A DNA stretch of 64,000 bases from Mariprofundus aestuarium (GTDB lineage: Bacteria; Pseudomonadota; Zetaproteobacteria; Mariprofundales; Mariprofundaceae): the NCBI RefSeq assembly GCF_002795805.1, contig NZ_CP018799.1, forward strand, positions 1,295,001-1,359,000, given 5' to 3'. The position numbers were made by a program, and so were the translations under genes. Within the stretch, counting starts at the first letter, position 1. Each line of letters opens with the position of its first letter. This document shows positions 1-64,000 of this stretch, one piece after another. The notes under the pieces were generated by a model that worked only from the letters and a program-made list of their open reading frames with translations, searched no databases and had not been told where the DNA came from.

Positions 1-204
1 AAGCGCGTTCCAGCGCCAAAATGGATATGCGGGGTGGAAGCAAAAAAGAATGGTGAAAGCATCCCTGCAACATAGCAGGGCATCACAATTTCGGCCAGAT
101 TTAGACTAGTGCATATACCTAGGAACCCATTGTGGTATTATAATATTGGTTTCGGTCATGAGAAACCATTCGGTCAATAAGAGCTTTCAGCAGATAGCGT
201 TGAA

Positions 205-585
205 CTACTCAGATTCATCTAAGTACTGAATTGCTTGCCCAACTGTTTTGAAAGCGTGAGTGGAAATTGAACTTTTGTCAGCGGTTAGCAACTCCCACAT
301 TCTTCCCATTCCGTAATCATCCACATTAACCACCAGAGCAAATCTTCTAACGCCTAAGGGAACAAACTTAGATATCGTTTCTTGTGCGACGTTACTCATT
401 TCAGGATAACGAAGATCTCCTAGTGTGCTTTCCGAGTGATCAACAAGCACATCCCAACCTTCACGCCCCTCCAAATGAGATACTATCTCCGTACGGATTG
501 AGTTAATGACCTGCAAATCAAGGATGCATTTTGACTTAACGACTATTCGTTTGTTTTCTTCATCAAGTGTCGCTGTAAAATCCAT
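205..585 (-). CDS. SpoIIAA-like (STAS-like) small protein
   Basis: A 126-residue soluble protein with no signal peptide. It starts with MDFTATLDEE, has a WDVLVDHSEST stretch in the middle and ends in THAFKTVGQAIQYLDESE. It is a clear paralogue of the protein at 31993-32373, which has the same length, and is more distantly like 33067-33471. The alternating beta/helix pattern and the terminal helix resemble the SpoIIAA-like family of STAS-related proteins, whose function is poorly known. I chose the ATG at 585 because the longer frame would start at a TTG (642) and the paralogue aligns from this Met. No neighbour tells its job here; its paralogue lies among response regulators. Family call is inference. 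Confidence 0.6.
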   Translation of the reverse strand: MDFTATLDEENKRIVVKSKCILDLQVINSIRTEIVSHLEGREGWDVLVDHSESTLGDLRYPEMSNVAQETISKFVPLGVRRFALVVNVDDYGMGRMWELLTADKSSISTHAFKTVGQAIQYLDESE

Positions 586-745
586 AGAACCCACCGCAAA
601 GTGAAATATCAAGTGTGGTGAAACTATGGTTTGCCGTAACAAATTATCAAGGGTGGTGCAGACACAAAGAGAAATTCACTAAGATATCTGGATTAGTCCA
701 CCCCCCCCCTGCCTAGGTGAACCACCTGTACAAATTCGCCATAAA

Positions 746-780
746 AAAGGAGCTGCATTTCTGCAACCCCTTTATTTTAT
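746..780 (+). terminator. Possible terminator hairpin
   Basis: Two 12-base arms (746-757 and 762-773) pair at 10 of 12 positions around a 4-base loop and are followed by ATTTTATT. No plus-strand gene lies to its left in the window, so it may belong to a lost transcript. The gap 586-910 otherwise shows only a repeat fragment at 782-802 and no gene. Confidence 0.35.
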
Positions 781-781
781 T

Positions 782-802
782 GCGGCCAACAACGGACACT
801 CA
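782..802. repeat. Fragment of the 67-bp palindrome family
   Basis: The sequence matches the arm CGGCCAAAAGCGGACATTCA of the dispersed palindrome at about 17 of 20 positions. It lies in the gap between two small accessory genes. Confidence 0.45.
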
Positions 803-910
803 GAGGTATCTGAGTAAATCAGTGGCGATTTAATTTATATCTATCGCCATGCTTAGGTATAGTTTGGATATCTTGGTCAGAATTTCAGCCTGATCTAGAT
901 GGAGTCACAA

Positions 911-1093
911 ATGACCATAAAAATAAAGACCTCAAATCGGAGTGCTAAAAAAAATCCCGAACAGATCAGGGAAAAAATCTCTAATGCTGCTTATTTCCTT
1001 TCTGAAAAACGCGGCTTCGAAGGAGACTGTCAGCTACACGATTGGTTAGAAGCGGAGGCTCAAATCCACCACAGCCATGGAAAGGGCAACTAA
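911..1093 (+). CDS. DUF2934 family small protein
   Basis: A 60-residue protein (from the ATG at 911) with a Lys-rich start followed by EQIREKISNAAYFLSEKRGFEGDCQLHDWLEAEAQ. The pattern I-R-x-x-I..A-Y-x-x-x-x-x-R-G..D..W-L-x-A-E is that of DUF2934, a family of short soluble proteins of unknown function. A GGAG at 901-904 is six bases ahead of 911, which favours this ATG over the one at 899. It stands alone between two gaps, with no operon partner. Nothing in the sequence indicates a role. Confidence 0.65.
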   Translation: MTIKIKTSNRSAKKNPEQIREKISNAAYFLSEKRGFEGDCQLHDWLEAEAQIHHSHGKGN

Positions 1094-1179
1094 CAACGTC
1101 ATGAATTGAGCGTATTTTTTTTGCTGCGCATGCAATTTTGCCGCGAATGGCAGGCAATATTAAGTGATAAAGATAGTCT

Positions 1180-1217
1180 CATTCCAATAGTGCCATGTTT
1201 TGTCCTCCACGGAGTGC
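1180..1217. repeat. Second dispersed repeat, copy 1
   Basis: 38 bases beginning CATTCCAAT match 53933-53970 at 31 of 38 positions, including the shared stretch TTTTGTCC. Both copies are intergenic and do not code. The surrounding gap 1094-1407 shows no gene I can support. Confidence 0.5.
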
Positions 1218-1407
1218 AAACCAAGGACAGTATCGGCAGCTTAAGGCTCAATTAACACATATAAGTGCAATCCAGGTATATTCAGCTATAGTGAAAACCA
1301 CGAATAGTTGGTCGACATGTATCTATCCTCCCGTGGTACAAAAAGAGGGAGTGTGATGCTCTTCATTGCACTGGCTGAAGAGGGTATACGGGATGGAGAG
1401 AGTAATC

Positions 1408-2514
1408 ATGGCCGCAATTAACAAACCAATGAACAAGGGTTCGCGCTACTACTATGCCCGAATGACCTTGCCCGTTCTTAATTTCGTATACTATGTTGGC
1501 AAGTTGCTAAGATTTGCACTCTTAATCATTGGCTTCTCCTTGTTACTGTATTTTGGACTGATCCTTGTATCCCACAATAGTGATATGCCCTTCCTCACCA
1601 ACCTTGAGGAGGTGGTCCTGAGTGTTTTTCCCTATCTGAATCAGCTGCACCTGCCGGTGATTGGCGGAATTCAAATTCCAGGCGTTATCTTCATCGGAAC
1701 CATATTTGTTGTATGCATGATTATAAGTTGGGCCCTGCGTCGCATCCGGAAATACGCAAAACACGTTGTTCTCAGGGTAACTATCGATCAACTTGATACA
1801 GCTCCAATCTCAAGCAAGGCACCTGAGGAGCTAAAGCAACTTGAAAGTACGATTGAAGAAGTTGTTAGTGACTCTCCTGCCATTCAAAAAGGCGAGGGAG
1901 GAAGAAAGGAGATGCTTGAGCTTTATCAGGAGGTCCGCAGTAATCTGGAAGAGATGAAAGTCGATCTTACCTTCCTCTCCATTGATGTGGTTGATTCCAC
2001 AGGCATGAAAGAGGGTGAGGAGTCGGTTACTGTTGAGGCTGATTTTAGTCAATACAATAAACTTATAGAAGCTGCATTTGATCGCCACGGATACCTTAAA
2101 GCTGCCTGGACACCAGATGGCGTGATGTGCTGTTTTGCCACCGCCGATGCGGCTGTCAGCGCAGCCAGAGAGATCATTGATGCGATGGTTCAGTTCAACA
2201 TGACCAAAAAGTTTATTAAGCGTGATTTCTCCATTCGTTGTGGCTGCAACTCAGGCAAGGTCCCTTATGATGAAGGTGCGCCTCTGGAGGCCCTGTGTGA
2301 TCATGTCATTGATGTTGCCGGACATTTCCAGAAACACGGTATGACGGATAGCATCTGCATCTCAAAAAACACATATGACCGTCTGTCTAAACCGGCCCCG
2401 TTCCGGTTGGCAGACAAGAATGTCGACGGTATAGATATGTATATTCAACACATGGACTCAACCAAAAAGGTCAAATCCCTTGATGTAATACAAAGGGTAC
2501 GCTCTTTATTCTAG
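1408..2514 (+). CDS. Membrane protein with degenerate class III cyclase domain
   Basis: A 368-residue protein with two hydrophobic helices near residues 28-52 and 83-108, a cytoplasmic linker, and a C-terminal domain from about residue 180 with the class III nucleotide cyclase layout. The first metal Asp is seen in LSIDVVDST and the second in TPDGVMCCF. The transition-state Asn and Arg of the VNxAxR motif are replaced (VIDVAGH), and the K-x-x-G-D motif is altered. The domain may therefore bind but not cyclise nucleotide. Start: the longest frame begins with TTG at 1366; ATG 1408 has GGAG nine bases upstream, and ATG 1393 is an alternative. It appears to be transcribed alone. Confidence 0.7.
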   Translation: MAAINKPMNKGSRYYYARMTLPVLNFVYYVGKLLRFALLIIGFSLLLYFGLILVSHNSDMPFLTNLEEVVLSVFPYLNQLHLPVIGGIQIPGVIFIGTIFVVCMIISWALRRIRKYAKHVVLRVTIDQLDTAPISSKAPEELKQLESTIEEVVSDSPAIQKGEGGRKEMLELYQEVRSNLEEMKVDLTFLSIDVVDSTGMKEGEESVTVEADFSQYNKLIEAAFDRHGYLKAAWTPDGVMCCFATADAAVSAAREIIDAMVQFNMTKKFIKRDFSIRCGCNSGKVPYDEGAPLEALCDHVIDVAGHFQKHGMTDSICISKNTYDRLSKPAPFRLADKNVDGIDMYIQHMDSTKKVKSLDVIQRVRSLF

Positions 2515-2579
2515 CATTAATGAGGCTCGCCGGGCCTTATTTGCAGTGAAAATGAGGCATTTAACCTAAAGTGACTGCA

Positions 2580-2625
2580 TTCTGCCGATCACGACAGGCG
2601 ACTCGCGGCCAAATCCGGTCATTCG
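2580..2625 (-). repeat. 67-bp palindrome family, copy A
   Basis: The sequence TTCTGCCGATCACGACAGG and the following CGGCCAAATCCGGTCATTCG match the copies at 18587 and 31281. Only the right two-thirds is recognisable. It lies between the cyclase-like gene and the sensor kinase. Confidence 0.8.
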
Positions 2626-2670
2626 AGTAGAATATTATTGTGCTCTATAGACATTTAAAATCAGAAAAAA

Positions 2671-4773
2671 CTATTCCTCTTCAACTAGAGGCAAATAAAT
2701 ATGTACTAAAGTTCCAAGCCCTATAGAGCTATCAATATCGATTGTACCATTGTGGTGCTGAATCAAGCCATAGGCAATGGAGAGCCCGAGACCTTGGCCT
2801 CTAATTTTATCCTTGGTGGTAAAAAATGGGTCAAAAATATGATCCATGTTCTCAGAAGCTATGCCTGAACCGTTGTCTTTTATCTCCAGATGAGCAAAAC
2901 GGGTTCCTTTAAGTGCTATATGCTTGTTCCTGAATCCTTGAGTGGCCTCTATCGCTTCACTGCTGATTTGTATCAACGGATGGGGAGTCTCTGCTACTGC
3001 ATCGACTGCATTGTCCAACACTCTCAAAATAATCTGCTGAATCTGTTGGCTTGCACCTTTTATGGTGAACTCACTTTCTGGCAGATCAGCATGGAAAGAG
3101 ATGTCATCAGGTAGACTATAACCCTCTACTGCCTCTTTTAAACATGCATTAAGATCAATTGCCTCTTTCTGAATGAGATCTCCCTTTGTAAACGTTATCA
3201 ACTGTTTAACCATTTCAGACATCTCAAATGAAAGTGATTCAATGGTTTTCAGTTTATCGGTGAGCTCAGGGAGCCCTGAAGCCTCCTTTTTTGCCAGATA
3301 GGTATTTCCGGTGATTGCCCCCAATTTGTTATTGAAATCATGGGCGACACCTCCAATGAGTGTCCCGAGCGCTTCCATTTTGCTGGAGTGCTGCAGTTGC
3401 TGTTCCAGTTGTCGCTGTTGGGTGATATCGTGAACCGTACCAATCATGTGAGTGGGAGTTTTCAAGGCATCGTATTGTATCTTACATATTTCATGTACAA
3501 CTCTTTCACTTCCATCTGCTCTTGTGACTCTATGTTCGATATTGTACGGCGTTCCCTTTTCTATGGCATCATTAACAGCTTGTTCAACAGCGGCTTTATC
3601 ATCCGGATGAACGAATCCCAAGAAGGCCTCATATGTGGCCTCAAACTCTTGGGGCGTCACACCAAAAATGTGAAAAACCTCATCGGACCATGACAGCCTG
3701 TTGTTTATAAGATCCAGCTCCCAGCTTCCAATATGGGAAATGTGCTGTGCAGCAGCGAGACGCGCCTCTCCGTGACGTAGCGCAGATTCAAGCTGCTTGC
3801 GAAGCTCGATCTCTCGCTGCAGGCGACGATTCCAGAGCAATATGACAACGAAGATAATTGTGGCAATGCAAACAATAGTTCCAATCAGTTTCCAGACAAA
3901 AGCCCAGTCGATTCCATGTTCATATTTAATGGATAGCCAGCCACTTTGAATTGCTGAGTGTTCCTGAGGGGTCATCGCTGTAAGAAACTTATTTATCAAA
4001 CTTACCAGTTCAGGCCAGTCTTTGCGTACGCCCATGGCCTGAGTGTGATAGCCAAAGGGAGTTGGAGCTGCAACTTTAACGTTGCTTAAGCCCCAGCGAC
4101 TGATCATGTAGGTGCCAACCGTTAAATCTCCGACGTAAGCGTCTACCTGTCCGGTAGCGAGAGCCTCAATAGCGCCCTTTATCGTTGTGGCTATGTGCAA
4201 CTGGATGCCCGGATAATGCTTTTCCAGTAATCCCTGCATGACAAAGCCATTTTCCACGGAGACCGTTTTACCAATCAGGTTCTCAATGTCGCTAACAAAT
4301 GCACTGTCTGTTCTGGTAAATATTACCCATGGAAGGTGGAGATAGTCCTGTGTAAAGTTGATAAGCGGTTCTCGTTCAGGCGTACGCTTAATGGTCAGAA
4401 TCAGATCGCCATCCCTGCCAGTCCCAATGTTCTCAATCGCCTCGCTCCAGGGAAGCCCAGTAAAGAATAGACAATCCAACCCAAAGCCTTTGCAGATCGT
4501 TCGCATGTAATCAACGGAAATACCTTTTGCCTCACCATCCTCCCAGCTATGCAGCGGAGGAGTTGGCCCAACCCGGATACGAACAGTCGGACTGTTGGCA
4601 AGCCATGCTTTTTCATCTGCTTGCAGCGTTAAGCGCTGGGCAATGCTCACAGGATTAACAGGAATGTTTGTTGATTTCTCATAGGTGTCTGCTGCTAATG
4701 CTTCCGGGATAAAGCTGGTTGCCAGCAAAGCTAACAGGGTTGCAGCTTTGCTCAGAAAACTAGAGACAACCAT
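2671..4773 (-). CDS. Sensor histidine kinase with periplasmic solute-binding input
   Basis: A 700-residue protein. Residues 1-27 are a signal peptide ending in ALA. About 50-285 is a family 3 solute-binding domain (TPPLHSWEDGEAKGISVDY, then the QVDAYVGDLTV stretch), followed by one membrane helix at about 293-315, a PAS domain (about 335-455), a HisKA domain with phospho-acceptor His in GGVAHDFNN, and a HATPase domain with N box (DNAVDA), G1 (DNGSGI), F box (DPFFTTK) and G2 (GQGLGL). It resembles the BvgS/EvgS type of input but lacks a receiver domain. AAGGAG lies eight bases upstream of the ATG. No response regulator is adjacent, so its partner is encoded elsewhere. The ligand is unknown. 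Confidence 0.88.
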   Translation of the reverse strand: MVVSSFLSKAATLLALLATSFIPEALAADTYEKSTNIPVNPVSIAQRLTLQADEKAWLANSPTVRIRVGPTPPLHSWEDGEAKGISVDYMRTICKGFGLDCLFFTGLPWSEAIENIGTGRDGDLILTIKRTPEREPLINFTQDYLHLPWVIFTRTDSAFVSDIENLIGKTVSVENGFVMQGLLEKHYPGIQLHIATTIKGAIEALATGQVDAYVGDLTVGTYMISRWGLSNVKVAAPTPFGYHTQAMGVRKDWPELVSLINKFLTAMTPQEHSAIQSGWLSIKYEHGIDWAFVWKLIGTIVCIATIIFVVILLWNRRLQREIELRKQLESALRHGEARLAAAQHISHIGSWELDLINNRLSWSDEVFHIFGVTPQEFEATYEAFLGFVHPDDKAAVEQAVNDAIEKGTPYNIEHRVTRADGSERVVHEICKIQYDALKTPTHMIGTVHDITQQRQLEQQLQHSSKMEALGTLIGGVAHDFNNKLGAITGNTYLAKKEASGLPELTDKLKTIESLSFEMSEMVKQLITFTKGDLIQKEAIDLNACLKEAVEGYSLPDDISFHADLPESEFTIKGASQQIQQIILRVLDNAVDAVAETPHPLIQISSEAIEATQGFRNKHIALKGTRFAHLEIKDNGSGIASENMDHIFDPFFTTKDKIRGQGLGLSIAYGLIQHHNGTIDIDSSIGLGTLVHIYLPLVEEE

Positions 4774-5042
4774 AATTACGCTCCTTAAGAGATACCCAGT
4801 GTTATTATTATAGCCGAATTACTTTGTGTTTGAGCAGGTAATAAATCTAGAGGCTTGTTTAATGTCCGCTCCTTTAATCGAGCCATTCAGTCAAGCATCT
4901 AAAATATGCCGAGTTCGACTCGGTTTTGTCTCTCGTGGTGGGTCACGCTCCTTTCCGCAGTCGAGCTGATTAAGCTGGCTCGCTGCACGCATTAGTCAGA
5001 CAGAGTGGAGAGCCAGGCTCTCTTGGTCGCGCTATGATGCGC

Positions 5043-5073
5043 AGCAGTCATTTACGGCCAAACCCGGACATTC
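5043..5073 (-). repeat. 67-bp palindrome family, copy B
   Basis: ACGGCCAAACCCGGACATTC matches the right arm of the palindrome. It lies in the 363-base gap 4774-5136, which otherwise holds GC-rich, partly self-complementary sequence and no gene. Confidence 0.65.
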
Positions 5074-5136
5074 AGGTTTCTTTTGAGATTATAAGGATTG
5101 AACTCAGTGCGTGCTTAGCTACTGCCGAAGTGTTTG

Positions 5137-5565
5137 TTAGCTGTTTGATCTACTTTTAAAGTAAGCTCCTGCACTTAATAGAATTGCTGAAAACGAAACA
5201 ATTGTCATCACAGTGCCAGGAATAAATTTTACATAACCACCAAGATCAAGAAAGATGAAGTAACCTAAATCAGCCAAGCCGCCAACCATGGCACTAACCC
5301 AAATAGCTGTAAGACTACCTTTCCATATAAAAACGGCTCCAACAGTTGTCGCTACACCGAACCAAATCAGGTTCCATCCATGCTGGTTCATAATGGCACC
5401 CAACACATCAGGATAATTCATCTTGGCTAGATCAACTCCATTTCCAATAGCTTGTATCCCAGAGCCAGCATCACCGCCGATAATCATTACCCCAAATAAT
5501 ATATGGACCAATCCCCAAACAACCCATAAAACTGATGAAGATTTTAATAATACTGAATCTTTCAT
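5137..5565 (-). CDS. Small integral membrane protein
   Basis: A 142-residue hydrophobic protein with four likely membrane helices (about residues 8-28, 65-85, 87-108 and 112-135) and a Gly-rich loop. I do not recognise a named family. It is the last gene of a minus-strand run with the FMN reductase (26-base gap) and the pirin-like protein, divergent from an HxlR regulator, which suggests a role in the same stress response. GGAG lies eight bases upstream of the ATG. Confidence 0.65.
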   Translation of the reverse strand: MKDSVLLKSSSVLWVVWGLVHILFGVMIIGGDAGSGIQAIGNGVDLAKMNYPDVLGAIMNQHGWNLIWFGVATTVGAVFIWKGSLTAIWVSAMVGGLADLGYFIFLDLGGYVKFIPGTVMTIVSFSAILLSAGAYFKSRSNS

Positions 5566-5591
5566 TTAATGACTCCTTGTTTGATTACTAT

Positions 5592-6116
5592 TTAAAATAA
5601 GCTTTCTACAGTATCAACCAGTTGCATTTTGATGCTCTGGTCAATCAACTCATGATTGACTACGTCAAAGTTCTCATAAAAACTGGGAATAGAGAGGCTC
5701 CCCTTTACATCTGCGCCGAAAAATGGGGCAGAGTTTAATGCCGAAGCCAGCACACTTGCCGCTCCACCTGGCCCCGGTGAGGTGGAAAGGAAAATTGCAG
5801 GTTTTTGCTGGAATACTTTCTGATTGATACGACTACACCAATCAAAAAGGCTTTTATAAGCTGCGGTATAGGAGCCATTGTGTTCTGCAAAAGAGATGAC
5901 AATGGCATCTGCGGATTCAAGTTTGGCCAGAAAATCTTTTGCTGGTTGTGGTTGCCCTATCTCCGCCTCCCTGTCTTCACTAAACAAGGGTACTTCAAAG
6001 TCATTCAGATCCAGTAGCTCTACTTGTACACCTTCAATCAAATTGGCCGCATAGGAAGCCATCAATTTATTGATTGATTTCTTACTATTGCTTGCGCCAA
6101 AGGCAATTACTTTCAT
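5592..6116 (-). CDS. NADPH-dependent FMN reductase-like oxidoreductase
   Basis: A 174-residue flavodoxin-fold protein. It begins MKVIAFGASNSKKS, the phosphate-binding start of the family, and has ISFAEHNGSYTAAYK, the usual S-x-E-Y-N-G-S-x-x-x-x-L-K active-site loop, and a TSPGPGG loop. The family binds FMN and reduces flavin, quinones or azo compounds with NAD(P)H in the cytoplasm. It sits between the pirin-like gene (28-base gap) and a membrane protein. With an HxlR regulator upstream, it is likely to detoxify quinones or other electrophiles; this last point is inference. Confidence 0.85.
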   Translation of the reverse strand: MKVIAFGASNSKKSINKLMASYAANLIEGVQVELLDLNDFEVPLFSEDREAEIGQPQPAKDFLAKLESADAIVISFAEHNGSYTAAYKSLFDWCSRINQKVFQQKPAIFLSTSPGPGGAASVLASALNSAPFFGADVKGSLSIPSFYENFDVVNHELIDQSIKMQLVDTVESLF

Positions 6117-6144
6117 TTTATGTCTCCTGATTTATAGCTCTGTT

Positions 6145-6828
6145 TCATGCGCTGGTTGATTGATTTTTTATCAGCACTAAACCCGCAGTTTCATGGGTGA
6201 TGAGATTTAACGATTCTCCTTCTATGAGGTCGCCCGCTTTCACAGCGATGCCATTTGCAGTAGCCGAACCTTGAAAGATCATGGCAACAAATGAGTGGTC
6301 GGTTTGAATCGCCTGGCCCTTGGGTATATATCCAACACTGCAAAGCATGTTGCTGTGAAAATTGTCGCCATCAGTGCTACCTAGGACGGTGGTTAACTCA
6401 CCCTCCTTTAGTTGAAAGTTCTGATAACTAGGTGTAAGCCCGGTTTCGGGAGGGCGAAACCAAATTTGGATGAAGTCAGCCTGACTGCTATTGAGACTAA
6501 ACTCCGAGTGCTGCATGCCTGACCCGGCACGTTGAACCTGGACACCGGGGGCTTCGATAACCGAACCATCTCCCAGCGTTCCTTTATGTCCCACTGCGCC
6601 GCTTAACACAACAGTCACAATGTCAACATCGTTGTGGGGATGGATTGGGGCTCCATCATTGGGTTTAAAATAACCGTTAGACAAATAGAGGAAGTCGCCT
6701 AGCCCATGGCTGATGTCATTACGACTCGATGCATTAGGCCAGATCAGCGGACTCATGACCATTTGGGTTTCCACGATTCCTGCAAAGCCACCAAGTGGCA
6801 AGTCATTTCGGTGAATTACTCGGGTCAT
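6145..6828 (-). CDS. Pirin-family bicupin protein
   Basis: A 227-residue protein with the pirin N-terminal cupin: GYFKPNDGAPIHPHNDVDIVTVVLSG, then GHKGTLGDGSVI and QVQRAGSGMQHSEF. The metal-binding His pair (HPH) and the later His/Glu (MQHSE) are present, although the usual HPHRGFE is HPHNDVD here. Some family members are quercetin dioxygenases; others are redox co-regulators. It is the first gene of the minus-strand run 6828-5137, and its start faces the HxlR gene across 149 bases. The substrate is unknown. Confidence 0.85.
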   Translation of the reverse strand: MTRVIHRNDLPLGGFAGIVETQMVMSPLIWPNASSRNDISHGLGDFLYLSNGYFKPNDGAPIHPHNDVDIVTVVLSGAVGHKGTLGDGSVIEAPGVQVQRAGSGMQHSEFSLNSSQADFIQIWFRPPETGLTPSYQNFQLKEGELTTVLGSTDGDNFHSNMLCSVGYIPKGQAIQTDHSFVAMIFQGSATANGIAVKAGDLIEGESLNLITHETAGLVLIKNQSTSA

Positions 6829-6910
6829 TGATCTCTATCTCCCTTAAACAAATACTTACAGAGTGAGCAGACATTTTGATGCTTCACTATCAGTAATTTC
6901 TGTGACAACT

Positions 6911-6927
6911 TTGAATCCAAGATTCAA
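6911..6927. promoter_or_regulatory. Palindromic operator candidate in divergent promoter
   Basis: TTGAATC-CAA-GATTCAA is a perfect 7-bp inverted repeat with a 3-bp spacer in the 149-base region between the pirin operon and the HxlR gene. HxlR proteins are dimeric winged-helix regulators that commonly bind such sites beside their own genes. The assignment is inference from position and symmetry. Confidence 0.55.
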
Positions 6928-6977
6928 TATCGCAAGTAGGCACATTTTAGTAACTATAAGAACAAGAGGCTGAAGAT

Positions 6978-7313
6978 ATGACCCGCAAGCAAACGATTCA
7001 GTTGGAAGAACGCCATCGATGTCCGGTAGAGATGACAATTAGTGTGATTGGTGGGCGATGGAAGTGTCCGATCATTCACCATCTAATTGATGGAACCAAA
7101 CGCTTTAATGAGTTGCGAAAACTGATTCCAGAGGCTTCTCAGCGTATGCTTACGAAACACCTGCGCGAACTTGAAAGTGATGGAATTATTCACCGCAAGG
7201 TTTTTGCCGAGGTTCCGCCACGAACGGAATATTCATTAACTGACAAAGGACGCTCTCTCGAATCTGTCTTGTGGGTCATGAATGATTGGGCAGAGAAGAA
7301 CTTGAATTCCTAA
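6978..7313 (+). CDS. HxlR-family transcriptional regulator
   Basis: A 111-residue winged-helix protein with the family signature HRCPVEMTISVIGGRWK, then LRKLIPEASQRMLTKHLRELESDGII (recognition helix) and the wing PPRTEYSLTDKGRSL. One N-terminal Cys at residue 15 lies where thiol-sensing members of the family (for example YodB and HypR of Bacillus) carry their reactive Cys. It is divergent from the pirin/FMN-reductase/membrane-protein operon. It probably controls that operon and its own expression in response to electrophile or quinone stress (inference). Confidence 0.9.
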   Translation: MTRKQTIQLEERHRCPVEMTISVIGGRWKCPIIHHLIDGTKRFNELRKLIPEASQRMLTKHLRELESDGIIHRKVFAEVPPRTEYSLTDKGRSLESVLWVMNDWAEKNLNS

Positions 7314-7423
7314 AAAAAGACTATTCACTAAGAATAACTTAAGGGATTGATGGTCGGCTAATTCAAGAAAAATTCTTTTGAAATTAAACCGAGTAATAAA
7401 AAATGGCCCTGCAGGACTATGCC

Positions 7424-7663
7424 GAACGTCCGATTTTGGCCCAAGCTGTGTGAAAACACGAAATATTTCAGCTGGCCGAGAATTCACCCCCAAAATCATG
7501 TGCTGTTGCATCAACTTCTAGGCAGCAAAACCCACTTTTCCAAATTATTTCGGGAGTATCAGAGGTCATTTGCCACTTTCAAAAATAATCTTTAGTTTTC
7601 ACACAGCCTGGGCCGTAAGTCGCCTGTCGTGATCGGCAGAAGTAGGCCAACTCCGGTAATTCG
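7424..7663 (+). repeat. 67-bp palindrome family, copy C, split by an insertion
   Basis: Bases 7424-7441 (GAACGTCCGATTTTGGCC) form the left end and 7611-7663 the rest, through GTCGCCTGTCGTGATCGGCAG to GGTAATTCG. The GGCC at the junction is present on both sides of a 169-bp insertion (7442-7610). Removing the insertion and one GGCC gives 67 bp, the same length as the complete copies at 31281 and 37665. Confidence 0.9.
7442..7610. mobile_element. MITE-like 169-bp insertion in repeat copy C
   Basis: The ends are CAAGCTGTGTGAAAAC (7442-7457) and GTTTTCACACAGCCTG (7595-7610), inverted repeats matching at 15 of 16 positions. The element is flanked by a 4-bp direct duplication, GGCC (7438-7441 and 7611-7614). 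It carries no gene. It looks like a non-autonomous derivative of an insertion sequence whose transposase must be elsewhere. It accounts for much of the gene-free stretch 7314-7901, whose remaining parts (7314-7423, 7664-7901) show nothing I can name. Confidence 0.85.
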
Positions 7664-7901
7664 AATTGGCACTGCATCTACTGTTTCAAATGTGAGGCAA
7701 TGCATCTGACCCTTCGGTTACATTTTTCAATAAGGCAACGCAAAGGCTCATGCTCTGTCTCTTTTGCGTTTGCCTTTGGCCCTGTCGATAACCACCATGA
7801 AGGTTGCATCGCCCATTCCTAGGGCGGATATTCACGCCAGCAAATAGCACACAGGCTCAGTTGCTCTTGTCATACTGAACAATTGTTTTTTGGAGGGTAT
7901 T

Positions 7902-8336
7902 TTGAAGCTGTTCTTGGATATTGATGGGGTACTTATTGGCAAACACAATAGCCGACCTGTTGTCGCAAGAGGCGTCACCCCTTTCCTTGAATTTGTTACA
8001 GCGAATTTCGACTGCTACTGGCTAACTACACACTGTCAGGGGAATGTTGAAACTGTAATAAGATACCTAACCCCATTTTTCTCAGCAGATCAGCTTGACC
8101 TGATTGGCAAGATAAAACCCACGTCATTTAAAACGTTGAAGACAGAAGCGCTGCCAAACGAGAAAGACTTTATTTGGATAGAGGATCAATTGCTTTGGTG
8201 CGAAAGGAAGTTCATTGAGGATACAGGCCTGACTGATAACTGGTATTTTGTGAATACCGACAAGGACGAGGATGGCTTGATTAATTTGCTGTCAGTACTT
8301 AAGAATGTGCGGAAACCAAGGGCTGCCAAGCCATGA
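7902..8336 (+). CDS. HAD-like phosphatase domain protein
   Basis: A 144-residue protein starting KLFLDIDGVLIG, the D-x-D-G-V motif I of the HAD superfamily. A Thr-containing LTTHCQG follows as motif II, a Lys-rich KIKPTSFKT may serve as motif III, and IWIEDQ is a weakened acidic motif IV. There is no cap domain. The start is the TTG at 7902, preceded at five bases by GGAGG; another TTG at 7890 overlaps that site. Its stop overlaps the start of the PP2C gene (ATGA), so the two phosphatase-like proteins are translationally coupled. Substrate unknown. Confidence 0.7.
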   Translation: MKLFLDIDGVLIGKHNSRPVVARGVTPFLEFVTANFDCYWLTTHCQGNVETVIRYLTPFFSADQLDLIGKIKPTSFKTLKTEALPNEKDFIWIEDQLLWCERKFIEDTGLTDNWYFVNTDKDEDGLINLLSVLKNVRKPRAAKP

Positions 8337-9040
8337 TCATGGATGACATCAATTATGGCCACGCAACGCATGTTGGTCATGTTAGTAAGCAAAACGATGA
8401 TAGTTATCTTGTCGATACAAGCACAGGGCTTTGGATCGTATCTGACGGGCTAGGTGGTCATGAAAGTGGTGATGTGGCTAGTGCCATTGTTGTCGAATCC
8501 ATTGCTAAGTCCGTACAGAAAGGGTTGGGCCTTGTTGATGCGCTAGCAGTCGCCCACAAGGCGATACTGAAAGCCAGAAGCAAAGGCAAAGGCTCTACCG
8601 GAATGGCGGCAACCGCAGTAGCCCTAAAACTGAATGGCAATCAGTACGAAGTGGGCTGGATAGGCGATAGTCGCGCCTATCTGTGGGATCAGAAATTACA
8701 TCAGCTAACAAGTGACCATACCTATGTGCAACGCTTGGTTGACGATGGCGAACTTGAGGCTGAAGAAGCACAAAGACATCCTGAGCGAAGCTTCCTGACA
8801 CAGGCATTAGGAACGTTAAGAACCCAAGATGTATCACCTGAAACAATATCTGGACACCTTTCCCATGAAAACCAGGTCATGCTTTGTAGTGATGGCCTTA
8901 CCGATGAACTCAGTGATGTTCAGATAGCATCCATACTGGGGCAAGAGATGAGCGAACAGAAGAAGGTGGATTCTTTAATTCAGTCAGCTTTGGACAATGG
9001 CGGGTCGGACAACATCACTGTGCTATTAATTTCAGTGTAA
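8333..9040 (+). CDS. PP2C-type protein phosphatase
   Basis: A 235-residue protein with the full set of PP2C motifs: GHVSKQNDDS (first metal Asp), VSDGLGGHESG, GMAATAVAL, WIGDSRAYLW, a flap region ending FLTQALGT, LCSDGLTDELSD and GGSDNITVLLI. These residues bind two metal ions that activate water to remove phosphate from Ser/Thr residues. It is cytosolic with no membrane segment, like the small stand-alone Stp/PppA group. It is coupled to the HAD-like gene upstream. No Ser/Thr kinase is in the window, so its target is unknown. Confidence 0.92.
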   Translation: MIMDDINYGHATHVGHVSKQNDDSYLVDTSTGLWIVSDGLGGHESGDVASAIVVESIAKSVQKGLGLVDALAVAHKAILKARSKGKGSTGMAATAVALKLNGNQYEVGWIGDSRAYLWDQKLHQLTSDHTYVQRLVDDGELEAEEAQRHPERSFLTQALGTLRTQDVSPETISGHLSHENQVMLCSDGLTDELSDVQIASILGQEMSEQKKVDSLIQSALDNGGSDNITVLLISV

Positions 9041-9053
9041 GAACTGAAGGGGT

Positions 9054-9066
9054 CGAATTACCGGAG
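9054..9066 (-). repeat. Short relic of the palindrome family
   Basis: CGAATTACCGGAG is identical to the end of copy C read on the other strand. At 13 bases it could be chance, but it lies at the end of an accessory module, as the other copies do. Confidence 0.3.
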
Positions 9067-9118
9067 AATAATAAATTAATTCATCGACATAGTTATATGA
9101 CAATGAAACAAGCAGGCA

Positions 9119-9156
9119 CAAAAAAACCCCAGCTATGGAAAACCATAACTGGGGTT
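9119..9156 (-). terminator. Terminator of tRNA-Glu
   Basis: On the minus strand, 14-base arms (9143-9156 and 9125-9138, one mismatch) around an AAAA/TTTT loop are followed by a run of seven T. It lies directly after the 3' end of the tRNA. Confidence 0.85.
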
Positions 9157-9159
9157 ACC

Positions 9160-9236
9160 TGGCGTCCCCAAGGGGATTCGAACCCCTGTTGCCGCCGTGA
9201 AAGGGCGGTGTCCTAGGCCGACTAGACGATGGGGAC
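9160..9236 (-). tRNA. tRNA-Glu (anticodon TTC)
   Basis: 77 bases including an encoded CCA. The acceptor arms GTCCCCA/TGGGGAC pair fully, the anticodon stem CCGCC/GGCGG encloses the loop CTTTCAC, and the T arm is CAGGGGTTCGAATCCCCT. The 3' end points to the accessory module at 7900-9040. Confidence 0.97.
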
Positions 9237-9307
9237 CTGTTGGACGCGGCGAAGATTAACGAACGGTTTTATCCCGTCAACCAAAATATGCACCTCTTTT
9301 TTCATCA

Positions 9308-10186
9308 TTAAGATTTATATTCTGATCGGACTATTCTTTGCGCATCATCCAGCTCAAGTACCACATCAGCAAGTTCGGGAAGATTATCCAGGCTTACACG
9401 CGTCAGCCGCTCATAATGTTGGATAAAACGCTTTAACTGCTGACTATTCATCCCCTCCTCTTGATGTGTTCTGAATGTTTTAGCTTCCTGCCTGCTTCGC
9501 CACTGCAATACAGAATCAAACCCCGGCGCCTTCAGGAAAACCACTGCATCGATCATACTGAACAGTTGGCGATAGCTGCCTGCCAGAACCTGGTTCACAT
9601 AAGCTCTCCATACCCCTTCTCTATCTTCTATGGCCTCTAGTTCATTCGTCGCTGTTAGCAGATCATCCTTCGACTGCGCTGGTGTGGCGACACACCACCC
9701 CTCAAAAAGCACAACATCAACCGGCGCATTACATCGTGGCCATAGCTTCTCGGGAAGACGGTCATCAATGCTTTTATCGAATCTTGATAGTGAGACCTCA
9801 CCATCCTCCGCAATTAGTTTATGGATCGTCTCAATACCCAGCCCTATATCATGGGTGCCCGGTACACCCCGGGTTTTGAAAAGTGGATGTATCGCTTCAG
9901 CGAGCTTAAGCCGATCACTTCGAGTCAGGTAGAGGTCATCGATGGAGAGCGTAGCGACATTATATCCAAAGTTTTGTTTAAGTATTATTGCCAATACTGC
10001 GGTAATGGTCGATTTACCACTGCCCTGCGCGCCGTTAATGCCGATCACAAGTGGTTTACCCTGCTTGCGTGATGCGACCCAGCCAGCCAGTGGTACAAGG
10101 TAATTATTCACGATCGCCATGTAACTTTTCGGCAGCCCTTCCTGTCGAATAAAACTATTTAGCTCTGCAGACAAACCGGGACCCAT
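9308..10186 (-). CDS. D-glycerate 3-kinase-like P-loop kinase
   Basis: A 292-residue cytosolic protein with Walker A GINGAQGSGKST, followed by LSIDDLYLTRSDR and HPLFKTRGVPGTHD, which are hallmarks of the plant-type glycerate kinase/uridine kinase-like group, and a DVVLFEGWCV strand. The family phosphorylates D-glycerate to 3-phosphoglycerate; bacterial members are often unassigned. The ATG at 10186 follows the CDF stop by eight bases. A longer start (GTG 10231) would overlap the CDF gene. The two genes may be cotranscribed, although their functions do not obviously connect. Confidence 0.8.
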   Translation of the reverse strand: MGPGLSAELNSFIRQEGLPKSYMAIVNNYLVPLAGWVASRKQGKPLVIGINGAQGSGKSTITAVLAIILKQNFGYNVATLSIDDLYLTRSDRLKLAEAIHPLFKTRGVPGTHDIGLGIETIHKLIAEDGEVSLSRFDKSIDDRLPEKLWPRCNAPVDVVLFEGWCVATPAQSKDDLLTATNELEAIEDREGVWRAYVNQVLAGSYRQLFSMIDAVVFLKAPGFDSVLQWRSRQEAKTFRTHQEEGMNSQQLKRFIQHYERLTRVSLDNLPELADVVLELDDAQRIVRSEYKS

Positions 10187-10194
10187 TTTAAAAC

Positions 10195-11091
10195 CTAGTG
10201 ATTGCAGGGCTCGCAACAGTGGTGACTGCACCCCTCCGAATCCGATTCAGGCTGTAGCGTGGCATGCTCCACCCCAGCTTCTCGCAAGCTGTGCTGTAGT
10301 GCGGCAAGTGTTCGATCCCAATGAGACAGGTTTTCGACAACAACATGTGCTGAAAGTGCCCGCCCACCATCCGGCATTTTCCAGATATGGATATGGTGGG
10401 TTTCCTTTACCCCTTTCACACCACACATGGCCTTCTCCAGCATCAATAGATCGACATCGGAAGGTGTCGCCGCCATCAACTCGCCAGTAGTCTCGCGTAA
10501 GAGGCTCCATCCTCCCCAGGCAAGAATACCCGCCACAAGAAACGAGAGGATCGGGTCAATCGGCATCCAGCCGGTGAAAAATATCACCGCACCCGCAACG
10601 ATGGCCGCGACTGAACCCAGCGTATCGCCAAGCACATGCCAGTACGCCGCTCGTGTATTGATATCATGTGCTCCGTGAAGCCACTTTAGAATCACCAGGT
10701 TCACCGCAAGCCCCACAAAGCCGACTACAATCACAATCAAGCCCTGTACCTCGGGAGGTTCAACCAGTCGCCCAAACGCCTCCCAGACGATCCAACCACT
10801 CAAAAACCAGAGAGCCACACCATTGGCCTGAGCCGCAAGCACCCTTGCCCGACCATAGCCATAGGTCATGCCGTCATGGGCGGGTTTCATAGCCAGTCGC
10901 CCTGCAAAAGCAGCAACGCCAAGCGCCACAACATCTGAACTCATATGTACAGCATCAGCCAGCAGGGCCAGCGAGTTAGAGATCCAGCCACCAGCAAACT
11001 CCACAATGGCAAATAGAGCCGTTAATGCCAGCGCCATATCCAGATGGTGATGTGAATGCCCGTGATGGCTATGGTGATGGTGTCCGGACAC
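10195..11091 (-). CDS. CDF family zinc/divalent cation exporter
   Basis: A 298-residue inner-membrane protein with a His-rich N-terminus (SGHHHHSHHGHSHHH), six membrane helices and a cytoplasmic C-terminal domain ending in a His/Cys cluster (HHCCEPCNH). The metal site has HxxxD in helix 2 (AVHMSSD) and HxxxD in helix 5 (HVLGD), which in studied members favours zinc. It exchanges the ion for protons. The start is GTG at 11091 behind a GAGGGGG. It is close to the ZitB/CzcD group. Confidence 0.92.
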   Translation of the reverse strand: MSGHHHHSHHGHSHHHLDMALALTALFAIVEFAGGWISNSLALLADAVHMSSDVVALGVAAFAGRLAMKPAHDGMTYGYGRARVLAAQANGVALWFLSGWIVWEAFGRLVEPPEVQGLIVIVVGFVGLAVNLVILKWLHGAHDINTRAAYWHVLGDTLGSVAAIVAGAVIFFTGWMPIDPILSFLVAGILAWGGWSLLRETTGELMAATPSDVDLLMLEKAMCGVKGVKETHHIHIWKMPDGGRALSAHVVVENLSHWDRTLAALQHSLREAGVEHATLQPESDSEGCSHHCCEPCNH

Positions 11092-11234
11092 TAATCCCCC
11101 TCTTATAGCTGTAGTTAGTTATTCAATTACTTAATCATTCAAAATATGCGCAACAATTCAACCATTGTCGAATGATGGTAAAAGTTCGGCCGATGAGTGA
11201 TTTATCCGGATCGAAAATAAAGGCTAGAACCCTG

Positions 11235-11254
11235 TTAATTTCCGGAGTTGGCCG
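11235..11254 (-). repeat. 67-bp palindrome family, fragment D
   Basis: TTAATTTCCGGAGTTGGCCG matches the left end of the reverse-oriented copies (ACCGGAGTTGGCC at 53980). Only about 20 bases remain, in the gap between the CDF gene and sodB. Confidence 0.4.
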
Positions 11255-11328
11255 TAACCGTGATATTGCACTACAATATTAGACAACGGGGTTTTGGCCC
11301 TGAATGAATGTACGAACAGGAGTTAACC

Positions 11329-11904
11329 ATGCCATTTAAACTGCCTGCCCTGCCCTATGCCAGAGATGCACTGGCACCTCATATCTCCGAGGAGACACTG
11401 AACTACCATTACGGTAAACATCACAACACATACCTTACCAATTTGAACAATCTTATTGCCGGAACCGAGCTTGAGGATAACTCCCTGGAAGAGATCATCC
11501 TCACATCTACCGGTGGGCTGTTTAATAATGCGGCTCAAGTATGGAATCACACCTTCTACTGGAACTGCCTCTCACCTGAAGGCGGCGGCGATCCTGCCGA
11601 TGCGCTCGGTGATGCCATCAACGAAGCATTCGGTTCCTTTGAGGCATTTAAAGAGCAGTTCTCCAAGTCGGCCGCAACCAACTTCGGCAGCGGCTGGACA
11701 TGGCTGGTGAAAAATGAAGATGGCGAACTGGAGATCGTCAACACCAGCAATGCAGGCAACCCGATGACAGATGGCCTGAAACCACTGCTAACATGTGATG
11801 TCTGGGAGCACGCCTATTACATCGATTACCGTAATGCCCGCCCTGCTTATCTTCAGGCATTCTGGAAACTTGTAAACTGGAATTTCGTTCTGAATAACCT
11901 TTAG
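11329..11904 (+). CDS. sodB: Iron superoxide dismutase
   Basis: A 191-residue protein of full length for the Fe/Mn family. The metal ligands are His27 (LNYHYGKHH), His74 (WNHTFYW), Asp157 and His161 ([12 protein letters not shown]). Gln70 in NNAAQVWNH is the iron-type marker; manganese enzymes carry the active-site Gln in the second domain. It converts superoxide to oxygen and peroxide in the cytoplasm. AGGAG six bases ahead of ATG 11329 fixes the start over an in-frame codon at 11308. It appears monocistronic. Confidence 0.95.
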
Positions 11905-12034
11905 TTATAAACAAGTTAACATCACTTTATTAATGTATATTATCCGATAATGCAAACCAAGGATTCGAGCATTATGCCCGGATCCTTGGTGATGAGTTCT
12001 TGCCATTGCCGATTATCGAACGTGGAATAGAGCC

Positions 12035-13441
12035 ATGACGGATCAAACCAGTAAAGTCGGCCTGTTAAGCAGCACCTCCCTGCCAGCTAGGCTCATGACT
12101 CTCTGCAATCAAATTGCTCAGACCGGTGGTCGCGGCTGGCTTGTTGGCGGCAGTGTTCGCGACATGTTGCTGGGTCACCCCCCAAAGGATTTCGATCTGG
12201 AGGTTTATGGGATTGAAGCCAAAGCACTTGAGACCCTGTTAAAGACAATGGGGCGAACAGAGGCTGTCGGCAGACAGTTCGGCATCTTGAAGCTATGGAC
12301 GGGTGGACTAGAAATTGATGTTGCCCTTCCGCGCACCGAGCGCAAAACCGCCAGCGGTCACTGCGGTTTTGCCATACATACTGACCCCTATCTCTCTCCT
12401 GAAAAAGCGTGTCTGCGTCGCGACTTTAGCATCAATGCGATGATGTTTGATCCGCTCACCTGTTCCCTGCTCGATTTTCATAACGGGCAACGCGACCTGA
12501 AAGCCGGAATCCTCAGGCATGTCAGCAGCGCCTTTGCCGAGGACCCACTACGCCCATTGCGTGCCGTGCAGTTTGCCGCGCGCTTTAAGTTAACTCTGGA
12601 GAAGGATACAGCAGATCTATGCAGGTCTCTGCTTGCTGAAGCCGACAAGCTCCCCCCGTCCCGCATCTGGGATGAATGGAAAAAATGGGCGCTCTCCCAA
12701 CACCCCTCCTATGGACTGTCTGCACTTGCTGAGTCCGGCTGGCTGGTACGCTATCCGGAACTGGAGCCCATGATGGGCTGTGAACAGGAGCCTCACTGGC
12801 ATCCGGAGGGTGATGTCTGGAAGCATACACTGCAGGTTTGTGATCAGGCCGCGAACCTCTGCACAAGAAAAGAGTTGAATGATGAGACGCGAATGTTGCT
12901 TGTGCTCTCCTCGCTCTGCCACGATGTCGGCAAGCCGGATACCTCCTTCGTGAATGATCAGGGACGCATCTGCTCACCCGGTCATGCAGAGGTTGGCGTC
13001 GATATTTCCAGGTCGTTCCTGAAAAGAATTGCAGCACCACTCCGACTCACTGATATGATCCTTCCTTTGGTCAAAGAACATATCACCCATCTGCACGGAG
13101 AACCGACAGAACGTGCTGTACGCAGGCTTGCAGATCGATTGACCCCGGCCAATATTGAGCTATGGGAAATGCTGGTTGAGGCGGATGCCTCGGGTCGCCA
13201 CCCTGCACCAGCGTCACGCCCGGCGCTTGGCTGGCTGAAGCTTGCCGAAGAACTGAAGCATCAGCACAACAGGCCTGAACCACTACTAACCGGTCAAATG
13301 CTTCTTGATCTCGGTGAAAAACCGGGCCCCGGCATGGGAGAAATCATCAGCAAGGCATATCAGGCACAGCTTGATGGCACTATTTCTGACAAGCATTCAG
13401 CTGTTCAATGGTACAATGACTTCAGGCCTTGGAGCCAATAA
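12035..13441 (+). CDS. cca: CCA tRNA nucleotidyltransferase with HD domain
   Basis: A 468-residue protein. The nucleotidyltransferase head has GGSVRDMLLG and DFDLEVYG (catalytic D-x-D), then RRDFSINAM and DPLRPLRAVQFAARF. The C-terminal part has an HD phosphohydrolase motif, SLCHDVGKPDT, with downstream His/Asp. Enzymes of this build add or repair the 3' CCA of tRNA, and the HD part can remove 2',3'-cyclic phosphates. Both tRNAs in this window already encode CCA, so repair is the likely main role. Confidence 0.92.
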   Translation: MTDQTSKVGLLSSTSLPARLMTLCNQIAQTGGRGWLVGGSVRDMLLGHPPKDFDLEVYGIEAKALETLLKTMGRTEAVGRQFGILKLWTGGLEIDVALPRTERKTASGHCGFAIHTDPYLSPEKACLRRDFSINAMMFDPLTCSLLDFHNGQRDLKAGILRHVSSAFAEDPLRPLRAVQFAARFKLTLEKDTADLCRSLLAEADKLPPSRIWDEWKKWALSQHPSYGLSALAESGWLVRYPELEPMMGCEQEPHWHPEGDVWKHTLQVCDQAANLCTRKELNDETRMLLVLSSLCHDVGKPDTSFVNDQGRICSPGHAEVGVDISRSFLKRIAAPLRLTDMILPLVKEHITHLHGEPTERAVRRLADRLTPANIELWEMLVEADASGRHPAPASRPALGWLKLAEELKHQHNRPEPLLTGQMLLDLGEKPGPGMGEIISKAYQAQLDGTISDKHSAVQWYNDFRPWSQ

Positions 13442-13482
13442 CCTAGGGCAATAGTCAACCATTTGATTTCATTGGTGTTTCA

Positions 13483-13510
13483 TTGACGTTTTAATTATTG
13501 CCGCTATACT
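13483..13510 (+). promoter_or_regulatory. Sigma70-type promoter of the cytochrome gene
   Basis: TTGACG at 13483-13488 and TATACT at 13505-13510 are separated by 16 bases, 28 bases ahead of the ATG at 13538, which has AGGAG as its ribosome site. Confidence 0.75.
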
Positions 13511-13537
13511 GCCGTTGCAATCAATTTAGGAGTTTCC

Positions 13538-14278
13538 ATGCCCCACTATCGGCGTTTTTCAGATGCATCAGTCAGTGAAAAAATCCTCGACACCATGTTT
13601 CTCATTACGATCGGGCTTGGTTACCTGTTTGCCCTCGGCCACACCTTTTTTTCACATGAAGGACGTGACGGAAAGGCAGGCCTCTCCGTCGAAGATGTGA
13701 AAATCGCCTACTATGGTCAGCATCAGCAGACCCGCCTTGGCGCCGCACTTAACGGACCGATGGCCGGCAACCTCGAGAGCGAAGAGCAGAAGCAGGTTAT
13801 CGTTGACTGGATCGAGAGGGGTACTGGCAAGACTGAGTTTGAGGTCAATGTCGCTCCTATTCTGAACAGCAACTGTATTGCCTGCCACTCTGTTCAGGCT
13901 GAAATGGGGCTTCCTCCACTAACCTCCTACGATGAGGTCATAAAACTGACCCATGCTGATACCGGCGCCTCAGTTCAGAGCCTGGTTCGCGTATCTCATA
14001 TCCACCTTTTCGGTATCGCCTTTATCCTCTTTTTCGTCGGCCGGATATTCATTCTCTGTGAAATGCCGGTAATGACCAAGCGCATTACGGTTGCAGTTCC
14101 TTTCCTGGCGATTCTTATCGACATCCTCTCCTGGTACATCACAAAGTTCATTCCCGGCTTTGCCTTTGTTGTTGTGATAGCAGGTGGACTGATGGGTATC
14201 TCACTCACCATCCAGATTCTGGTCTCACTCTATCAGATGTGGCTCTACAAGCCGAAAGTGGAACCCATTGAAATGTAA
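13538..14278 (+). CDS. Membrane-bound monohaem cytochrome c
   Basis: A 246-residue protein with one N-terminal membrane helix (about 17-37), a periplasmic section containing a single haem c motif (NCIACHS, about residue 112), and three further helices (about 150-245). The first of these carries two His in SHIHLFG, which might serve as haem or quinone ligands. It leads a run of three cytochrome c genes followed by hemN. A role passing electrons between the membrane quinone pool and soluble cytochromes is inferred. I do not recognise a named family. Confidence 0.75.
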   Translation: MPHYRRFSDASVSEKILDTMFLITIGLGYLFALGHTFFSHEGRDGKAGLSVEDVKIAYYGQHQQTRLGAALNGPMAGNLESEEQKQVIVDWIERGTGKTEFEVNVAPILNSNCIACHSVQAEMGLPPLTSYDEVIKLTHADTGASVQSLVRVSHIHLFGIAFILFFVGRIFILCEMPVMTKRITVAVPFLAILIDILSWYITKFIPGFAFVVVIAGGLMGISLTIQILVSLYQMWLYKPKVEPIEM

Positions 14279-14378
14279 ACGGTGTAATGTTTGATGCATG
14301 ACGCGCAAACATTGCGCTCACAACAGTTGCAGAACGAAAGTAAAATCCTCCCATAGTGGAGAAACAAGGAGAAACACC

Positions 14379-14669
14379 ATGAAAAAAACAATTGCGATGA
14401 TGATTGCTGCAGCATTCTTCGGCCTTAGCGCCCAGTCTGCATTGGCCTCCGACATTGATGGCGCCAAGCTGTTCGATAAGAAATGCAAGATGTGCCACAA
14501 GATTGATGTAAAAAAAGTTGGCCCTGCAGTAAACGCAATGAATACGGATGAGGCAGCACTAAAGGCCACGATCACAGATGGTCGCAAGATGATGCCTTCG
14601 TACGGCAAGAAATTCAGTGGTGAAGAGATTGATGCACTGGTCGCTTTCATTAAAAGCAACCAGCAGTAA
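14379..14669 (+). CDS. Periplasmic class I monohaem cytochrome c
   Basis: A 96-residue precursor. Residues 1-23 are a signal peptide ending ALA-S. The mature part has one haem motif (KCKMCHK) and a distal Met in MMPSYGKKFSGEEIDALVAFI, the fold of small class I cytochromes such as c-551/c-552. AAGGAG lies seven bases ahead of this ATG. It is flanked by two other cytochrome genes and closed by a strong terminator. It probably shuttles electrons to a terminal oxidase. Confidence 0.9.
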   Translation: MKKTIAMMIAAAFFGLSAQSALASDIDGAKLFDKKCKMCHKIDVKKVGPAVNAMNTDEAALKATITDGRKMMPSYGKKFSGEEIDALVAFIKSNQQ

Positions 14670-14677
14670 AGAGAGAT

Positions 14678-14705
14678 AAAGCCCCGACCTGTTCGGGGCT
14701 TTTCT
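14678..14705 (+). terminator. Rho-independent terminator
   Basis: AAGCCCCGA / TCGGGGCTT arms with a short loop and a T run, directly after the monohaem cytochrome gene. Confidence 0.9.
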
Positions 14706-14836
14706 TTACTCAATCTAAGGTTATCTGGTATCAATTCGTTCAGAGTTGACAATTCCCCTGAATCCACAGCACCAAACCCTTGCGCTAAGAATCCGTGTGG
14801 TAAATAGTTAGCACTTCACACGGGAGGAGATTACTT

Positions 14837-15658
14837 ATGGATTTCAAACGACTCACAGGGGTTGCATTAGCCCTTCTGATCATGCCTTTCTCTGCTACGG
14901 CAGACGATAGCCTAGATGGCAAGGCGTTATACCAGGCAAACTGTGCCGCCTGTCATGGGAGTGACGGCATTCCAACAGAGTTTGGTAAATCACTAAAACC
15001 ATTCCCAGCTCGCAACCATCAGGCTGTTGTTGGCCTGGTAGAGCGCGATGAGCTGCGCCGCATTATCAACTACGGTATCAATGGTACTGAGATGACACCG
15101 AAAAAGTATGATCTCGACGGCTTGCAGATCGAAGCTGTGATCGATTATATGGAGACATTCAGCTACAAACCCAACCTGGTCAACGGTAAAGCTCGTTTTG
15201 AGGCAGTCTGCGCAAGTTGCCACGGAATGGATGGTCGCGCCAAGACAGGCATGGGCGCCAAGAACCTCGTTTATTCAACACTGAGCCTGCAGGAGATGGC
15301 CCACACCATGCGTTATGGTCGTCCGGGCACCAAGATGACCAGCAAACGTCATCAGTTGACCAACGCTGATATTTCTGATGTTGCCAACTACGCATACTCG
15401 CTTCGTTATAAAGCCGACCTAGCCAATGGTCAAAAGCTCTATGCTAAGAACTGCGCCTCCTGTCACGCCACACCTTCAGCTATCAAACTGACTGGCAATG
15501 CAGCCTCCAAGCGTACGCTAGCAGACCTTTCTGATCGCCTGATTGATCTGCGTATCCGTCATGGTCGTCATGTGGATCGTGCCGGCAAGCACATTGCCCA
15601 CCTTTCCGCTGATGATACACAGGACATCATCGCGCACATGAGGAAGAGTACAAAATAA
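14837..15658 (+). CDS. Periplasmic trihaem cytochrome c
   Basis: A 273-residue precursor with a signal peptide (1-22, ending ATA) and three repeated cytochrome c domains. Each opens with a G-x-x-L/R-Y/F-x-x-x-C motif: NCAACHG, VCASCHG and NCASCHA. Candidate distal Met residues are seen in TEMTPKKY and TKMTSKRH; the third domain has His-rich RHGRHVDRAGKH instead. A GGGAGGAG ribosome site precedes it. Its stop overlaps the hemN start (TAATG), so haem protein and haem synthesis are coupled. Electron-transfer partner unknown. Confidence 0.88.
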   Translation: MDFKRLTGVALALLIMPFSATADDSLDGKALYQANCAACHGSDGIPTEFGKSLKPFPARNHQAVVGLVERDELRRIINYGINGTEMTPKKYDLDGLQIEAVIDYMETFSYKPNLVNGKARFEAVCASCHGMDGRAKTGMGAKNLVYSTLSLQEMAHTMRYGRPGTKMTSKRHQLTNADISDVANYAYSLRYKADLANGQKLYAKNCASCHATPSAIKLTGNAASKRTLADLSDRLIDLRIRHGRHVDRAGKHIAHLSADDTQDIIAHMRKSTK

Positions 15659-17079
15659 TGACGTTACACTCCGATAAAGGCGCCTCCCAACTGGGGGGCG
15701 CTGATCTTTTTGATCTGGAAGTTATCAAGAAATACGACAAGGCCGGGCCGCGTTACACCTCCTACCCCACCGCTCCGATGTTTCACACCGGCATCAGTGC
15801 CAAAGAGTATTCGCAAACGCTCAGTGATGTTGCTGATAGCGATGCACCGTTGTCACTCTATATCCACATCCCGTTCTGCAACACCGTCTGCTACTACTGC
15901 GGCTGCAGTAAAATCGTAACCAAGAAGTATGACCGTGCAGCGCCTTACCTTGAACTTCTGCTCAAAGAGATTGACCGGGTTGCTGACGCTATGGGTAACA
16001 CACGCCGCCCGGTAACCCAGCTTCACTTCGGTGGCGGCACCCCAACATTCATGAGCAACGACCAGATGCGCGCCATCATGACTCGACTGCGTGAGCGGTT
16101 TAACTTCGTCGGCAAGGATGAGGGTGAATTCAGCATCGAAATTGATCCGCGTGAATGCGATGAAGACACGGTTCGTGTATTGCAGGAGATCGGCCTGAAT
16201 CGCATGAGCATGGGCGTACAGGATTTCGATCCGATTGTGCAGAAGGCCGTCAACCGTATTCAGTCCAAGGAAGAGACGCTGCGTGTACTGAATGAAGCAC
16301 GCCAGCACGGCTTTGAATCGATGAACATCGACCTGATGTATGGCCTGCCACACCAGACGGTTGAAACATTCGATGCCACCTTGAATACAATCATCGAATT
16401 CAATCCTGATCGCATTGCACTGTTTAACTACGCACATCTGCCGCACATGTTTATGCCTCAGCGTCGTATTGATGAGGCATCACTGCCGTCAGCACAGGAT
16501 AAGTTGAATATCCTCGAGCACAGCATCAACAAGCTGCTGGACGCCGGTTATGTGTTTATCGGTATGGATCATTTTGCCAAGCCGGAAGATGAACTCACCA
16601 TTGCCCAGAAGAACGGCAAGCTCTATCGCAACTTCCAGGGTTACAGCACACAGGCAGACTGTGATCTGATTGGCCTAGGTGTCACCTCTATCGGATATGT
16701 CGGCGGTGGTTTCTTCCAGAATGCCAAAGAGATGGACCCTTATGCAGAGGCCATTGATAACGGTGATTTCGCGGTATTCCGCGGTTATATCCTCTCTGAT
16801 GAAGATCACCTGCGTCGCCAGGTAATCATGCGCCTGATGTGTGATTTCGCACTCGACTACACGCAGTTTGAGGGCGAGTTCGGCATCAACTTCAAGGAAC
16901 ACTTTGCCGATGGCATTGCCGACCTTGATGAGATGGCCAAGGACAACCTGGTAGAGCTGCGCGAAGACGGCCTGACTGTGCTGCCTGCAGGGCGCCTGCT
17001 GATCCGCAACGTCGCGATGGTATTCGATGAGTACCTGCAGAAGAAAAAAGAGGGTTCAAGCTTCTCCAAAACCATCTGA
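15658..17079 (+). CDS. hemN: Oxygen-independent coproporphyrinogen III oxidase
   Basis: A 473-residue radical SAM enzyme with the cluster motif CNTVCYYCGC (C-x3-C-x2-C), preceded by YIHIPF and followed by HFGGGTPTF and the HemN C-terminal domain (AQKNGKLYRNFQGYSTQ). It decarboxylates two propionates of coproporphyrinogen III to make protoporphyrinogen IX without oxygen, for haem. It begins at an ATG overlapping the stop of the trihaem cytochrome and ends at a terminator. Confidence 0.95.
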   Translation: MTLHSDKGASQLGGADLFDLEVIKKYDKAGPRYTSYPTAPMFHTGISAKEYSQTLSDVADSDAPLSLYIHIPFCNTVCYYCGCSKIVTKKYDRAAPYLELLLKEIDRVADAMGNTRRPVTQLHFGGGTPTFMSNDQMRAIMTRLRERFNFVGKDEGEFSIEIDPRECDEDTVRVLQEIGLNRMSMGVQDFDPIVQKAVNRIQSKEETLRVLNEARQHGFESMNIDLMYGLPHQTVETFDATLNTIIEFNPDRIALFNYAHLPHMFMPQRRIDEASLPSAQDKLNILEHSINKLLDAGYVFIGMDHFAKPEDELTIAQKNGKLYRNFQGYSTQADCDLIGLGVTSIGYVGGGFFQNAKEMDPYAEAIDNGDFAVFRGYILSDEDHLRRQVIMRLMCDFALDYTQFEGEFGINFKEHFADGIADLDEMAKDNLVELREDGLTVLPAGRLLIRNVAMVFDEYLQKKKEGSSFSKTI

Positions 17080-17097
17080 TTGAACTGAAGACCTTAT

Positions 17098-17128
17098 AAG
17101 GGCCGGGTTTATCCCCGGCCTTTTTTAT
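17098..17128 (+). terminator. Terminator after hemN
   Basis: GGCCGGG / CCCGGCC arms with a six-base loop followed by TTTTTT. Confidence 0.9.
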
Positions 17129-17167
17129 TGTTATCTTCCCCGTCCATGAACGAAAAAAGGAATACCT

Positions 17168-17563
17168 ATGCAAATCCAGAGCGATAGCCGCACCTTCTAC
17201 GAACGCATTGGTGGTGAAGAGCCCCTGCGCCAACTGGTACAGCGCTTCTATTTTCATATGGATAAGCTGAAGGAAGCAGAGACCATCCGCTGGATGCATG
17301 CGGACAACCTGCAATCAGCCGAGGATAAACTATTCATGTTCCTATCCGGCTGGATGGGTGGCCCATCACTGTTCATTGAGAAGTTCGGCCACCCTCGCCT
17401 ACGCATGCGCCACATCACCTTCAAAATCGGCGAGTCAGAGCGCGATCAATGGATGCTCTGCATGAAACATGCACTGGCTGACGTGGTAGCAGATAAGACC
17501 CTCTCTGACGAACTCTACGCCGCCCTACACGGCATCGCCGACTTCATGCGCAATCAGCCCTGA
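17168..17563 (+). CDS. Truncated (2/2) haemoglobin, group II
   Basis: A 131-residue globin. It begins TFYERIGGEEPLRQLVQRFYFHMDK (helices A-B), has FLSGWMGGPSLFIEKFGHPRLRMRH with the proximal His in LRMRH, and a Trp in DQWMLCM at the G8 position typical of group II. The fold binds haem and oxygen or NO in the cytoplasm. Its location beside hemN and cytochromes suits a role in oxygen or NO handling. No fused reductase domain is present. Confidence 0.9.
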   Translation: MQIQSDSRTFYERIGGEEPLRQLVQRFYFHMDKLKEAETIRWMHADNLQSAEDKLFMFLSGWMGGPSLFIEKFGHPRLRMRHITFKIGESERDQWMLCMKHALADVVADKTLSDELYAALHGIADFMRNQP

Positions 17564-17660
17564 TCATCCACACCTACCAGCCAAGCAGCAGGAGTCGCCC
17601 AAAGAATGACACTCAGAGCTGCCCGCTGACTTAGTATCGACTCAAATCGTCAAAACAAAT

Positions 17661-18419
17661 TTAGTATTCCGGACCAACAGGCGTCGGATCTTTCGAGTCT
17701 AGCAACTCCACAGAAACATCCACGTTTGTGTTGATATAGCCTTGCGGATTCGTTTTCCCCATCATTAGAAAGGCCGAGGTTGAAACATCAACCTGTGGCC
17801 CCTGGCATTGCTTACTTTTTTTATTGTTCGAATGCTCTGCAGGACAAAAGTCTGTTATGTAAAGCACGACTGATTTCGCCACCTTTGGACTTTTTCCCAG
17901 TCTTTGAGTCAGCTCTTTAACTATAACGCCTGGCAAGTAATTATTGGTGGGCGGGTTGTTATTATTGATTTGCGCGACCAGAGATGATTCGCCGCTTTGA
18001 GCACAAAATTCATCATCCAAGCATGTCACCCGTACTTTTCTACCGCATAGGTTCCAGTTTTCGATACAGCTTGGTTCTGATCGGGAATCTTTTGAACATT
18101 TCTTCATCCCCTGCAACTTAGTTGAATCGCTTGGCGCCACGAACCAATGGCGGTAATCACCCTGATGGAGTCTCATATCTTCTTCAGTGTTGTCACACGC
18201 AAGCCCAAAGCGCTTGGTACTCATAGCTCCCATTGTTGATTTCCACTTACCATCTGCAAAATATGTATTGTCGGTGGAGTTGACAATCGACATCGGCATA
18301 ACTCCCCAGTCTGCCCCGTCTGTCTCGGGAATGGCCTTTTGCAAACCTTTTATTGGAGAAGTACTAGTGCAGCCGGATATTACTAGTGACAGCAGGGCTA
18401 TCAAAAGTGGTTTTATCAT
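17661..18419 (-). CDS. Lipoprotein with expansin/RlpA-like double-psi barrel
   Basis: A 252-residue protein with a lipoprotein signal (LLSLVISGC, lipidated Cys at residue 17). The middle and C-terminal parts carry CGRKVRVTCLD, VVLYITDFCP and QVDVSTSAFLMMG...GYINTNVDVSVELL. These match the order C-G-x-x-V, V-x-D-x-C-P and D-L-S-x-x-A-F...G-x-I of double-psi beta barrels in expansins and RlpA. Such proteins bind or loosen polysaccharide, including peptidoglycan. Many Cys suggest disulphides. I took ATG 18419 because the longer frame starts at a TTG. Family assignment is inference. Confidence 0.6.
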   Translation of the reverse strand: MIKPLLIALLSLVISGCTSTSPIKGLQKAIPETDGADWGVMPMSIVNSTDNTYFADGKWKSTMGAMSTKRFGLACDNTEEDMRLHQGDYRHWFVAPSDSTKLQGMKKCSKDSRSEPSCIENWNLCGRKVRVTCLDDEFCAQSGESSLVAQINNNNPPTNNYLPGVIVKELTQRLGKSPKVAKSVVLYITDFCPAEHSNNKKSKQCQGPQVDVSTSAFLMMGKTNPQGYINTNVDVSVELLDSKDPTPVGPEY

Positions 18420-18586
18420 GTTTGTAACACCTATCCCCTCATGGTTGGGTTGATCCAAATATTATTATTTCACGATACTGATTTGTCCATTTGTCAGGCG
18501 TGTTTCTGACTCTAGCCAAGTTCACCATGTTTAGTGTGTATTGCCACTTCTTTCCATACACTATTGAAGAAAGTCTGTTATTGAAC

Positions 18587-18635
18587 GACTTCTGCCGATC
18601 GCGACAGGCAACTCACGGCCAAACGCGGTCATTCG
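18587..18635 (-). repeat. 67-bp palindrome family, copy E
   Basis: ACTTCTGCCGATCGCGACAG through CGGCCAAACGCGGTCATTCG. It matches copies A and G, with its left third unrecognisable. It separates the lipoprotein from the binding-protein/kinase pair. Confidence 0.8.
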
Positions 18636-18746
18636 TTACACTCCTATGCGTCTAGAAAACCAGTGGCATTTCAGAATATAGATAAACAATCTGATTGTAC
18701 TATACTTGTTACAAGATGGGAAAAAGCATTGCTAACTGGAGCTTTT

Positions 18747-19715
18747 TTGAAACCTGTAACTTATAAGCTGAAGGCAGCTTGCTTTATTGCTGTTTTAACT
18801 GCCCCTCTTCTCTTCTCCTCTGCTTTATCGGCAGAAGAGTTGCAGCCGTCGTGGGCTGGGGGTAGAACGTTCGTGGTCGGCTTTGCCCAAGACACGATGT
18901 CTAATGATTGGCGTGCATCACAGGTCAACGCTGTTAAAGAGGCTCTGGCTAAATACCCCTACATCCGATTTGTTTATACCGATGCAAAAGGCAGTACTGC
19001 ACAACAGGTTCTCGATATTGAAAATCTGGTAGAACAAGGCATTGATCTACTCATTACCAGCCCCAGAGACGGTAAGTCGATGACTCCGGTGATATCCAGC
19101 GTTTATAAGAAGAGAATTCCCGTAATGCTTTTGACCCGGCAGATTGAGAGTGATGACTTCACCATTTTCCTCGGCGCCGATGACCATAAGATAGGTGCTC
19201 AGGTGGCAGAGAGGATCGCTGAGAGGCTGCATAAAAAAGGGCGTGTAGTGATGGTGACAGGCGTTCCAACGGCGACCACCGCTATCAAACGCACAGAAGG
19301 TTTTTTTGAGGCGTTGAAGGCCTATCCAGAGATCAAGGTAGTGGCGAAAAGAAATGGAAACTATTTGCGGGGCAACGCCATTATGGCTATGGATGAACTG
19401 CTGAATGAGGGGGTTATGTTTGATGCGATCTACGCACAGAGTGACAGCATGGCCGTGGGTATCCGTCTGGCCCTTAAAAAAAATGGTATAAATCCGAAAA
19501 GCATTCCCATTGTCGGTATCGATTATATCTCAGAGGCGAGAGAGGCAATCCGAAGTGGAGAACAGGATGCTACATTTATCTATCCTACCTGTGGCCCCGA
19601 GGCTGAGGAGTATATTTTGAAAATCCTAAAGGGCGAGCAGACCCCTAAGTATGTCGACATTCCATCGCAGATGATCACCATAGAGAATGTTGAGCAGCTC
19701 GCTCCGATCTTCTGA
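18747..19715 (+). CDS. Periplasmic sugar-binding-type protein (TorT/LuxP-like)
   Basis: A 322-residue exported protein with a signal peptide ending SALSAEE, then a type I periplasmic binding fold: VVGFAQDTMSNDWRASQVNAVKEAL, a DLLITSPRDGKSM hinge, IFLGADDHKIGAQVAERI and IVGIDYISEAREAI. This is the ribose-binding (Peripla_BP_4) build. The start is TTG 18747, five bases after GGAG; a GTG at 18663 would place 28 extra residues before the signal peptide. No transporter genes are near. It ends six bases before a hybrid kinase, so it is probably the kinase's ligand-binding partner, as TorT is for TorS or LuxP for LuxQ. Confidence 0.85.
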   Translation: MKPVTYKLKAACFIAVLTAPLLFSSALSAEELQPSWAGGRTFVVGFAQDTMSNDWRASQVNAVKEALAKYPYIRFVYTDAKGSTAQQVLDIENLVEQGIDLLITSPRDGKSMTPVISSVYKKRIPVMLLTRQIESDDFTIFLGADDHKIGAQVAERIAERLHKKGRVVMVTGVPTATTAIKRTEGFFEALKAYPEIKVVAKRNGNYLRGNAIMAMDELLNEGVMFDAIYAQSDSMAVGIRLALKKNGINPKSIPIVGIDYISEAREAIRSGEQDATFIYPTCGPEAEEYILKILKGEQTPKYVDIPSQMITIENVEQLAPIF

Positions 19716-19721
19716 GGATTT

Positions 19722-22700
19722 ATGAAAGTAAAGGTTAAACTGATTCTAATCTGGCTTCTCTCTCTTGTGGTGATGCTACTTCTGATGGCAAGTGTGACGG
19801 CTTACTTCTCATGGAATTATCATCAGCTTGAGGCAAAGGAGAGGATTCAACACGGATTTAATGAGCTGGATCGTACCATTCACCTAGAACTGAATACGCT
19901 GAAGGCGAATGCCAAGATACTCTCCGAAGATAGGCAAGTAGTCGCAGGGATCAGTATGATCAGCAGTTATCAGGATATAAATAGCTATCAGCCGCTAATT
20001 TTTGATGTTGAGAAGAGAAAGTTGGCCTCTATTCTCTCATCACTGGCAAGTGCCTCCGATATCGATGTGATTGCGCTCTATGATGGCAACTCCCGGTTGA
20101 GCTCCTTTTTCATCCATGATGATGACCAAGAACAGACCCATTCTGAAAGTTTTGCTACTCTCCCCCACCAACGCCCTGATGAAGTAAAATATGTCGGTTA
20201 TCTCTCTTATGATCAGGGAAGCGCAAAGGTTTTTATCTCCAGCACCATCCATGAGCCATTTATTGAATCCAGAGAGTTGCCGGACTTTTTTACCGCGAAG
20301 CTGCTGCAGGTGCCAGTCAAAGAGCCCTTAACAAGAATCTACGATGGCGGTGAAGGGCTGGTTCTTGAGATGCTGCAGCCAATCTGGCGCTCTCTTCCTG
20401 CCGGAGAGAGAAGAGAGGTTGGTTTCCTGAGGCTTGCGAAGGTGATGGATAAAGCATTCGCTGTTAAAGTCTCAAAGAGTGCAGCACTGGAGTTCTCCAT
20501 CTGGCTTTCAGAATCCAGACAGTTCGGAAACATTCAGGGCATAGATGATCTGAACCCATTTTTAGCCAGTGAAACCGTGCAGATGGAGCTACCCGGAGTT
20601 TATCAACACACATGGGTAGAAGACGTTGAACATTTCATGGGAATTAGCAATCAACAGCTTGCCAATGGTCAGAGCGTAGCCTTTATCTTTAATGTTTCAA
20701 AACAGCAGCTGCAATTGGATATGGAGCAAGTGAGAAATGCCGCACTGCTTGTACTGCTTTTTGGCTTTATTTTGGCCCCATTTGGGATCTATTTGCTCAA
20801 TAGGAATATTTCACTCCCGATTAGCAGATTAACTTCCGGTGTCGAATCATTGAGTATGGGAAGCTTTAATCGCATCGAAGGGCTTAATGAAAAAGATGAG
20901 TTCGGATATCTGGCCAGTGCATTTAACAACATGAGCGATGCAATCCAGAAGCGAGGGGAGGAACTAAAGCAGAGTGAAGAGAGGTTCTCGCTGGCTATGC
21001 GCGGAGCCAATGATGGACTGTGGGACTGGAATCTGCTGACCGATGAGGTCTACTACTCGCCGCGCTGGTTTACCATGCTCGGCTATGAGCCCGATGCCTT
21101 TCCAGCCGTTCTCGACACCTGGAGTAGGCTGGCGCATCCAGATGACAAGGAGAGGTTTCTGCAACACGCACAGGATTATCTTGAAGAGCGTGTCGACAAG
21201 ATGGAGATGGAGATGCGCATGAAGCATCGGGATGGTCATGATGTGATCGTACTCACACGTTCCATCAAGGTGGTCCGGGAGTCCGATGGCAAGCCGATTC
21301 GTCTGGTCGGAACCCATGTCGACATCACTGAGCAGAAAGAGGCAAGCATTTTTCTCTCTGCTTTGCTGGATAACATCGGGGAGGCAATGGTCTCCTGCGA
21401 TGCTCAGGGGAACTTGGTGCAATTCAATCAGGCTGCCATGCAATTACATGGGCTGCCTGCGAAGCCCATTCCAACCGAACAGTGGGCTGAGTACTATGAT
21501 TTGTATCAACCTGACGGATGCACCCTGTTACGCAGAGAAGAGATACCACTGTTCCGAGCGCTTCAGGGCGAGCATGTCCAAAATGTTGAGATGGTGGTGG
21601 CTCCCAAAAACAGCTCTCCTCGTTTTCTGGTAGCCAATGGTCAACCTCTGGTTGATTCATCAGGTCAGACTTTCGGTGCAGTAGTGACGATGCACGATAT
21701 TACTGAGCGCAAAGATCTTGAAGAACAGCTCATCCAGTCCCAGAAGATGGAGGCTATCGGTACCCTGGTGGGTGGTATTGCCCATGACTTTAATAATACA
21801 CTGGCAGGAATTACAGGGAATCTCTATTTGGCTAAAAAGGGAAGTAAAGATAACTCCGAAACATTCAAGCGACTTGAAACTATTGAGGATCTCTCATTTA
21901 AAGCTGCAGGTATGATCCAGCAGTTGCTCTCTTTTTCTAGAAAAGGGACATTCAACAAGAAGCCGGTCACCATCTCCTCTTTTCTCAAAGAGATTATTAA
22001 AATACACAGAGTTGCCATTCCTGAGAACATCAAGCTTATTCAAGCTATTGAACCCAGTGACATGGAGATTTACGCGGATATTAACCAGATCCAGCAAGTG
22101 ATTGTTAATCTTCTGAACAACGCTCGTGATGCAGTATGCGATGTTCAGAAACCTGAAATCACGCTCCAGCTTGAAAAATACGTTGCAGACAGTCAGTTCA
22201 AAAAAAGCTACCCGGAAGCAGAAGGCGATGAGTTTGCATGTATCAGCGTGATTGATAATGGTGTCGGAGTTAAAGAAGCAGACCTTGAACATCTCTTCGA
22301 GCCTTTCTTCACAACCAAGGAGGTTGGTAAAGGCACAGGGCTTGGATTGTCTATGGCATATGGAACAGTTCAATCTCATGGCGGGGTTATCATGCTTGAT
22401 AGTGCGTATGGTAAAGGTGCAACATTCAAGGTCTATCTACCTCTTCTGAAAGAAACCGGGAGTCTGAGTGTTGATAAATCTGAAGACGAAATTATTCAGG
22501 GCCATGGTGAAACCATCCTGCTTGTAGATGATAATCATGACGTGATTCAGATAGGGCGCGATATTCTTGAAAGCATTGGTTATAAGGTTATTACTGCTCT
22601 AAATGGCTTGGATGCAGTTGAAGTATATAAAGCTCAAGGCAATAGCATTAACCTGATTCTTCTCGATTTGGTCATGCCTGAAATGGGTGGCGTTGAGGCA

Positions 22701-22868
22701 GCCAAGGTCATCCGTGATCTTAATAAAGATGCAAAACTTATCTTTGTGACAGGTTATGATTCTGATCAACAATTAAACGATGCAGAGAATATCTCAGCCA
22801 AGCTTATATCCAAGCCATTCAAGGTGGCTGAATTAAGTCAGGGAATTCAAGCGGTATTAAAGAGCTAG
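19722..22868 (+). CDS. Hybrid sensor histidine kinase
   Basis: A 1048-residue inner-membrane protein. Helix 1 is at about 7-29, an extracytoplasmic sensor domain spans about 30-335, and helix 2 about 338-360. Then come a HAMP domain, two PAS domains (about 420-665), HisKA with phospho-acceptor His in GGIAHDFNN, HATPase with [15 protein letters not shown] and GTGLGLS, and a C-terminal receiver (about 925-1045) with Asp in LLDLVMPEM and Lys in LISKPF. No output domain is present, so signal must pass to a separate phosphotransfer protein. It follows the binding protein by six bases, consistent with ligand sensing by protein-protein contact. Confidence 0.93.
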
Positions 22869-22892
22869 CCTGCTGGTCTCCCCTGCGTTCTT

Positions 22893-23146
22893 TTAGCCAG
22901 TGGAGACCAGGCAATGTTTAATGATGTCTGGATCGAATTCACCGTAAGCATCGGCAGGTTCAAGAGAGACTTTCAACTTATCGCCAAAGCTCTTGCCTTC
23001 CAGCGCTAGTTCCAGCCCGGGAACGATATTCTCTTCGCCATGCAGATAAGGCATCGGCTCGCCACCAGTGATGTGTCGATGATGGTGCCTTGATCATTGG
23101 TCAGGGTGTAGTGAAATGAAACAACTTTATGGTTAGTGATCTGCAT
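22893..23146 (-). pseudogene. Frameshifted, truncated SlyD/FkpB-type peptidyl-prolyl isomerase
   Basis: The first frame reads [18 protein letters not shown] then QGTIIDTS, as in SlyD-type FKBPs. Near 23068 one base appears lost and the reading continues in another frame as [37 protein letters not shown] and DAYGEF. The joined product stops after about 84 residues, about half the usual length, lacking the C-terminal part. AGGGG precedes the ATG. The frame change and missing end indicate a decayed gene. It lies in the gap after the hybrid kinase. Confidence 0.8.
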
Positions 23147-23232
23147 AGTTAACCCCTGTTTTCAGAGACGAAGAACTTAATAAGACGTCTGAAACGCTAT
23201 AAGGTAGCAGATGCCCAAAGCTTTACTAATGT

Positions 23233-23397
23233 CTACGCCTCAAACAATTTGTCTAAATTGTGAATGCCAATTTTTAGTAGTTGATCAAAGACCAAAATAA
23301 CTCTCCGAATAATTTCAGGGTCATCCGTTAAATCTGCATAGGATAATAGTCTCTTTATTCCAGCTATGAGTGGATCACTATGCCAAACTATACAGCG
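23233..23397 (-). pseudogene. Unidentified coding remnant
   Basis: A 54-codon open stretch without a good start reads WHSDPLIAGIKRLLSYADLT then DDPEIIRRVILVFDQLLKI and ends in LDKLFEA. It looks like the C-terminal end of a helical protein. An in-frame TGA sits just upstream (23398-23400). I do not recognise the family. Confidence 0.3.
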
Positions 23398-23452
23398 TCA
23401 ATTAACTTGGCCGCATAGCGACAATTACGATGGCCGGTACTGATGGCTTTCT

Positions 23453-23509
23453 AAATGTCCGCTTTTGCCGTTATGCGACCGTCGAGGTTCGGCCAAACGC
23501 GGTCATTCG
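23453..23509. repeat. 67-bp palindrome family, copy F
   Basis: AAATGTCCGCTTTTGCCG at one end and CGGCCAAACGCGGTCATTCG at the other are clear inverted arms. The centre is shorter than in the 67-bp copies (57 bp in all). It marks the border between the kinase pair and the next sensory operon. Confidence 0.75.
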
Positions 23510-23595
23510 CGACTGCGCAAAAAGATGCATGCACTCTATCCAGCGTTGCTGTCATCTTCTTGTAAATAACTAAACGTTTACCTGCAGGTTGATAA

Positions 23596-25746
23596 TTATA
23601 CGCTGAACCTTTTATCTTCATACGCTTTTAAACAGGCATCCACAGCCTCAGGATCATAAAATATCCCGCGCTTGGCCTTGATTTCATCCAGTGCAAAATC
23701 AATACCCAGTGCAGCTCGATAAGGGCGATGTGAGCTTATCGCTTCTACCACATCGGCGACCGCTACAATGCGCGCCTCCAGACATATTTCGTCCCCTTTG
23801 AGCCCCTGTGGGTAGCCCGATCCATCCACCCGTTCATGATGCTGATGGGCTATATCAGCAACAGGCCATGGGAATTTGATATCTTTAAGAATATCGTAAC
23901 CAATGGTTGTATGCTCTTTGATCAGTTGAAATTCAAATTTCGTCAATTGCGTAGGTTTAGAGAGGAGCTCAGCAGGTGTCTGGATTTTCCCGATATCATG
24001 GATGGATGCCCCCATCCTGATGCCTTCGATCTGGCCTTCATCCAGCCCCATCTCTTCTGCAATGGCACAAGCAATTTCAGCTACCCGCTGCTGGTGGCCT
24101 GCGGTGTACGGATCTCTGGCCTCAACAGCCTTGGATATGGCTCCCACAGTACCAGCCAGACTATCTTTAAGGTCGAAATGACTCTTGAGAAGCTCATCGC
24201 AGGCTCTGTTTTTGTCAGTGATATCACGCAGGAAGGCATTGAAATAAGTGTCACCGTTATCCTTCTCCACAACAATCGACAGCTCTATCGGCAGCAGGTG
24301 CCCATCACTGTGGAGCGCTTCAATTTCTATCACCTTGTTCAGGACAGCCCCTTCACCAGTGGCCAGAAAGTGTTTGATTCCCTCTTCATGCTGCTGCCTA
24401 TTGCCCTGCGGTATGATTGATTCAGTTAAGGCATGGCCCAGAACCTCTTCCTTTTTCCAGCCAAATATTAGTTCCGCATGCGGATTCCATTCTCTTATGA
24501 GTCCATCCGCATCAATTTGGATAAAGGCATCGAGTGCCGTCTCGAGAATCCGTTTTGCCTGGACCTCCTGGCGAAGTGTCCGTTGCTCAGATCGTTTTTG
24601 ATCAGTGATATCCCGCGCATTCGCGATATATCCAGCCACCTTGTTTTCAGCAACAAGATATGGGTAATAATGTATATCCATGTATAGCGTCTTAGAATTT
24701 GGAAAATCGAACCACGTCTGATAATTGACTTCTTCCCCGGCTAAACAGCGCTCGACTTTGGGTCTTATTATTTCATTAAAGAACTGTTCCCCAAATAGCT
24801 CGGCCACTGTATGCCCAATCATCTCATCTTGTGTTTTATTAAATGCCTTCATATATGCCGGATTAGCAGAAAGGTAAGTGAAACCACTATCCAGCATCGC
24901 CATCATATCTGTGGAAGACGAAACAATATGCTCGAACTGACGGAGCGCCGCCTCAGCCTCTTTCTGCTCGGTAATATCTTCGCCGGAAAACAAAACGCCT
25001 GAAGGTTTGCCCTGCTCATCTCTGAGTATAGTGTTATGGAAGGCAATTATTCTTCGCTTGCCAGTTTTTGTAATAACTTCGTTTTCATAATATTCAACAG
25101 GGTCAATCTCTCCATTCATTAACTGATCAAACACACCCTTAATTTCTTCTCGAATGTCATCACTAATGAAGAGCTCAAACCAGTTCTTACCTATAGTTTC
25201 ATTTTCATCACAGCAAAGTATCTCAGCCCCTTTCCTATTCATGAGCTTGATATCACCCTTCGAATCCAACACACAAAACATGACACCTGCAATATCAAGG
25301 TATGTCTGAGCCTGCTTTCTCTCCATCTGAATGATCATCTCTGCATGCCTGTTCTGGGTGACATACTCCCACTCTCGCAGGGCTCGCTCTGCCATATGCG
25401 GCATCTCTGCAAACATAGAATCACTTTTGACCACGTAATCCAGCGCCCCGAATTTCAGGGCGTTTACGGCTACTTTTTCGTCGCCGTACGCTGTCATCAT
25501 GATAATGGGGAATATCCGATTCTCTACAGTTCCGGGCAGCAACTCGAGCCCTTCACCGTCAGGCAATCGGTTATCAAGCAGCATCAAATCCGGTTGCTGC
25601 CCGGCCAGTATCGATTTCGCCTCTTTCAGTGTTTTGACATGCTGTAGCTGCCATGATGCATGGTGATCTTCAAAGGCACGGGTTATCAATGCCGCATGTG
25701 CCTCTTCATCCTCAACAAGCAGGATAGTTTTCTGCTGCTCACTCAT
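23596..25746 (-). CDS. Receiver-PAS-HD-GYP cyclic di-GMP phosphodiesterase
   Basis: A 716-residue cytosolic protein. Residues 8-125 are a receiver with phospho-acceptor Asp in LMLLDNRLPDG and a Lys in VVKSD. Three PAS domains follow (about 145-520). The C-terminal HD-GYP domain has HDIGK, the HHERVDGSGYPQGL signature and VADVVEAISSHRPYR. Family members hydrolyse cyclic di-GMP. It is the last gene of a five-gene run (31098-23596) and is probably the output, phosphorylated by the kinases encoded upstream. Confidence 0.93.
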   Translation of the reverse strand: MSEQQKTILLVEDEEAHAALITRAFEDHHASWQLQHVKTLKEAKSILAGQQPDLMLLDNRLPDGEGLELLPGTVENRIFPIIMMTAYGDEKVAVNALKFGALDYVVKSDSMFAEMPHMAERALREWEYVTQNRHAEMIIQMERKQAQTYLDIAGVMFCVLDSKGDIKLMNRKGAEILCCDENETIGKNWFELFISDDIREEIKGVFDQLMNGEIDPVEYYENEVITKTGKRRIIAFHNTILRDEQGKPSGVLFSGEDITEQKEAEAALRQFEHIVSSSTDMMAMLDSGFTYLSANPAYMKAFNKTQDEMIGHTVAELFGEQFFNEIIRPKVERCLAGEEVNYQTWFDFPNSKTLYMDIHYYPYLVAENKVAGYIANARDITDQKRSEQRTLRQEVQAKRILETALDAFIQIDADGLIREWNPHAELIFGWKKEEVLGHALTESIIPQGNRQQHEEGIKHFLATGEGAVLNKVIEIEALHSDGHLLPIELSIVVEKDNGDTYFNAFLRDITDKNRACDELLKSHFDLKDSLAGTVGAISKAVEARDPYTAGHQQRVAEIACAIAEEMGLDEGQIEGIRMGASIHDIGKIQTPAELLSKPTQLTKFEFQLIKEHTTIGYDILKDIKFPWPVADIAHQHHERVDGSGYPQGLKGDEICLEARIVAVADVVEAISSHRPYRAALGIDFALDEIKAKRGIFYDPEAVDACLKAYEDKRFSV

Positions 25747-25765
25747 CAGTCGCTCAGTCCGGTTT

Positions 25766-26209
25766 TCATGACCATGGGTAATGGTTCCAGGCCAACCAGT
25801 AATAACCGAGGTCTTTCATCAGCTTGCTGAACTGATCAAAATCCAGCGGTTTCACAAGGTAACTGTTGGCGTGGTATTCATAGGCCTTGGCCGCATCTGT
25901 TTCCGCTGCTGATGTTGTCAGCACCACGACAGGCAGGCTTTTCGTAACATCCGACTCTCGTATCTGCCTCAATACTTCCAGCCCATCAATTTTGGGCAGG
26001 CGAAGATCCAGCAGAATTACATGGGGCAAAGAATAAGTTTCCGCATCGGCATACAGACCACGATTAAACACATAATCCAGGGCCTCTTCTCCATCCTTTA
26101 CATGGTGAATCTTATTAGCGAGTGCATGATCCTCAAAGCTACGCATCACCAGTTCAGCATGAGCCTCATTATCTTCAACCAATAGAATATTTAGTGCTTC
26201 CCCTTTCAT
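25766..26209 (-). CDS. Single-domain response regulator
   Basis: A 147-residue receiver with the acidic pair in LLVEDNEAHAE, phospho-acceptor Asp in ILLDLRLPKIDG, Thr in VVLTTSA and Lys in YLVKPLDF. The loop FNRGLYADAETYSLP resembles the Rcp1 type that pairs with phytochrome-like kinases. Its start overlaps the stop of the kinase gene upstream (ATGA), and the HD-GYP gene follows after 19 bases. It may be a phosphate relay or sink within this operon. Confidence 0.92.
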   Translation of the reverse strand: MKGEALNILLVEDNEAHAELVMRSFEDHALANKIHHVKDGEEALDYVFNRGLYADAETYSLPHVILLDLRLPKIDGLEVLRQIRESDVTKSLPVVVLTTSAAETDAAKAYEYHANSYLVKPLDFDQFSKLMKDLGYYWLAWNHYPWS

Positions 26210-28182
26210 GATTCCTCTCCCTGTTTAGACAATGTAAAAAACAACGTGGTTCCACAGCCCTCACCATCCGATTCCAGCCAGCTGCGACCGCCATGTATCT
26301 CGACAATGCGTTTGACCAGTGCCAGTCCCATGCCTGTTCCCTTTATCTCGGGATTCAGGTATTCAAACATGCCAAAAACCTTCTCCTGATAGTCTCGATT
26401 AATACCGATACCGTTGTCCTTAATAGTATAGACTATTTCATGGTCTTTGTTGTAAGAGGCAATCTTGATGCAGGGATTAGGTTGATCACCCATGAACTTC
26501 ACTGCATTCTCAATCAGATTTTGCAACAGCGCCTTGATGCGCGGACGGTCTGCAGATATCACCGGAAGCTCTGGCTGAATATCAATTTTGAAATTATTCG
26601 GGATGCTCCCTGAAAGCAGATCAATCACCTCATCCACAAGTGCATTCATAGCAATATCTTCATATGGATTATCCAGCCGTCCAACCCGCGAAAACTCCAG
26701 TAACTCATTGAGCAAGGTATCCATTGTTATAGCTGCTGATTTAATCTGCTCAACATCTTCATCAACTCTCTGCTCATCACCGGCCATGGCATCCTTCTTA
26801 AGCATGCCGACAAAGCCCTGAATACTGACCAATGGACTCTTCAGGTCATGGGAAACGGTATAGGTGAAATTCTCAATCTCGGCATTTTTCTCCTCAAGGC
26901 TTGCAATTAGTAACTCACGCTCTTCTTCGATCAGCTTGCGCTCGGTGACATCCAAAGCCATACTGGTTACCAAACGTCTGCCATCACGGGAAGCCCCTAA
27001 TGGTGTCGACATGAAATCCCATATTCGTTTATCACCGTCTTTGATTCTTATTTCAAACTCACCTTCATAAATGTTTCCGGTTAACCCGTACAGACTATTA
27101 ATCTCCGCCTGCACCAAATCCTTGCGCTCTCCATATGCTTTCTCAGTCCAATCGGCGATGGTGGGAATATCAGCATGGGTGTAACCGCTAATCTTTTCCC
27201 ATGCAGCATTAATCATGACGACTTCCATATCTTCGGCATGTATCATGATGGGAAGAGGAGCATTGAACAGAGCATTATTATACTGTGCATCTTTAGCCTT
27301 GAGCAGTGCTTCGGACTTCTCATCCAATGCTTGAAAAAACCTGATTGCCATCACTAGCGCAATGGTCAGCAAGGCACCGAAGATCAGGATGCTTTCATCG
27401 GCATGACTTGAAGCTTCAGGCCCTAATTTGGCAACCATCTCAGCCTCATGTGCTTCTACGGCTTGCCACCATAAAGTGGTGATAAACAGACTGCCTATGC
27501 CTGCAAATATGGGAAGAAACCCCTGCATATCTTTCTGGTACTCTTTAGATTGAAGCCATGCGTAAATGGACAGGGCTGAGCCCAGAAGCAAGAAACCAAT
27601 TGCTGTGTGGAGAGCCATTCTTGTTAATTGCCCCCAACCATAACCAGCCTCCACACCGGACATATAGCCGCCCAAGGCGACTATGGCCAAGGCAACAGTG
27701 ATAACCCCCAGAAGACATGTCCACAGCAGTTGCAACCTAATAACTTTAATCAATCCACTTAAAATACCCAGACCAACCAGAAGAAAACAGAGTGCGGTAT
27801 TAGGCGCCATGCGTCCGGGATGGGAAGTATTTACGTCTACATAGTGATTCATAAAAATCTGATCAATTTGTAAATCAATCAAGAAAACATATTCAGCAAG
27901 CGTTAGTGAACCCAACACGATTAAAGTCATTCCAATGCATGTTCTCAAAAGCATATTTGACGCTAACACAGCGAATAAACCGGCTCCTGCCAAGCCAAAA
28001 CCTAATGCGGTGTTATATTGCATGGGAACAAATGCAGGATTGATCTGAATCAGGCTCACATTGTGAGTATGCCAACCCACGAGGACCACAATGCTCAGCA
28101 CTACTGACAAAGCAGCAAAACAAAGAGGCATGAGAGAAACACCTTGCTGGAGGAGGCTAACCTGCCCTGTTTTCCTGTTCAT
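26206..28182 (-). CDS. Sensor histidine kinase with multi-helix membrane domain
   Basis: A 658-residue protein with about eight membrane helices in residues 18-290, a PAS domain (about 300-415) and a kinase core of the phytochrome-like type: His in YTVSHDLKSPL, N box NLIENAVKF, G1 DNGIGI, and GTGMGLALVKRIVEIHGG. The membrane part resembles the MASE-like sensor type but I cannot name it. It overlaps both neighbours by four bases, so it is translationally coupled in the operon. Confidence 0.9.
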   Translation of the reverse strand: MNRKTGQVSLLQQGVSLMPLCFAALSVVLSIVVLVGWHTHNVSLIQINPAFVPMQYNTALGFGLAGAGLFAVLASNMLLRTCIGMTLIVLGSLTLAEYVFLIDLQIDQIFMNHYVDVNTSHPGRMAPNTALCFLLVGLGILSGLIKVIRLQLLWTCLLGVITVALAIVALGGYMSGVEAGYGWGQLTRMALHTAIGFLLLGSALSIYAWLQSKEYQKDMQGFLPIFAGIGSLFITTLWWQAVEAHEAEMVAKLGPEASSHADESILIFGALLTIALVMAIRFFQALDEKSEALLKAKDAQYNNALFNAPLPIMIHAEDMEVVMINAAWEKISGYTHADIPTIADWTEKAYGERKDLVQAEINSLYGLTGNIYEGEFEIRIKDGDKRIWDFMSTPLGASRDGRRLVTSMALDVTERKLIEEERELLIASLEEKNAEIENFTYTVSHDLKSPLVSIQGFVGMLKKDAMAGDEQRVDEDVEQIKSAAITMDTLLNELLEFSRVGRLDNPYEDIAMNALVDEVIDLLSGSIPNNFKIDIQPELPVISADRPRIKALLQNLIENAVKFMGDQPNPCIKIASYNKDHEIVYTIKDNGIGINRDYQEKVFGMFEYLNPEIKGTGMGLALVKRIVEIHGGRSWLESDGEGCGTTLFFTLSKQGEES

Positions 28183-30059
28183 GTTGCACCTGCTTTGTTA
28201 TCAAGCTCAATTTCCTTTTGAGGCAGTGTGAAACAGAATGTACAGCCCGAACCCACCCCCGCAGATTCCACCCAGATGCGACCGCCGTGCACTTCAATAA
28301 TACGCTTGACCAGCGCCAGTCCCATACCTGTTCCATCTATCGTTGTATCCAGGCGTTCAAACATGCCAAAAACCTTTTCATGGTATGCCTTATCAATACC
28401 AATCCCATTATCCCTCACATAATAAACAACTTCGCCACCCCGGTTATCTGAACCTACCTCAATATGGGGAGCTGGTTGCTCACCCATAAACTTCGCGGCA
28501 TTCTCAATAAGGTTTTGTATAACTTCCCTGATTCGGGGCCGATCAGCAAACGCCGAGGGCAAGTCAGGCTGAATATCGACCTTTATCTTGGCCTCCACGA
28601 TTCGCCCTGAGAGCAGTTCAACGGTTTCATTTACCATCTCAAACATGGATATCTCTTCATGCGGATTATCCAGGCGACCAATCCGTGAAAACTCCAACAA
28701 CTCATCGAGCAGAGCCGCCATGATATTGGCCGCTTCATTGATGCGTTTGATATCACCAGACATACGCTTTTGATTGCCTTCCATGGAATCCTTTTCCAGC
28801 AGGCCGATAAACCCTTTAATGGTGACCAGTGGACTTTTCAGGTCGTGTGAAACGGTATAGGTGAAACGTTCCAATTCGGCATTTTTCGTTTCAAGCTCCT
28901 CTGTGCGCTCCTTCACCTTTACATTTAACTCGCTGGACCACTCCTGTATCTCTTCAATCATGTCATTGATAGATTTAGCAAGTGAACCGAGTTCATCTTG
29001 AGAATTGATTACATTTCGAACGGTATAATCACCATCTGTAATTTTTTTCGCTAAAGCATCCATTCCAATAACAGGTTTTGAAAAAGTTGTACTGAGTCGA
29101 AACGCAAGCAGAACAATGATAATTAAAGATGCAATAAATAGGATTAGAGTGTTCCCAATCATCTCACGAATGGGTGCCCTTAATTCGGACACATCCTGTT
29201 TACTAACAAAACCCCAGCCTGTTTCGGGTATGTAGGTATAAGCAGCCAGAACTTCTTCACCTCGGTAATCTTTAACGGTTGCTGTTCCGGTCATTCCCTG
29301 TGAAGCATAAACAGCTGGCAGCGCTTTTATTTGAAGCTTTAGAGGCGCATTTTCATGCCAGCGCAATGCGTTCAGGGCAATGATATCGCTGTTCACAATA
29401 AGGGTTTCACCTGTTTCTCCCAACCCAATCTTATCCAGCAACATGGGATAGAGTACGTGATCCAGATCAACACGTGCAACCAGGACTCCTATCAGGTGTT
29501 CCCGAATAGCGAGAGAATAAAAAATAGGGGCTGAGAAAGCCATTGCATGACTTAATAATGTTTTTGAATGATAGATATCCTGGATAAATAATTTTCCGGA
29601 TTGTTGCGGTTTGATGAAGTAATCATAATCAGACTTGTCTTTACCCTCCATCTTCGGATTGGTAGAAATGAGCACTTTTCCGGTGAGTGGATGAATAATA
29701 AATATTTCACTATAATCCGAGTAACTTTCTAAATAGTGCTGTATAAATTTCCTTATGATTTCAAACTCTTCCAGCCTGTCGGGGTTCGAATTGTCTTTAC
29801 TTATGATGTTTTTCAGGGAAGACAATTCAGCATCTGAAGACATTACTTCTAAATCACTAGACCTCTCCTGCAACCAGCCCTGTAATCGCTCTACTTTCAA
29901 GTCACGAATTGCAGTGAGCTTATCCAATGTCCTAGTTTCAATAACACTTACCCTTTGATCATATGTAATGAGTATTGCTAGGAGTAACGGTGTTAACGAA
30001 ATCAAGAGAAACCAGACGATTAATCGTGTTCTGATGCGTTTAAATGAAAATATATTCAC
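28179..30059 (-). CDS. Sensor histidine kinase with Cache-type input domain
   Basis: A 626-residue protein: membrane helix at about 12-32, extracytoplasmic double-Cache-like region (about 45-295, with YDYFIKPQQSGKLFIQDIY and GWGFVSKQD), helix 2 at about 300-325, HAMP, coiled coil, HisKA with His in YTVSHDLKSPL, and HATPase with DNGIGI and GTGMGLALVKR. The kinase core closely resembles its downstream neighbour, suggesting duplication. I chose GTG 30059, four bases after the binding-protein stop; the longer frame begins with TTG 30116 and overlaps that gene by 53 bases. Confidence 0.88.
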   Translation of the reverse strand: MNIFSFKRIRTRLIVWFLLISLTPLLLAILITYDQRVSVIETRTLDKLTAIRDLKVERLQGWLQERSSDLEVMSSDAELSSLKNIISKDNSNPDRLEEFEIIRKFIQHYLESYSDYSEIFIIHPLTGKVLISTNPKMEGKDKSDYDYFIKPQQSGKLFIQDIYHSKTLLSHAMAFSAPIFYSLAIREHLIGVLVARVDLDHVLYPMLLDKIGLGETGETLIVNSDIIALNALRWHENAPLKLQIKALPAVYASQGMTGTATVKDYRGEEVLAAYTYIPETGWGFVSKQDVSELRAPIREMIGNTLILFIASLIIIVLLAFRLSTTFSKPVIGMDALAKKITDGDYTVRNVINSQDELGSLAKSINDMIEEIQEWSSELNVKVKERTEELETKNAELERFTYTVSHDLKSPLVTIKGFIGLLEKDSMEGNQKRMSGDIKRINEAANIMAALLDELLEFSRIGRLDNPHEEISMFEMVNETVELLSGRIVEAKIKVDIQPDLPSAFADRPRIREVIQNLIENAAKFMGEQPAPHIEVGSDNRGGEVVYYVRDNGIGIDKAYHEKVFGMFERLDTTIDGTGMGLALVKRIIEVHGGRIWVESAGVGSGCTFCFTLPQKEIELDNKAGAT

Positions 30060-30063
30060 TGTT

Positions 30064-31098
30064 TCATCTGCTGTAGACAGCCGGGTTTTGAATCTCGAGT
30101 AAGACTTCCGATTCAAAAAGGCCAGCTGTATGAATTCTCTTTGAAAGCATGTTCTTGGACATCATAAAATCAACAATCGCCTGAGAATATTTATAAATAT
30201 TCTTATCTGATGTGGGATCAAAAACAGCCCTATTTGCTGTAAGGTCAGGTGCCACCAGACTGTTCAGGCCTTGTTTATAATTGTCAGGAGTAGTGTTTTT
30301 GACCGCTGATATGATTTCGGCAGCTTTATCCAGGTTTGTATCGATATAGCTCAGCGTTTCAAACCAGGCTCTGAGGATTTTCGTAATGGCAGGTTTGTTA
30401 TCGTGATAGAATGATTCAGAAAAGAGAAGCACATCAATAATTTCGAATGGTATGTCGGCTGAACTGAACAATAGATTGCCCTCATGCTCATTCAATAATT
30501 CTGTAGCAACAGGATTGAAGCATACCAGTGCATCCACGTTTTTTTCTACGAAAGAGTCATGCCACTTATCTGCCTGGACATCAATTAATTTAACAGCTGA
30601 CCTTTTTAGATTATATTTATACAGTGCTCGATCAAGCAGGAACCCCCCTACAACACTGCCTTCATAGCCGATCGTCTTGCCCTTTAGCTCCGCGATGCTT
30701 TTAATCTCTTTTTGACCGATGACCATATCACCGCCCATCGAGTAATCTACGATCAGGACAACTTTGCCCTTAAATCCTGCTCCGACTAGCGAAAATACCT
30801 CATCGAGTGTTAAGCCTGCTCCCTGGATTTCCCCGTCTCTCATTGCCTGCGCCTGTTCAGTTGTAGATGCAAATCTTCTGATTTCTACCTGCACATTGTT
30901 CTTATTAAACAGATCAAGCTTATCCGCCAGAATGAAAGGATCGTAACCAGCCCAACTGTTTATCCCAATTGTGATCGGAGTACTATTCAGACCATCTCTT
31001 GAGCAGGTGGTGAGTGAGAATAGACACAACAAGAGGAGGGGCAGAACTATCCAGCTCCTCCCCTGATTTAAAGATGCTATAAATCCCCTACAAACCAT
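30064..31098 (-). CDS. NMT1/SsuA-like solute-binding lipoprotein
   Basis: A 344-residue lipoprotein (lipobox LFSLTTC near residue 32). The binding fold shows ITIGINSWAGYDPFILADKL, a family hallmark of nitrate/sulfonate/taurine/thiamine-precursor binding proteins, and KGKTIGYEGSVVGGFLLDRAL. No ABC permease or ATPase is linked; instead two kinases, a receiver and an HD-GYP protein follow within a few bases. I infer that it serves as the sensory ligand receptor of this operon. AAGGAAG precedes the ATG. The ligand is unknown. Confidence 0.88.
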   Translation of the reverse strand: MVCRGFIASLNQGRSWIVLPLLLLCLFSLTTCSRDGLNSTPITIGINSWAGYDPFILADKLDLFNKNNVQVEIRRFASTTEQAQAMRDGEIQGAGLTLDEVFSLVGAGFKGKVVLIVDYSMGGDMVIGQKEIKSIAELKGKTIGYEGSVVGGFLLDRALYKYNLKRSAVKLIDVQADKWHDSFVEKNVDALVCFNPVATELLNEHEGNLLFSSADIPFEIIDVLLFSESFYHDNKPAITKILRAWFETLSYIDTNLDKAAEIISAVKNTTPDNYKQGLNSLVAPDLTANRAVFDPTSDKNIYKYSQAIVDFMMSKNMLSKRIHTAGLFESEVLLEIQNPAVYSR

Positions 31099-31280
31099 GT
31101 TTCTTCCTTGAAAGAAATATTTGGCTCATTGCGATCACGCTACATATGATCAGTAAAATAAATATCGCATGAGTCTATAATAACCATCCAGCTTAGATTA
31201 TAGACTAAATGTGCTAACAATAGAAATTTTAGGCAGTTAGGGGTTCACGTTGTGTGAAAATTTAATTCTCTGGTGATGTG

Positions 31281-31347
31281 GAATGACCGAGTTTGGCCGA
31301 CTTCTGCCGATCACGACAGGCGACTCACGGCCAAAAGCATCCGTTCG
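31281..31347 (-). repeat. 67-bp palindrome family, complete copy G
   Basis: It runs from GAATGACCGAGTTTGGCCG, through ACTTCTGCCGATCACGACAG, to CGGCCAAAAGCATCCGTTCG. The ends are imperfect inverted repeats around an asymmetric centre shared with copies A, C, E and L. It lies in the gap 31099-31428, which also holds a hairpin with T run (31370-31399) and a promoter. Confidence 0.9.
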
Positions 31348-31400
31348 CTCAAAGCGAAATTTCATAGCAAAGCCCTGCCTGAATGGTGGGGCTTATTTTG

Positions 31401-31409
31401 TGCTATAAT
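31401..31409 (+). promoter_or_regulatory. Extended -10 promoter of response regulator
   Basis: TGCTATAAT is a perfect -10 box with the TG extension, 19 bases ahead of the ATG at 31429. No convincing -35 box is seen; a short GC hairpin (31370-31394) lies just upstream. Confidence 0.6.
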
Positions 31410-31428
31410 AGTATGACGGAGTCACTCC

Positions 31429-31881
31429 ATGTTTCATGTTATTGAAGATGAACCATACCTGCTTAAAGTCACCAAGGATTTTATCACTACAGCTGGTTAT
31501 GAGGTGATTGGGTTTGAGTCTGGGGATGCATATCTGCGATATTTCCATACAGACAGTTATCTCCCTCCAGTTGCCTTGATTACTGATTTTGACATGCCAG
31601 GTAAGAATGGGTTCAAAGTAATAAAAGAAGTGCGCAAGCGCATCCCTTTTCTTAAAGCGGTTATCGTATCTGGGACCATTGAAATCGCTGCAAATATTCA
31701 TGCGAACAAGCATATCTGCCTTGGCTTAGCTAAACCGTACCAACCTAAACAGTTATTCAGTTTGTTACAGTCGTTGATGGAGTGCGAACAGAGCAATCCA
31801 CCAGTGCCTGCCTGTTTGAAGTCAAAGCGATGTGGCTTTGGCATAGAGCATGGATGCCCATTTTATACAAATAGCTACTAA
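31429..31881 (+). CDS. Response regulator with Cys-rich C-terminal tail
   Basis: A 150-residue protein: a receiver domain with acidic VIEDE, phospho-acceptor Asp in LITDFDMPGKNG, Ser in VIVSGT and Lys in LAKPYQ, then a tail of about 32 residues with four Cys (LMECEQ, PACLKSKRCG, HGCPF). There is no output domain. The tail resembles that of the response regulator at 32540-32995 in having Cys separated by about ten residues. The Cys could bind a metal or form disulphides. No kinase is adjacent. It is framed by repeats G and H. Confidence 0.85.
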   Translation: MFHVIEDEPYLLKVTKDFITTAGYEVIGFESGDAYLRYFHTDSYLPPVALITDFDMPGKNGFKVIKEVRKRIPFLKAVIVSGTIEIAANIHANKHICLGLAKPYQPKQLFSLLQSLMECEQSNPPVPACLKSKRCGFGIEHGCPFYTNSY

Positions 31882-31914
31882 AGTGCGTATTCCAATTGAA
31901 ACTTCCACTCCGCC

Positions 31915-31946
31915 GAATGACTGCTTCCGGCCACAAGCGGACATTC
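31915..31946. repeat. Short palindrome copy H with recombinase-site layout
   Basis: GAATGACTGCTT, eight bases CCGGCCAC, then AAGCGGACATTC. This 12-8-12 arrangement of inverted arms has the size of a core site for a tyrosine recombinase. The right arm is identical to those at 34321-34332 and, inverted, at 33556 and 37665. Confidence 0.75.
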
Positions 31947-31992
31947 AGAATTAACCCACTATGACTAGGTGTGTCAGAAAATTAGAATTGAA

Positions 31993-32373
31993 TTATTCAG
32001 ACTCTTCCAGAAACTGATTTGCTTGTTCAATTGTCTTGAAAGCATGAGTATCAGCAGACATTTTATCTGACATTAATATCTCCCACATTCTTCCATGTCC
32101 GTAATCATTTGTATTAACTACAAGTACAAACCTTCTAAGTTTTAAAGCATCAAGTGCGACTTTGGATTTATTCGTAACAGAATTCATTTGGTGATAATCA
32201 AGGTTTTTCATTGTGCTTTCTGAGTGATTAATAAGTAAATCCCATCCTTCAGTTCCATCTAGAAGAGACTTAATCTCAGTACGAATTGAATCAATACGCT
32301 GAATATCAATCTCGCCTTTCGATTTAATAGCGAGCAGCTTTTTTTCTTTGTCGAGGGTAGTTATAAAACTCAT
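31993..32373 (-). CDS. SpoIIAA-like (STAS-like) protein
   Basis: A 126-residue soluble protein, paralogue of 205-585 with shared stretches such as LDxSIRTEI, GWDLLINHSEST and GHGRMWEIL...THAFKTIEQA, and the same ending LEESE. The ATG at 32373 gives equal lengths for the two; an ATG at 32382 is an alternative, and the longer frame would begin with TTG 32442. It is divergent from the response regulator at 32540 and may share its regulatory region. The role is unknown; the related Bacillus SpoIIAA is an anti-anti-sigma factor, but the phosphorylated Ser context is not evident here. Confidence 0.62.
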   Translation of the reverse strand: MSFITTLDKEKKLLAIKSKGEIDIQRIDSIRTEIKSLLDGTEGWDLLINHSESTMKNLDYHQMNSVTNKSKVALDALKLRRFVLVVNTNDYGHGRMWEILMSDKMSADTHAFKTIEQANQFLEESE

Positions 32374-32476
32374 GTCAGCCATCCGTAAGCACATCCGTGT
32401 GCAGCAATGTGGATGAATTAGAGTGTGTTCCCTAATAATCAATACTTAATCAACCATCATTATATTTTTATGCATC

Positions 32477-32505
32477 TAGACATAACAATAAAAGCCATAT
32501 ATAAT
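32477..32505 (+). promoter_or_regulatory. Sigma70-type promoter
   Basis: TAGACA (32477-32482) and TATAAT (32500-32505) with a 17-base spacer, ahead of the response regulator at 32540. Confidence 0.75.
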
Positions 32506-32539
32506 ATACGGTCTTTTTTGATGGGTTGGTGCAATTGTT

Positions 32540-32995
32540 ATGGGTATATTCCATATAGTCGATGATGAGACCTTTATAAGTGAGTTTGTAGCCGAACTTA
32601 TTTCCTCCCTTGGCTTTAAAAGCAAAGGCTTTTCTTGTCCCGCTGAATACCTAGATTATATGAAAACCCCTGATTACCAGCGTCCTATTGCTATTTTTAC
32701 TGATGTTCGCATGCCAAAAATGACTGGCTTTGATATGATTGAAAGGATACGGGAATTTCATCCTGACCAGAAATTCGTGGTCATGTCCGGTTATTCGATG
32801 GGAGTCGAGGTTTTAAATAAGCAAGCATGTCAATATATTGCTAAGCCATTTCGTCCCGAGGTAATTGAACAAACCGCGTTGTCCCTAGCTAAATGCCACA
32901 AGCAGGTTTCGCCTAACATTAAACAGTGTCAGGGAAATATTTCTGCAGAATATTTGGACGTTTGGCGCTGCCCTTTAGACTGTTCCGACTGCTGA
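32540..32995 (+). CDS. Response regulator with Cys-rich C-terminal tail
   Basis: A 151-residue protein: receiver domain with HIVDDE, phospho-acceptor Asp in IFTDVRMPKMTG, Ser in VVMSGYS and Lys in IAKPFRP, followed by a tail with five Cys (LAKCHKQ, IKQCQGN and WRCPLDCSDC at the very end). It shares this layout with 31429-31881, 660 bases upstream, suggesting duplication. No kinase or output domain is adjacent. The terminal C-x3-C-x2-C could bind metal or haem, or act in redox control (inference). Confidence 0.85.
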   Translation: MGIFHIVDDETFISEFVAELISSLGFKSKGFSCPAEYLDYMKTPDYQRPIAIFTDVRMPKMTGFDMIERIREFHPDQKFVVMSGYSMGVEVLNKQACQYIAKPFRPEVIEQTALSLAKCHKQVSPNIKQCQGNISAEYLDVWRCPLDCSDC

Positions 32996-33066
32996 TTGAA
33001 CACCATTCCATTACCCAAATTACTGTTGTTTAATAAATTATTAGTGAAAGCGGTGATAAGTTGGGA

Positions 33067-33471
33067 TTACTCATCGAGCTTATTTTCGAGAGTAACGGTA
33101 ATCCCTTTTGATTTAAACCAAGCAATAGCTTCATCCATGCTCCGTACAACATGGGAATCAAAACCATCTTTCTGTGCTTGAGCGCTCCACTGCCTAGAAG
33201 CTCCAAACAGCACATCCGTTGGAGCTACGGTGCAGCCAAATTGCTTAATGCCCTTTATAAATTGTTTATCCATTGCTGCAAGGGTTGCCATATCGTTACT
33301 TGAAACGTCAAAGTCTTCGACATCAGAAAGGTCAGCCAACTGAAATAGAAGACCTTCATCGTATTTATATGAATATACATCTTTGTTTGCTAAAATCAGG
33401 TCTTCTCCAGTAACAACACCGCTGTGCCAGATAATCACTCCATTGGATTTAAATTCTAACTCGATAGACAT
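33067..33471 (-). CDS. SpoIIAA-like family protein
   Basis: A 134-residue soluble protein beginning MSIELEFKSNGVIIWHSGVV. Its C-terminal half (FGASRQWSAQAQKDGFDSHVVRSMDEAIAWF) follows the same strand-helix order as the two STAS-like proteins at 205 and 31993, though identity is low. AGAGG lies just ahead of the ATG. It is convergent with the response regulator at 32540. Function unknown. Confidence 0.55.
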   Translation of the reverse strand: MSIELEFKSNGVIIWHSGVVTGEDLILANKDVYSYKYDEGLLFQLADLSDVEDFDVSSNDMATLAAMDKQFIKGIKQFGCTVAPTDVLFGASRQWSAQAQKDGFDSHVVRSMDEAIAWFKSKGITVTLENKLDE

Positions 33472-33555
33472 ACTACCTCTTCTTATCAGTAAATTTAGAT
33501 TCTATGAAGATGACGACAATAAATATACTCAAAGTGTAATTACAGATAAATTTTC

Positions 33556-33610
33556 GAATGTCCGCTTGTGGCCGGTAAGTGACCGTTGTCAGCGGCCACT
33601 TCCGTGACCA
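33556..33610 (+). repeat. Palindrome copy I
   Basis: GAATGTCCGCTTGTGGCCGG followed by a variant centre (GTGACCGTTGTCAGCGGCC). It ends one base before the stop codon of the recombinase gene. Confidence 0.8.
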
Positions 33611-33611
33611 A

Positions 33612-34250
33612 TCAAGCTTCGGTTTGCTCTGACATCTCTAAAGCATCATCAACTTCGATTCCAAGGTACCTGACCGTGCTTTCTAGCTTGGTATGTCCCA
33701 AAAGGAGTTGAACAGCTCGAAGATTCTTTGTTCTCTTATAAATCAAAGTTGCCTTTGTTCGACGTAATGAGTGTGTTCCATACTCCATAGGGTCTAGGCC
33801 AATCAGTTCAGCCCACGATTTGACTATCCGTGCATATTGACGAGTAGAAAGATGAGGAGACTGACGTATTCTACTTGGAAATAGATAATGACCCGAAAAA
33901 AGATGAGCTTTGTTAATCCAGGCCGCTACAGCATCTCTAGTTTGCTCGGTTAATTCAAATCTAACTGGCTGGCCGGTCTTTTGTTGAGTGACTGTAGCTC
34001 TCGACATAACCCGCCCATTATGAGCGATGTCGTGAATCTGAAGCTTAACAAGGTCACATCCCCGAAGTTTGCTGTCGATTGCAAGGTCGAACAGAGCAAG
34101 ATCTCTTGTTTGTTCTTGCAACTGGAGTCGGATTCTAATTGCCCATATCTCTTTCAGCTTGAAAGGAGGCTTCGGGCCAACTAATCGACTTATTCTTGCG
34201 AAAGTCTGCTGAGGGGTTGTTAGCTGTGTGCTATTAGCATTGTCATTCAT
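33612..34250 (-). CDS. Stand-alone tyrosine recombinase (integrase catalytic domain only)
   Basis: A 212-residue protein consisting almost only of the catalytic domain. Conserved residues: Arg I in DSKLRGCDLVKL, Lys in QQKTGQPV, H-x-x-R in GTHSLRRTKAT, His in LLLGHTKLES and the nucleophile Tyr in TVRYLG. The usual N-terminal core-binding domain is reduced to about 50 residues. AGGAGG nine bases upstream of ATG 34250 fixes the start; a longer frame reaching 34334 would read through repeat J. I recall near-identical solo recombinases in many proteobacteria, but have not checked. It is flanked by palindrome copies I and J, its likely sites. Confidence 0.9.
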   Translation of the reverse strand: MNDNANSTQLTTPQQTFARISRLVGPKPPFKLKEIWAIRIRLQLQEQTRDLALFDLAIDSKLRGCDLVKLQIHDIAHNGRVMSRATVTQQKTGQPVRFELTEQTRDAVAAWINKAHLFSGHYLFPSRIRQSPHLSTRQYARIVKSWAELIGLDPMEYGTHSLRRTKATLIYKRTKNLRAVQLLLGHTKLESTVRYLGIEVDDALEMSEQTEA

Positions 34251-34285
34251 ATTATGTTTCCTCCTTGTTGGTGTGGAAACATAAT
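34251..34285. promoter_or_regulatory. Perfect 11-bp inverted repeat in the recombinase leader
   Basis: ATTATGTTTCC (34251-34261) and GGAAACATAAT (34275-34285) are perfect inverted repeats around 13 bases. They abut the recombinase start codon, and the arm next to it overlaps the end of the AGGAGG ribosome site. This could hide the ribosome site in a hairpin or serve as a protein-binding operator. Confidence 0.6.
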
Positions 34286-34303
34286 TATGGCTCATGGAGA
34301 TTT

Positions 34304-34332
34304 GGTCGTTATCCGGCCAGAAGCGGACATTC
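34304..34332 (-). repeat. Palindrome copy J (short form)
   Basis: GGTCGTTATCCGGCC then AGAAGCGGACATTC. The last 12 bases are the exact inverse of the left arm at 33556. It lies upstream of the recombinase start. Confidence 0.75.
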
Positions 34333-34396
34333 ATTTATGGTGCACGTACCAGTTTTCAGCTATGCTGACTTCACTTGGTAAAGTGGAGATAAAACC

Positions 34397-35620
34397 ATGC
34401 AGCTACGACGATGGCGGCAAAGTGACATAGTATTTCTGGCTACAGTCAGTGTTGTTCTATTTGCATCGCCTGCTAATGCAGGCTGCACATGGAAGTTTGA
34501 CTGGTATTGCTCCGACTGTGCTAAAATCGGTGGCCAAACTACTGGCACTCATGGCGGTTATGCTTCTGAATCCGCCTGTGAGAGCGCGCGCGATCAGGTA
34601 AAGAGTCCCGTTTCTGCCATGTCCTGTGACCGAGTTGGCTGGTGTGATGAGCCATCTAAACCACCATCTTCGCCACAAACCAATATTGAAAACAGAGGCG
34701 GTAGTTATACCCCTTCACAGCCTGACTACGGAGCCCAGCAGCGAATGGCTGAAGAGAGCCGCCGTCAGGAAGAAGCACGACGTCAGGCGGAACGTGAGAG
34801 AAAAGCCAGGGAGCAACGTGCCTTCGACAAAGCCAAGAGCGATACCCTGAGAACGCTCAAAGGCTCATCGTCGAGTAGCAGCTCCAAAGACCCTGTATCA
34901 ACGCTTAAGCTGAAATCAGGCACCCCAACCTTTAGCATCAAGGGTAACCCTGACGGACAACTTCACCTCAAAAGCCCGAGCGCAGTAAAGCTTAAAAATC
35001 CTGAAAATGCAGTAGCTGATCCATCATTCTTTACTCGACCCAAGGCACGACTGCACATCCGCTATGTGCCCAATCCCATGCAAGCACCGAAAGGCACATG
35101 GTTGCGTTATGTGAAATCAGATCGGGCGAACCTGATTCTGGATGCGCTGGAGATGGGTAAGGGCGACCTTGATAAGGCCATTGGTTATCTGGATGGGCAG
35201 ATCATTCGCCACGGTAGCCATCGAGCTGCATCCAGCGCATTGGGTTATCTGGAAGGCCTGCGCACCTCTTATATCGCTGTCGGAGCCGAATACCGCAAGA
35301 AGTCCAGGAAACAAGGGCAACAGGTGACCGTGGAGTCGAAAGCCTTGTTGCAGGCGATCTTGGCTGCATCTGGGGTGCGCAAATGGCCGGGGCCAACAAA
35401 CCCGAACCCGGCTGCCAAACCTTTGAACCCTGATGACTGGCGAGTCAAACGTGCCAATAAACTGCTCACTGCGCTGAAAGCTGCGCCCGGTGATCTGGAA
35501 AAGAGTTACAAAATCTTACGATCCGACAGGGAGATCATCGTTGCAGCCGATGCGGAATACTATTTGCGCGGTGTCTTCGCCTATTGGGATTTTCTGGCCG
35601 ATCAAGGAGGGAAGAAATGA
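34397..35620 (+). CDS. Exported protein with coiled coil and duplicated helical domain
   Basis: A 407-residue protein. A signal peptide ends at ANA (about residue 28). Then come a Cys-rich segment (about 29-85), a highly charged coiled coil rich in Arg/Glu (about 113-150), a Ser run (SSSSSSS), and a C-terminal region with two related helical units beginning RANLILDALEMGKGDLDKA and RANKLLTALKAAPGDLEKS. I do not recognise the family. GGAG lies nine bases before the ATG. Its stop overlaps the start of the TPR protein (ATGA). It is the first gene of a four-gene coupled set bounded by repeats J and L. Confidence 0.75.
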   Translation: MQLRRWRQSDIVFLATVSVVLFASPANAGCTWKFDWYCSDCAKIGGQTTGTHGGYASESACESARDQVKSPVSAMSCDRVGWCDEPSKPPSSPQTNIENRGGSYTPSQPDYGAQQRMAEESRRQEEARRQAERERKAREQRAFDKAKSDTLRTLKGSSSSSSSKDPVSTLKLKSGTPTFSIKGNPDGQLHLKSPSAVKLKNPENAVADPSFFTRPKARLHIRYVPNPMQAPKGTWLRYVKSDRANLILDALEMGKGDLDKAIGYLDGQIIRHGSHRAASSALGYLEGLRTSYIAVGAEYRKKSRKQGQQVTVESKALLQAILAASGVRKWPGPTNPNPAAKPLNPDDWRVKRANKLLTALKAAPGDLEKSYKILRSDREIIVAADAEYYLRGVFAYWDFLADQGGKK

Positions 35621-36414
35621 AGTTTATCATATCCATGCTGACAGCAACTTTCGTTCTGGGATTTGCCGGAACCTCTTATGCTGATTCTTGTTCATCAGTA
35701 AAACGCGAGATGACTTATGGACGCGTTGCGTTGGAAGCCGCCAAAGATAAGCAGGGTTACATCGAATCTGCCAAACAGTATGAAGCTGCTGTCAAAAAAG
35801 CACACGGCTGTGCAGAGGCCCACTTTAATCTTGGCCTAGTTTATGAAAAAGCCGGAGAATACAAAAAAGCCCTAAACTCGCTTCAACAATACCTCTCTCT
35901 TGCTCCCAATGCAGCGGATGCAGAAAGTGTCCGAGAGAAAACCTACGAACTGGAATACCGGGCACAAAAGGCTGCATTACCTCCGAAAGGTAAATGGGAG
36001 CATCTTTCCGGAAAATGGTGCAGGACAACAGGGCAATGCGAAGGGCAACTTACAACGCAATATTGGAGGGGTGATCTAACGCCTTTCGATGTCAAAGTAT
36101 CAGGAAGTAATATAAAAATTAAGTTCGTTGATAATAATTATAACACTGGATATCAGTGTAGGCGGATAATAACGGATCAATGGGTCGGCACAATTAATGA
36201 TAACGGATCGATGAGAGGTAGTTATGAGAGTATTTCAGAGTGGACAAAAAGTTGCGCTCCATTTGCTGTCGCTAGCTCTATCGTTACCGGCACTTTTATT
36301 GGAAGCCTCTTAGGGCGAGGATCAATCATAGAAATTAAATCAGAGGGAACTAGCGACATTAAAAGCGGCAGCCAAAAGGCAACCGGTACAACATCTCTTA
36401 GGCGTAAAGACTGA
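35617..36414 (+). CDS. Exported TPR protein with C-terminal beta domain
   Basis: A 265-residue protein: signal peptide ending SYA (about residue 22), then DSCSSVKREM and two TPR motifs (AKQYEAAVKKAHGCAEAHFN, LGLVYEKAGEYKKALNSL; about 50-115). After a linker comes a domain opening GKWEHLSGKWCRTTGQCEG, rich in strands, perhaps lipocalin-like. The ATG overlaps the upstream stop. The N-terminal half is clearly homologous to the next gene. Probably periplasmic; function unknown. Confidence 0.78.
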   Translation: MKFIISMLTATFVLGFAGTSYADSCSSVKREMTYGRVALEAAKDKQGYIESAKQYEAAVKKAHGCAEAHFNLGLVYEKAGEYKKALNSLQQYLSLAPNAADAESVREKTYELEYRAQKAALPPKGKWEHLSGKWCRTTGQCEGQLTTQYWRGDLTPFDVKVSGSNIKIKFVDNNYNTGYQCRRIITDQWVGTINDNGSMRGSYESISEWTKSCAPFAVASSIVTGTFIGSLLGRGSIIEIKSEGTSDIKSGSQKATGTTSLRRKD

Positions 36415-36443
36415 TGTTTACTGTGACCTGATCGGAGGTGAGT

Positions 36444-37244
36444 ATGAAAAAGATTCTGAATTTGATGGCACTGTTCTTTGGGATGCTTTTCATAGTACAA
36501 AGCGTGGCATATGCCGATTCATGTTCCAGTGTTGAACGTGAGATGGTTCAGGGCCAGACGGCTGTTGAAGTAGCTAGAAATGACGGTGGTTTCCAAAAGG
36601 CTGCGCGTCTGTTTGAGAAAGCTACCGAAAAAGCCCCCGGCTGCGCTGATGCCTATTATAACCTTGGGCTCGTTTATGAAAAAACTACTGACTATGCCAA
36701 AGCGAAAAAAGCACTGGAGAAATATCTACGGCTAAGCCCTGATGCCAAAGATGCGGCTACAGTTCGTAAACAGATTTATCGACTGGAGTTTCTGGTCAGC
36801 AATAAGGTCGAAGAACAAAAAGCACTGAAAACAGCAGAAGGACGGTTTGTCGATAATGGCGATGGAACGATCAGTGATATACAAACTGGTCTCATGTGGG
36901 CTAAAAAGGATAGTTATGCTGCTACCGGAACATGTATATGGATGGATGCAGCGCAGACTTATGCCCGGGATCTGATAACAGGTGGCCATCAAGACTGGCG
37001 TCCACCCAGCATTAAAGAGCTTCAAAGCATTTACGATGACTCTGAGGGAATCCATGCAATGGATTTTAATGGCTCTCCCCTTCACCTCCCTGCTGTGTTT
37101 GAGCAAGGAGGAGGCTACCGGTACTGGTCATCTGAATTTTCAGGAGATTGTTGTGCCTCTTTTCTGGACTTCAGAAGCAATACAGTTGGGAGGCTTGCCA
37201 GAAGCTTCTGCGATGGATTTGGTGTGCGGGCTGTGCGACCTTGA
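36444..37244 (+). CDS. Exported TPR protein with DUF1566 domain
   Basis: A 266-residue protein: signal peptide ending VAYA, DSCSSVEREM, two TPR motifs (FEKATEKAPGCADAYYNLGL, YAKAKKALEKYLRLSP), then a DUF1566 (Lcl C-terminal) domain with GRFVDNGDGTISDIQTGLMW, DWRPPSIKELQSI, YWSSE and the ending GFGVRAVRP. DUF1566 has a C-type-lectin-like fold and is found in surface or exported proteins. Its N-terminal part duplicates the previous gene with a different C-terminal domain. CGGAGG precedes the ATG. Its stop overlaps the next start. Confidence 0.85.
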   Translation: MKKILNLMALFFGMLFIVQSVAYADSCSSVEREMVQGQTAVEVARNDGGFQKAARLFEKATEKAPGCADAYYNLGLVYEKTTDYAKAKKALEKYLRLSPDAKDAATVRKQIYRLEFLVSNKVEEQKALKTAEGRFVDNGDGTISDIQTGLMWAKKDSYAATGTCIWMDAAQTYARDLITGGHQDWRPPSIKELQSIYDDSEGIHAMDFNGSPLHLPAVFEQGGGYRYWSSEFSGDCCASFLDFRSNTVGRLARSFCDGFGVRAVRP

Positions 37245-37621
37245 ATATAAAAACTGTTTTGAATTCCCTGATCATTGGCTCAATACTTTTAATACTCTAT
37301 GTTTTTGTAGGCCACAATTTTGTGAAATTCTACACGGGTGGCAAAGCAAAAATCATCGAAGCCGGTACGCAAATTAATAAACTTTGCAATACCAACGGGG
37401 CATGCCCCACGACCATGAGTGGATGGCATCCATCATTCAGCAACAGCGAAATATTGTATAAAGATAATATGGTCTATTCTGTCAGCTCTGATGAGGGCAC
37501 TAATAAGGAAAAGAAACATCAAACCTTCAGATTGGTTTACAGCTTCATCATGCCGGATGACTGGTTTGAAGTTCAGGGTGGTGTTGGGGAACCAGTCACT
37601 TCGGGCTGGAAAAGCAGATAG
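37241..37621 (+). CDS. Membrane-anchored small protein
   Basis: A 126-residue protein starting at TTG 37241, whose last three bases with the next A form the TTGA overlap with the DUF1566 stop. One N-terminal helix (about residues 8-26, SLIIGSILLILYVFVG) anchors a soluble domain with two Cys (KLCNTNGACP) and a strand-rich end (FRLVYSFIMPDDWFEVQGGV). No family recognised. The layout suggests an exported domain facing the periplasm, working with the three genes upstream. Confidence 0.6.
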   Translation: MNIKTVLNSLIIGSILLILYVFVGHNFVKFYTGGKAKIIEAGTQINKLCNTNGACPTTMSGWHPSFSNSEILYKDNMVYSVSSDEGTNKEKKHQTFRLVYSFIMPDDWFEVQGGVGEPVTSGWKSR

Positions 37622-37664
37622 ATAGTTCCTATCTTCAAGAAACACTCGGTAAAATCATTTCAGT

Positions 37665-37731
37665 GAATGTCCGCTTTTGGCCGTGAGTCGCCTGTCGTGA
37701 TCGGCAGCAGTCGGCCGTCCTACGACATTCG
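37665..37731 (+). repeat. 67-bp palindrome family, complete copy L
   Basis: GAATGTCCGCTTTTGGCCG, then TGAGTCGCCTGTCGTGATCG, then CGGCCGTCCTACGACATTCG. It is 67 bp, as is reconstituted copy C. It closes the accessory block; core genes follow. Confidence 0.92.
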
Positions 37732-37793
37732 TGAGTGCCGGCAACCGACAAGATCACATCATTTGACTGATTAATGCATCCGAACTGTTCGCA

Positions 37794-38963
37794 TTACGCT
37801 CCGGCGGGAAAACCTACCTTATCAAGACTAACTACGGGGCGGTTTACCCGGAAATCGGAGAGATCAATTGAGGGGGCTTCACCCAAGATCCAGCGGCTCA
37901 TGATATCGGCAGTGCCGGGGGCAAGGGCTACGCCATTGCGGTAGTGGCCGGTGGCTACAAACAGGCCGGGATGGCCATCTACAGGGCCGAGATAAGGCAT
38001 GCCGTCGGGACTGCCCGGACGGAACCCCATCCACTGCTCGATAACCTCAGCATCTTTCAACCCCGGTGTAATGCGATACGTGGCTTCCAGCAGGTTGTTC
38101 ACGACTGATTCAGTAGTGCCTGGTTGGAAGCCGACTCGCTCCATGCTGGCACCAACGAGAATATGGCCGTCAATACGGGGAACCAGATAGACATCGTCAT
38201 GTTTGATGATGTGTTTCACTTTACCCGGTTCATCTTTGAGCAGCACGACCTGCCCTTTCACAGGTTCCACCGGCAGCTCAAGGCCGATCTGGCGGGCAAA
38301 TTCCCCGCTCCAGCTGCCAGCTGCGAGCAACACGGCATCCACTTCAATGGTTTCACCACCCGCAAGCTCTACACTTGAGACATCACCCATCCCGTTTTTA
38401 CCGACAGCGATCACCTCGGCCTGTTCGCGGATCGGAACCTGAGCGTTTGCCAGAGCCTGTTTAACCGCGGCCAGCAGGCGCGGATTACGTACCTGCCCTA
38501 CTTCCGGCCATAGCAGTGAGCCTTCAACCTGACTGCTCATGGTCGACTCAAATTCACATGTCTGCCTGGAATCCAGCTCTTCAACCTTCCAGCCGAATCG
38601 TTCCGACCAGGCCAGTGCATCCTCACGATGGTGAATGCGATCATCTGCGAACATTGGAATCATCAGGCCACACGATTGCCACTCAGTTTTCAGCCCACTC
38701 TGCTCTTCCAGCATAGCATTCATTTCAGGAAACATGGAGAGGCTGGTATCCACAAGATGCGTAAAGCTGTCTGGGTAGAGCCATGGGTGAATCGGACAGA
38801 GAATACCGGCACCGGCCCAGCTTGATTCACGGCCCGCATTGCCTTTTTCGAGTATGATGGGCTTAGCGCCAAGGCGATGCAGATAGAGCGCGGTCAGGCA
38901 GCCAATAACGCCACCACCAACCACAGCTACACGTTTACCACTACCCTGTTTAAAACTGGCCAC
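37794..38963 (-). CDS. thiO: Glycine oxidase ThiO-like FAD oxidoreductase
   Basis: A 389-residue protein with the FAD-binding VAVVGGGVIGCLTALYLHRLG, then ESSWAGAGIL and the C-terminal DAO signature MGFRPGSPDGMPYLG and ATGHYRNGVALAP. ThiO oxidises glycine to iminoglycine for the thiazole ring of thiamine. Other members of the DAO family (glycine/D-amino acid oxidases) are possible, as no other thi gene is in the window. It starts with GTG 38963 behind GGGGAGAG and is divergent from hpnC. Confidence 0.85.
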   Translation of the reverse strand: MASFKQGSGKRVAVVGGGVIGCLTALYLHRLGAKPIILEKGNAGRESSWAGAGILCPIHPWLYPDSFTHLVDTSLSMFPEMNAMLEEQSGLKTEWQSCGLMIPMFADDRIHHREDALAWSERFGWKVEELDSRQTCEFESTMSSQVEGSLLWPEVGQVRNPRLLAAVKQALANAQVPIREQAEVIAVGKNGMGDVSSVELAGGETIEVDAVLLAAGSWSGEFARQIGLELPVEPVKGQVVLLKDEPGKVKHIIKHDDVYLVPRIDGHILVGASMERVGFQPGTTESVVNNLLEATYRITPGLKDAEVIEQWMGFRPGSPDGMPYLGPVDGHPGLFVATGHYRNGVALAPGTADIMSRWILGEAPSIDLSDFRVNRPVVSLDKVGFPAGA

Positions 38964-39031
38964 GAAACTCTCCCCGGATAAATCGTTCTAATGGACTTGC
39001 GGAATCTGTGTTGCATTGCCACCATGCCGCC

Positions 39032-39940
39032 ATGCAAGCCTCTATAGGCCAGCCGATGCAGCTAGCGCAAGCTTATCAACATTGTCTGGGTATCGCACGA
39101 AACCACTATGAGAACTTCCCGACAGCATCCAAATTGCTGCGCGCTGACCTGCGCCCTGCTGTTGCTGCGATTTATGCATTTGCCCGTCACGCCGATGATT
39201 TGGCCGATGAGGGGGATGCAACGGGTGAAACCAGAATCAAGCAGCTCGATGCATGGGAAACCCTGCTGGAGCGCTGTGAGTCAGATGAAACCATTGATCA
39301 CCCTGTCTTCATGGCGCTCGGTGATGCGGTAAGAAAACATCAGCTTCCCATTGAGGAGCTGCACAACCTGCTCATCGCATTTCGCATGGATGTTACGATC
39401 CATGCATACTCAAGCTTTGATGAACTACGCTTTTACTGCAAACACTCAGCCAATCCGGTCGGGCGTCTGATGCTTGCGCTGCATGGTGTTGACAGTTCTG
39501 AAGCGGTTCGCTGTTCAGATAGTATCTGCACTGCACTACAGTTGATTAACTTCTGGCAGGATCTGAGTGTCGACCTGCCCAGAGGTCGCTGCTACCTGCC
39601 TCAAACATGGCTGCAGGAGTCAGGGCTAAACAGTCAGGATATGCTGGGTGGAAATATCAGCTTAGAAAAACTGCAGCCGGTTTTGAAGCATGCGCTGCAA
39701 ACCACCTCAGACCTTCTTGAGGATGGTGTAGCCCTGCTGCCTATGCTGCCTTTCCGCCTTCGCCTTCAGATTGCTGCCACCATCCATGGTGGGCGCCGCA
39801 TGCTGGGCAAGATTGAGAAGGTGACTCAGCCCATGGAGGAACGCGCCTCACTCTCCAGCGGTGAATGGAAAACCCTGCTGTTACCCGTGTTAAAGGATAC
39901 GCTTTTCCCTGCATTCGCAATCAAAAGGAAACCTGCATGA
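39032..39940 (+). CDS. hpnC: Squalene biosynthesis protein HpnC
   Basis: A 302-residue trans-isoprenyl diphosphate synthase-type protein with HYENFPTASKLLRADLRPAV and the Asp-rich ARHADDLADEG, then INFWQDLSVDLPRGRCYLP. HpnC acts with HpnD and HpnE to make squalene from farnesyl diphosphate, converting presqualene diphosphate to hydroxysqualene. The start is uncertain: GTG 39008, ATG 39032 and ATG 39056 are all possible, with no strong ribosome site. Its stop overlaps hpnD by ATGA. Confidence 0.9.
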   Translation: MQASIGQPMQLAQAYQHCLGIARNHYENFPTASKLLRADLRPAVAAIYAFARHADDLADEGDATGETRIKQLDAWETLLERCESDETIDHPVFMALGDAVRKHQLPIEELHNLLIAFRMDVTIHAYSSFDELRFYCKHSANPVGRLMLALHGVDSSEAVRCSDSICTALQLINFWQDLSVDLPRGRCYLPQTWLQESGLNSQDMLGGNISLEKLQPVLKHALQTTSDLLEDGVALLPMLPFRLRLQIAATIHGGRRMLGKIEKVTQPMEERASLSSGEWKTLLLPVLKDTLFPAFAIKRKPA

Positions 39941-40812
39941 CCCCCGAACAGTACTGTCGCAACAAAACCCGTGGCTCCGGCTCCTCCTTCTTCTATGCAT
40001 TCCTGTTTCTGGGCGAGGAACAGCGCCGGGCCATGATGGCGCTCTACGCCTTCTGCCGAGAGGTGGACGACATCGCTGATGAGGTAAAGGAGCAGGAGGT
40101 TGCCCTCTCCAAGTTAGCTTTCTGGCGTGAAGAGGTTTCATGCGCATTCAATGGCAAACCACAGCATCCGGTCGGCAGGGAGCTTGCATGGGCTTCTCAG
40201 CACTTTCCGATTGATGAGGAGCTGCTGGTTGAGGTTATCGATGGCATGCTGATGGACGTAAGGCGGCAGCCGATCCTCAAACATGCAGATCTGTCGCTTT
40301 ATGCTTACCGGGTTGCCGGGGCTGTGGGGCTGCTGACCATTGAGGTGTTTGGCTATCAGAGTCGGAAAAGTCGTGATTTTGCCACCTCGCTTGGCGAAGC
40401 GCTGCAGCTGACCAATATTCTCAGGGATGTGGCAACAGATGCCAAAATTGGCCGCATCTACTTCCCGCAGGAAGAGCGCATTCGCCACCGCGTCAGTGAC
40501 CAGGATTTCAAGGATGGCAATATGAGCGAAGGCATGCGCAACCTGCTGCATGATTATGCCGACAGGGCTGAAGGTGCTTACCGTAAAGCACTTGAAAACC
40601 TCACCGATGAGGATAGAGAAAGCCTTCGCCCCTCCATTTTGATGGGTACGATCTATTACACCTACCTGCAACGCTTGCGTGAAGTGGATTTCGATGTCTG
40701 GCAGAAGCCGGTGCATGTTCTTCCCCTGCGCAAGATCTGGACGGCATGGAAAACGTGGCGTTATGAATCCAACGCTGCGAAGAAAAATATGCCACTGCGG
40801 CTGGAGTTCTAA
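39937..40812 (+). CDS. hpnD: Presqualene diphosphate synthase HpnD
   Basis: A 291-residue protein with SGSSFFYAFLFLGEEQRRAM, Asp-rich REVDDIADEV and TNILRDVATDAKIGRIYFP, the two magnesium-binding motifs of squalene/phytoene synthases. It condenses two farnesyl diphosphates to presqualene diphosphate. AAGGAAA precedes the ATG, which overlaps the hpnC stop. Confidence 0.93.
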   Translation: MTPEQYCRNKTRGSGSSFFYAFLFLGEEQRRAMMALYAFCREVDDIADEVKEQEVALSKLAFWREEVSCAFNGKPQHPVGRELAWASQHFPIDEELLVEVIDGMLMDVRRQPILKHADLSLYAYRVAGAVGLLTIEVFGYQSRKSRDFATSLGEALQLTNILRDVATDAKIGRIYFPQEERIRHRVSDQDFKDGNMSEGMRNLLHDYADRAEGAYRKALENLTDEDRESLRPSILMGTIYYTYLQRLREVDFDVWQKPVHVLPLRKIWTAWKTWRYESNAAKKNMPLRLEF

Positions 40813-42064
40813 CATCTCTTCAGTAGCAGTAGTCGGTGGTGGACTCTGCGGCCTGACAGCTGCCATTCGTCTGGCTGAGTTAGGTGTTCCCGTCATCCTG
40901 TTTGAGGCTGCCCCTAAATTAGGTGGCCGAACCCGCTCCTTTTTAGATTCAACGGTATCCGAGCTGTGTGATAACGGACCTCACCTACTGGTTGGCGCCT
41001 ACACTTCTACGGAACGACTGCTAAATGATTGCGGAGCATCACATGCCATTAACTGGCAGAGATCACTGCAACTGCCCTGCTGGGAGAAAGAGCGCGGCTC
41101 CTTCTCATTAACGCCGAGCCGCTGGCTTCCCCTGCCATTGGCCCTGCCACTGGCAGTTTCCAGGATGCCGGGGCATGGTTTGAACTCAGCTTTGGCGATG
41201 CTAAGGATCGGCCTCTCCACCTCTTCTCCAGTAGAGACTGGGAGTTCTGTCTCAGAATGGATGAAGAAGCTCGGTGTCCCAAAGGCCATGATTCGCGATA
41301 TGATCGAACCGCTCTGCCTGGGAGCAATGAATGAGCAGATCGACACTGCTTCTGCAGCCTCTTTTCTCCAGGTTCTGAAAGAGAGTTTTGCAACGCACAA
41401 ATCTGCGCGACTTGGCTGGTTTAACGCATCACTGGATGAAGCTCTGATAGACCCACTGGTCAAACATGCCGAAAGTCTTGGCGTAAAAATTAATACTTCA
41501 TGCCGAATCCGGCGTATCGAAACCGATGGCAGTGAAGCTTCTATCGATGGCGAAACTTTTAAGCGGGTCATTCTTGCGCTGCCAGCTTACGCCACGGATA
41601 GAGTTCTGAATCGTGACACACAATCTCCTACGGAGATGATCACCAACCTGCATCTCTGGCTGGACCAGCCGATCTCTTTCAATGGCCCCTTCATTGGTGG
41701 TATTGGCACTGCTGGGGAGTGGTTCTTCGATGTTTCCAGCCAGATGCGTGAAAGTGGCCCGCTACAGCATCTCTGCGTTGTAATCAGTGCCGATCGGATC
41801 AAGATATCAGAGGCAGAGCTTCTGCAAACCTTGAGTCATGAGATCGAACAGATATGCGGCAGACCTGTTTCTCCGGTTCATCATCGCCTTGTCCGTGAAA
41901 AGCGGGCAACAGTTCTTGTTCGGCCTCACACTCAGCAGAAACTTCCGGCCTGGCTCATTGATGCCTCCGAGCGCCCTGCTCCCGGTGAATTGCCTGCAAC
42001 CATTGAAATGGCTGTTCGTCGCGGTGAAAAAGCTGCAAATCAATGCGTAAACAGCCTTCTTTAA
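40763..42064 (+). CDS. hpnE: Hydroxysqualene dehydroxylase HpnE
   Basis: A 433-residue FAD-dependent amine oxidase-fold protein: VAVVGGGLCGLTAAIRLAE, then LFEAAPKLGGRTRSF and DNGPHLLVGAY. HpnE reduces hydroxysqualene to squalene, the last step of the set. The only reasonable in-frame ATG (40763) lies 50 bases inside hpnD, so the genes overlap. No squalene-hopene cyclase gene is in the window. The product feeds hopanoid or similar lipid synthesis. Confidence 0.9.
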   Translation: MNPTLRRKICHCGWSSNISSVAVVGGGLCGLTAAIRLAELGVPVILFEAAPKLGGRTRSFLDSTVSELCDNGPHLLVGAYTSTERLLNDCGASHAINWQRSLQLPCWEKERGSFSLTPSRWLPLPLALPLAVSRMPGHGLNSALAMLRIGLSTSSPVETGSSVSEWMKKLGVPKAMIRDMIEPLCLGAMNEQIDTASAASFLQVLKESFATHKSARLGWFNASLDEALIDPLVKHAESLGVKINTSCRIRRIETDGSEASIDGETFKRVILALPAYATDRVLNRDTQSPTEMITNLHLWLDQPISFNGPFIGGIGTAGEWFFDVSSQMRESGPLQHLCVVISADRIKISEAELLQTLSHEIEQICGRPVSPVHHRLVREKRATVLVRPHTQQKLPAWLIDASERPAPGELPATIEMAVRRGEKAANQCVNSLL

Positions 42065-42190
42065 CGCTTTTATCCACTCCCATAGATCCATAACCCTATT
42101 TATTGAAATTTAGCTTACTCAGCTCAAAATAACTCAACGCAATCTACGTAAAGTGCTGTTTTGAATGAACTATTACAATATGCATATTTT

Positions 42191-42281
42191 TTATGCACAT
42201 TACTCAACCCCTCACTGCGATGGTAACAGGTAACGGCAAGCACCTTTCATCCACAAAGTTATCCACAGTTTCTGTGGATAT
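42191..42281. other. DnaA-box cluster in AT-rich gap
   Basis: The 302-base gap 42065-42366 holds TTATGCACA (42191-42199), TCATCCACA (42247-42255, one mismatch), TTATCCACA (42259-42267, perfect) and, inverted, TGTGGATAT (42273-42281, one mismatch). A further TTATCCACT lies at 42070-42078. AT-rich sequence (42160-42195) adjoins. This is the look of a DnaA-binding locus, either an origin or a regulatory/titration site. Confidence 0.6.
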
Positions 42282-42366
42282 CACCACAAGCCTTTCAATA
42301 AGCTCCATTTAAGGCTGAAAACATCCATTCTTGCGCTATGGGAAATGGGTTTTATGATTAGAGCTT

Positions 42367-43020
42367 ATGAGCAAACCGTTTCGTAACCCAACCCTTGCAG
42401 ACAATGTTATCGGCGAAATTGACAGAGCGCTGAACAACATCTTCTGCAAGCAGCCAACATCGCGTTTATACCCTGCATCACAGGCTCCTGAAGAGCCAAC
42501 CCCCATGAGTACTGAGCAGAAACGACATGCGGCTGGTCTAATGCGCGTAAATCACTCAGGTGAAATGGCTGCACAGGCGCTCTATCAGGGGCAGAGCCTG
42601 ACGGCACGAGACCCCAAACTGGTTGAGAAACTCAAACACGCATCCATTGAGGAAAGCGACCACCTGAACTGGTGCAGAAACAGGCTTGAAGAACTTGGTG
42701 AGCGCCCTTCCCTGTTTGACCCGCTCTGGTATGCGGGCTCATTTGCCATCGGCATGGCAGCAGGCATTGCTGGTGATCGCTGGAACCTCGGTTTTCTCGC
42801 TGAAACTGAACATCAGGTCGTCCGCCATCTCGACAGCCATCTGGCAAGTCTGCCTGAAAACGACACACGCAGCAGAGCCATCGTGGAGCAGATGAAAATC
42901 GATGAGCAGGGCCATGCGGAACTGGCTGAAGATCTCGGTGCAGCCGAACTGCCCAAACCTGCCAAGCAGGTGATGAAACTGACCTCAAAGATTATGACTA
43001 CTATCGCTGAAAAGATCTGA
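42367..43020 (+). CDS. coq7: Ubiquinone biosynthesis di-iron hydroxylase Coq7
   Basis: A 217-residue protein of the ferritin-like di-iron family with the carboxylate/His pattern NHSGEMAAQALY, EESDHLNWC, ETEHQVVRH and DEQGHAE. It hydroxylates 5-demethoxyubiquinol in ubiquinone synthesis and needs oxygen, which fits a microaerobic or aerobic host. It lies after the DnaA-box gap and before the yebC relic. Confidence 0.94.
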   Translation: MSKPFRNPTLADNVIGEIDRALNNIFCKQPTSRLYPASQAPEEPTPMSTEQKRHAAGLMRVNHSGEMAAQALYQGQSLTARDPKLVEKLKHASIEESDHLNWCRNRLEELGERPSLFDPLWYAGSFAIGMAAGIAGDRWNLGFLAETEHQVVRHLDSHLASLPENDTRSRAIVEQMKIDEQGHAELAEDLGAAELPKPAKQVMKLTSKIMTTIAEKI

Positions 43021-43111
43021 CTTTTACTGATACCTGAAAAATAATCAGCCATGACGGTGCTGAGCTACGCTGCTATGGTTTGAATCGATTTTATTGAGAG
43101 GTGCAGGCTTC

Positions 43112-43213
43112 ATGTCAGGACATAGCAGACGCTCCAGTATCAAGCATGAGAATGCAGCGACAGGTGCTGGTTATGGCACTTCTGATACGGTGATGAAGTT
43201 GATCAGCCGGTGA
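43112..43213 (+). pseudogene. 33-codon relic of yebC
   Basis: MSGHSRRSSIKHENAATGAG then YGTSDTVMKLISR and stop. The pattern M-x-G-H-S-x-x-x-x-I-K-H-x-x-A-A-x-x-A-x-x-G...K-L-I is the N-terminus of YebC/TACO1 proteins (about 240 residues), and yebC is typically just upstream of ruvC, as here. About 200 codons are missing. A GAGAGG site precedes the ATG, and its TGA overlaps the ruvC GTG, so it may survive as a translated leader for ruvC. Confidence 0.75.
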
Positions 43214-43698
43214 GAATCATCGGCGTTGATCCAGGATCAGTAAAAACAGGTGTAGGCATCATTGATGTGCAGGGTAACCATCTGCGCCATGTCCACCATG
43301 CAATGATCCGTACCGGCAAAGGCGATTTTGATGAACGCCTGCATATCCTATTTTCCGGCCTGTCAGAGATTATCAGCCACTTCAAGCCCGATAGCGCTGC
43401 CATTGAGGATGTCTTTGTCTCCAAGAATGTCAGCTCAGCCCTTAAACTTGGTCAGGCTCGTGGCGCTTTAGTCGCCGCCTGTGGTTACCATGGGCTGCGT
43501 GTTGCACCCTACTCCCCCACCATGGTTAAACAGTCTGTGGTCGGTTTCGGTCGTGCGGACAAGGATCAGGTTGGCCATATGATTCGCATGCTGCTGCATC
43601 CCCCTGAGCCATGCCCCGAAGATGCTGCAGATGCCCTTGCCGTAGCCATCTGCCATGCGCATCATTCACCCATGCAGAAGATAGTGGGGAAAATATGA
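43210..43698 (+). CDS. ruvC: Holliday junction resolvase RuvC
   Basis: A 162-residue protein with the four catalytic acidic residues in IIGVDPGS, AIEDVFV and DAADALAVAICH. It cuts Holliday junctions during recombination. It starts with GTG 43210, overlapping the stop of the yebC relic, and its stop overlaps ruvA by ATGA. Confidence 0.95.
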   Translation: MRIIGVDPGSVKTGVGIIDVQGNHLRHVHHAMIRTGKGDFDERLHILFSGLSEIISHFKPDSAAIEDVFVSKNVSSALKLGQARGALVAACGYHGLRVAPYSPTMVKQSVVGFGRADKDQVGHMIRMLLHPPEPCPEDAADALAVAICHAHHSPMQKIVGKI

Positions 43699-44264
43699 TC
43701 GGTTGGTTGTCTGGCACAGTTCGAGAACTCGATCCGGCAGGTCTCGTCATCGTGGAAACCGGTGGTATCGGTTATGAGGTCGCGCTTAGCCTTCAGACCC
43801 TGTGCAAACTTAAACAGGGAGAAAAGGCAGAGCTCTCCATTCACACCTATGTTCGCGAAGATCAGATCACCCTGTTCGGTTTTGCCAATGGCGCTGAGCG
43901 CACCCTGTTCCGCAAGCTGACCAGTGTATCCGGTATAGGTGCCAGAATGGGCCTTAACCTGATGAGCGGCATGAGCACAGAAGAGCTGGTGTGCGCCATC
44001 GAGAATGCCGATGATATCGCCATTGCCAGAACACCCGGCATCGGTAAAAAAACCGCTCAGCGGTTGATTCTGGAGCTGCAGGGCAAACTTGATGCCGGCG
44101 TTGTTACCGCCAGTGGCTCAACCGTCAGCAATAGCAATGCCGATGTTCGCTCAGCTCTTGCGAATCTCGGCTATAAACCGGCCCAGATCGATGCCGCCCT
44201 GAAAAGGGTGGAACCGGCCGATTTTGAAACCATGTTCCGCAACACGCTGAAGGCACTGGCTTAA
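43695..44264 (+). CDS. ruvA: Holliday junction DNA helicase subunit RuvA
   Basis: A 189-residue protein beginning [12 protein letters not shown], with the helix-hairpin-helix segments [13 protein letters not shown] and [16 protein letters not shown] and the C-terminal domain ([20 protein letters not shown]) that contacts RuvB. It binds four-way junctions and loads RuvB. Confidence 0.95.
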
Positions 44265-44275
44265 GGGTGGTCGAT

Positions 44276-45307
44276 ATGGAAAATGTTTCCGAAGAGCGCC
44301 TGATTGATGGGGCTCCCACCACCACTGACAACTGGGATGCAGCGCTGCGCCCCAAAAGCCTCGACGAATATGTAGGTCAGGAAAAAATCCGTGCCAACCT
44401 GAAGATCTATATTCAAGCTGCCAAGGCACGCAACGAATCACTGGATCATGTGCTGCTCTACGGGCCTCCGGGACTGGGTAAAACCACACTGGCCAATATC
44501 ATAGCCACTGAGATGGGCGTGAACATCCGCGCCACCTCCGGACCGGTCATTGAGCGGCCGGGTGACCTTGCCGCCATGCTGACCAATATCGAAGAGGGTG
44601 ATGTACTTTTTATTGATGAAATTCATCGTTTAAGCCCGCAGGTGGAGGAGATTCTCTATCCGGCCATGGAGGATTTCCAGCTTGATATTGTGATTGGTCA
44701 GGGCCCAGCCGCCCGCTCGATCAAGATGGATATCCCCCGCTTCACCTTGATTGGCGCCACGACCCGCGCAGGACTTCTGACCAACCCACTGCGCGATCGT
44801 TTCGGTGTAATTGAACGACTTGAGTTCTATACACATGAACAGCTGGCACGCATTGTCAGCCGCTCAGCAAGCCTGTTGAAAATTCATACCGCCGCTGTTG
44901 GCTCGATGGAGATTGCCAAACGTTCGCGTGGCACACCACGCATCGCCAACCGCCTGCTGCGCCGCGTTCGAGATTTTGCCGAAATCGAACATCAGGGGCT
45001 CATCGATCAGGCTGTCGCTGATTCATCACTGAAGCGGCTGGAGGTCGACCATCTGGGGCTGGATCATCAGGATCGACGCCTGCTGTTTGTGATTATTGAT
45101 AAATACAACGGTGGCCCGGTTGGCCTGGATACACTGGCTGCCTCAATATCCGAGGAACGCGACACCATCGAGGATGTACTAGAGCCCTACCTTTTACAGG
45201 AAGGACTCATCGCCCGCACCCCGCGCGGCCGTACAGCCACACCGCTTGCCTACGCACATCTCAAGCGCGAGTTGCCCGGAAGTGCCAAGCAGGAGTCATT
45301 ACTGTGA
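44276..45307 (+). CDS. ruvB: Holliday junction branch migration ATPase RuvB
   Basis: A 343-residue AAA+ ATPase: Walker [10 protein letters not shown], Walker [10 protein letters not shown], sensor IGATTRAG and arginine finger region NPLRDRFG, then the winged-helix end [15 protein letters not shown]. It drives branch migration with RuvA. I took ATG 44276 (AAGG nine bases upstream); GTG 44267 is possible. Its stop overlaps ybgC by GTGA. Confidence 0.95.
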
Positions 45308-45735
45308 CCTCTTTCACCGAAAGCATGGATATCCGTGTCTATTATGAGGACACCGATCACGGAGGTGTTGTCTACTATGCCAATTACCTTAAATTCATGG
45401 AGCGCGCGCGCAGTGAGTTCCTGCGTTCTGCCGGCCTTGAGCTCGATACCATTGAAGCAGATTTCGGTGTGATGTTTGCCGTTACCGAGGCGCACCTTCT
45501 CTACCATGCGCCGGCGCTATTTAACGATATGTTGACTGTGGAAAGCAGCCTCACTTTGATACGCGGTGCTCGCATTGCTTTCAACCAGAAGATTTACAGG
45601 AAAAGTGACAGAACACTGCTCACCTCAGGTGATATTAGCCTTGCCTGTATCAGCCGCGAAGGTAAAGCAGCACGCATCCCTGCCCCTGTTGTATATCCTC
45701 TTCGCAACCATTTAACCCCAAAGGAGATCTCATGA
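45304..45735 (+). CDS. ybgC: Acyl-CoA thioesterase YbgC (Tol-Pal cluster)
   Basis: A 143-residue hot-dog-fold protein with [25 protein letters not shown], including the catalytic Asp. It hydrolyses acyl-CoA or acyl-ACP thioesters near the membrane. It starts with GTG overlapping ruvB, and its stop overlaps tolQ, the usual position at the head of the tol genes. Confidence 0.92.
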
Positions 45736-46421
45736 ATCAGGATCTGTCGATTCTTACCCTCATCCTGGATGCCGGCTTTGTAGTTCAGGGCGTGCTTCTA
45801 CTGCTTATGCTGCTCTCGTTCGTTTCCTGGGCGATCATCTTCAATAAGTGGCGCTTCTATCGCAAATCCCGCAATGAAGCAGAACAGTTTTCGCAAAACT
45901 TCTGGGGCGGGACTGATATGGATACCATTCTCTCCGGCATTCCACAGCAGTACGCCGACTCGCCACTGCCGAACATCTTTCAGGCGGGTTATCGTGAGTT
46001 CATGCGCGCGAACCGCGATGCCAGTCATGAGCAAGCGGGTAAAATCGTTGCTGCAGGTGGCATGGATGGCATCCGTCGCGCACTTGATGCGGCCTTCTCT
46101 CGTGAAATGGAAAAGCTCTCCCGCAACCTTGCCTTTCTGGCGACCGTTGGCTCCACATCCCCGTTTATCGGCCTGTTCGGCACAGTTTGGGGCATCGTTA
46201 ATGCATTCCAGAGCATAGCACTTACCAAAAACACCTCGCTGATCGCTGTTGCTCCCGGTATTGCTGAAGCACTTGTGGCGACTGCGTTCGGCCTGATTGC
46301 AGCCATCCCTGCGGTGGTTGCCTACAACAAGTTTACCGCAGACCTTAAACGCATGGCTGCAAACATGGAGCAGTTCAGCTCCGAGTTTCTCAATATCATC
46401 TCACGCCACATGAAAGGCTAA
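45732..46421 (+). CDS. tolQ: Tol-Pal proton channel subunit TolQ
   Basis: A 229-residue MotA/TolQ/ExbB protein with three membrane helices (about 15-37, 135-157, 170-192), including GSTSPFIGLFGTVWGIVNAF and TAFGLIAAIPAVVAYN. With TolR it uses the proton gradient to energise TolA during outer-membrane constriction. Confidence 0.95.
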   Translation: MNQDLSILTLILDAGFVVQGVLLLLMLLSFVSWAIIFNKWRFYRKSRNEAEQFSQNFWGGTDMDTILSGIPQQYADSPLPNIFQAGYREFMRANRDASHEQAGKIVAAGGMDGIRRALDAAFSREMEKLSRNLAFLATVGSTSPFIGLFGTVWGIVNAFQSIALTKNTSLIAVAPGIAEALVATAFGLIAAIPAVVAYNKFTADLKRMAANMEQFSSEFLNIISRHMKG

Positions 46422-46426
46422 GAGTT

Positions 46427-46843
46427 ATGTGGGCCGGACAGAGCAAATGGAGTAAGGATTCCGAACCGATGGGCGAGATCAATGTCACGCCACTGGTCGA
46501 CGTAATGCTGGTACTTCTCATCATCTTCATGGTAACCGCACCCCTGCTTACGCAGGGTGTGAATGTCGATCTTCCCGATGCCGATGCACCTGCCATGCAG
46601 CAGAACATCCAGCCACTGGTTGTGACTATTCGCGCCAATGGTGATATTTTTATGCAGAAAACAGCTGTTGATATCAAGCAGTTAGCACCGCGCATTAAGG
46701 CTATGCGAGAGCAGAAGCCGGGACTACCGGTATTCATCCGGGGGGATGCAAAAACACCCTATGGTCGCGTTGCCGAGGTGATGAGCCTGCTGGAAACTGC
46801 CGGCATCAGGAAGGTTGGCCTTGTTACAGAGCCACACCGCTAA
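46427..46843 (+). CDS. tolR: Tol-Pal proton channel subunit TolR
   Basis: A 138-residue protein: one N-terminal helix with the proton-carrying Asp in INVTPLVDVMLVLLIIFMV, then the periplasmic domain ending VMSLLETAGIRKVGLVTEP. It follows tolQ by five bases and overlaps tolA. Confidence 0.95.
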   Translation: MWAGQSKWSKDSEPMGEINVTPLVDVMLVLLIIFMVTAPLLTQGVNVDLPDADAPAMQQNIQPLVVTIRANGDIFMQKTAVDIKQLAPRIKAMREQKPGLPVFIRGDAKTPYGRVAEVMSLLETAGIRKVGLVTEPHR

Positions 46844-47618
46844 AAGAGGCCTCTCCGACAACCACTCTGCAGATCTCACCCGGCTGGATCTGCTTTATGC
46901 ACTGCTTCTGCATCTGCTTGTCCTGATTATCATTGTCGTCCTCTCATTTTGGCATGGACAGAAGCAAGAGGAGCCTCTTCAGCGAATAGAAGTGATGATG
47001 ATCTCGGCCAAACAGCTTTCTGAGATAGAGCAGATGGCTCGACGCAAGGCACGCCCGGTAAAACAACAGGCGCCCAAACCAAAAGCTGCTGAAAAACCGA
47101 AAGTGGATATTAAGAAGGCTCCGGTGCTGAAGCTGGTCGAGAAACCGAAACCCAAAGAGAAGATTGAGCCGAAACCTGTGGAAAGAGCAAAACCTGCTGA
47201 AAAAGCTGTAGCGAAAAAGGTAGAGAAAGATTTCGACCCCTTCGCCCCGATCGGCTCAACAACCGACAGAACAGCCTCGACCAATCAGGCCTCCACTTCC
47301 CGCCCTGATATCGCCAATATCGCAGGCCAGCAACTCTCGAAAAATGAGATCGAGCGCTATATCGCACTGATGCAGGCGGCGGTACAGGAGCAGTGGAAGG
47401 TTCCTGTCAGCAGCAGCAAATTGAATGACCCGCTGGTTGAAATGGAGCTTGCCCGCAACGGTGATGTTGTCTCAGTAAAAATTGCTGAGAGTTCTGGTAA
47501 TGAGATGATGGATGCTTCACTGATCCGTGCCATTCAGGCCGCTGCACCTTTCCAGATCCCCAAACAGCAGTTCGAGTATTTCCGACATAACAAACTCCGC
47601 TTCCGCCCTCTTAAATAA
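46821..47618 (+). CDS. tolA: Cell envelope protein TolA
   Basis: A 265-residue protein: membrane helix at about 24-45, a Lys/Pro/Glu/Ala-rich rod (about 70-140) and a C-terminal TonB/TolA-type domain (IERYIALMQAAVQEQWKVP, MELARNGDVVSVKIAESSGN, PFQIPKQQF). It links the TolQR motor to the outer membrane. No ATG is available; TTG 46821 has AAGG six bases upstream, and TTG 46815 is possible, both inside tolR. The usual tolB and pal do not follow. Confidence 0.9.
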   Translation: MLQSHTAKRGLSDNHSADLTRLDLLYALLLHLLVLIIIVVLSFWHGQKQEEPLQRIEVMMISAKQLSEIEQMARRKARPVKQQAPKPKAAEKPKVDIKKAPVLKLVEKPKPKEKIEPKPVERAKPAEKAVAKKVEKDFDPFAPIGSTTDRTASTNQASTSRPDIANIAGQQLSKNEIERYIALMQAAVQEQWKVPVSSSKLNDPLVEMELARNGDVVSVKIAESSGNEMMDASLIRAIQAAAPFQIPKQQFEYFRHNKLRFRPLK

Positions 47619-47693
47619 TCAGGTAAAACCCACCTGTCTGGGTGGCCGATTTTGTTCTATATTAAGTGCAGGTAGAGGATTTTCGGAGGTGCA

Positions 47694-48306
47694 ATGGAAG
47701 TTTCCGAATCAGATCAGAGCCTGACGATCGAAGATATTCAGTGGGATATGATCTCACTGCTCTGGGTGGCCGGACTGTTTTCTCTACTGTTGTTACTTCG
47801 TCTTCTTATCAACCAGCCCAATCAAGCCATGCTAATCATTATCCTCCTGCTTATATCTGGCTTACTGCTCTACATCGCCAATCAAGTCTCAGTGAAGTCC
47901 CGCTGGCAGTTTGATTTTGATAAGCAGGAACTACTCTGGTCGCAACAGGGGCTGTTGGGCCGCCGCCGTGGCGGCGTTATCCCCTTCTCAAGTATCGAAA
48001 GGCCATTTCTGCAGGCTGACTCAGGCATCGCGCCAGACAGCAGGCGCTACAGGCTTGCATTGATTCACTCAGATGGAGCGCTGCCCTTTTACCCCCTACT
48101 ATCTCCGCGATGACATGGATTATGATAATCTGATAAGTGCAACAAACAGAATCAGTGAAAAAACAATGAGAGGCCCCTTTGATCATGATGATACAATTCG
48201 TGACCTGCTTAATCGAGGGATGTACTCCACGGCCATCAGGCAGGCGCGAATCATTCACAAGCTCCCTAATTACAGTAAGGCTGAAACATATATAGCTAAC
48301 CTCTAG
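47694..48306 (+). pseudogene. Frameshifted two-helix membrane protein
   Basis: The first frame (47694-48113) gives a protein with CGGAGG before its ATG, two membrane helices (about 20-37 and 43-62) and a PH-like strand pattern (SRWQFDFDKQELLWSQQGLL). It ends abruptly after ALPFYPLLSPR. The overlapping frame continues as PYYLRDDMDYDNLISATNRI and AIRQARIIHKLPNYSK to 48306. A one-base change near 48093 (CCCTTTTACCCCC) would join them. It is either a recent pseudogene, a slippage site or a sequencing error. It takes the place of tolB after tolA. Confidence 0.65.
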
Positions 48307-48340
48307 TTCAAACCTTTCAACATCCTGAAACACCGGAACA

Positions 48341-48371
48341 AAAAAAGCCGCCCATGAAGAGCGGCTTTTTA
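48341..48371. terminator. Bidirectional terminator
   Basis: AAAAAGCCGC / GCGGCTTTTT arms around nine bases, with A and T runs on both sides, between two convergent transcription units. Confidence 0.9.
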
Positions 48372-48396
48372 CATCCAGGTTGTGGCTGAAACAGGA

Positions 48397-49602
48397 TCAG
48401 AAAATTGATTGATGCGCCCATGCAGTCAGACCCGTGTCCAGCTTAACTTGATACCAGTCCTTCTTTTCTCCCACTTTGGTCACGTAGTCACCCTTCTTCA
48501 GGCGGATAACGATCTCTCCCTTCTCGGTTGGGTTCTTACGAATGTTTCCGACATCTACGCCCACCTGCAGCCGTGGTGAAAACAGGGATTTATGTACCCA
48601 TGCGGTTGCCTCTCCATCCAGCCTGACCTGATACCAACCATCGCTCTCTTTCAGCTTGTAAACCACCTCGCCCTTTTTGAGGCGGGAGACCACCTTGCCA
48701 CTGTTATCTGGCGCACTCCTTACGTTACCGAAATGGGCAGTTACCTTGATTTTTTCGCCTTTAACCTTTGGCACTACTGACTCTACAACAGTCTCAGGCT
48801 TGGCTTCTACAACAGTCTCAGGCTTGGCTTCTACAACAGTCTCAGGCTTGGCTTCTACAACAGTCTCAGGCTTGGCTTCTACAACAGTCTCAGGCTTGGC
48901 TTCTACAACGGCCTCAGGCTTGGCTTCTACAACAGCCTCAGGCTTGGCTTCTACAACAGCCTCAGGTTTGGCTTCTGCAACGGCCTCAGGCTTGGCTTCT
49001 GCAACGGCCTCAGGCTTGGCTTCTGCAACAGCCTCAGTCTTGGCCTTTTGTTCATTAGCCAATGTCTCCGTGGCTTTCCCGACTTTAACAGGCTGAATCG
49101 CCTCAACCCTTTTCTCCTGACTTACCATGGTTGTTTCCACGGCCTGCTGATCGGCTGCAGGCCAGAACACCCACATCAATGAAACTGCAATAGCAGATCC
49201 GATAAGGCTCTGAATCACAGTGTAAGAGGCAGGGCGCTTGGTATTAGTAATGCCGTTGGCCTTTTCGATGCCATAGGTGTGGAACTCTTCTTCTAAATTC
49301 ATCACATTCGTGTTTTTCTCAACATTCAATTCATCGAAACCGCTAAGGTCGCGCTCTTGCGTTGCTACAGGTTCTTCACCCTGCTGTGCATTCTCCCTCT
49401 CGATCTCAAGGATATAGCTATCGAAACTCTGCTGCAGGTTATCCATAAAGTGACGAACCTGTGCCTGCAGCTCGCTTACCTCGGCAACCTTATCGACATC
49501 GGCAAAAGCCTCCATCTCATGATTAATGATGGCGTGCAATTGCTCCTGAAGGTTTGCACCACTATGCTGAACTTCCGTTGCTGAATGATTCTTGTCGCTC
49601 AT
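48397..49602 (-). CDS. Membrane-anchored protein with octapeptide repeats and two SH3b domains
   Basis: A 401-residue protein. The cytoplasmic N-terminal part (1-125) is acidic and partly coiled. One membrane helix (about 128-147, IQSLIGSAIAVSLMWVFWP) is followed by a periplasmic stretch with eleven copies of an eight-residue unit (EAVAEAKP, EAVVEAKP, ETVVEAKP) and two bacterial SH3 domains (NVRSAPDNSGKVVSRLKKGE...WYQVRL...WVH; NIRKNPTEKGEIVIRLKKGD...WYQVKL...WAH). SH3b domains often bind peptidoglycan, and the Pro/Lys/Glu stalk may span the periplasm. It is coupled to a 51-residue gene upstream (ATGA). Confidence 0.85.
   Translation of the reverse strand: MSDKNHSATEVQHSGANLQEQLHAIINHEMEAFADVDKVAEVSELQAQVRHFMDNLQQSFDSYILEIERENAQQGEEPVATQERDLSGFDELNVEKNTNVMNLEEEFHTYGIEKANGITNTKRPASYTVIQSLIGSAIAVSLMWVFWPAADQQAVETTMVSQEKRVEAIQPVKVGKATETLANEQKAKTEAVAEAKPEAVAEAKPEAVAEAKPEAVVEAKPEAVVEAKPEAVVEAKPETVVEAKPETVVEAKPETVVEAKPETVVEAKPETVVESVVPKVKGEKIKVTAHFGNVRSAPDNSGKVVSRLKKGEVVYKLKESDGWYQVRLDGEATAWVHKSLFSPRLQVGVDVGNIRKNPTEKGEIVIRLKKGDYVTKVGEKKDWYQVKLDTGLTAWAHQSIF
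48782..49045 (-). repeat. 24-bp tandem repeat, 11 units
   Basis: Eleven in-frame units of 24 bp encode the octapeptide stalk. Five units at the low-coordinate end are identical (TCTACAACAGTCTCAGGCTT plus GGCT), whereas those at the other end have diverged. The array could vary in copy number. Confidence 0.95.
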
Positions 49603-49754
49603 TTAATACCTTCTCCCGCAGGATTACTGATTTTGCGCAGATACTGCCGAATTGAGCCTGAAATAATGTGATCCAGAACATATTGATTCAAACAGGCGGC
49701 CAGTTGGTCGACAGCTGTGAAGGTCTCCATCTGCTCAATTGCTACTGGCATCAT
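49599..49754 (-). CDS. Small 51-residue protein coupled to the SH3b gene
   Basis: It reads MMPVAIEQMETFTAVDQLAA then CLNQYVLDHIISGSIRQYLR and ends NPAGEGIK. GGGAG lies five bases before the first ATG, and its TGA overlaps the ATG of the SH3b gene (ATGA), both strong signs of a real coupled gene. It is soluble and mostly helical. No family recognised. The remaining gap 49755-49939 shows nothing else. Confidence 0.65.
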   Translation of the reverse strand: MMPVAIEQMETFTAVDQLAACLNQYVLDHIISGSIRQYLRKISNPAGEGIK

Positions 49755-49939
49755 GTTTCTCCCAATGTGGCGCTCTATGCTTTTTCATATCGGATCAGCC
49801 ACTATTGGAGTGATATAGCCATCTCATCTTCGCTTGCGTTGCATCTGGAGAGGTTCTTCTCCCGATACAGACAAATGATGCAGAAAAGGGTTTGACACGC
49901 CCGCTGAAATTCGCACACTTCGCGCCGCTGACAAGCAAT

Positions 49940-50015
49940 GCGCCTATAGCTCAGTTGGTAGAGTAGCGGACTTTTAATCCGTGGGCCCTTGGTTCGAGTC
50001 CAAGTGGGCGCACCA
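49940..50015 (+). tRNA. tRNA-Lys (anticodon TTT)
   Basis: 76 bases including CCA. The acceptor GCGCC/GGCGC pairs, the D arm is AGCTCAGTTGGTAGAGT, the anticodon loop CTTTTAA lies in a GCGGA/TCCGT stem, and the T arm contains GGTTCGAGTCC. Confidence 0.97.
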
Positions 50016-50023
50016 TATAAATC

Positions 50024-50056
50024 AGGCACTTACGGAAACGTAGGTGCCTTTTTTTA
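50024..50056 (+). terminator. Terminator of tRNA-Lys
   Basis: AGGCACTTACG / CGTAGGTGCCT arms (one G-T pair) with a GAAA loop, followed by seven T. Confidence 0.9.
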
Positions 50057-50207
50057 TGCTGTATATGCAGCGACCAACACTAAAAAAAAGCTGATGGCCC
50101 CCTACCCCATCCAGATCGCACGAACTCCGAGCTGCTTCGGCCTATTCTAATGGGATGGTCCGCTCAGCCCTCTAACGGCATCTGCGCCACATATAGCCGC
50201 ATATCAA

Positions 50208-52826
50208 CTATTTGCTTCTATAGATCAGACCTCGACGAATTAGCCACTTCTCAATCTCAACCGCCAGCAGCACCAGTGATGAGAGAGCTAGGCAGAAAAT
50301 CAGATCGAACAGAGGCAGCGGTTGTGTATGGAAAATAGCATTCAAGGCCGGTGTGTAGATCACAGCCAGCTGCAGCAGCAGCGTTAGCAGCACAGCCCCC
50401 AGCATCGGCAGGTTGCTGAACAAGCCGATAGTGAAGATCGACTCGCGCTCGCTACGCACGGCCAGCGAGTGGAAAAGCTGTGATACGGTGAGTACTGTAA
50501 AGATCACTGTTTGCCAGTAATCCACACCGCGCGCGATGGCCCACGCCTGAGAGGCAATCGAGATGCCACCGACAAACAACCCTACCCAAATGATATGCTG
50601 CCACATGCCGTGAGCGAAGATGTTCTCAGTCGGCGGACGGGGTGGGCGCTGCATAATACCTCGCTCCGCAGGCTCGGCAGTGAATGCAAGCCCAGGCAGC
50701 CCGTCGGTAACGAGATTGATCCAGAGGATATGGATCGGCAGCAACGGAATCGGCAGGCCAAGGAATGGGGCAAGGAAAAGTGTCCAGATCTCCCCAGAGT
50801 TGGAGCTCATGGTGTCCTTGATGAACTTGCGGATGTTGTCGAAGATGCGCCGCCCGGCCTTGACCGCCGTGACGATCGTGGCGAAATCGTCGTCAAGCAG
50901 CACCATGTCCGATGCCTCTCGCGCCACATCGGTCCCCTTTTTCCCCATTGACACGCCGATGCCGGCGCGCTTGAGCGCCGGTGCATCATTGACGCCATCT
51001 CCGGTCATGGCGACGAACTCACCATTGGCCTGAAGCGCCCTGACAATACGCAGCTTCTGCTCCGGAGACACCCGCGCATAGACCCGCACAGACTCCACAG
51101 CACGGGCGAAGGCGTCATCGTCCATGCTGGCCAAGCTGTCACCGCTGAGGATGGCCTGCCTGTCATCTGTAATGCCCATACGTCGAGCAATAGTCATGGC
51201 GGTGCTGGGATGATCACCAGTGATCATTACGGGGGTGATGCCTGCTGTCAGACAGTCAGCCACGGCCTGCTGCACCTCTGGTCGTGGCGGATCGATCAAC
51301 GCCACGAGCCCCAGAAACACCAGCTCCTTTTCAATCGATTCGGCATCCAGCGGCTCCGGTAGGGCTTTAAACTCACGCTTTGCAAAGGCAAGCACCCGGT
51401 ATCCTTCGCCGGCCAGTTGATCCGCATCGGCCAGCAGAGTACCGACATCGAATTCAACTCCCTCATCAGCCCTGCTACACTGGGCTAGAATCCGCTCGGG
51501 TGCACCTTTCATGTAGGCGATGACCCCTTCTCCACCTCTGCGGTGCAGTGTTGTCATCTGTTTGCGTTTGCTGTCAAAGGCAATTGCTGCGAGGCGGGGC
51601 ACCTCAACTTCCAGCGTGAACTTGTCGAAGCCGCCCTTAAGTGCCGCTTCAAACAGAGCTAGTTCGGTCGGCTCGCCTGCTGGCACCCCATCCTTCTCGA
51701 CCACGTCGTTATTGAGAGCCAGCGCCTCCCCCAGATCCCCCCATACACGTCCGAAAGCTTTTCCTGGCAAGCCCTCAAGACGTTCTGTGGCGCAAAGAAA
51801 TAGCTCCGCACTCATATGGTTTTGAGTCAGCGTGCCGGTCTTGTCAGCGCAGATATAGGTGACAGAACCGAGGGTTTCCACGGCCGGTAGATTGCGCACC
51901 AGCGCGTTGTGACGGATAAGTTTGCGCGCGCCAAGCGCCAGTGAGATCGTTACGACCGCCGGCAGTGCTTCAGGAATCGCTGCCACCGCAAGACTCACAG
52001 CAGTGAGAAACATCAACATTGCAGGCTGCCCCTGCAAAATGCCTGCGACAAAGACAATTGCGCAGATCGCCAGCACACCCAGCGCCAGATAACGTCCAAA
52101 ACGGGCCAGCCGCTCCTGGAGGGGCGTCTTGACCCCTTTTTCGAGATGCAGCAGTTCGGCGATACGGCCGATCTCCGTTTGCAGGCCGATTGCGACAACT
52201 AGGCCTCTGCCGCGCCCCCGAGTAATCAGGGTGCTCTTGAAGGCGGTGTTATGGCGATCCCCTAGTGGCAGGTCACCCTTTTTCAGAGAACTGACCTGTT
52301 TACTGACCGGATGCGACTCGCCGGTCAGCGCCGACTCATCTGTCTGCAGCTCTTCACTCTCCAGCAGCCTGAGATCTGCCGGCACGATGTTGCCCGCCTC
52401 CAGCAGTACCACGTCGCCCGGAACCAGGTCTGAGGAGGCAAGCGTAACCGCCTTGCCATCGCGGAAAGCTTGCGTCTCTGGAGCTGCCATCTCACGCAGT
52501 GCCACTACCGCCTTCTCAGCGCGGAACTCCTGCACCGTACCAATGATAGCATTGAGTATGATGATGACGAGGATGGCAATTGTGTCCTGTGGTTCGCCGA
52601 CAAACCCTGAGATCACTGCAGCAGCCAGAAGCACCACGATCATAAAATCGGAAAATTGCGCTAGCAGTATGGCCAGCAAAGTACGGTGACGCGCCTCCGG
52701 CAACCTGTTGGGGCCATGCAGGGCCCGCCGTTTCTGCACCTCCTCCGATGTTAGCCCATTCGGAAAGGATTCTAGCTTGGCCAGTGCCTGCTCTGCCTCA
52801 AGGGCATGCCAGAAAGTCTTCGCCAA
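50208..52826 (-). CDS. P2-type cation-transporting ATPase (Ca2+-ATPase-like)
   Basis: An 872-residue protein with about ten membrane helices, actuator motif LTGES, helix 4 IPEALPAVV, phosphorylation site CADKTGTLTQNH, nucleotide-binding domain, and hinge TGDGVNDAPALKRAGIGVSMG. PEALP in helix 4 and the overall length fit the Ca2+/Mn2+ or H+ groups of P2/P3 ATPases; the ion is not certain. I chose TTG 52826, one base after the stop of the VIT gene with AGGGG six bases upstream; TTG 52841 is an alternative. Linkage to VIT and DUF211 genes points to divalent metal handling. Confidence 0.9.
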   Translation of the reverse strand: MAKTFWHALEAEQALAKLESFPNGLTSEEVQKRRALHGPNRLPEARHRTLLAILLAQFSDFMIVVLLAAAVISGFVGEPQDTIAILVIIILNAIIGTVQEFRAEKAVVALREMAAPETQAFRDGKAVTLASSDLVPGDVVLLEAGNIVPADLRLLESEELQTDESALTGESHPVSKQVSSLKKGDLPLGDRHNTAFKSTLITRGRGRGLVVAIGLQTEIGRIAELLHLEKGVKTPLQERLARFGRYLALGVLAICAIVFVAGILQGQPAMLMFLTAVSLAVAAIPEALPAVVTISLALGARKLIRHNALVRNLPAVETLGSVTYICADKTGTLTQNHMSAELFLCATERLEGLPGKAFGRVWGDLGEALALNNDVVEKDGVPAGEPTELALFEAALKGGFDKFTLEVEVPRLAAIAFDSKRKQMTTLHRRGGEGVIAYMKGAPERILAQCSRADEGVEFDVGTLLADADQLAGEGYRVLAFAKREFKALPEPLDAESIEKELVFLGLVALIDPPRPEVQQAVADCLTAGITPVMITGDHPSTAMTIARRMGITDDRQAILSGDSLASMDDDAFARAVESVRVYARVSPEQKLRIVRALQANGEFVAMTGDGVNDAPALKRAGIGVSMGKKGTDVAREASDMVLLDDDFATIVTAVKAGRRIFDNIRKFIKDTMSSNSGEIWTLFLAPFLGLPIPLLPIHILWINLVTDGLPGLAFTAEPAERGIMQRPPRPPTENIFAHGMWQHIIWVGLFVGGISIASQAWAIARGVDYWQTVIFTVLTVSQLFHSLAVRSERESIFTIGLFSNLPMLGAVLLTLLLQLAVIYTPALNAIFHTQPLPLFDLIFCLALSSLVLLAVEIEKWLIRRGLIYRSK

Positions 52827-52827
52827 T

Positions 52828-53412
52828 CTAATCCCCTTCAATAAGATAGATCAGCAGCACAGTGACCAGCGCAACCAGCAGGGTTTGGATGCCGCTACGC
52901 AGCCAAGAGATGCCAGCAATGCGGCCAAGGAATACGCCGAGCAGGAAGATCAGCAGCAACGCTACGATGATGGCTAGATGGAGCGGTGATAGCGGCAACT
53001 CTATGCCGGCATTCGCTAGCCATAGTGGTGTGAGGATTAGCAGCGAGATCAACAACGGAGATGAGCCATTAACAAGCGCAACCAGCAGTGGAACCCAGTG
53101 TGCTGCCTTGCCATGAGAACTCTCCTGGAGATCGCTGACCATCGCCTCCTCAAGTTTATCAAGTGCCCTCTTTCGCTCTGCCGCTTCGCTCATATAGGCG
53201 CTACTCATACCACTCATACCAAGCGCAATGGCCGCCCCTAGGCATGCATTAATCATAATACTCAGATTTTCGGAAGCGCTGATCAGGAAGCCTACAATGA
53301 GCCCAAGCATCGTGAGCGCACCATCAAAGCCGTTAACCACAAAATAGCGCCGCACAATATCGCGTGTTCGGGTGATTCGAAGAAGAAACTTCACCTGATC
53401 GAGAACTATCAC
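52828..53412 (-). CDS. VIT1/CCC1-type iron/manganese transporter
   Basis: A 194-residue membrane protein with FDGALTMLGLIVGFLISAS in helix 1 and GMSGMSSAYMSEAAERKRALDKLE, the conserved Gly/Met-rich helix 2 and acidic metal-binding loop of the VIT family, and five helices in all. The family moves Fe2+ or Mn2+ out of the cytoplasm. It starts with GTG 53412, six bases after the DUF211 gene, and ends one base before the ATPase start. Confidence 0.85.
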   Translation of the reverse strand: MIVLDQVKFLLRITRTRDIVRRYFVVNGFDGALTMLGLIVGFLISASENLSIMINACLGAAIALGMSGMSSAYMSEAAERKRALDKLEEAMVSDLQESSHGKAAHWVPLLVALVNGSSPLLISLLILTPLWLANAGIELPLSPLHLAIIVALLLIFLLGVFLGRIAGISWLRSGIQTLLVALVTVLLIYLIEGD

Positions 53413-53418
53413 AAGAAT

Positions 53419-53688
53419 TTACCCTGTGTCATTTTCACTCTGCACTTCCACCTCATCGATGCTGTGCAGTGCACCTCCCAGAGTGGCAATAGCGGCCTGA
53501 ACCGCTTCAAAGTCGATAGCACTACCCACAATTTCAACTTGAAGAGTTTCGGTGTTTTTATCCACCTCGACCACGGTCAGAGTTACATGGTAATCACTGC
53601 CCACTTCAGCGATGGCCTTGGAAAACTCCAGTGCATCGGGTTGATGGGGCTTTAGTACATCCAGAACTACTCGTTTAACAGATTCCAT
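53419..53688 (-). CDS. DUF211 family protein
   Basis: An 89-residue ferredoxin-like-fold protein: KRVVLDVLKPHQPDALEFSK, VTLTVVEVDKNTETLQVEI, ALHSIDEVEV. The pattern matches DUF211, first known from archaea, which forms rings that have been reported to bind calcium. It is the first gene of an operon with a VIT transporter and a P-type ATPase. A metal-sensing or metal-chaperone role is a reasonable guess. Confidence 0.8.
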   Translation of the reverse strand: MESVKRVVLDVLKPHQPDALEFSKAIAEVGSDYHVTLTVVEVDKNTETLQVEIVGSAIDFEAVQAAIATLGGALHSIDEVEVQSENDTG

Positions 53689-53932
53689 AGCAAACCCTCA
53701 AGGCCTCCCTGCTTGAGCACAACAGAACAGAGTGCCTTTCTACTTTTGACCATTCATATAATTATTATAGCATACACCTTCACCCTTGCATGACTGATAT
53801 CTAGGGCTTGCACACAGTGCATGTCCCTATGAGTAACAGAAGGGGAAGCAATAAGTAAAATCAGAGTTTAGGATTCTTTATCCCCTCATTTAAAACCCCT
53901 GCCAAAGAGCTTTTCGGTGAAGACAGCCTCCT

Positions 53933-53970
53933 CATTCCAATGGTGTCCTGTTTTGTCCGGCACGGGGAGC
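53933..53970. repeat. Second dispersed repeat, copy 2
   Basis: It matches 1180-1217 at 31 of 38 positions, and directly abuts palindrome copy M. It lies in the 471-base gap 53689-54159, which holds no intact gene. Confidence 0.5.
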
Positions 53971-53972
53971 CT

Positions 53973-54038
53973 CGAACGAGTAACCGGAGTTGGCCGCACC
54001 TTGCCGGTCGCGCCACAGGCAATAGTCGACCAAAAATT
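53973..54038 (-). repeat. 67-bp palindrome family, diverged copy M
   Basis: CGAACGAGTAACCGGAGTTG, GCCGGTCGCGCCACAGGC and GTCGACCAAAA follow the order of the reverse-oriented copies (compare ACCGGAGTTGGCC of C and GCCGATCACGACAGGC of A). It is the only copy in the 38000-64000 half. Confidence 0.65.
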
Positions 54039-54159
54039 GCCCCTGATTGCACGGCCACTCGGCCTTATTAAGTTAAGCTGCCTTCGGATACTCCAGTGAA
54101 TTGAACTATCAAACTGGCCCTGAATGCCTCTGGTACAAAGCAAATAACACAGCGACCTA

Positions 54160-54357
54160 TCAGTTGCCCTTGAGAGCCTGCTCGGCGATGTTATTGGCAT
54201 GGTCTCTGATCCTTTCGAGATCTTGCAGTACGTTAGGGTAGAGGGCATTGATCAATGGGCTGGCGGTATCGTTTGCTTGTCTAATGAGATGCTTCTTGCG
54301 GTATCTAGCCTCAAGCTCATCAAAGTCCTGCTCTATCTGGTTGATGTCTAGAGCCAA
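54160..54357 (-). pseudogene. PhoU-domain remnant
   Basis: An open stretch reads DINQIEQDFDELEARYRKKH then PLINALYPNVLQDLERIRDH and NIAEQALKGN. DLERI-x-D-H-A-x-N-I-A-E is the C-terminal signature of PhoU and of PhoU-like tails of Na/Pi cotransporters. The frame extends upstream without a normal start to a TAG at about 54388, and only a TTG (54357) could start it. I read it as the tail end of a lost gene, though a short functional protein is possible. Confidence 0.6.
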
Positions 54358-54562
54358 GGTGCGGCGATTGCGGTACAGAACCTAACGAGGGGCTTCGAGA
54401 GATCGAGACCCCTTTTCTTTTTCTTCTCTAATTTGCCTTTCCATAAGCTTTATTAACCAAGTAACAGCAATGCATATCATTTGTGATCCGCATCACATCT
54501 ACCGCCAAAGTGCATGATAGAAACACACTCATATGTTCAATATCAGGCTCACGGAGGTCGCT

Positions 54563-54667
54563 ATGCCAATAACACATGATCACTCCCCTCGCACAGAGGA
54601 TCGTGCTATTTTAATTGCAATTGTGGCGCTAATTACCATTTTCGGAGTTGTTTCATCTTTCATATAA
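54563..54667 (+). CDS. 34-residue membrane miniprotein
   Basis: MPITHDHSPRTEDR is followed by one hydrophobic helix, AILIAIVALITIFGVVSSFI, and a stop. GGAGG lies six bases ahead of the ATG. A terminator follows at 54744. The strong ribosome site and clean amphipathic head plus helix support a real single-pass miniprotein; function unknown. The flanking stretches 54358-54562 and 54668-54815 show no other gene. Confidence 0.6.
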   Translation: MPITHDHSPRTEDRAILIAIVALITIFGVVSSFI

Positions 54668-54743
54668 GAGTACCTCGTGATTAGATGACTGATATATCCG
54701 GCAGATGACCGGAATGATGACAATCCATGAATAACCCATTTAT

Positions 54744-54775
54744 TAGAGGGGGCGAGCAATCGCCCCCTTTCTCTT
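54744..54775 (+). terminator. Terminator after the miniprotein
   Basis: AGGGGGCGA / TCGCCCCCT arms with a five-base loop, followed by TTCTCTTT. Confidence 0.8.
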
Positions 54776-54815
54776 TGCCCGTTGCGGCATCCTGCTGCTG
54801 CTTTACAATAGCCGC

Positions 54816-55643
54816 ATGAGCTACCGTCCTGTTCCCGACTATCATATGCATACACCGCGCTGTAACCACGCTACTGGCTGCGTCACCGAATATGCTGATG
54901 CAGCAGTGAAGGCAGGGCTAACTGAGCTCGGCATGTCCGACCACTCACCGATGCCCGGTGATTACGATAAAGCGTGGCGCATGGGGCACCATGAGTTGAA
55001 TGACTATATCCGCGAAGTGGAACACGCCCGTGAAAAGTATGCGGACCAGCTCACTATTCGGTTGGGGATTGAGGCTGATTTTCACCCCGGCACGGAAACC
55101 TACGTCATGGAGATGATTGAAACCCACCCATGGGACTATGTGATCGGCTCCGTGCACTATATTGGCGACTGGGGCTTCGACAATCCGGATACGATCCAGA
55201 TATGGGATACCTGGAAAATCGAGGATGCATATTGCGCCTATTTCAAACTGGTGCAGCAGTCAGCCGAATCAGGCCTCTTCAACATTATCGGTCACCCCGA
55301 CCTGATTAAGAAATTCGGTCATCGCCCTCCATCCGATTCAAAAGCCGTTAATGACGCCATTGAAATGATGTTGCAGGCGGTGAAAAAAGCGGATGTGACG
55401 CTTGAGATCAGCTCAGCCGGACTTCGCAAACCTGTAGGCGAGATTTATCCACAAACTAGAATTGTAAAACGGGCAGCAGAGCTCGGTATAACCTTCTCAT
55501 TCGGCTCCGATGCCCACTCTCCTGTCGAAGTCGGGCACGCTATGGATGACTGCCTTGCACAGCTTGAATCATTCGGTGTTACCGAAGTCGCCAGCTTCAA
55601 AAAGAGGCAACGTACCATGATACCCATTCAGCGTACCGCATAG
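54816..55643 (+). CDS. PHP-domain histidinol-phosphatase family protein
   Basis: A 275-residue protein with PHP metal motifs: DYHMHTPRCNHATG, MSDHSPMP, GIEADFHPG, GSVHYIG, GHPDLIKKFG and FGSDAHSPVEVG. Enzymes of the HisJ/HisK class dephosphorylate histidinol phosphate in histidine synthesis; other phosphoesterase roles are possible, since no his gene is adjacent. Its TAG abuts the ATG of the SDR gene. Confidence 0.88.
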   Translation: MSYRPVPDYHMHTPRCNHATGCVTEYADAAVKAGLTELGMSDHSPMPGDYDKAWRMGHHELNDYIREVEHAREKYADQLTIRLGIEADFHPGTETYVMEMIETHPWDYVIGSVHYIGDWGFDNPDTIQIWDTWKIEDAYCAYFKLVQQSAESGLFNIIGHPDLIKKFGHRPPSDSKAVNDAIEMMLQAVKKADVTLEISSAGLRKPVGEIYPQTRIVKRAAELGITFSFGSDAHSPVEVGHAMDDCLAQLESFGVTEVASFKKRQRTMIPIQRTA

Positions 55644-56402
55644 ATGGAGAAACAGCTTTCTGTACTTATAACCGGAGCATCCGGCGGCTTCGGACTTGAG
55701 TTTGCGAAACAGATAGAACCGCAAGGTTACCGCCTGATCCTTCATGGGCGCGATCTCCCCCGCCTGCAGATGACCCTGGACAGCCTTAAATATCCAGAGC
55801 GCCACAGGCTCCTGCAGGCGGATATGACTGCCAAAACAGGTGTCGCCACTCTGCTTCAAGAGCTTGCCGATGAGCAGCTGGTCGGGCTGGTTAATAATGC
55901 AGGTTTCGGCATCTGGGGTTCCTTCGAGCGGACCGGTATCGTGCCACAGATCGATGTGATCAAAACCGACCTGAATGCGCCAATCGCAATCACCCATGCG
56001 CTGCTTCCCTGTCTGCTTAGAAACAGCGGCTTTGTGATCAATGTGTCGTCACTGGCTGGCGAAGCACCCCTTCCTTACATGAGCACCTATGCTGCCGCCA
56101 AAACTGGCCTGACCTACTGGAGCGAATCGCTGCGTGCCGAGCTGGCAGGCAAACTGCGGATTGTAACCCTTGCACCGGGTCCATCGCCGACAGGATTCCG
56201 TGATGTTTCCGGAATGCCTTCAGGACCGGGAAGCTTCTTTCGAACCCCGATCCCGCTGATTGTTGACGCCTCACTTAAAACGCTTGAACAAGGCGGCGGC
56301 TTCTGCGTGCCGGGATGGCGCCATAAACTACTGTTTTTATTGCAAAAAATAACACCACGTTCAATGGCCATAAAAATCATGGAGGGGCATTTACGACCCT
56401 GA
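55644..56402 (+). CDS. Short-chain dehydrogenase/reductase
   Basis: A 252-residue protein with the NAD(P)-binding TGASGGFG, LVNNAGFGIWG, the catalytic Ser in NVSSLAGEAP and Y-x-x-x-K in STYAAAKTG, then APGPSPTGF. The C-terminal 30 residues contain a hydrophobic patch. The substrate is unknown. It starts immediately after the PHP gene, so the two are coupled. Confidence 0.88.
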   Translation: MEKQLSVLITGASGGFGLEFAKQIEPQGYRLILHGRDLPRLQMTLDSLKYPERHRLLQADMTAKTGVATLLQELADEQLVGLVNNAGFGIWGSFERTGIVPQIDVIKTDLNAPIAITHALLPCLLRNSGFVINVSSLAGEAPLPYMSTYAAAKTGLTYWSESLRAELAGKLRIVTLAPGPSPTGFRDVSGMPSGPGSFFRTPIPLIVDASLKTLEQGGGFCVPGWRHKLLFLLQKITPRSMAIKIMEGHLRP

Positions 56403-56595
56403 TGGCAGCCATTTTTTCTCTGAGGATTTCAAGGTTGCAATTAGGGTGGAGAATTCTCTCTACTTTCGCTAGATTGCGCCCCCTTTTTGCGCTCCGGGGG
56501 GAGTGATACAAGTTTGAGTGATGTATTCAGATTCATACATGTCGCGCAACTGGTTCTGCCGATTGTTTTGAGTCTAAATCTGTGAGGTTACAAGA

Positions 56596-59500
56596 ATGAG
56601 CAATTCACATCCAAGTGTGAACAGAAAACCAGTTAAGCAGGGCCTGTACGATCCTAGGAACGAACATGATGCATGTGGCGTTGGTTTTGTTGCCCAGATC
56701 AAAAACGAAAAAAGCCATGATATCGTTGAGAAAGGCCTGGAAATCCTTGAGCGCCTGACCCACCGTGGTGCTGCCGGAGCCGACCCTCGCGAAGGTGATG
56801 GCGCAGGCATTCTACTGCAGATTCCCCACCAGTTTTTTGAGGCGGTCACCGCTGATCTTGATTTTGATCTGCCCCCTGCAGGTCACTACGGTGTTGGCAT
56901 GGTCTTCTTGCCACAGGATGCAGCTTACCGCGCCTCCTGCCAGGAGATCTTTGAAAAAGCTGTAAGCGATGAGGGCCAGAAGGTTCTCGGCTGGCGTGAT
57001 GTGCCAGTGGATGCCGTCAGTGCAGATCTTCCTGAGAGTGTCACTGCCTGTGAGCCGTTCATTCGCCAGCTGTTTATCGCTCAAGGTGAAAGCTGCACTG
57101 ATCAGGATGAATTTGAGCGCAAACTGTTTGTGATTCGAAAAGTGGCGAGCAATGCTGTATCCGCACTGGGTCTGGATGACGCTGCCAACTTCTATACTGC
57201 ATCGCTCTCCAGCCGCACTATTGTTTATAAGGGCATGTTCCACTCCCACCAGGTATCGCCTTACTATGAGGATCTGCGTGATGCACGTATGACCTCTGCA
57301 CTGGCACTGGTACATCAGCGTTTCTCTACCAACACCTTCCCATCCTGGGAACTGGCTCACCCATTCCGCATGATGGCGCATAACGGCGAGATCAATACCG
57401 TACGTGGTAATATCAACTGGATGAATGCGCGCCGTCAGTCCATGCAGTCTGAACTGCTGGGCGATGATCTGACCAAGCTCTGGCCAATCAGTAAAGAGGG
57501 CCAATCAGATACAGCATGTTTTGATAATGCACTGGAATTGCTGGTAGCTGGTGGTTATTCACTGGCGCACGCAGCCATGTTGATGATTCCTGAAGCGTGG
57601 GCTGGAAACAAACAGATGGATGAGCAGCGCAAGGCATTCTATGAGCATAACGCTGCCCTGATGGAGCCATGGGATGGCCCTGCTGCCGTAGCATTTACCG
57701 ATGGCCGCCAGATTGGTGCGACACTCGACCGTAACGGCCTGCGCCCTACCCGCTACCTGGTTACCGAAGATGGCTTGGTACTCGGTGCATCTGAGATGGG
57801 TGTACTGGATATCCCTGAAGAGAAAATCATCAAGAAATGGCGCCTGCAGCCGGGTAAAATGCTGCTCATCGACCTTGAAGAAGGGCGCATCATTGATGAT
57901 GCCGAGATTAAACAGCAGCTGGCTTCAGCCAAGCCGTACAAAGAGTGGCTGGCTAAAACCCAGATTCAGTTGGAAAACCTGCCGGAAGAGATTGCGCCTC
58001 AGACTCCGGATCACGACACCATGCTGCATCGCCAGCAGTCCTTTGGTTACACCCAGGAGGATATCAAGTTCCTGATGACGCCAATGGCTGTTTCCGGTCA
58101 GGAGGGCACAGGATCCATGGGTAATGACAGTCCACTGGCTGTCCTCTCCAACCGTGCCAAACCTCTGTATAGCTATTTCCGCCAGCTCTTCGCACAGGTA
58201 ACCAATCCACCCATCGACCCAATTCGTGAAGAGATGGTGATGAGCCTGACCTCCATCATCGGCCCCCGCCCTAACCTGCTTGGCCTTGAAGAGAGCGAGC
58301 CGCAGCTACGCCTGGAAGTGCTTCAGCCGATCCTCTCTAATGTGGATGTGGAGAAAATTCGCCACATTGATCAGTACACTGACAACCGCTTCCGCACCAT
58401 CACACTCTCATCCTGTTATGCCATTGATCAGGGTGCTTCGGGTATGGAAGCTGCCATTGAAAACCTCTGCAAGCAGGCGGAAGAGGCAGTTCGTGATCGC
58501 TTCAACATCATTATCCTCTCTGATCGCAAGATGGATGCTCAGCATATTGCCATCCCTGCACTGCTGGCCACATCGGCAGTACATCATCACCTGATCCGTG
58601 AGGGGCTGCGTACCGAAACTGGCCTCGTTGTTGAAACAGGCTCTGCCCGTGAAGTGCATCACTTCGCCTGCCTGGCAGGTTTTGGTGCTGAAGCAGTCAA
58701 TCCGTATCTTGCGTTTGAAACATTGGTGGATATGAAACGTCAAGGGCAGTTGCCGAATGACCTGAGCTCTGAGGAAGCTGAAAAGCGTTACATCAAAGCC
58801 ATTGGCAAAGGACTGTTCAAGGTGATGTCCAAGATGGGCATCTCCACCTATCAGTCCTACTGTGGCGCTCAGATTTTCGAAGCTGTGGGGCTGGCCTCCG
58901 ACTTCGTGGCGAAATACTTCACTGGCACAGCCACTCAGATTGAGGGCGCAGGCCTTACAGAGATCGCTCAGGAAGCCACCCAGCGTCATATCGACGCCTT
59001 CCGTGGTGTTATGATCTACAAAGACGCACTGGATGTCGGCGGCGAATACGCATGGCGTGCACGTGGTGATGCACATACCCTTACCCCTGGCGTTATTGCT
59101 AAAGTACAACATGCCGTAAGAACATCTAACTATTCATTATATAAAGAATATGCCGATGAAATAAATGATCAGGCAGGCAAGCTGAAAACACTTCGCGGCC
59201 TATTCAAATTCAAAGGTGGCAGTGCCATCCCTCTTGAAGAGGTCGAACCTGCAACAAGCATTGTAAAACGTTTCGCTACCGGTGCGATGAGCTTTGGCTC
59301 CATCTCGCATGAAGCGCACAGCACACTGGCGATTGCTATGAACCGTCTTGGCGGCAAATCCAATACCGGCGAAGGTGGTGAAGAGCCAGAGCGTTTCAAA
59401 CCGATGGCAAATGGTGACTCCATGCGCTCTGCCATTAAGCAGGTTGCATCGGGCCGTTTTGGCGTAACCACAGAATACCTGGCCAACTCCGATCAGATTC

Positions 59501-61254
59501 AGATCAAGATGGCCCAGGGTGCAAAACCGGGTGAAGGTGGACAGTTGCCTGGCCATAAGGTTGATCAGCGTATCGGCCGCGTACGCCACTCCACACCTGG
59601 CGTAGGCCTTATCTCCCCGCCTCCGCACCATGATATCTACTCTATTGAGGATCTGGCACAGCTGATCTTCGATCTGAAGAATACCAACCCGCGTGCTGAC
59701 ATCTCGGTGAAATTGGTATCAGAGATCGGGGTCGGTACGGTTGCTGCCGGCGTGGTCAAAGCACATGCTGATCACGTGGTGATCGCAGGCCATGATGGCG
59801 GCACAGGCGCCTCCCCACTGACCTCGATTAAACATGCAGGTTCTGCATGGGAGCTGGGACTGGCTGAAACACAGCAGACGCTGGTGCTTAACCGCCTGCG
59901 TGGCCGTACCATCCTGCAGGCTGACGGCCAGATGCGTACAGGTCGCGATGTTGTCATTGCTGCCCTGCTTGGCGCGGATGAGGTTGCATTCGGCACCATC
60001 GCACTGATTGCCGAAGGCTGCATCATGATGCGCAAGTGTCACCTCAACACCTGCCCTGTCGGTGTTGCCACACAGGATCCTGAGCTGCGCAAGAAGTTTG
60101 TAGGTAAACCTGAAGATGTGGTTAACTTCTTCCTCTACCTGGCTGAAGAGGCTCGTGAAATCATGGCTGAGCTTGGCTTCCGTACCTTTGCTGAGATGAT
60201 TGGCCGTGCTGACATGCTCGATACCAACGATGCAGTCAGGCACTGGAAGTCGGAAGGACTGGATCTCTCCCCCATTCTGCATCTGGTCGATGCTAACGGT
60301 ACTTCCGTCTCTCACACCGACACCCAGGACCATGGTCTCGAGAAGTTGATCGACAATAAACTGATCGAACAGGCGAAAGAGGCCCTGGAGAACAGAACAC
60401 CAGTCGTGATTGAAACACCAATCTGCAATGTTGATCGCAGCTTCGCTACCATGCTTTCAGGTGAAGTAGCCAAGCGTTATGGTCATGAAGGTCTGGCTGA
60501 AGACACAATCGTCATCAAGGCCAAGGGTACTGCAGGCCAGTCACTCGGTGCTTGGCTGACCCGTGGTGTATCGATCGACCTGGCCGGTGAAGGCAACGAC
60601 TATGTTGGTAAAGGCCTCTCTGGAGGACGCATCGCCATCTACCCGCCTGCCGAGTCCAAGCTGATTGCCGAGGAGAACATCATTGTCGGTAATACCGTGC
60701 TCTTCGGTGCTACTGAAGGTGAATGTTATTTCAACGGTGTCGGCGGCGAACGCTTTGCCGTACGTAACTCAGGCGCAGTTGCCGTTGTTGAAGGTGTTGG
60801 TGACCACGGTTGTGAATATATGACCGGTGGCACCATCGTGGTTCTCGGTGATACAGGTCGCAACTTTGCTGCAGGCATGTCCGGCGGTATCGCTTATGTA
60901 CTGGATGCCGACAATACATTCGAGAGCCGTTGTAACATGGCTCAGGTTGCACTGGAACCTATTGCTTCAGAAGCCGATGCTCTGGAAGAACTGGACCATC
61001 AGGGCCCTGATCTGGAAACACACGGCCGTGTGAACATCAAACACACGCTCTCTCAGAATGACCAGAAGATTCTGCGCACACTGATTCAGCGTCATGTGCA
61101 CTACACCAACTCTGCCGTTGGTAAGCGCATTCTTGAAAACTGGAACGATTACCTTGGCCAGTTTGTTAAAGTGATCCCGGTGGATTACCGCCGTGCACTG
61201 GCCGACATGGAAGCGGAAAAAGCAGCAGCTGCAAAGGAGACTATCAATGGGTAA
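56596..61254 (+). CDS. gltB: Glutamate synthase large subunit
   Basis: A 1552-residue protein, full length for the bacterial alpha subunit. The glutaminase nucleophile is Cys27 ([10 protein letters not shown]) after a short propeptide. The FMN-binding synthase domain includes [11 protein letters not shown] and [18 protein letters not shown]. The 3Fe-4S cluster Cys are in [13 protein letters not shown] and just upstream, and the C-terminal GXGXG domain has [12 protein letters not shown]. It transfers glutamine amide nitrogen to 2-oxoglutarate. It overlaps gltD by eight bases. Confidence 0.96.
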
Positions 61255-62683
61255 GGCAACCGGATTTAAAGAATTCGCTCGCGAAAACCTGAGCTACGCA
61301 CCGGTCGCAGACCGTATTGTACACTTCAAAGAATTTTCCAAGCTGCCTGAAGATATGGCAACACAGGGTGCCCGCTGCATGGATTGCGGCATCCCCTTCT
61401 GCCATAACGGCTGCCCTATCAACAACATCATCCCGGACTGGAATGATGCGGTTTATCATGGCAACTGGCGTGAAGCGCTGGATGTACTGCACTCCACCAA
61501 CAACTTCCCTGAATTTACCGGCCGCATCTGCCCTGCTCCATGTGAAGAGGCGTGTACTGTTGGCCTGATCGGTGATTCAGTTTCGATCAAAAACATCGAG
61601 CTCTCCATTGTTGAAAAAGGGTGGAAAGAAGGCTGGATCACACCGCAGATTGCGGCAGTTAAAACAGGCAAGCGTGTCGCCATCGTCGGATCAGGTCCTG
61701 CGGGCATGGCAGCGGCTCAGCAGCTTGCCCGTGTAGGACATGAAGTGGTTGTATTTGAGAAGAATGACCGTATTGGTGGCCTGATGCGTTATGGCATCCC
61801 GAACTTCAAGTTCGAAAAGTCCGTGATTGATCGTCGCATGGGTCAGATGCGAGCAGAAGGCGTGGAGTTCCGTGTGAACTCTGCTGTGGGTGATAATGTA
61901 TCAGCCAAGGATCTGGTTAACGATTTCGATGCTGTCGTTCTCTCCGGCGGTTCCGAGAAGCCACGTGACCTGCCGGTTCCTGGCCGTGAACTCAATGGCG
62001 TTCATTTCGCCATGGAGTTCCTGACCAAGAACACCAAACGCGTTCTCGGTGATGATATCCCTGAAGATGAATTTATCTCTGCAGCCGGTAAACACGTCGT
62101 TGTTATCGGTGGTGGTGATACCGGTTCTGACTGCATTGGAACCTCTGTCCGTCACGGCGCTGAATCTGTTACCCAGATTGAAATTCTGCCGAAACCAGAA
62201 GCTGTTCCGAACAAGCTCGTCACATGGCCAAACTGGCCGATGAAACTTCGCACCTCCACATCTCAGGAAGAGGGTTGCGAGCGTGACTGGGAAGTTTCCA
62301 CTAAACGTTTCATCGGCGATGCTGATGGCAATCTGCAGGCTGTTGAATGCGTTCGTGTTGAATGGACACAGGAAAATGGCCAGTGGAAGCTGAACGAGAT
62401 CGAAGGCTCTGAATTCGAACTGCCTGCACAGCTGGTTACATTGGCCATGGGTTTTGTGCATCCTGTTCATGAAGGCATGCTGGAAGAACTGGGTGTTGAA
62501 AAAGATGGTCGAGGTAACGTGGTTGCCTCTGACACTGACTATGCAACCAGCCTTGATAAGGTGTTTGCTGCCGGTGACATGCGTCGTGGTCAGTCACTGG
62601 TTGTCTGGGCCATCCGTGAAGGCCGTCAGTGCGCACGTGCTGTGGATGAGTTCCTGATGGGTTCAACCACCCTGCCCCACTAA
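61247..62683 (+). CDS. gltD: Glutamate synthase small subunit
   Basis: A 478-residue protein with 4Fe-4S Cys clusters near the N-terminus ([25 protein letters not shown]), FAD-binding [19 protein letters not shown] and NADPH-binding [15 protein letters not shown]. It passes electrons from NADPH to GltB. AAGGAG lies eight bases before ATG 61247, inside the end of gltB. Confidence 0.96.
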
Positions 62684-62707
62684 ATTAGGGCATACCAACC
62701 TGAAACG

Positions 62708-62738
62708 AAGGGCCGCTATATGCGGCCTTTTTTTTTAT
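62708..62738 (+). terminator. Terminator after gltD
   Basis: GGCCGC / GCGGCC arms with a five-base loop, flanked by AAG and a run of nine or more T. Confidence 0.9.
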
Positions 62739-62747
62739 ACTCATCTA

Positions 62748-63923
62748 TTATTTTTGGGAGAGATAAATACCGTTCTTGTTTAGCATGTATCGGGTCAATG
62801 TTACCCAAGCAGGGCTCAGAAGCAGCGTTAAGGAGATCACAGCTATAATAAGCTGATAGGATGCCTCCACAATCACCCCTGCATGCATGCCGACCGCCGC
62901 CAGCACGAAAGCAAACTCACCAATCTGTGCAAGTAGTGCACCGGCATAGATACTATCCCCCCAGCAGCTACCAAGGCCCTTCAATATCAGAGCGTTGATT
63001 GCCATATTGGTAACAAATACAGCAAGCACCAGCAGGGAAATCTGTAGCCAGTTTTGCAGAATAAGGGAAATATCCACTAGCATGCCTACGGAGACAAAAA
63101 ACAGTGCCACAAAGATCACCCTGAAAGGCTCAAGGCTGTGATGAACCCACTGTGTCTCTCTTGCGGCACCAATAATCATGCCGCCAATAAAGGCCCCCAA
63201 TGCCGTGGATAGACTAAACATGCCGGTAAGCATACCAAGTCCCAGGCAGGTGATCATGGCTGCAAAAACCTGTAGTTCGTGGTCACCCTTAATCCATCGA
63301 GCCAGCGGCAATTGAATCTTCCCATGATAAACGATCCAGGAAAACAGGCTAATCATGGCGACACCGCCGACCAGCTGCATGGTAAACTCTCCTGCTTCGA
63401 TCTCTTTTCCACCAATCAGGCTCACAACAATCAGCATCGGAATAATGGCCAAGTCCTGAGTCAGCAGAATACCCAGTGAATTTTGCCCAACTGGGGTCTC
63501 CATCTCACCCCAATCCTGTAACAATTTCAGCACAACTGCTGTGCTGCTCAGGCTGATTACAAAGCCGAACAGTACTGTTTTTCCCATACTCCAGCCAAAC
63601 CATTCCCCCAATAGCCAGATTACGCCAACACTGATAACAATCTGCAACAGGGTTCCCAGTAGGGCGACACGCCAGTTGCTGATCAGTCGCTGCGGAGAGA
63701 CCTCCATGCCGACAAAGAACAGCAGCAGCACTACACCAAAGGCACCGAGCCTTTCAAGTAACACCTTATCAGTGATTAGGCCGAGCAGTTCAGGCCCCAG
63801 ACAGACACCAGCCAGCAGGTAACCCACCACGTGAGGCTGATTCAACAATCGCAGGGTCAGACCAAGCAGAAAGATCACCAGAAGCACGACCACTAACGCT
63901 GGCAATGCCGGATCCATATGCAT
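62748..63923 (-). CDS. CPA2 family cation/proton antiporter
   Basis: A 391-residue membrane protein with about 12 helices and family motifs LLLFFVGMEVSPQRL, GFVISLSSTAVVLKLL, GILLTQDLAIIPML and LGAFIGGMIIGA. It resembles the transmembrane part of KefB/C or GerN/NapA-type exchangers; the C-terminal TrkA-N domain of Kef proteins is absent. GGAGG lies upstream of ATG 63923, two bases after the stop of the preceding partial gene. Confidence 0.88.
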   Translation of the reverse strand: MHMDPALPALVVVLLVIFLLGLTLRLLNQPHVVGYLLAGVCLGPELLGLITDKVLLERLGAFGVVLLLFFVGMEVSPQRLISNWRVALLGTLLQIVISVGVIWLLGEWFGWSMGKTVLFGFVISLSSTAVVLKLLQDWGEMETPVGQNSLGILLTQDLAIIPMLIVVSLIGGKEIEAGEFTMQLVGGVAMISLFSWIVYHGKIQLPLARWIKGDHELQVFAAMITCLGLGMLTGMFSLSTALGAFIGGMIIGAARETQWVHHSLEPFRVIFVALFFVSVGMLVDISLILQNWLQISLLVLAVFVTNMAINALILKGLGSCWGDSIYAGALLAQIGEFAFVLAAVGMHAGVIVEASYQLIIAVISLTLLLSPAWVTLTRYMLNKNGIYLSQK

Positions 63924-63924
63924 G

Positions 63925-64000
63925 CTATTTGCCCTCCCGGTACAGCCAGTTACGCAGAAGTATTGGAACAACAAGCGTAGTCAGCAAACTCATAAGAACA
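63925..64000 (-). CDS. C-terminal end of a membrane protein (partial)
   Basis: The minus-strand frame ending in TAG at 63925 reads VLMSLLTTLVVPILLRNWLY then REGK. One hydrophobic helix with a basic end suits the end of a transporter, perhaps another antiporter subunit, given the tight spacing with the next gene. The rest lies beyond the window. Confidence 0.5.
   Translation of the reverse strand, partial: VLMSLLTTLVVPILLRNWLYREGK

Follow-up and report, generated by a model that had tools for sequence, protein, structure and literature searches.

A transposase-less element with IS1182-type ends in a GGCC palindrome of Mariprofundus aestuarium, and the 24-bp target dyad of its relatives

One copy of a palindromic repeat in the genome of Mariprofundus aestuarium is interrupted by 169 bp that carry inverted ends and have GGCC on either side. 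The copy lies in the 64,000-nucleotide stretch that we analyzed (contig NZ_CP018799.1, positions 1,295,001 to 1,359,000; hereafter the window), and it raises the question of what the insert is and how it came to split a palindrome. We consider it very probable that an IS1182-family insertion sequence (IS) gave rise to the insert as a non-autonomous MITE, which was placed by dyad-targeting transposition at GGCC and is now stranded.

The insert and its further copies

The interrupted unit sits between two genes (6978-7313 and 7890-8336), which we take, from reading their proteins, to encode an HxlR-type regulator and a small HAD-like protein, respectively. The original prediction described a 169-bp insert with inverted ends and GGCC on both sides, and the sequence and an inverted-repeat search agree with it to the base: the detected repeat is 20 nt long and 95% complementary, with arms at 7438-7457 and 7595-7614 that comprise the ends and both GGCC (Table 1). 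The 16-bp inverted ends differ by one mismatch and read CAAGCTG on the left and CAGGCTG on the right. Short, non-coding and bounded by terminal inverted repeats, the insert has the structure of a MITE.

Table 1. Features of the window that bear on the interrupted palindrome (positions count from the first nucleotide of the window).
Feature	Position	Strand	Remark
Left arm of the interrupted 67-bp palindromic unit	7424-7441	+	left GGCC at its end
GGCC, left copy	7438-7441	.	4-bp target duplication; duplication seen directly at the integron site
MITE, 169 bp	7442-7610	+	ends of IS1182 type; without its own open reading frame
Terminal inverted repeat, left	7442-7457	+	CAAGCTGTGTGAAAAC
Terminal inverted repeat, right	7595-7610	-	GTTTTCACACAGCCTG
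GGCC, right copy	7611-7614	.	4-bp target duplication
Right part of the palindromic unit	7611-7663	+	inner stem GTCGCCTGTCGTGATCGGCAG, second GGCC (7645-7648), outer arm
Reference palindromic unit, 67 bp	31281-31347	-	uninterrupted
Half-palindromes bounding the recombinase gene	33556-33574; 34314-34332	+; -	AATGTCCGCTTnTGGCC, inverted
Small tyrosine recombinase gene	33612-34334	-	240 aa, PF00589
Reference palindromic unit, 67 bp	37665-37731	+	uninterrupted

Removal of the insert together with one GGCC leaves 67 bp at 7424-7663. The restored unit had been said to equal an uninterrupted copy, which holds for its length; its sequence is similar rather than identical (90% identity over 52 bp). It had also been said to prove that the palindrome is an older unit of defined length. 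The restored unit does match uninterrupted copies in the same genome and in congeners, although "proves" is slightly strong, and the defined length applies to the long form only: some copies are truncated, and a short form of about 30 bp (AATGACTGCTTTCGGCC/ACAAGCGGACACT) hosts a second copy of the MITE.

This second copy, at 734770-734937 of the single 2.54-Mb contig that makes up the genome, is 93% identical to the window insert, has the same ends and lies at the GGCC of a short-form AATGACTGCTTTC-GGCC...ACAAGCGGACACT palindrome. The whole 2.54-Mb genome contains the exact 13-mer GCTGTGTGAAAAC of the inner end just four times, at the four ends of the two MITE copies. Since the insert recurs at this identity with the same ends, and the 13-mer is limited to them, the window insert is not a chance arrangement.

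Relatives of the MITE in other Mariprofundus species, with up to several copies per genome, measure 167-171 bp, apart from one deleted form of 97 bp. They are homologous along the element, most of them with z 4-12 when compared with shuffled interiors. The majority lie at such palindromes between two GGCC; in a few, the 4-mer is degraded or altered at one end or at both. The proposal that the insert is MITE-like and independently mobile is thus borne out by two copies with different flanks, by homologues across Mariprofundus and by ends of IS1182 type. We also observed a 170-bp MITE in the gammaproteobacterial metagenome-assembled genome CSMAG_266 that is 68% similar to the Mariprofundus MITE over its whole length (z 6.9 against shuffled interiors), a likeness which suggests that such MITEs may have been transferred between bacterial classes.

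IS1182-type ends and a shared target dyad

A scan of bacterial genomes located the pattern GGCCCAGGCTGTGTGAAAA in at least 119 stretches, from Pseudomonas, Bradyrhizobium, Nitrosomonas, Nitrospirales, Salinisphaera, Mariprofundus and other taxa; many of these are one end of an element of about 1.6-1.7 kb with one long gene. Full-length elements with these ends encode a transposase of 475-490 aa, and the one protein tested matched NF033551 (transpos_IS1182) at 462 bits (cut-off 270). Relatives on plasmids are annotated as ISPa7, ISPmo1 and ISPa22. Full-length IS1182 elements with matching ends are present in Mariprofundus, other Proteobacteria and Nitrospirota, and the match of the MITE ends to this pattern assigns the MITE to the family. 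Because the full-length partners carry IS1182 transposases, a REP-targeting IS of family IS3 or IS110 can be ruled out.

The original prediction proposed a search for full-length ISs with the same ends in the same genome. None is present there: neither protein nor profile searches returned an IS1182 transposase in this genome, which is 99.99% complete, so its two MITEs are orphaned. An autonomous partner in the same genome is usual for a MITE but not required. Full-length ISs with near-identical ends (CAGAGTGTGTGAAAAC, CAGACTGTGTAAAAAC) do occur in congeners, where intact IS1182 elements lie at the GGCC of palindromes from the same family of repeats; in congener G008, one such element occupies a 67-bp unit at its right GGCC, and the inner stem is intact. 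We found no autonomous element with the exact CAAGC/CAGGC ends in Mariprofundus, the full-length ends of congeners being mostly CAGAGTGTGTG or CAGACTGTGT, and outside its ends the MITE has nothing in common with the full-length ISs that were compared.

We compiled the flanks of 88 elements for which both ends were available. The 176 half-sites yield the consensus GWCYGCTTYTGGCC, that is, a 24-bp dyad centred on GGCC, with strong positions outside GGCC at G-14, C-12, G-10, C-9 and T-8 and conservation that drops beyond -19. The search of genome contigs required GGCC at one end, which biases GGCC there and leaves positions -5 to -14 unbiased. When sites were scored on five positions per side with GGCC excluded, 83% of insertions reached at least 7 of 10, compared with 1.6% of 5,497 GGCC sites elsewhere in that DNA. 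Since the flanks match a sequence-defined dyad, the splitting of the palindrome reflects target choice and not luck. This was overlooked in the original prediction: judging from these flanks, the split is not accidental, and the element group targets such palindromes specifically. The dyad is present twice in each 67-bp unit, at the left and the right GGCC, of which the left one would have been used at the window locus.

The flanking 4-mers are identical at both ends in 61 of the 88 elements. In a further 19 they are one middle transition apart, in most cases as a GGTC/GGCC pair. Simple duplication of the target is by itself no explanation for such mismatched pairs; later mutation, carry-over of donor flanks and selection for GGCC beside the ends are possible sources.

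We envisage that an IS1182 transposase would act in trans on the 16-bp ends of the MITE, recognise the dyad-symmetric target (consensus GWCYGCTTYTGGCCRRAAGCRGWC) and join the element to cuts staggered about the GGCC at the centre of the target; this GGCC would then be duplicated. The two MITE copies probably moved with a since-lost element or in an ancestor, and at the window locus the palindrome would have preceded the insert.

An empty and occupied site in class 1 integrons

The mode of insertion can be read at a site in the 5' segment of class 1 integrons. Three different IS1182 elements (of ISPa7 type, of ISPmo1 type and a third) are inserted there at the same base in three plasmids, flanked by GGCC/GGCC in two cases and by GGCC/GACC in one. 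The empty site, with a single GGCC (GGGCTGCTGCCGGCCATCAGCGGACGC), is found in at least 5,000 plasmid records, and relative to it two of the three elements have added exactly one GGCC with nothing lost. Insertion here is therefore accompanied by a 4-bp duplication. The integron DNA is unrelated to the palindromes yet carries the same 24-bp dyad, which accounts for this insertion hotspot. In Pseudomonas plasmids, the GGCC hit by the three elements lies upstream of intI1.

The earlier view that the two GGCC are a target duplication is supported by this comparison, rather than at the window locus itself. A search of 22 congener genomes for an uninterrupted counterpart found no empty orthologue, the flanking genes not being conserved at the DNA level; only other copies of the repeat were matched.

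An alternative that we consider unlikely is stem-loop replacement in the manner of IS1272 of Staphylococcus, in which a pre-existing inverted repeat would have been replaced without duplication, leaving the two GGCC as the two sides of a lost hairpin. IS1272 is a member of the same transposase family and also goes for inverted repeats, and its transposition is reported to remove the target, produce no duplication and involve no shared target sequence (PMC5678879). The non-identical 4-mers at the ends of about 30% of elements would follow naturally from such a process. However, one GGCC in the empty integron site and two in the occupied one, with no loss, argue against replacement, the window copy retains its inner stem, and the target of the present elements is defined by a sequence consensus, whereas those of IS1272 have no sequence in common. 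An IS1272-type identity, with loss of the target repeat and no duplication, does not fit a group whose integron target is intact with GGCC doubled.

It is still less likely, indeed very improbable, that the palindrome arms belong to the mobile element as extended inverted ends, so that nothing was split. The arms are found at nearly every insertion, as a composite element of this kind would predict, but near-identical interiors carry unlike arms: in congener G019, the interiors of four copies are 95-98% identical and their 20-bp flanks only 30-70% identical, so the flanks are target and not element. Insert-free palindromes are, moreover, common in the same genomes as inserted ones, and the integron target is unrelated DNA with the same dyad; an empty allele lacking the palindrome would support a composite element, and none was seen. 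That the insert is immobile, as a chance inverted repeat, a structured RNA or a terminator gene, can be dismissed almost entirely, since homologous copies that share its ends are dispersed over unrelated places, and although its RNA fold is stable (z -3.5), the inverted ends dominate that fold and an Rfam search of the insert region gave no match near threshold. The insert probably has no role in the regulation of host genes.

Related elements and the biology of the palindromes

A MITE inserted by target duplication thus remains our preferred reading, and it can be compared with several known systems. The ISPa7, ISPmo1 and ISPa22-type ISs of the IS1182 family resemble the window MITE in their inverted ends and in insertion at the GGCC of a palindromic site; they differ in being about 1.6-1.7 kb long with a transposase of 475-490 aa, where the window element has 169 bp and no transposase gene. 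The relevant earlier case that emerged from a literature search on IS1182 MITEs is that of Methanosarcina acetivorans, whose IS1182-derived MITEs of 160 and 169 bp are partners of ISMac2 and resemble the window MITE in size and in the inferred family of the partner, and the 160-bp element shares a 4-bp duplication as well; they are archaeal, and the available part of that account reports no palindromic target (PMC3852290). Palindromic targets for some IS1182 members are stated without detail (as cited in PMC5678879). Other ISs are likewise specialised on intergenic palindromes, namely the REP-targeting IS1397, ISKpn1, ISPsy8, ISPa11, ISPpu9 and ISPpu10, which represent families IS3, IS110, IS4, IS256 and IS5 and use different palindromes; IS1182 is not mentioned among them in that source (PMC1525189). 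The IS1182-family MITE as a kind is therefore known already, and what stands out here is the precise and unusually clear target shared across many bacteria.

The palindromes themselves are not integron attC sites, as the 67-bp unit at 37665-37731 contains no AAC or GTT (R-box core), and a search of the literature covered, with the palindrome or end sequences as strings, returned no paper. Exact matches to the palindrome arm are clustered in the M. aestuarium genome (734-737, 1297-1333, 1769, 1833-1835 and 2356-2368 kb), as expected if the palindromes travel with acquired genes.

Within the window, inverted half-palindromes bound the gene of a small tyrosine recombinase. A second copy of this gene (679712-680398, at 679.7 kb) shares with the first a unit of about 737 bp at 91% identity; towards the right, the homology stops in a palindrome, and towards the left at a palindromic half-site or close to one, and the DNA outside is unrelated. 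Homologues of the recombinase are encoded in 36 of 299 Proteobacteria genomes (E <= 1e-50) and in 344 plasmid records. With a half-site profile trained only on IS1182 insertion flanks, we scanned the surroundings of 37 such recombinase genes drawn from widely differing Proteobacteria. A half-site lies within 120 bp downstream of 19 and upstream of 17 of these genes, where about two each would be expected by chance; the profile is short, and the expectation comes from first-order Markov shuffles.

IS1111-attC elements are specialised parasites of integron attC sites. By a similar logic, it is conceivable, and we raise it only tentatively from sequence comparisons, that a widespread tyrosine recombinase of about 200-240 aa operates a cassette-like system in which the GGCC palindromes serve as sites of recombination or as boundaries, with IS1182 elements and their MITEs as specialised parasites of such sites. 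Association with a mobile recombinase gene is no demonstration that the recombinase acts on the palindromes.

In conclusion, a single split palindrome has led to a rule: a large set of IS1182 elements and their MITEs share one 24-bp dyad as target, in hosts that range from Zetaproteobacteria to Pseudomonas, Bradyrhizobium and Nitrospirota. The rule extends to clinical class 1 integrons, in which a fixed site has received three different elements at the same base, and the clean comparison of empty and occupied sites argues for target duplication by these members of the family, unlike IS1272. It also opens a route to the biology of the palindromes, since genes for a widespread small tyrosine recombinase are bordered by this half-site too.
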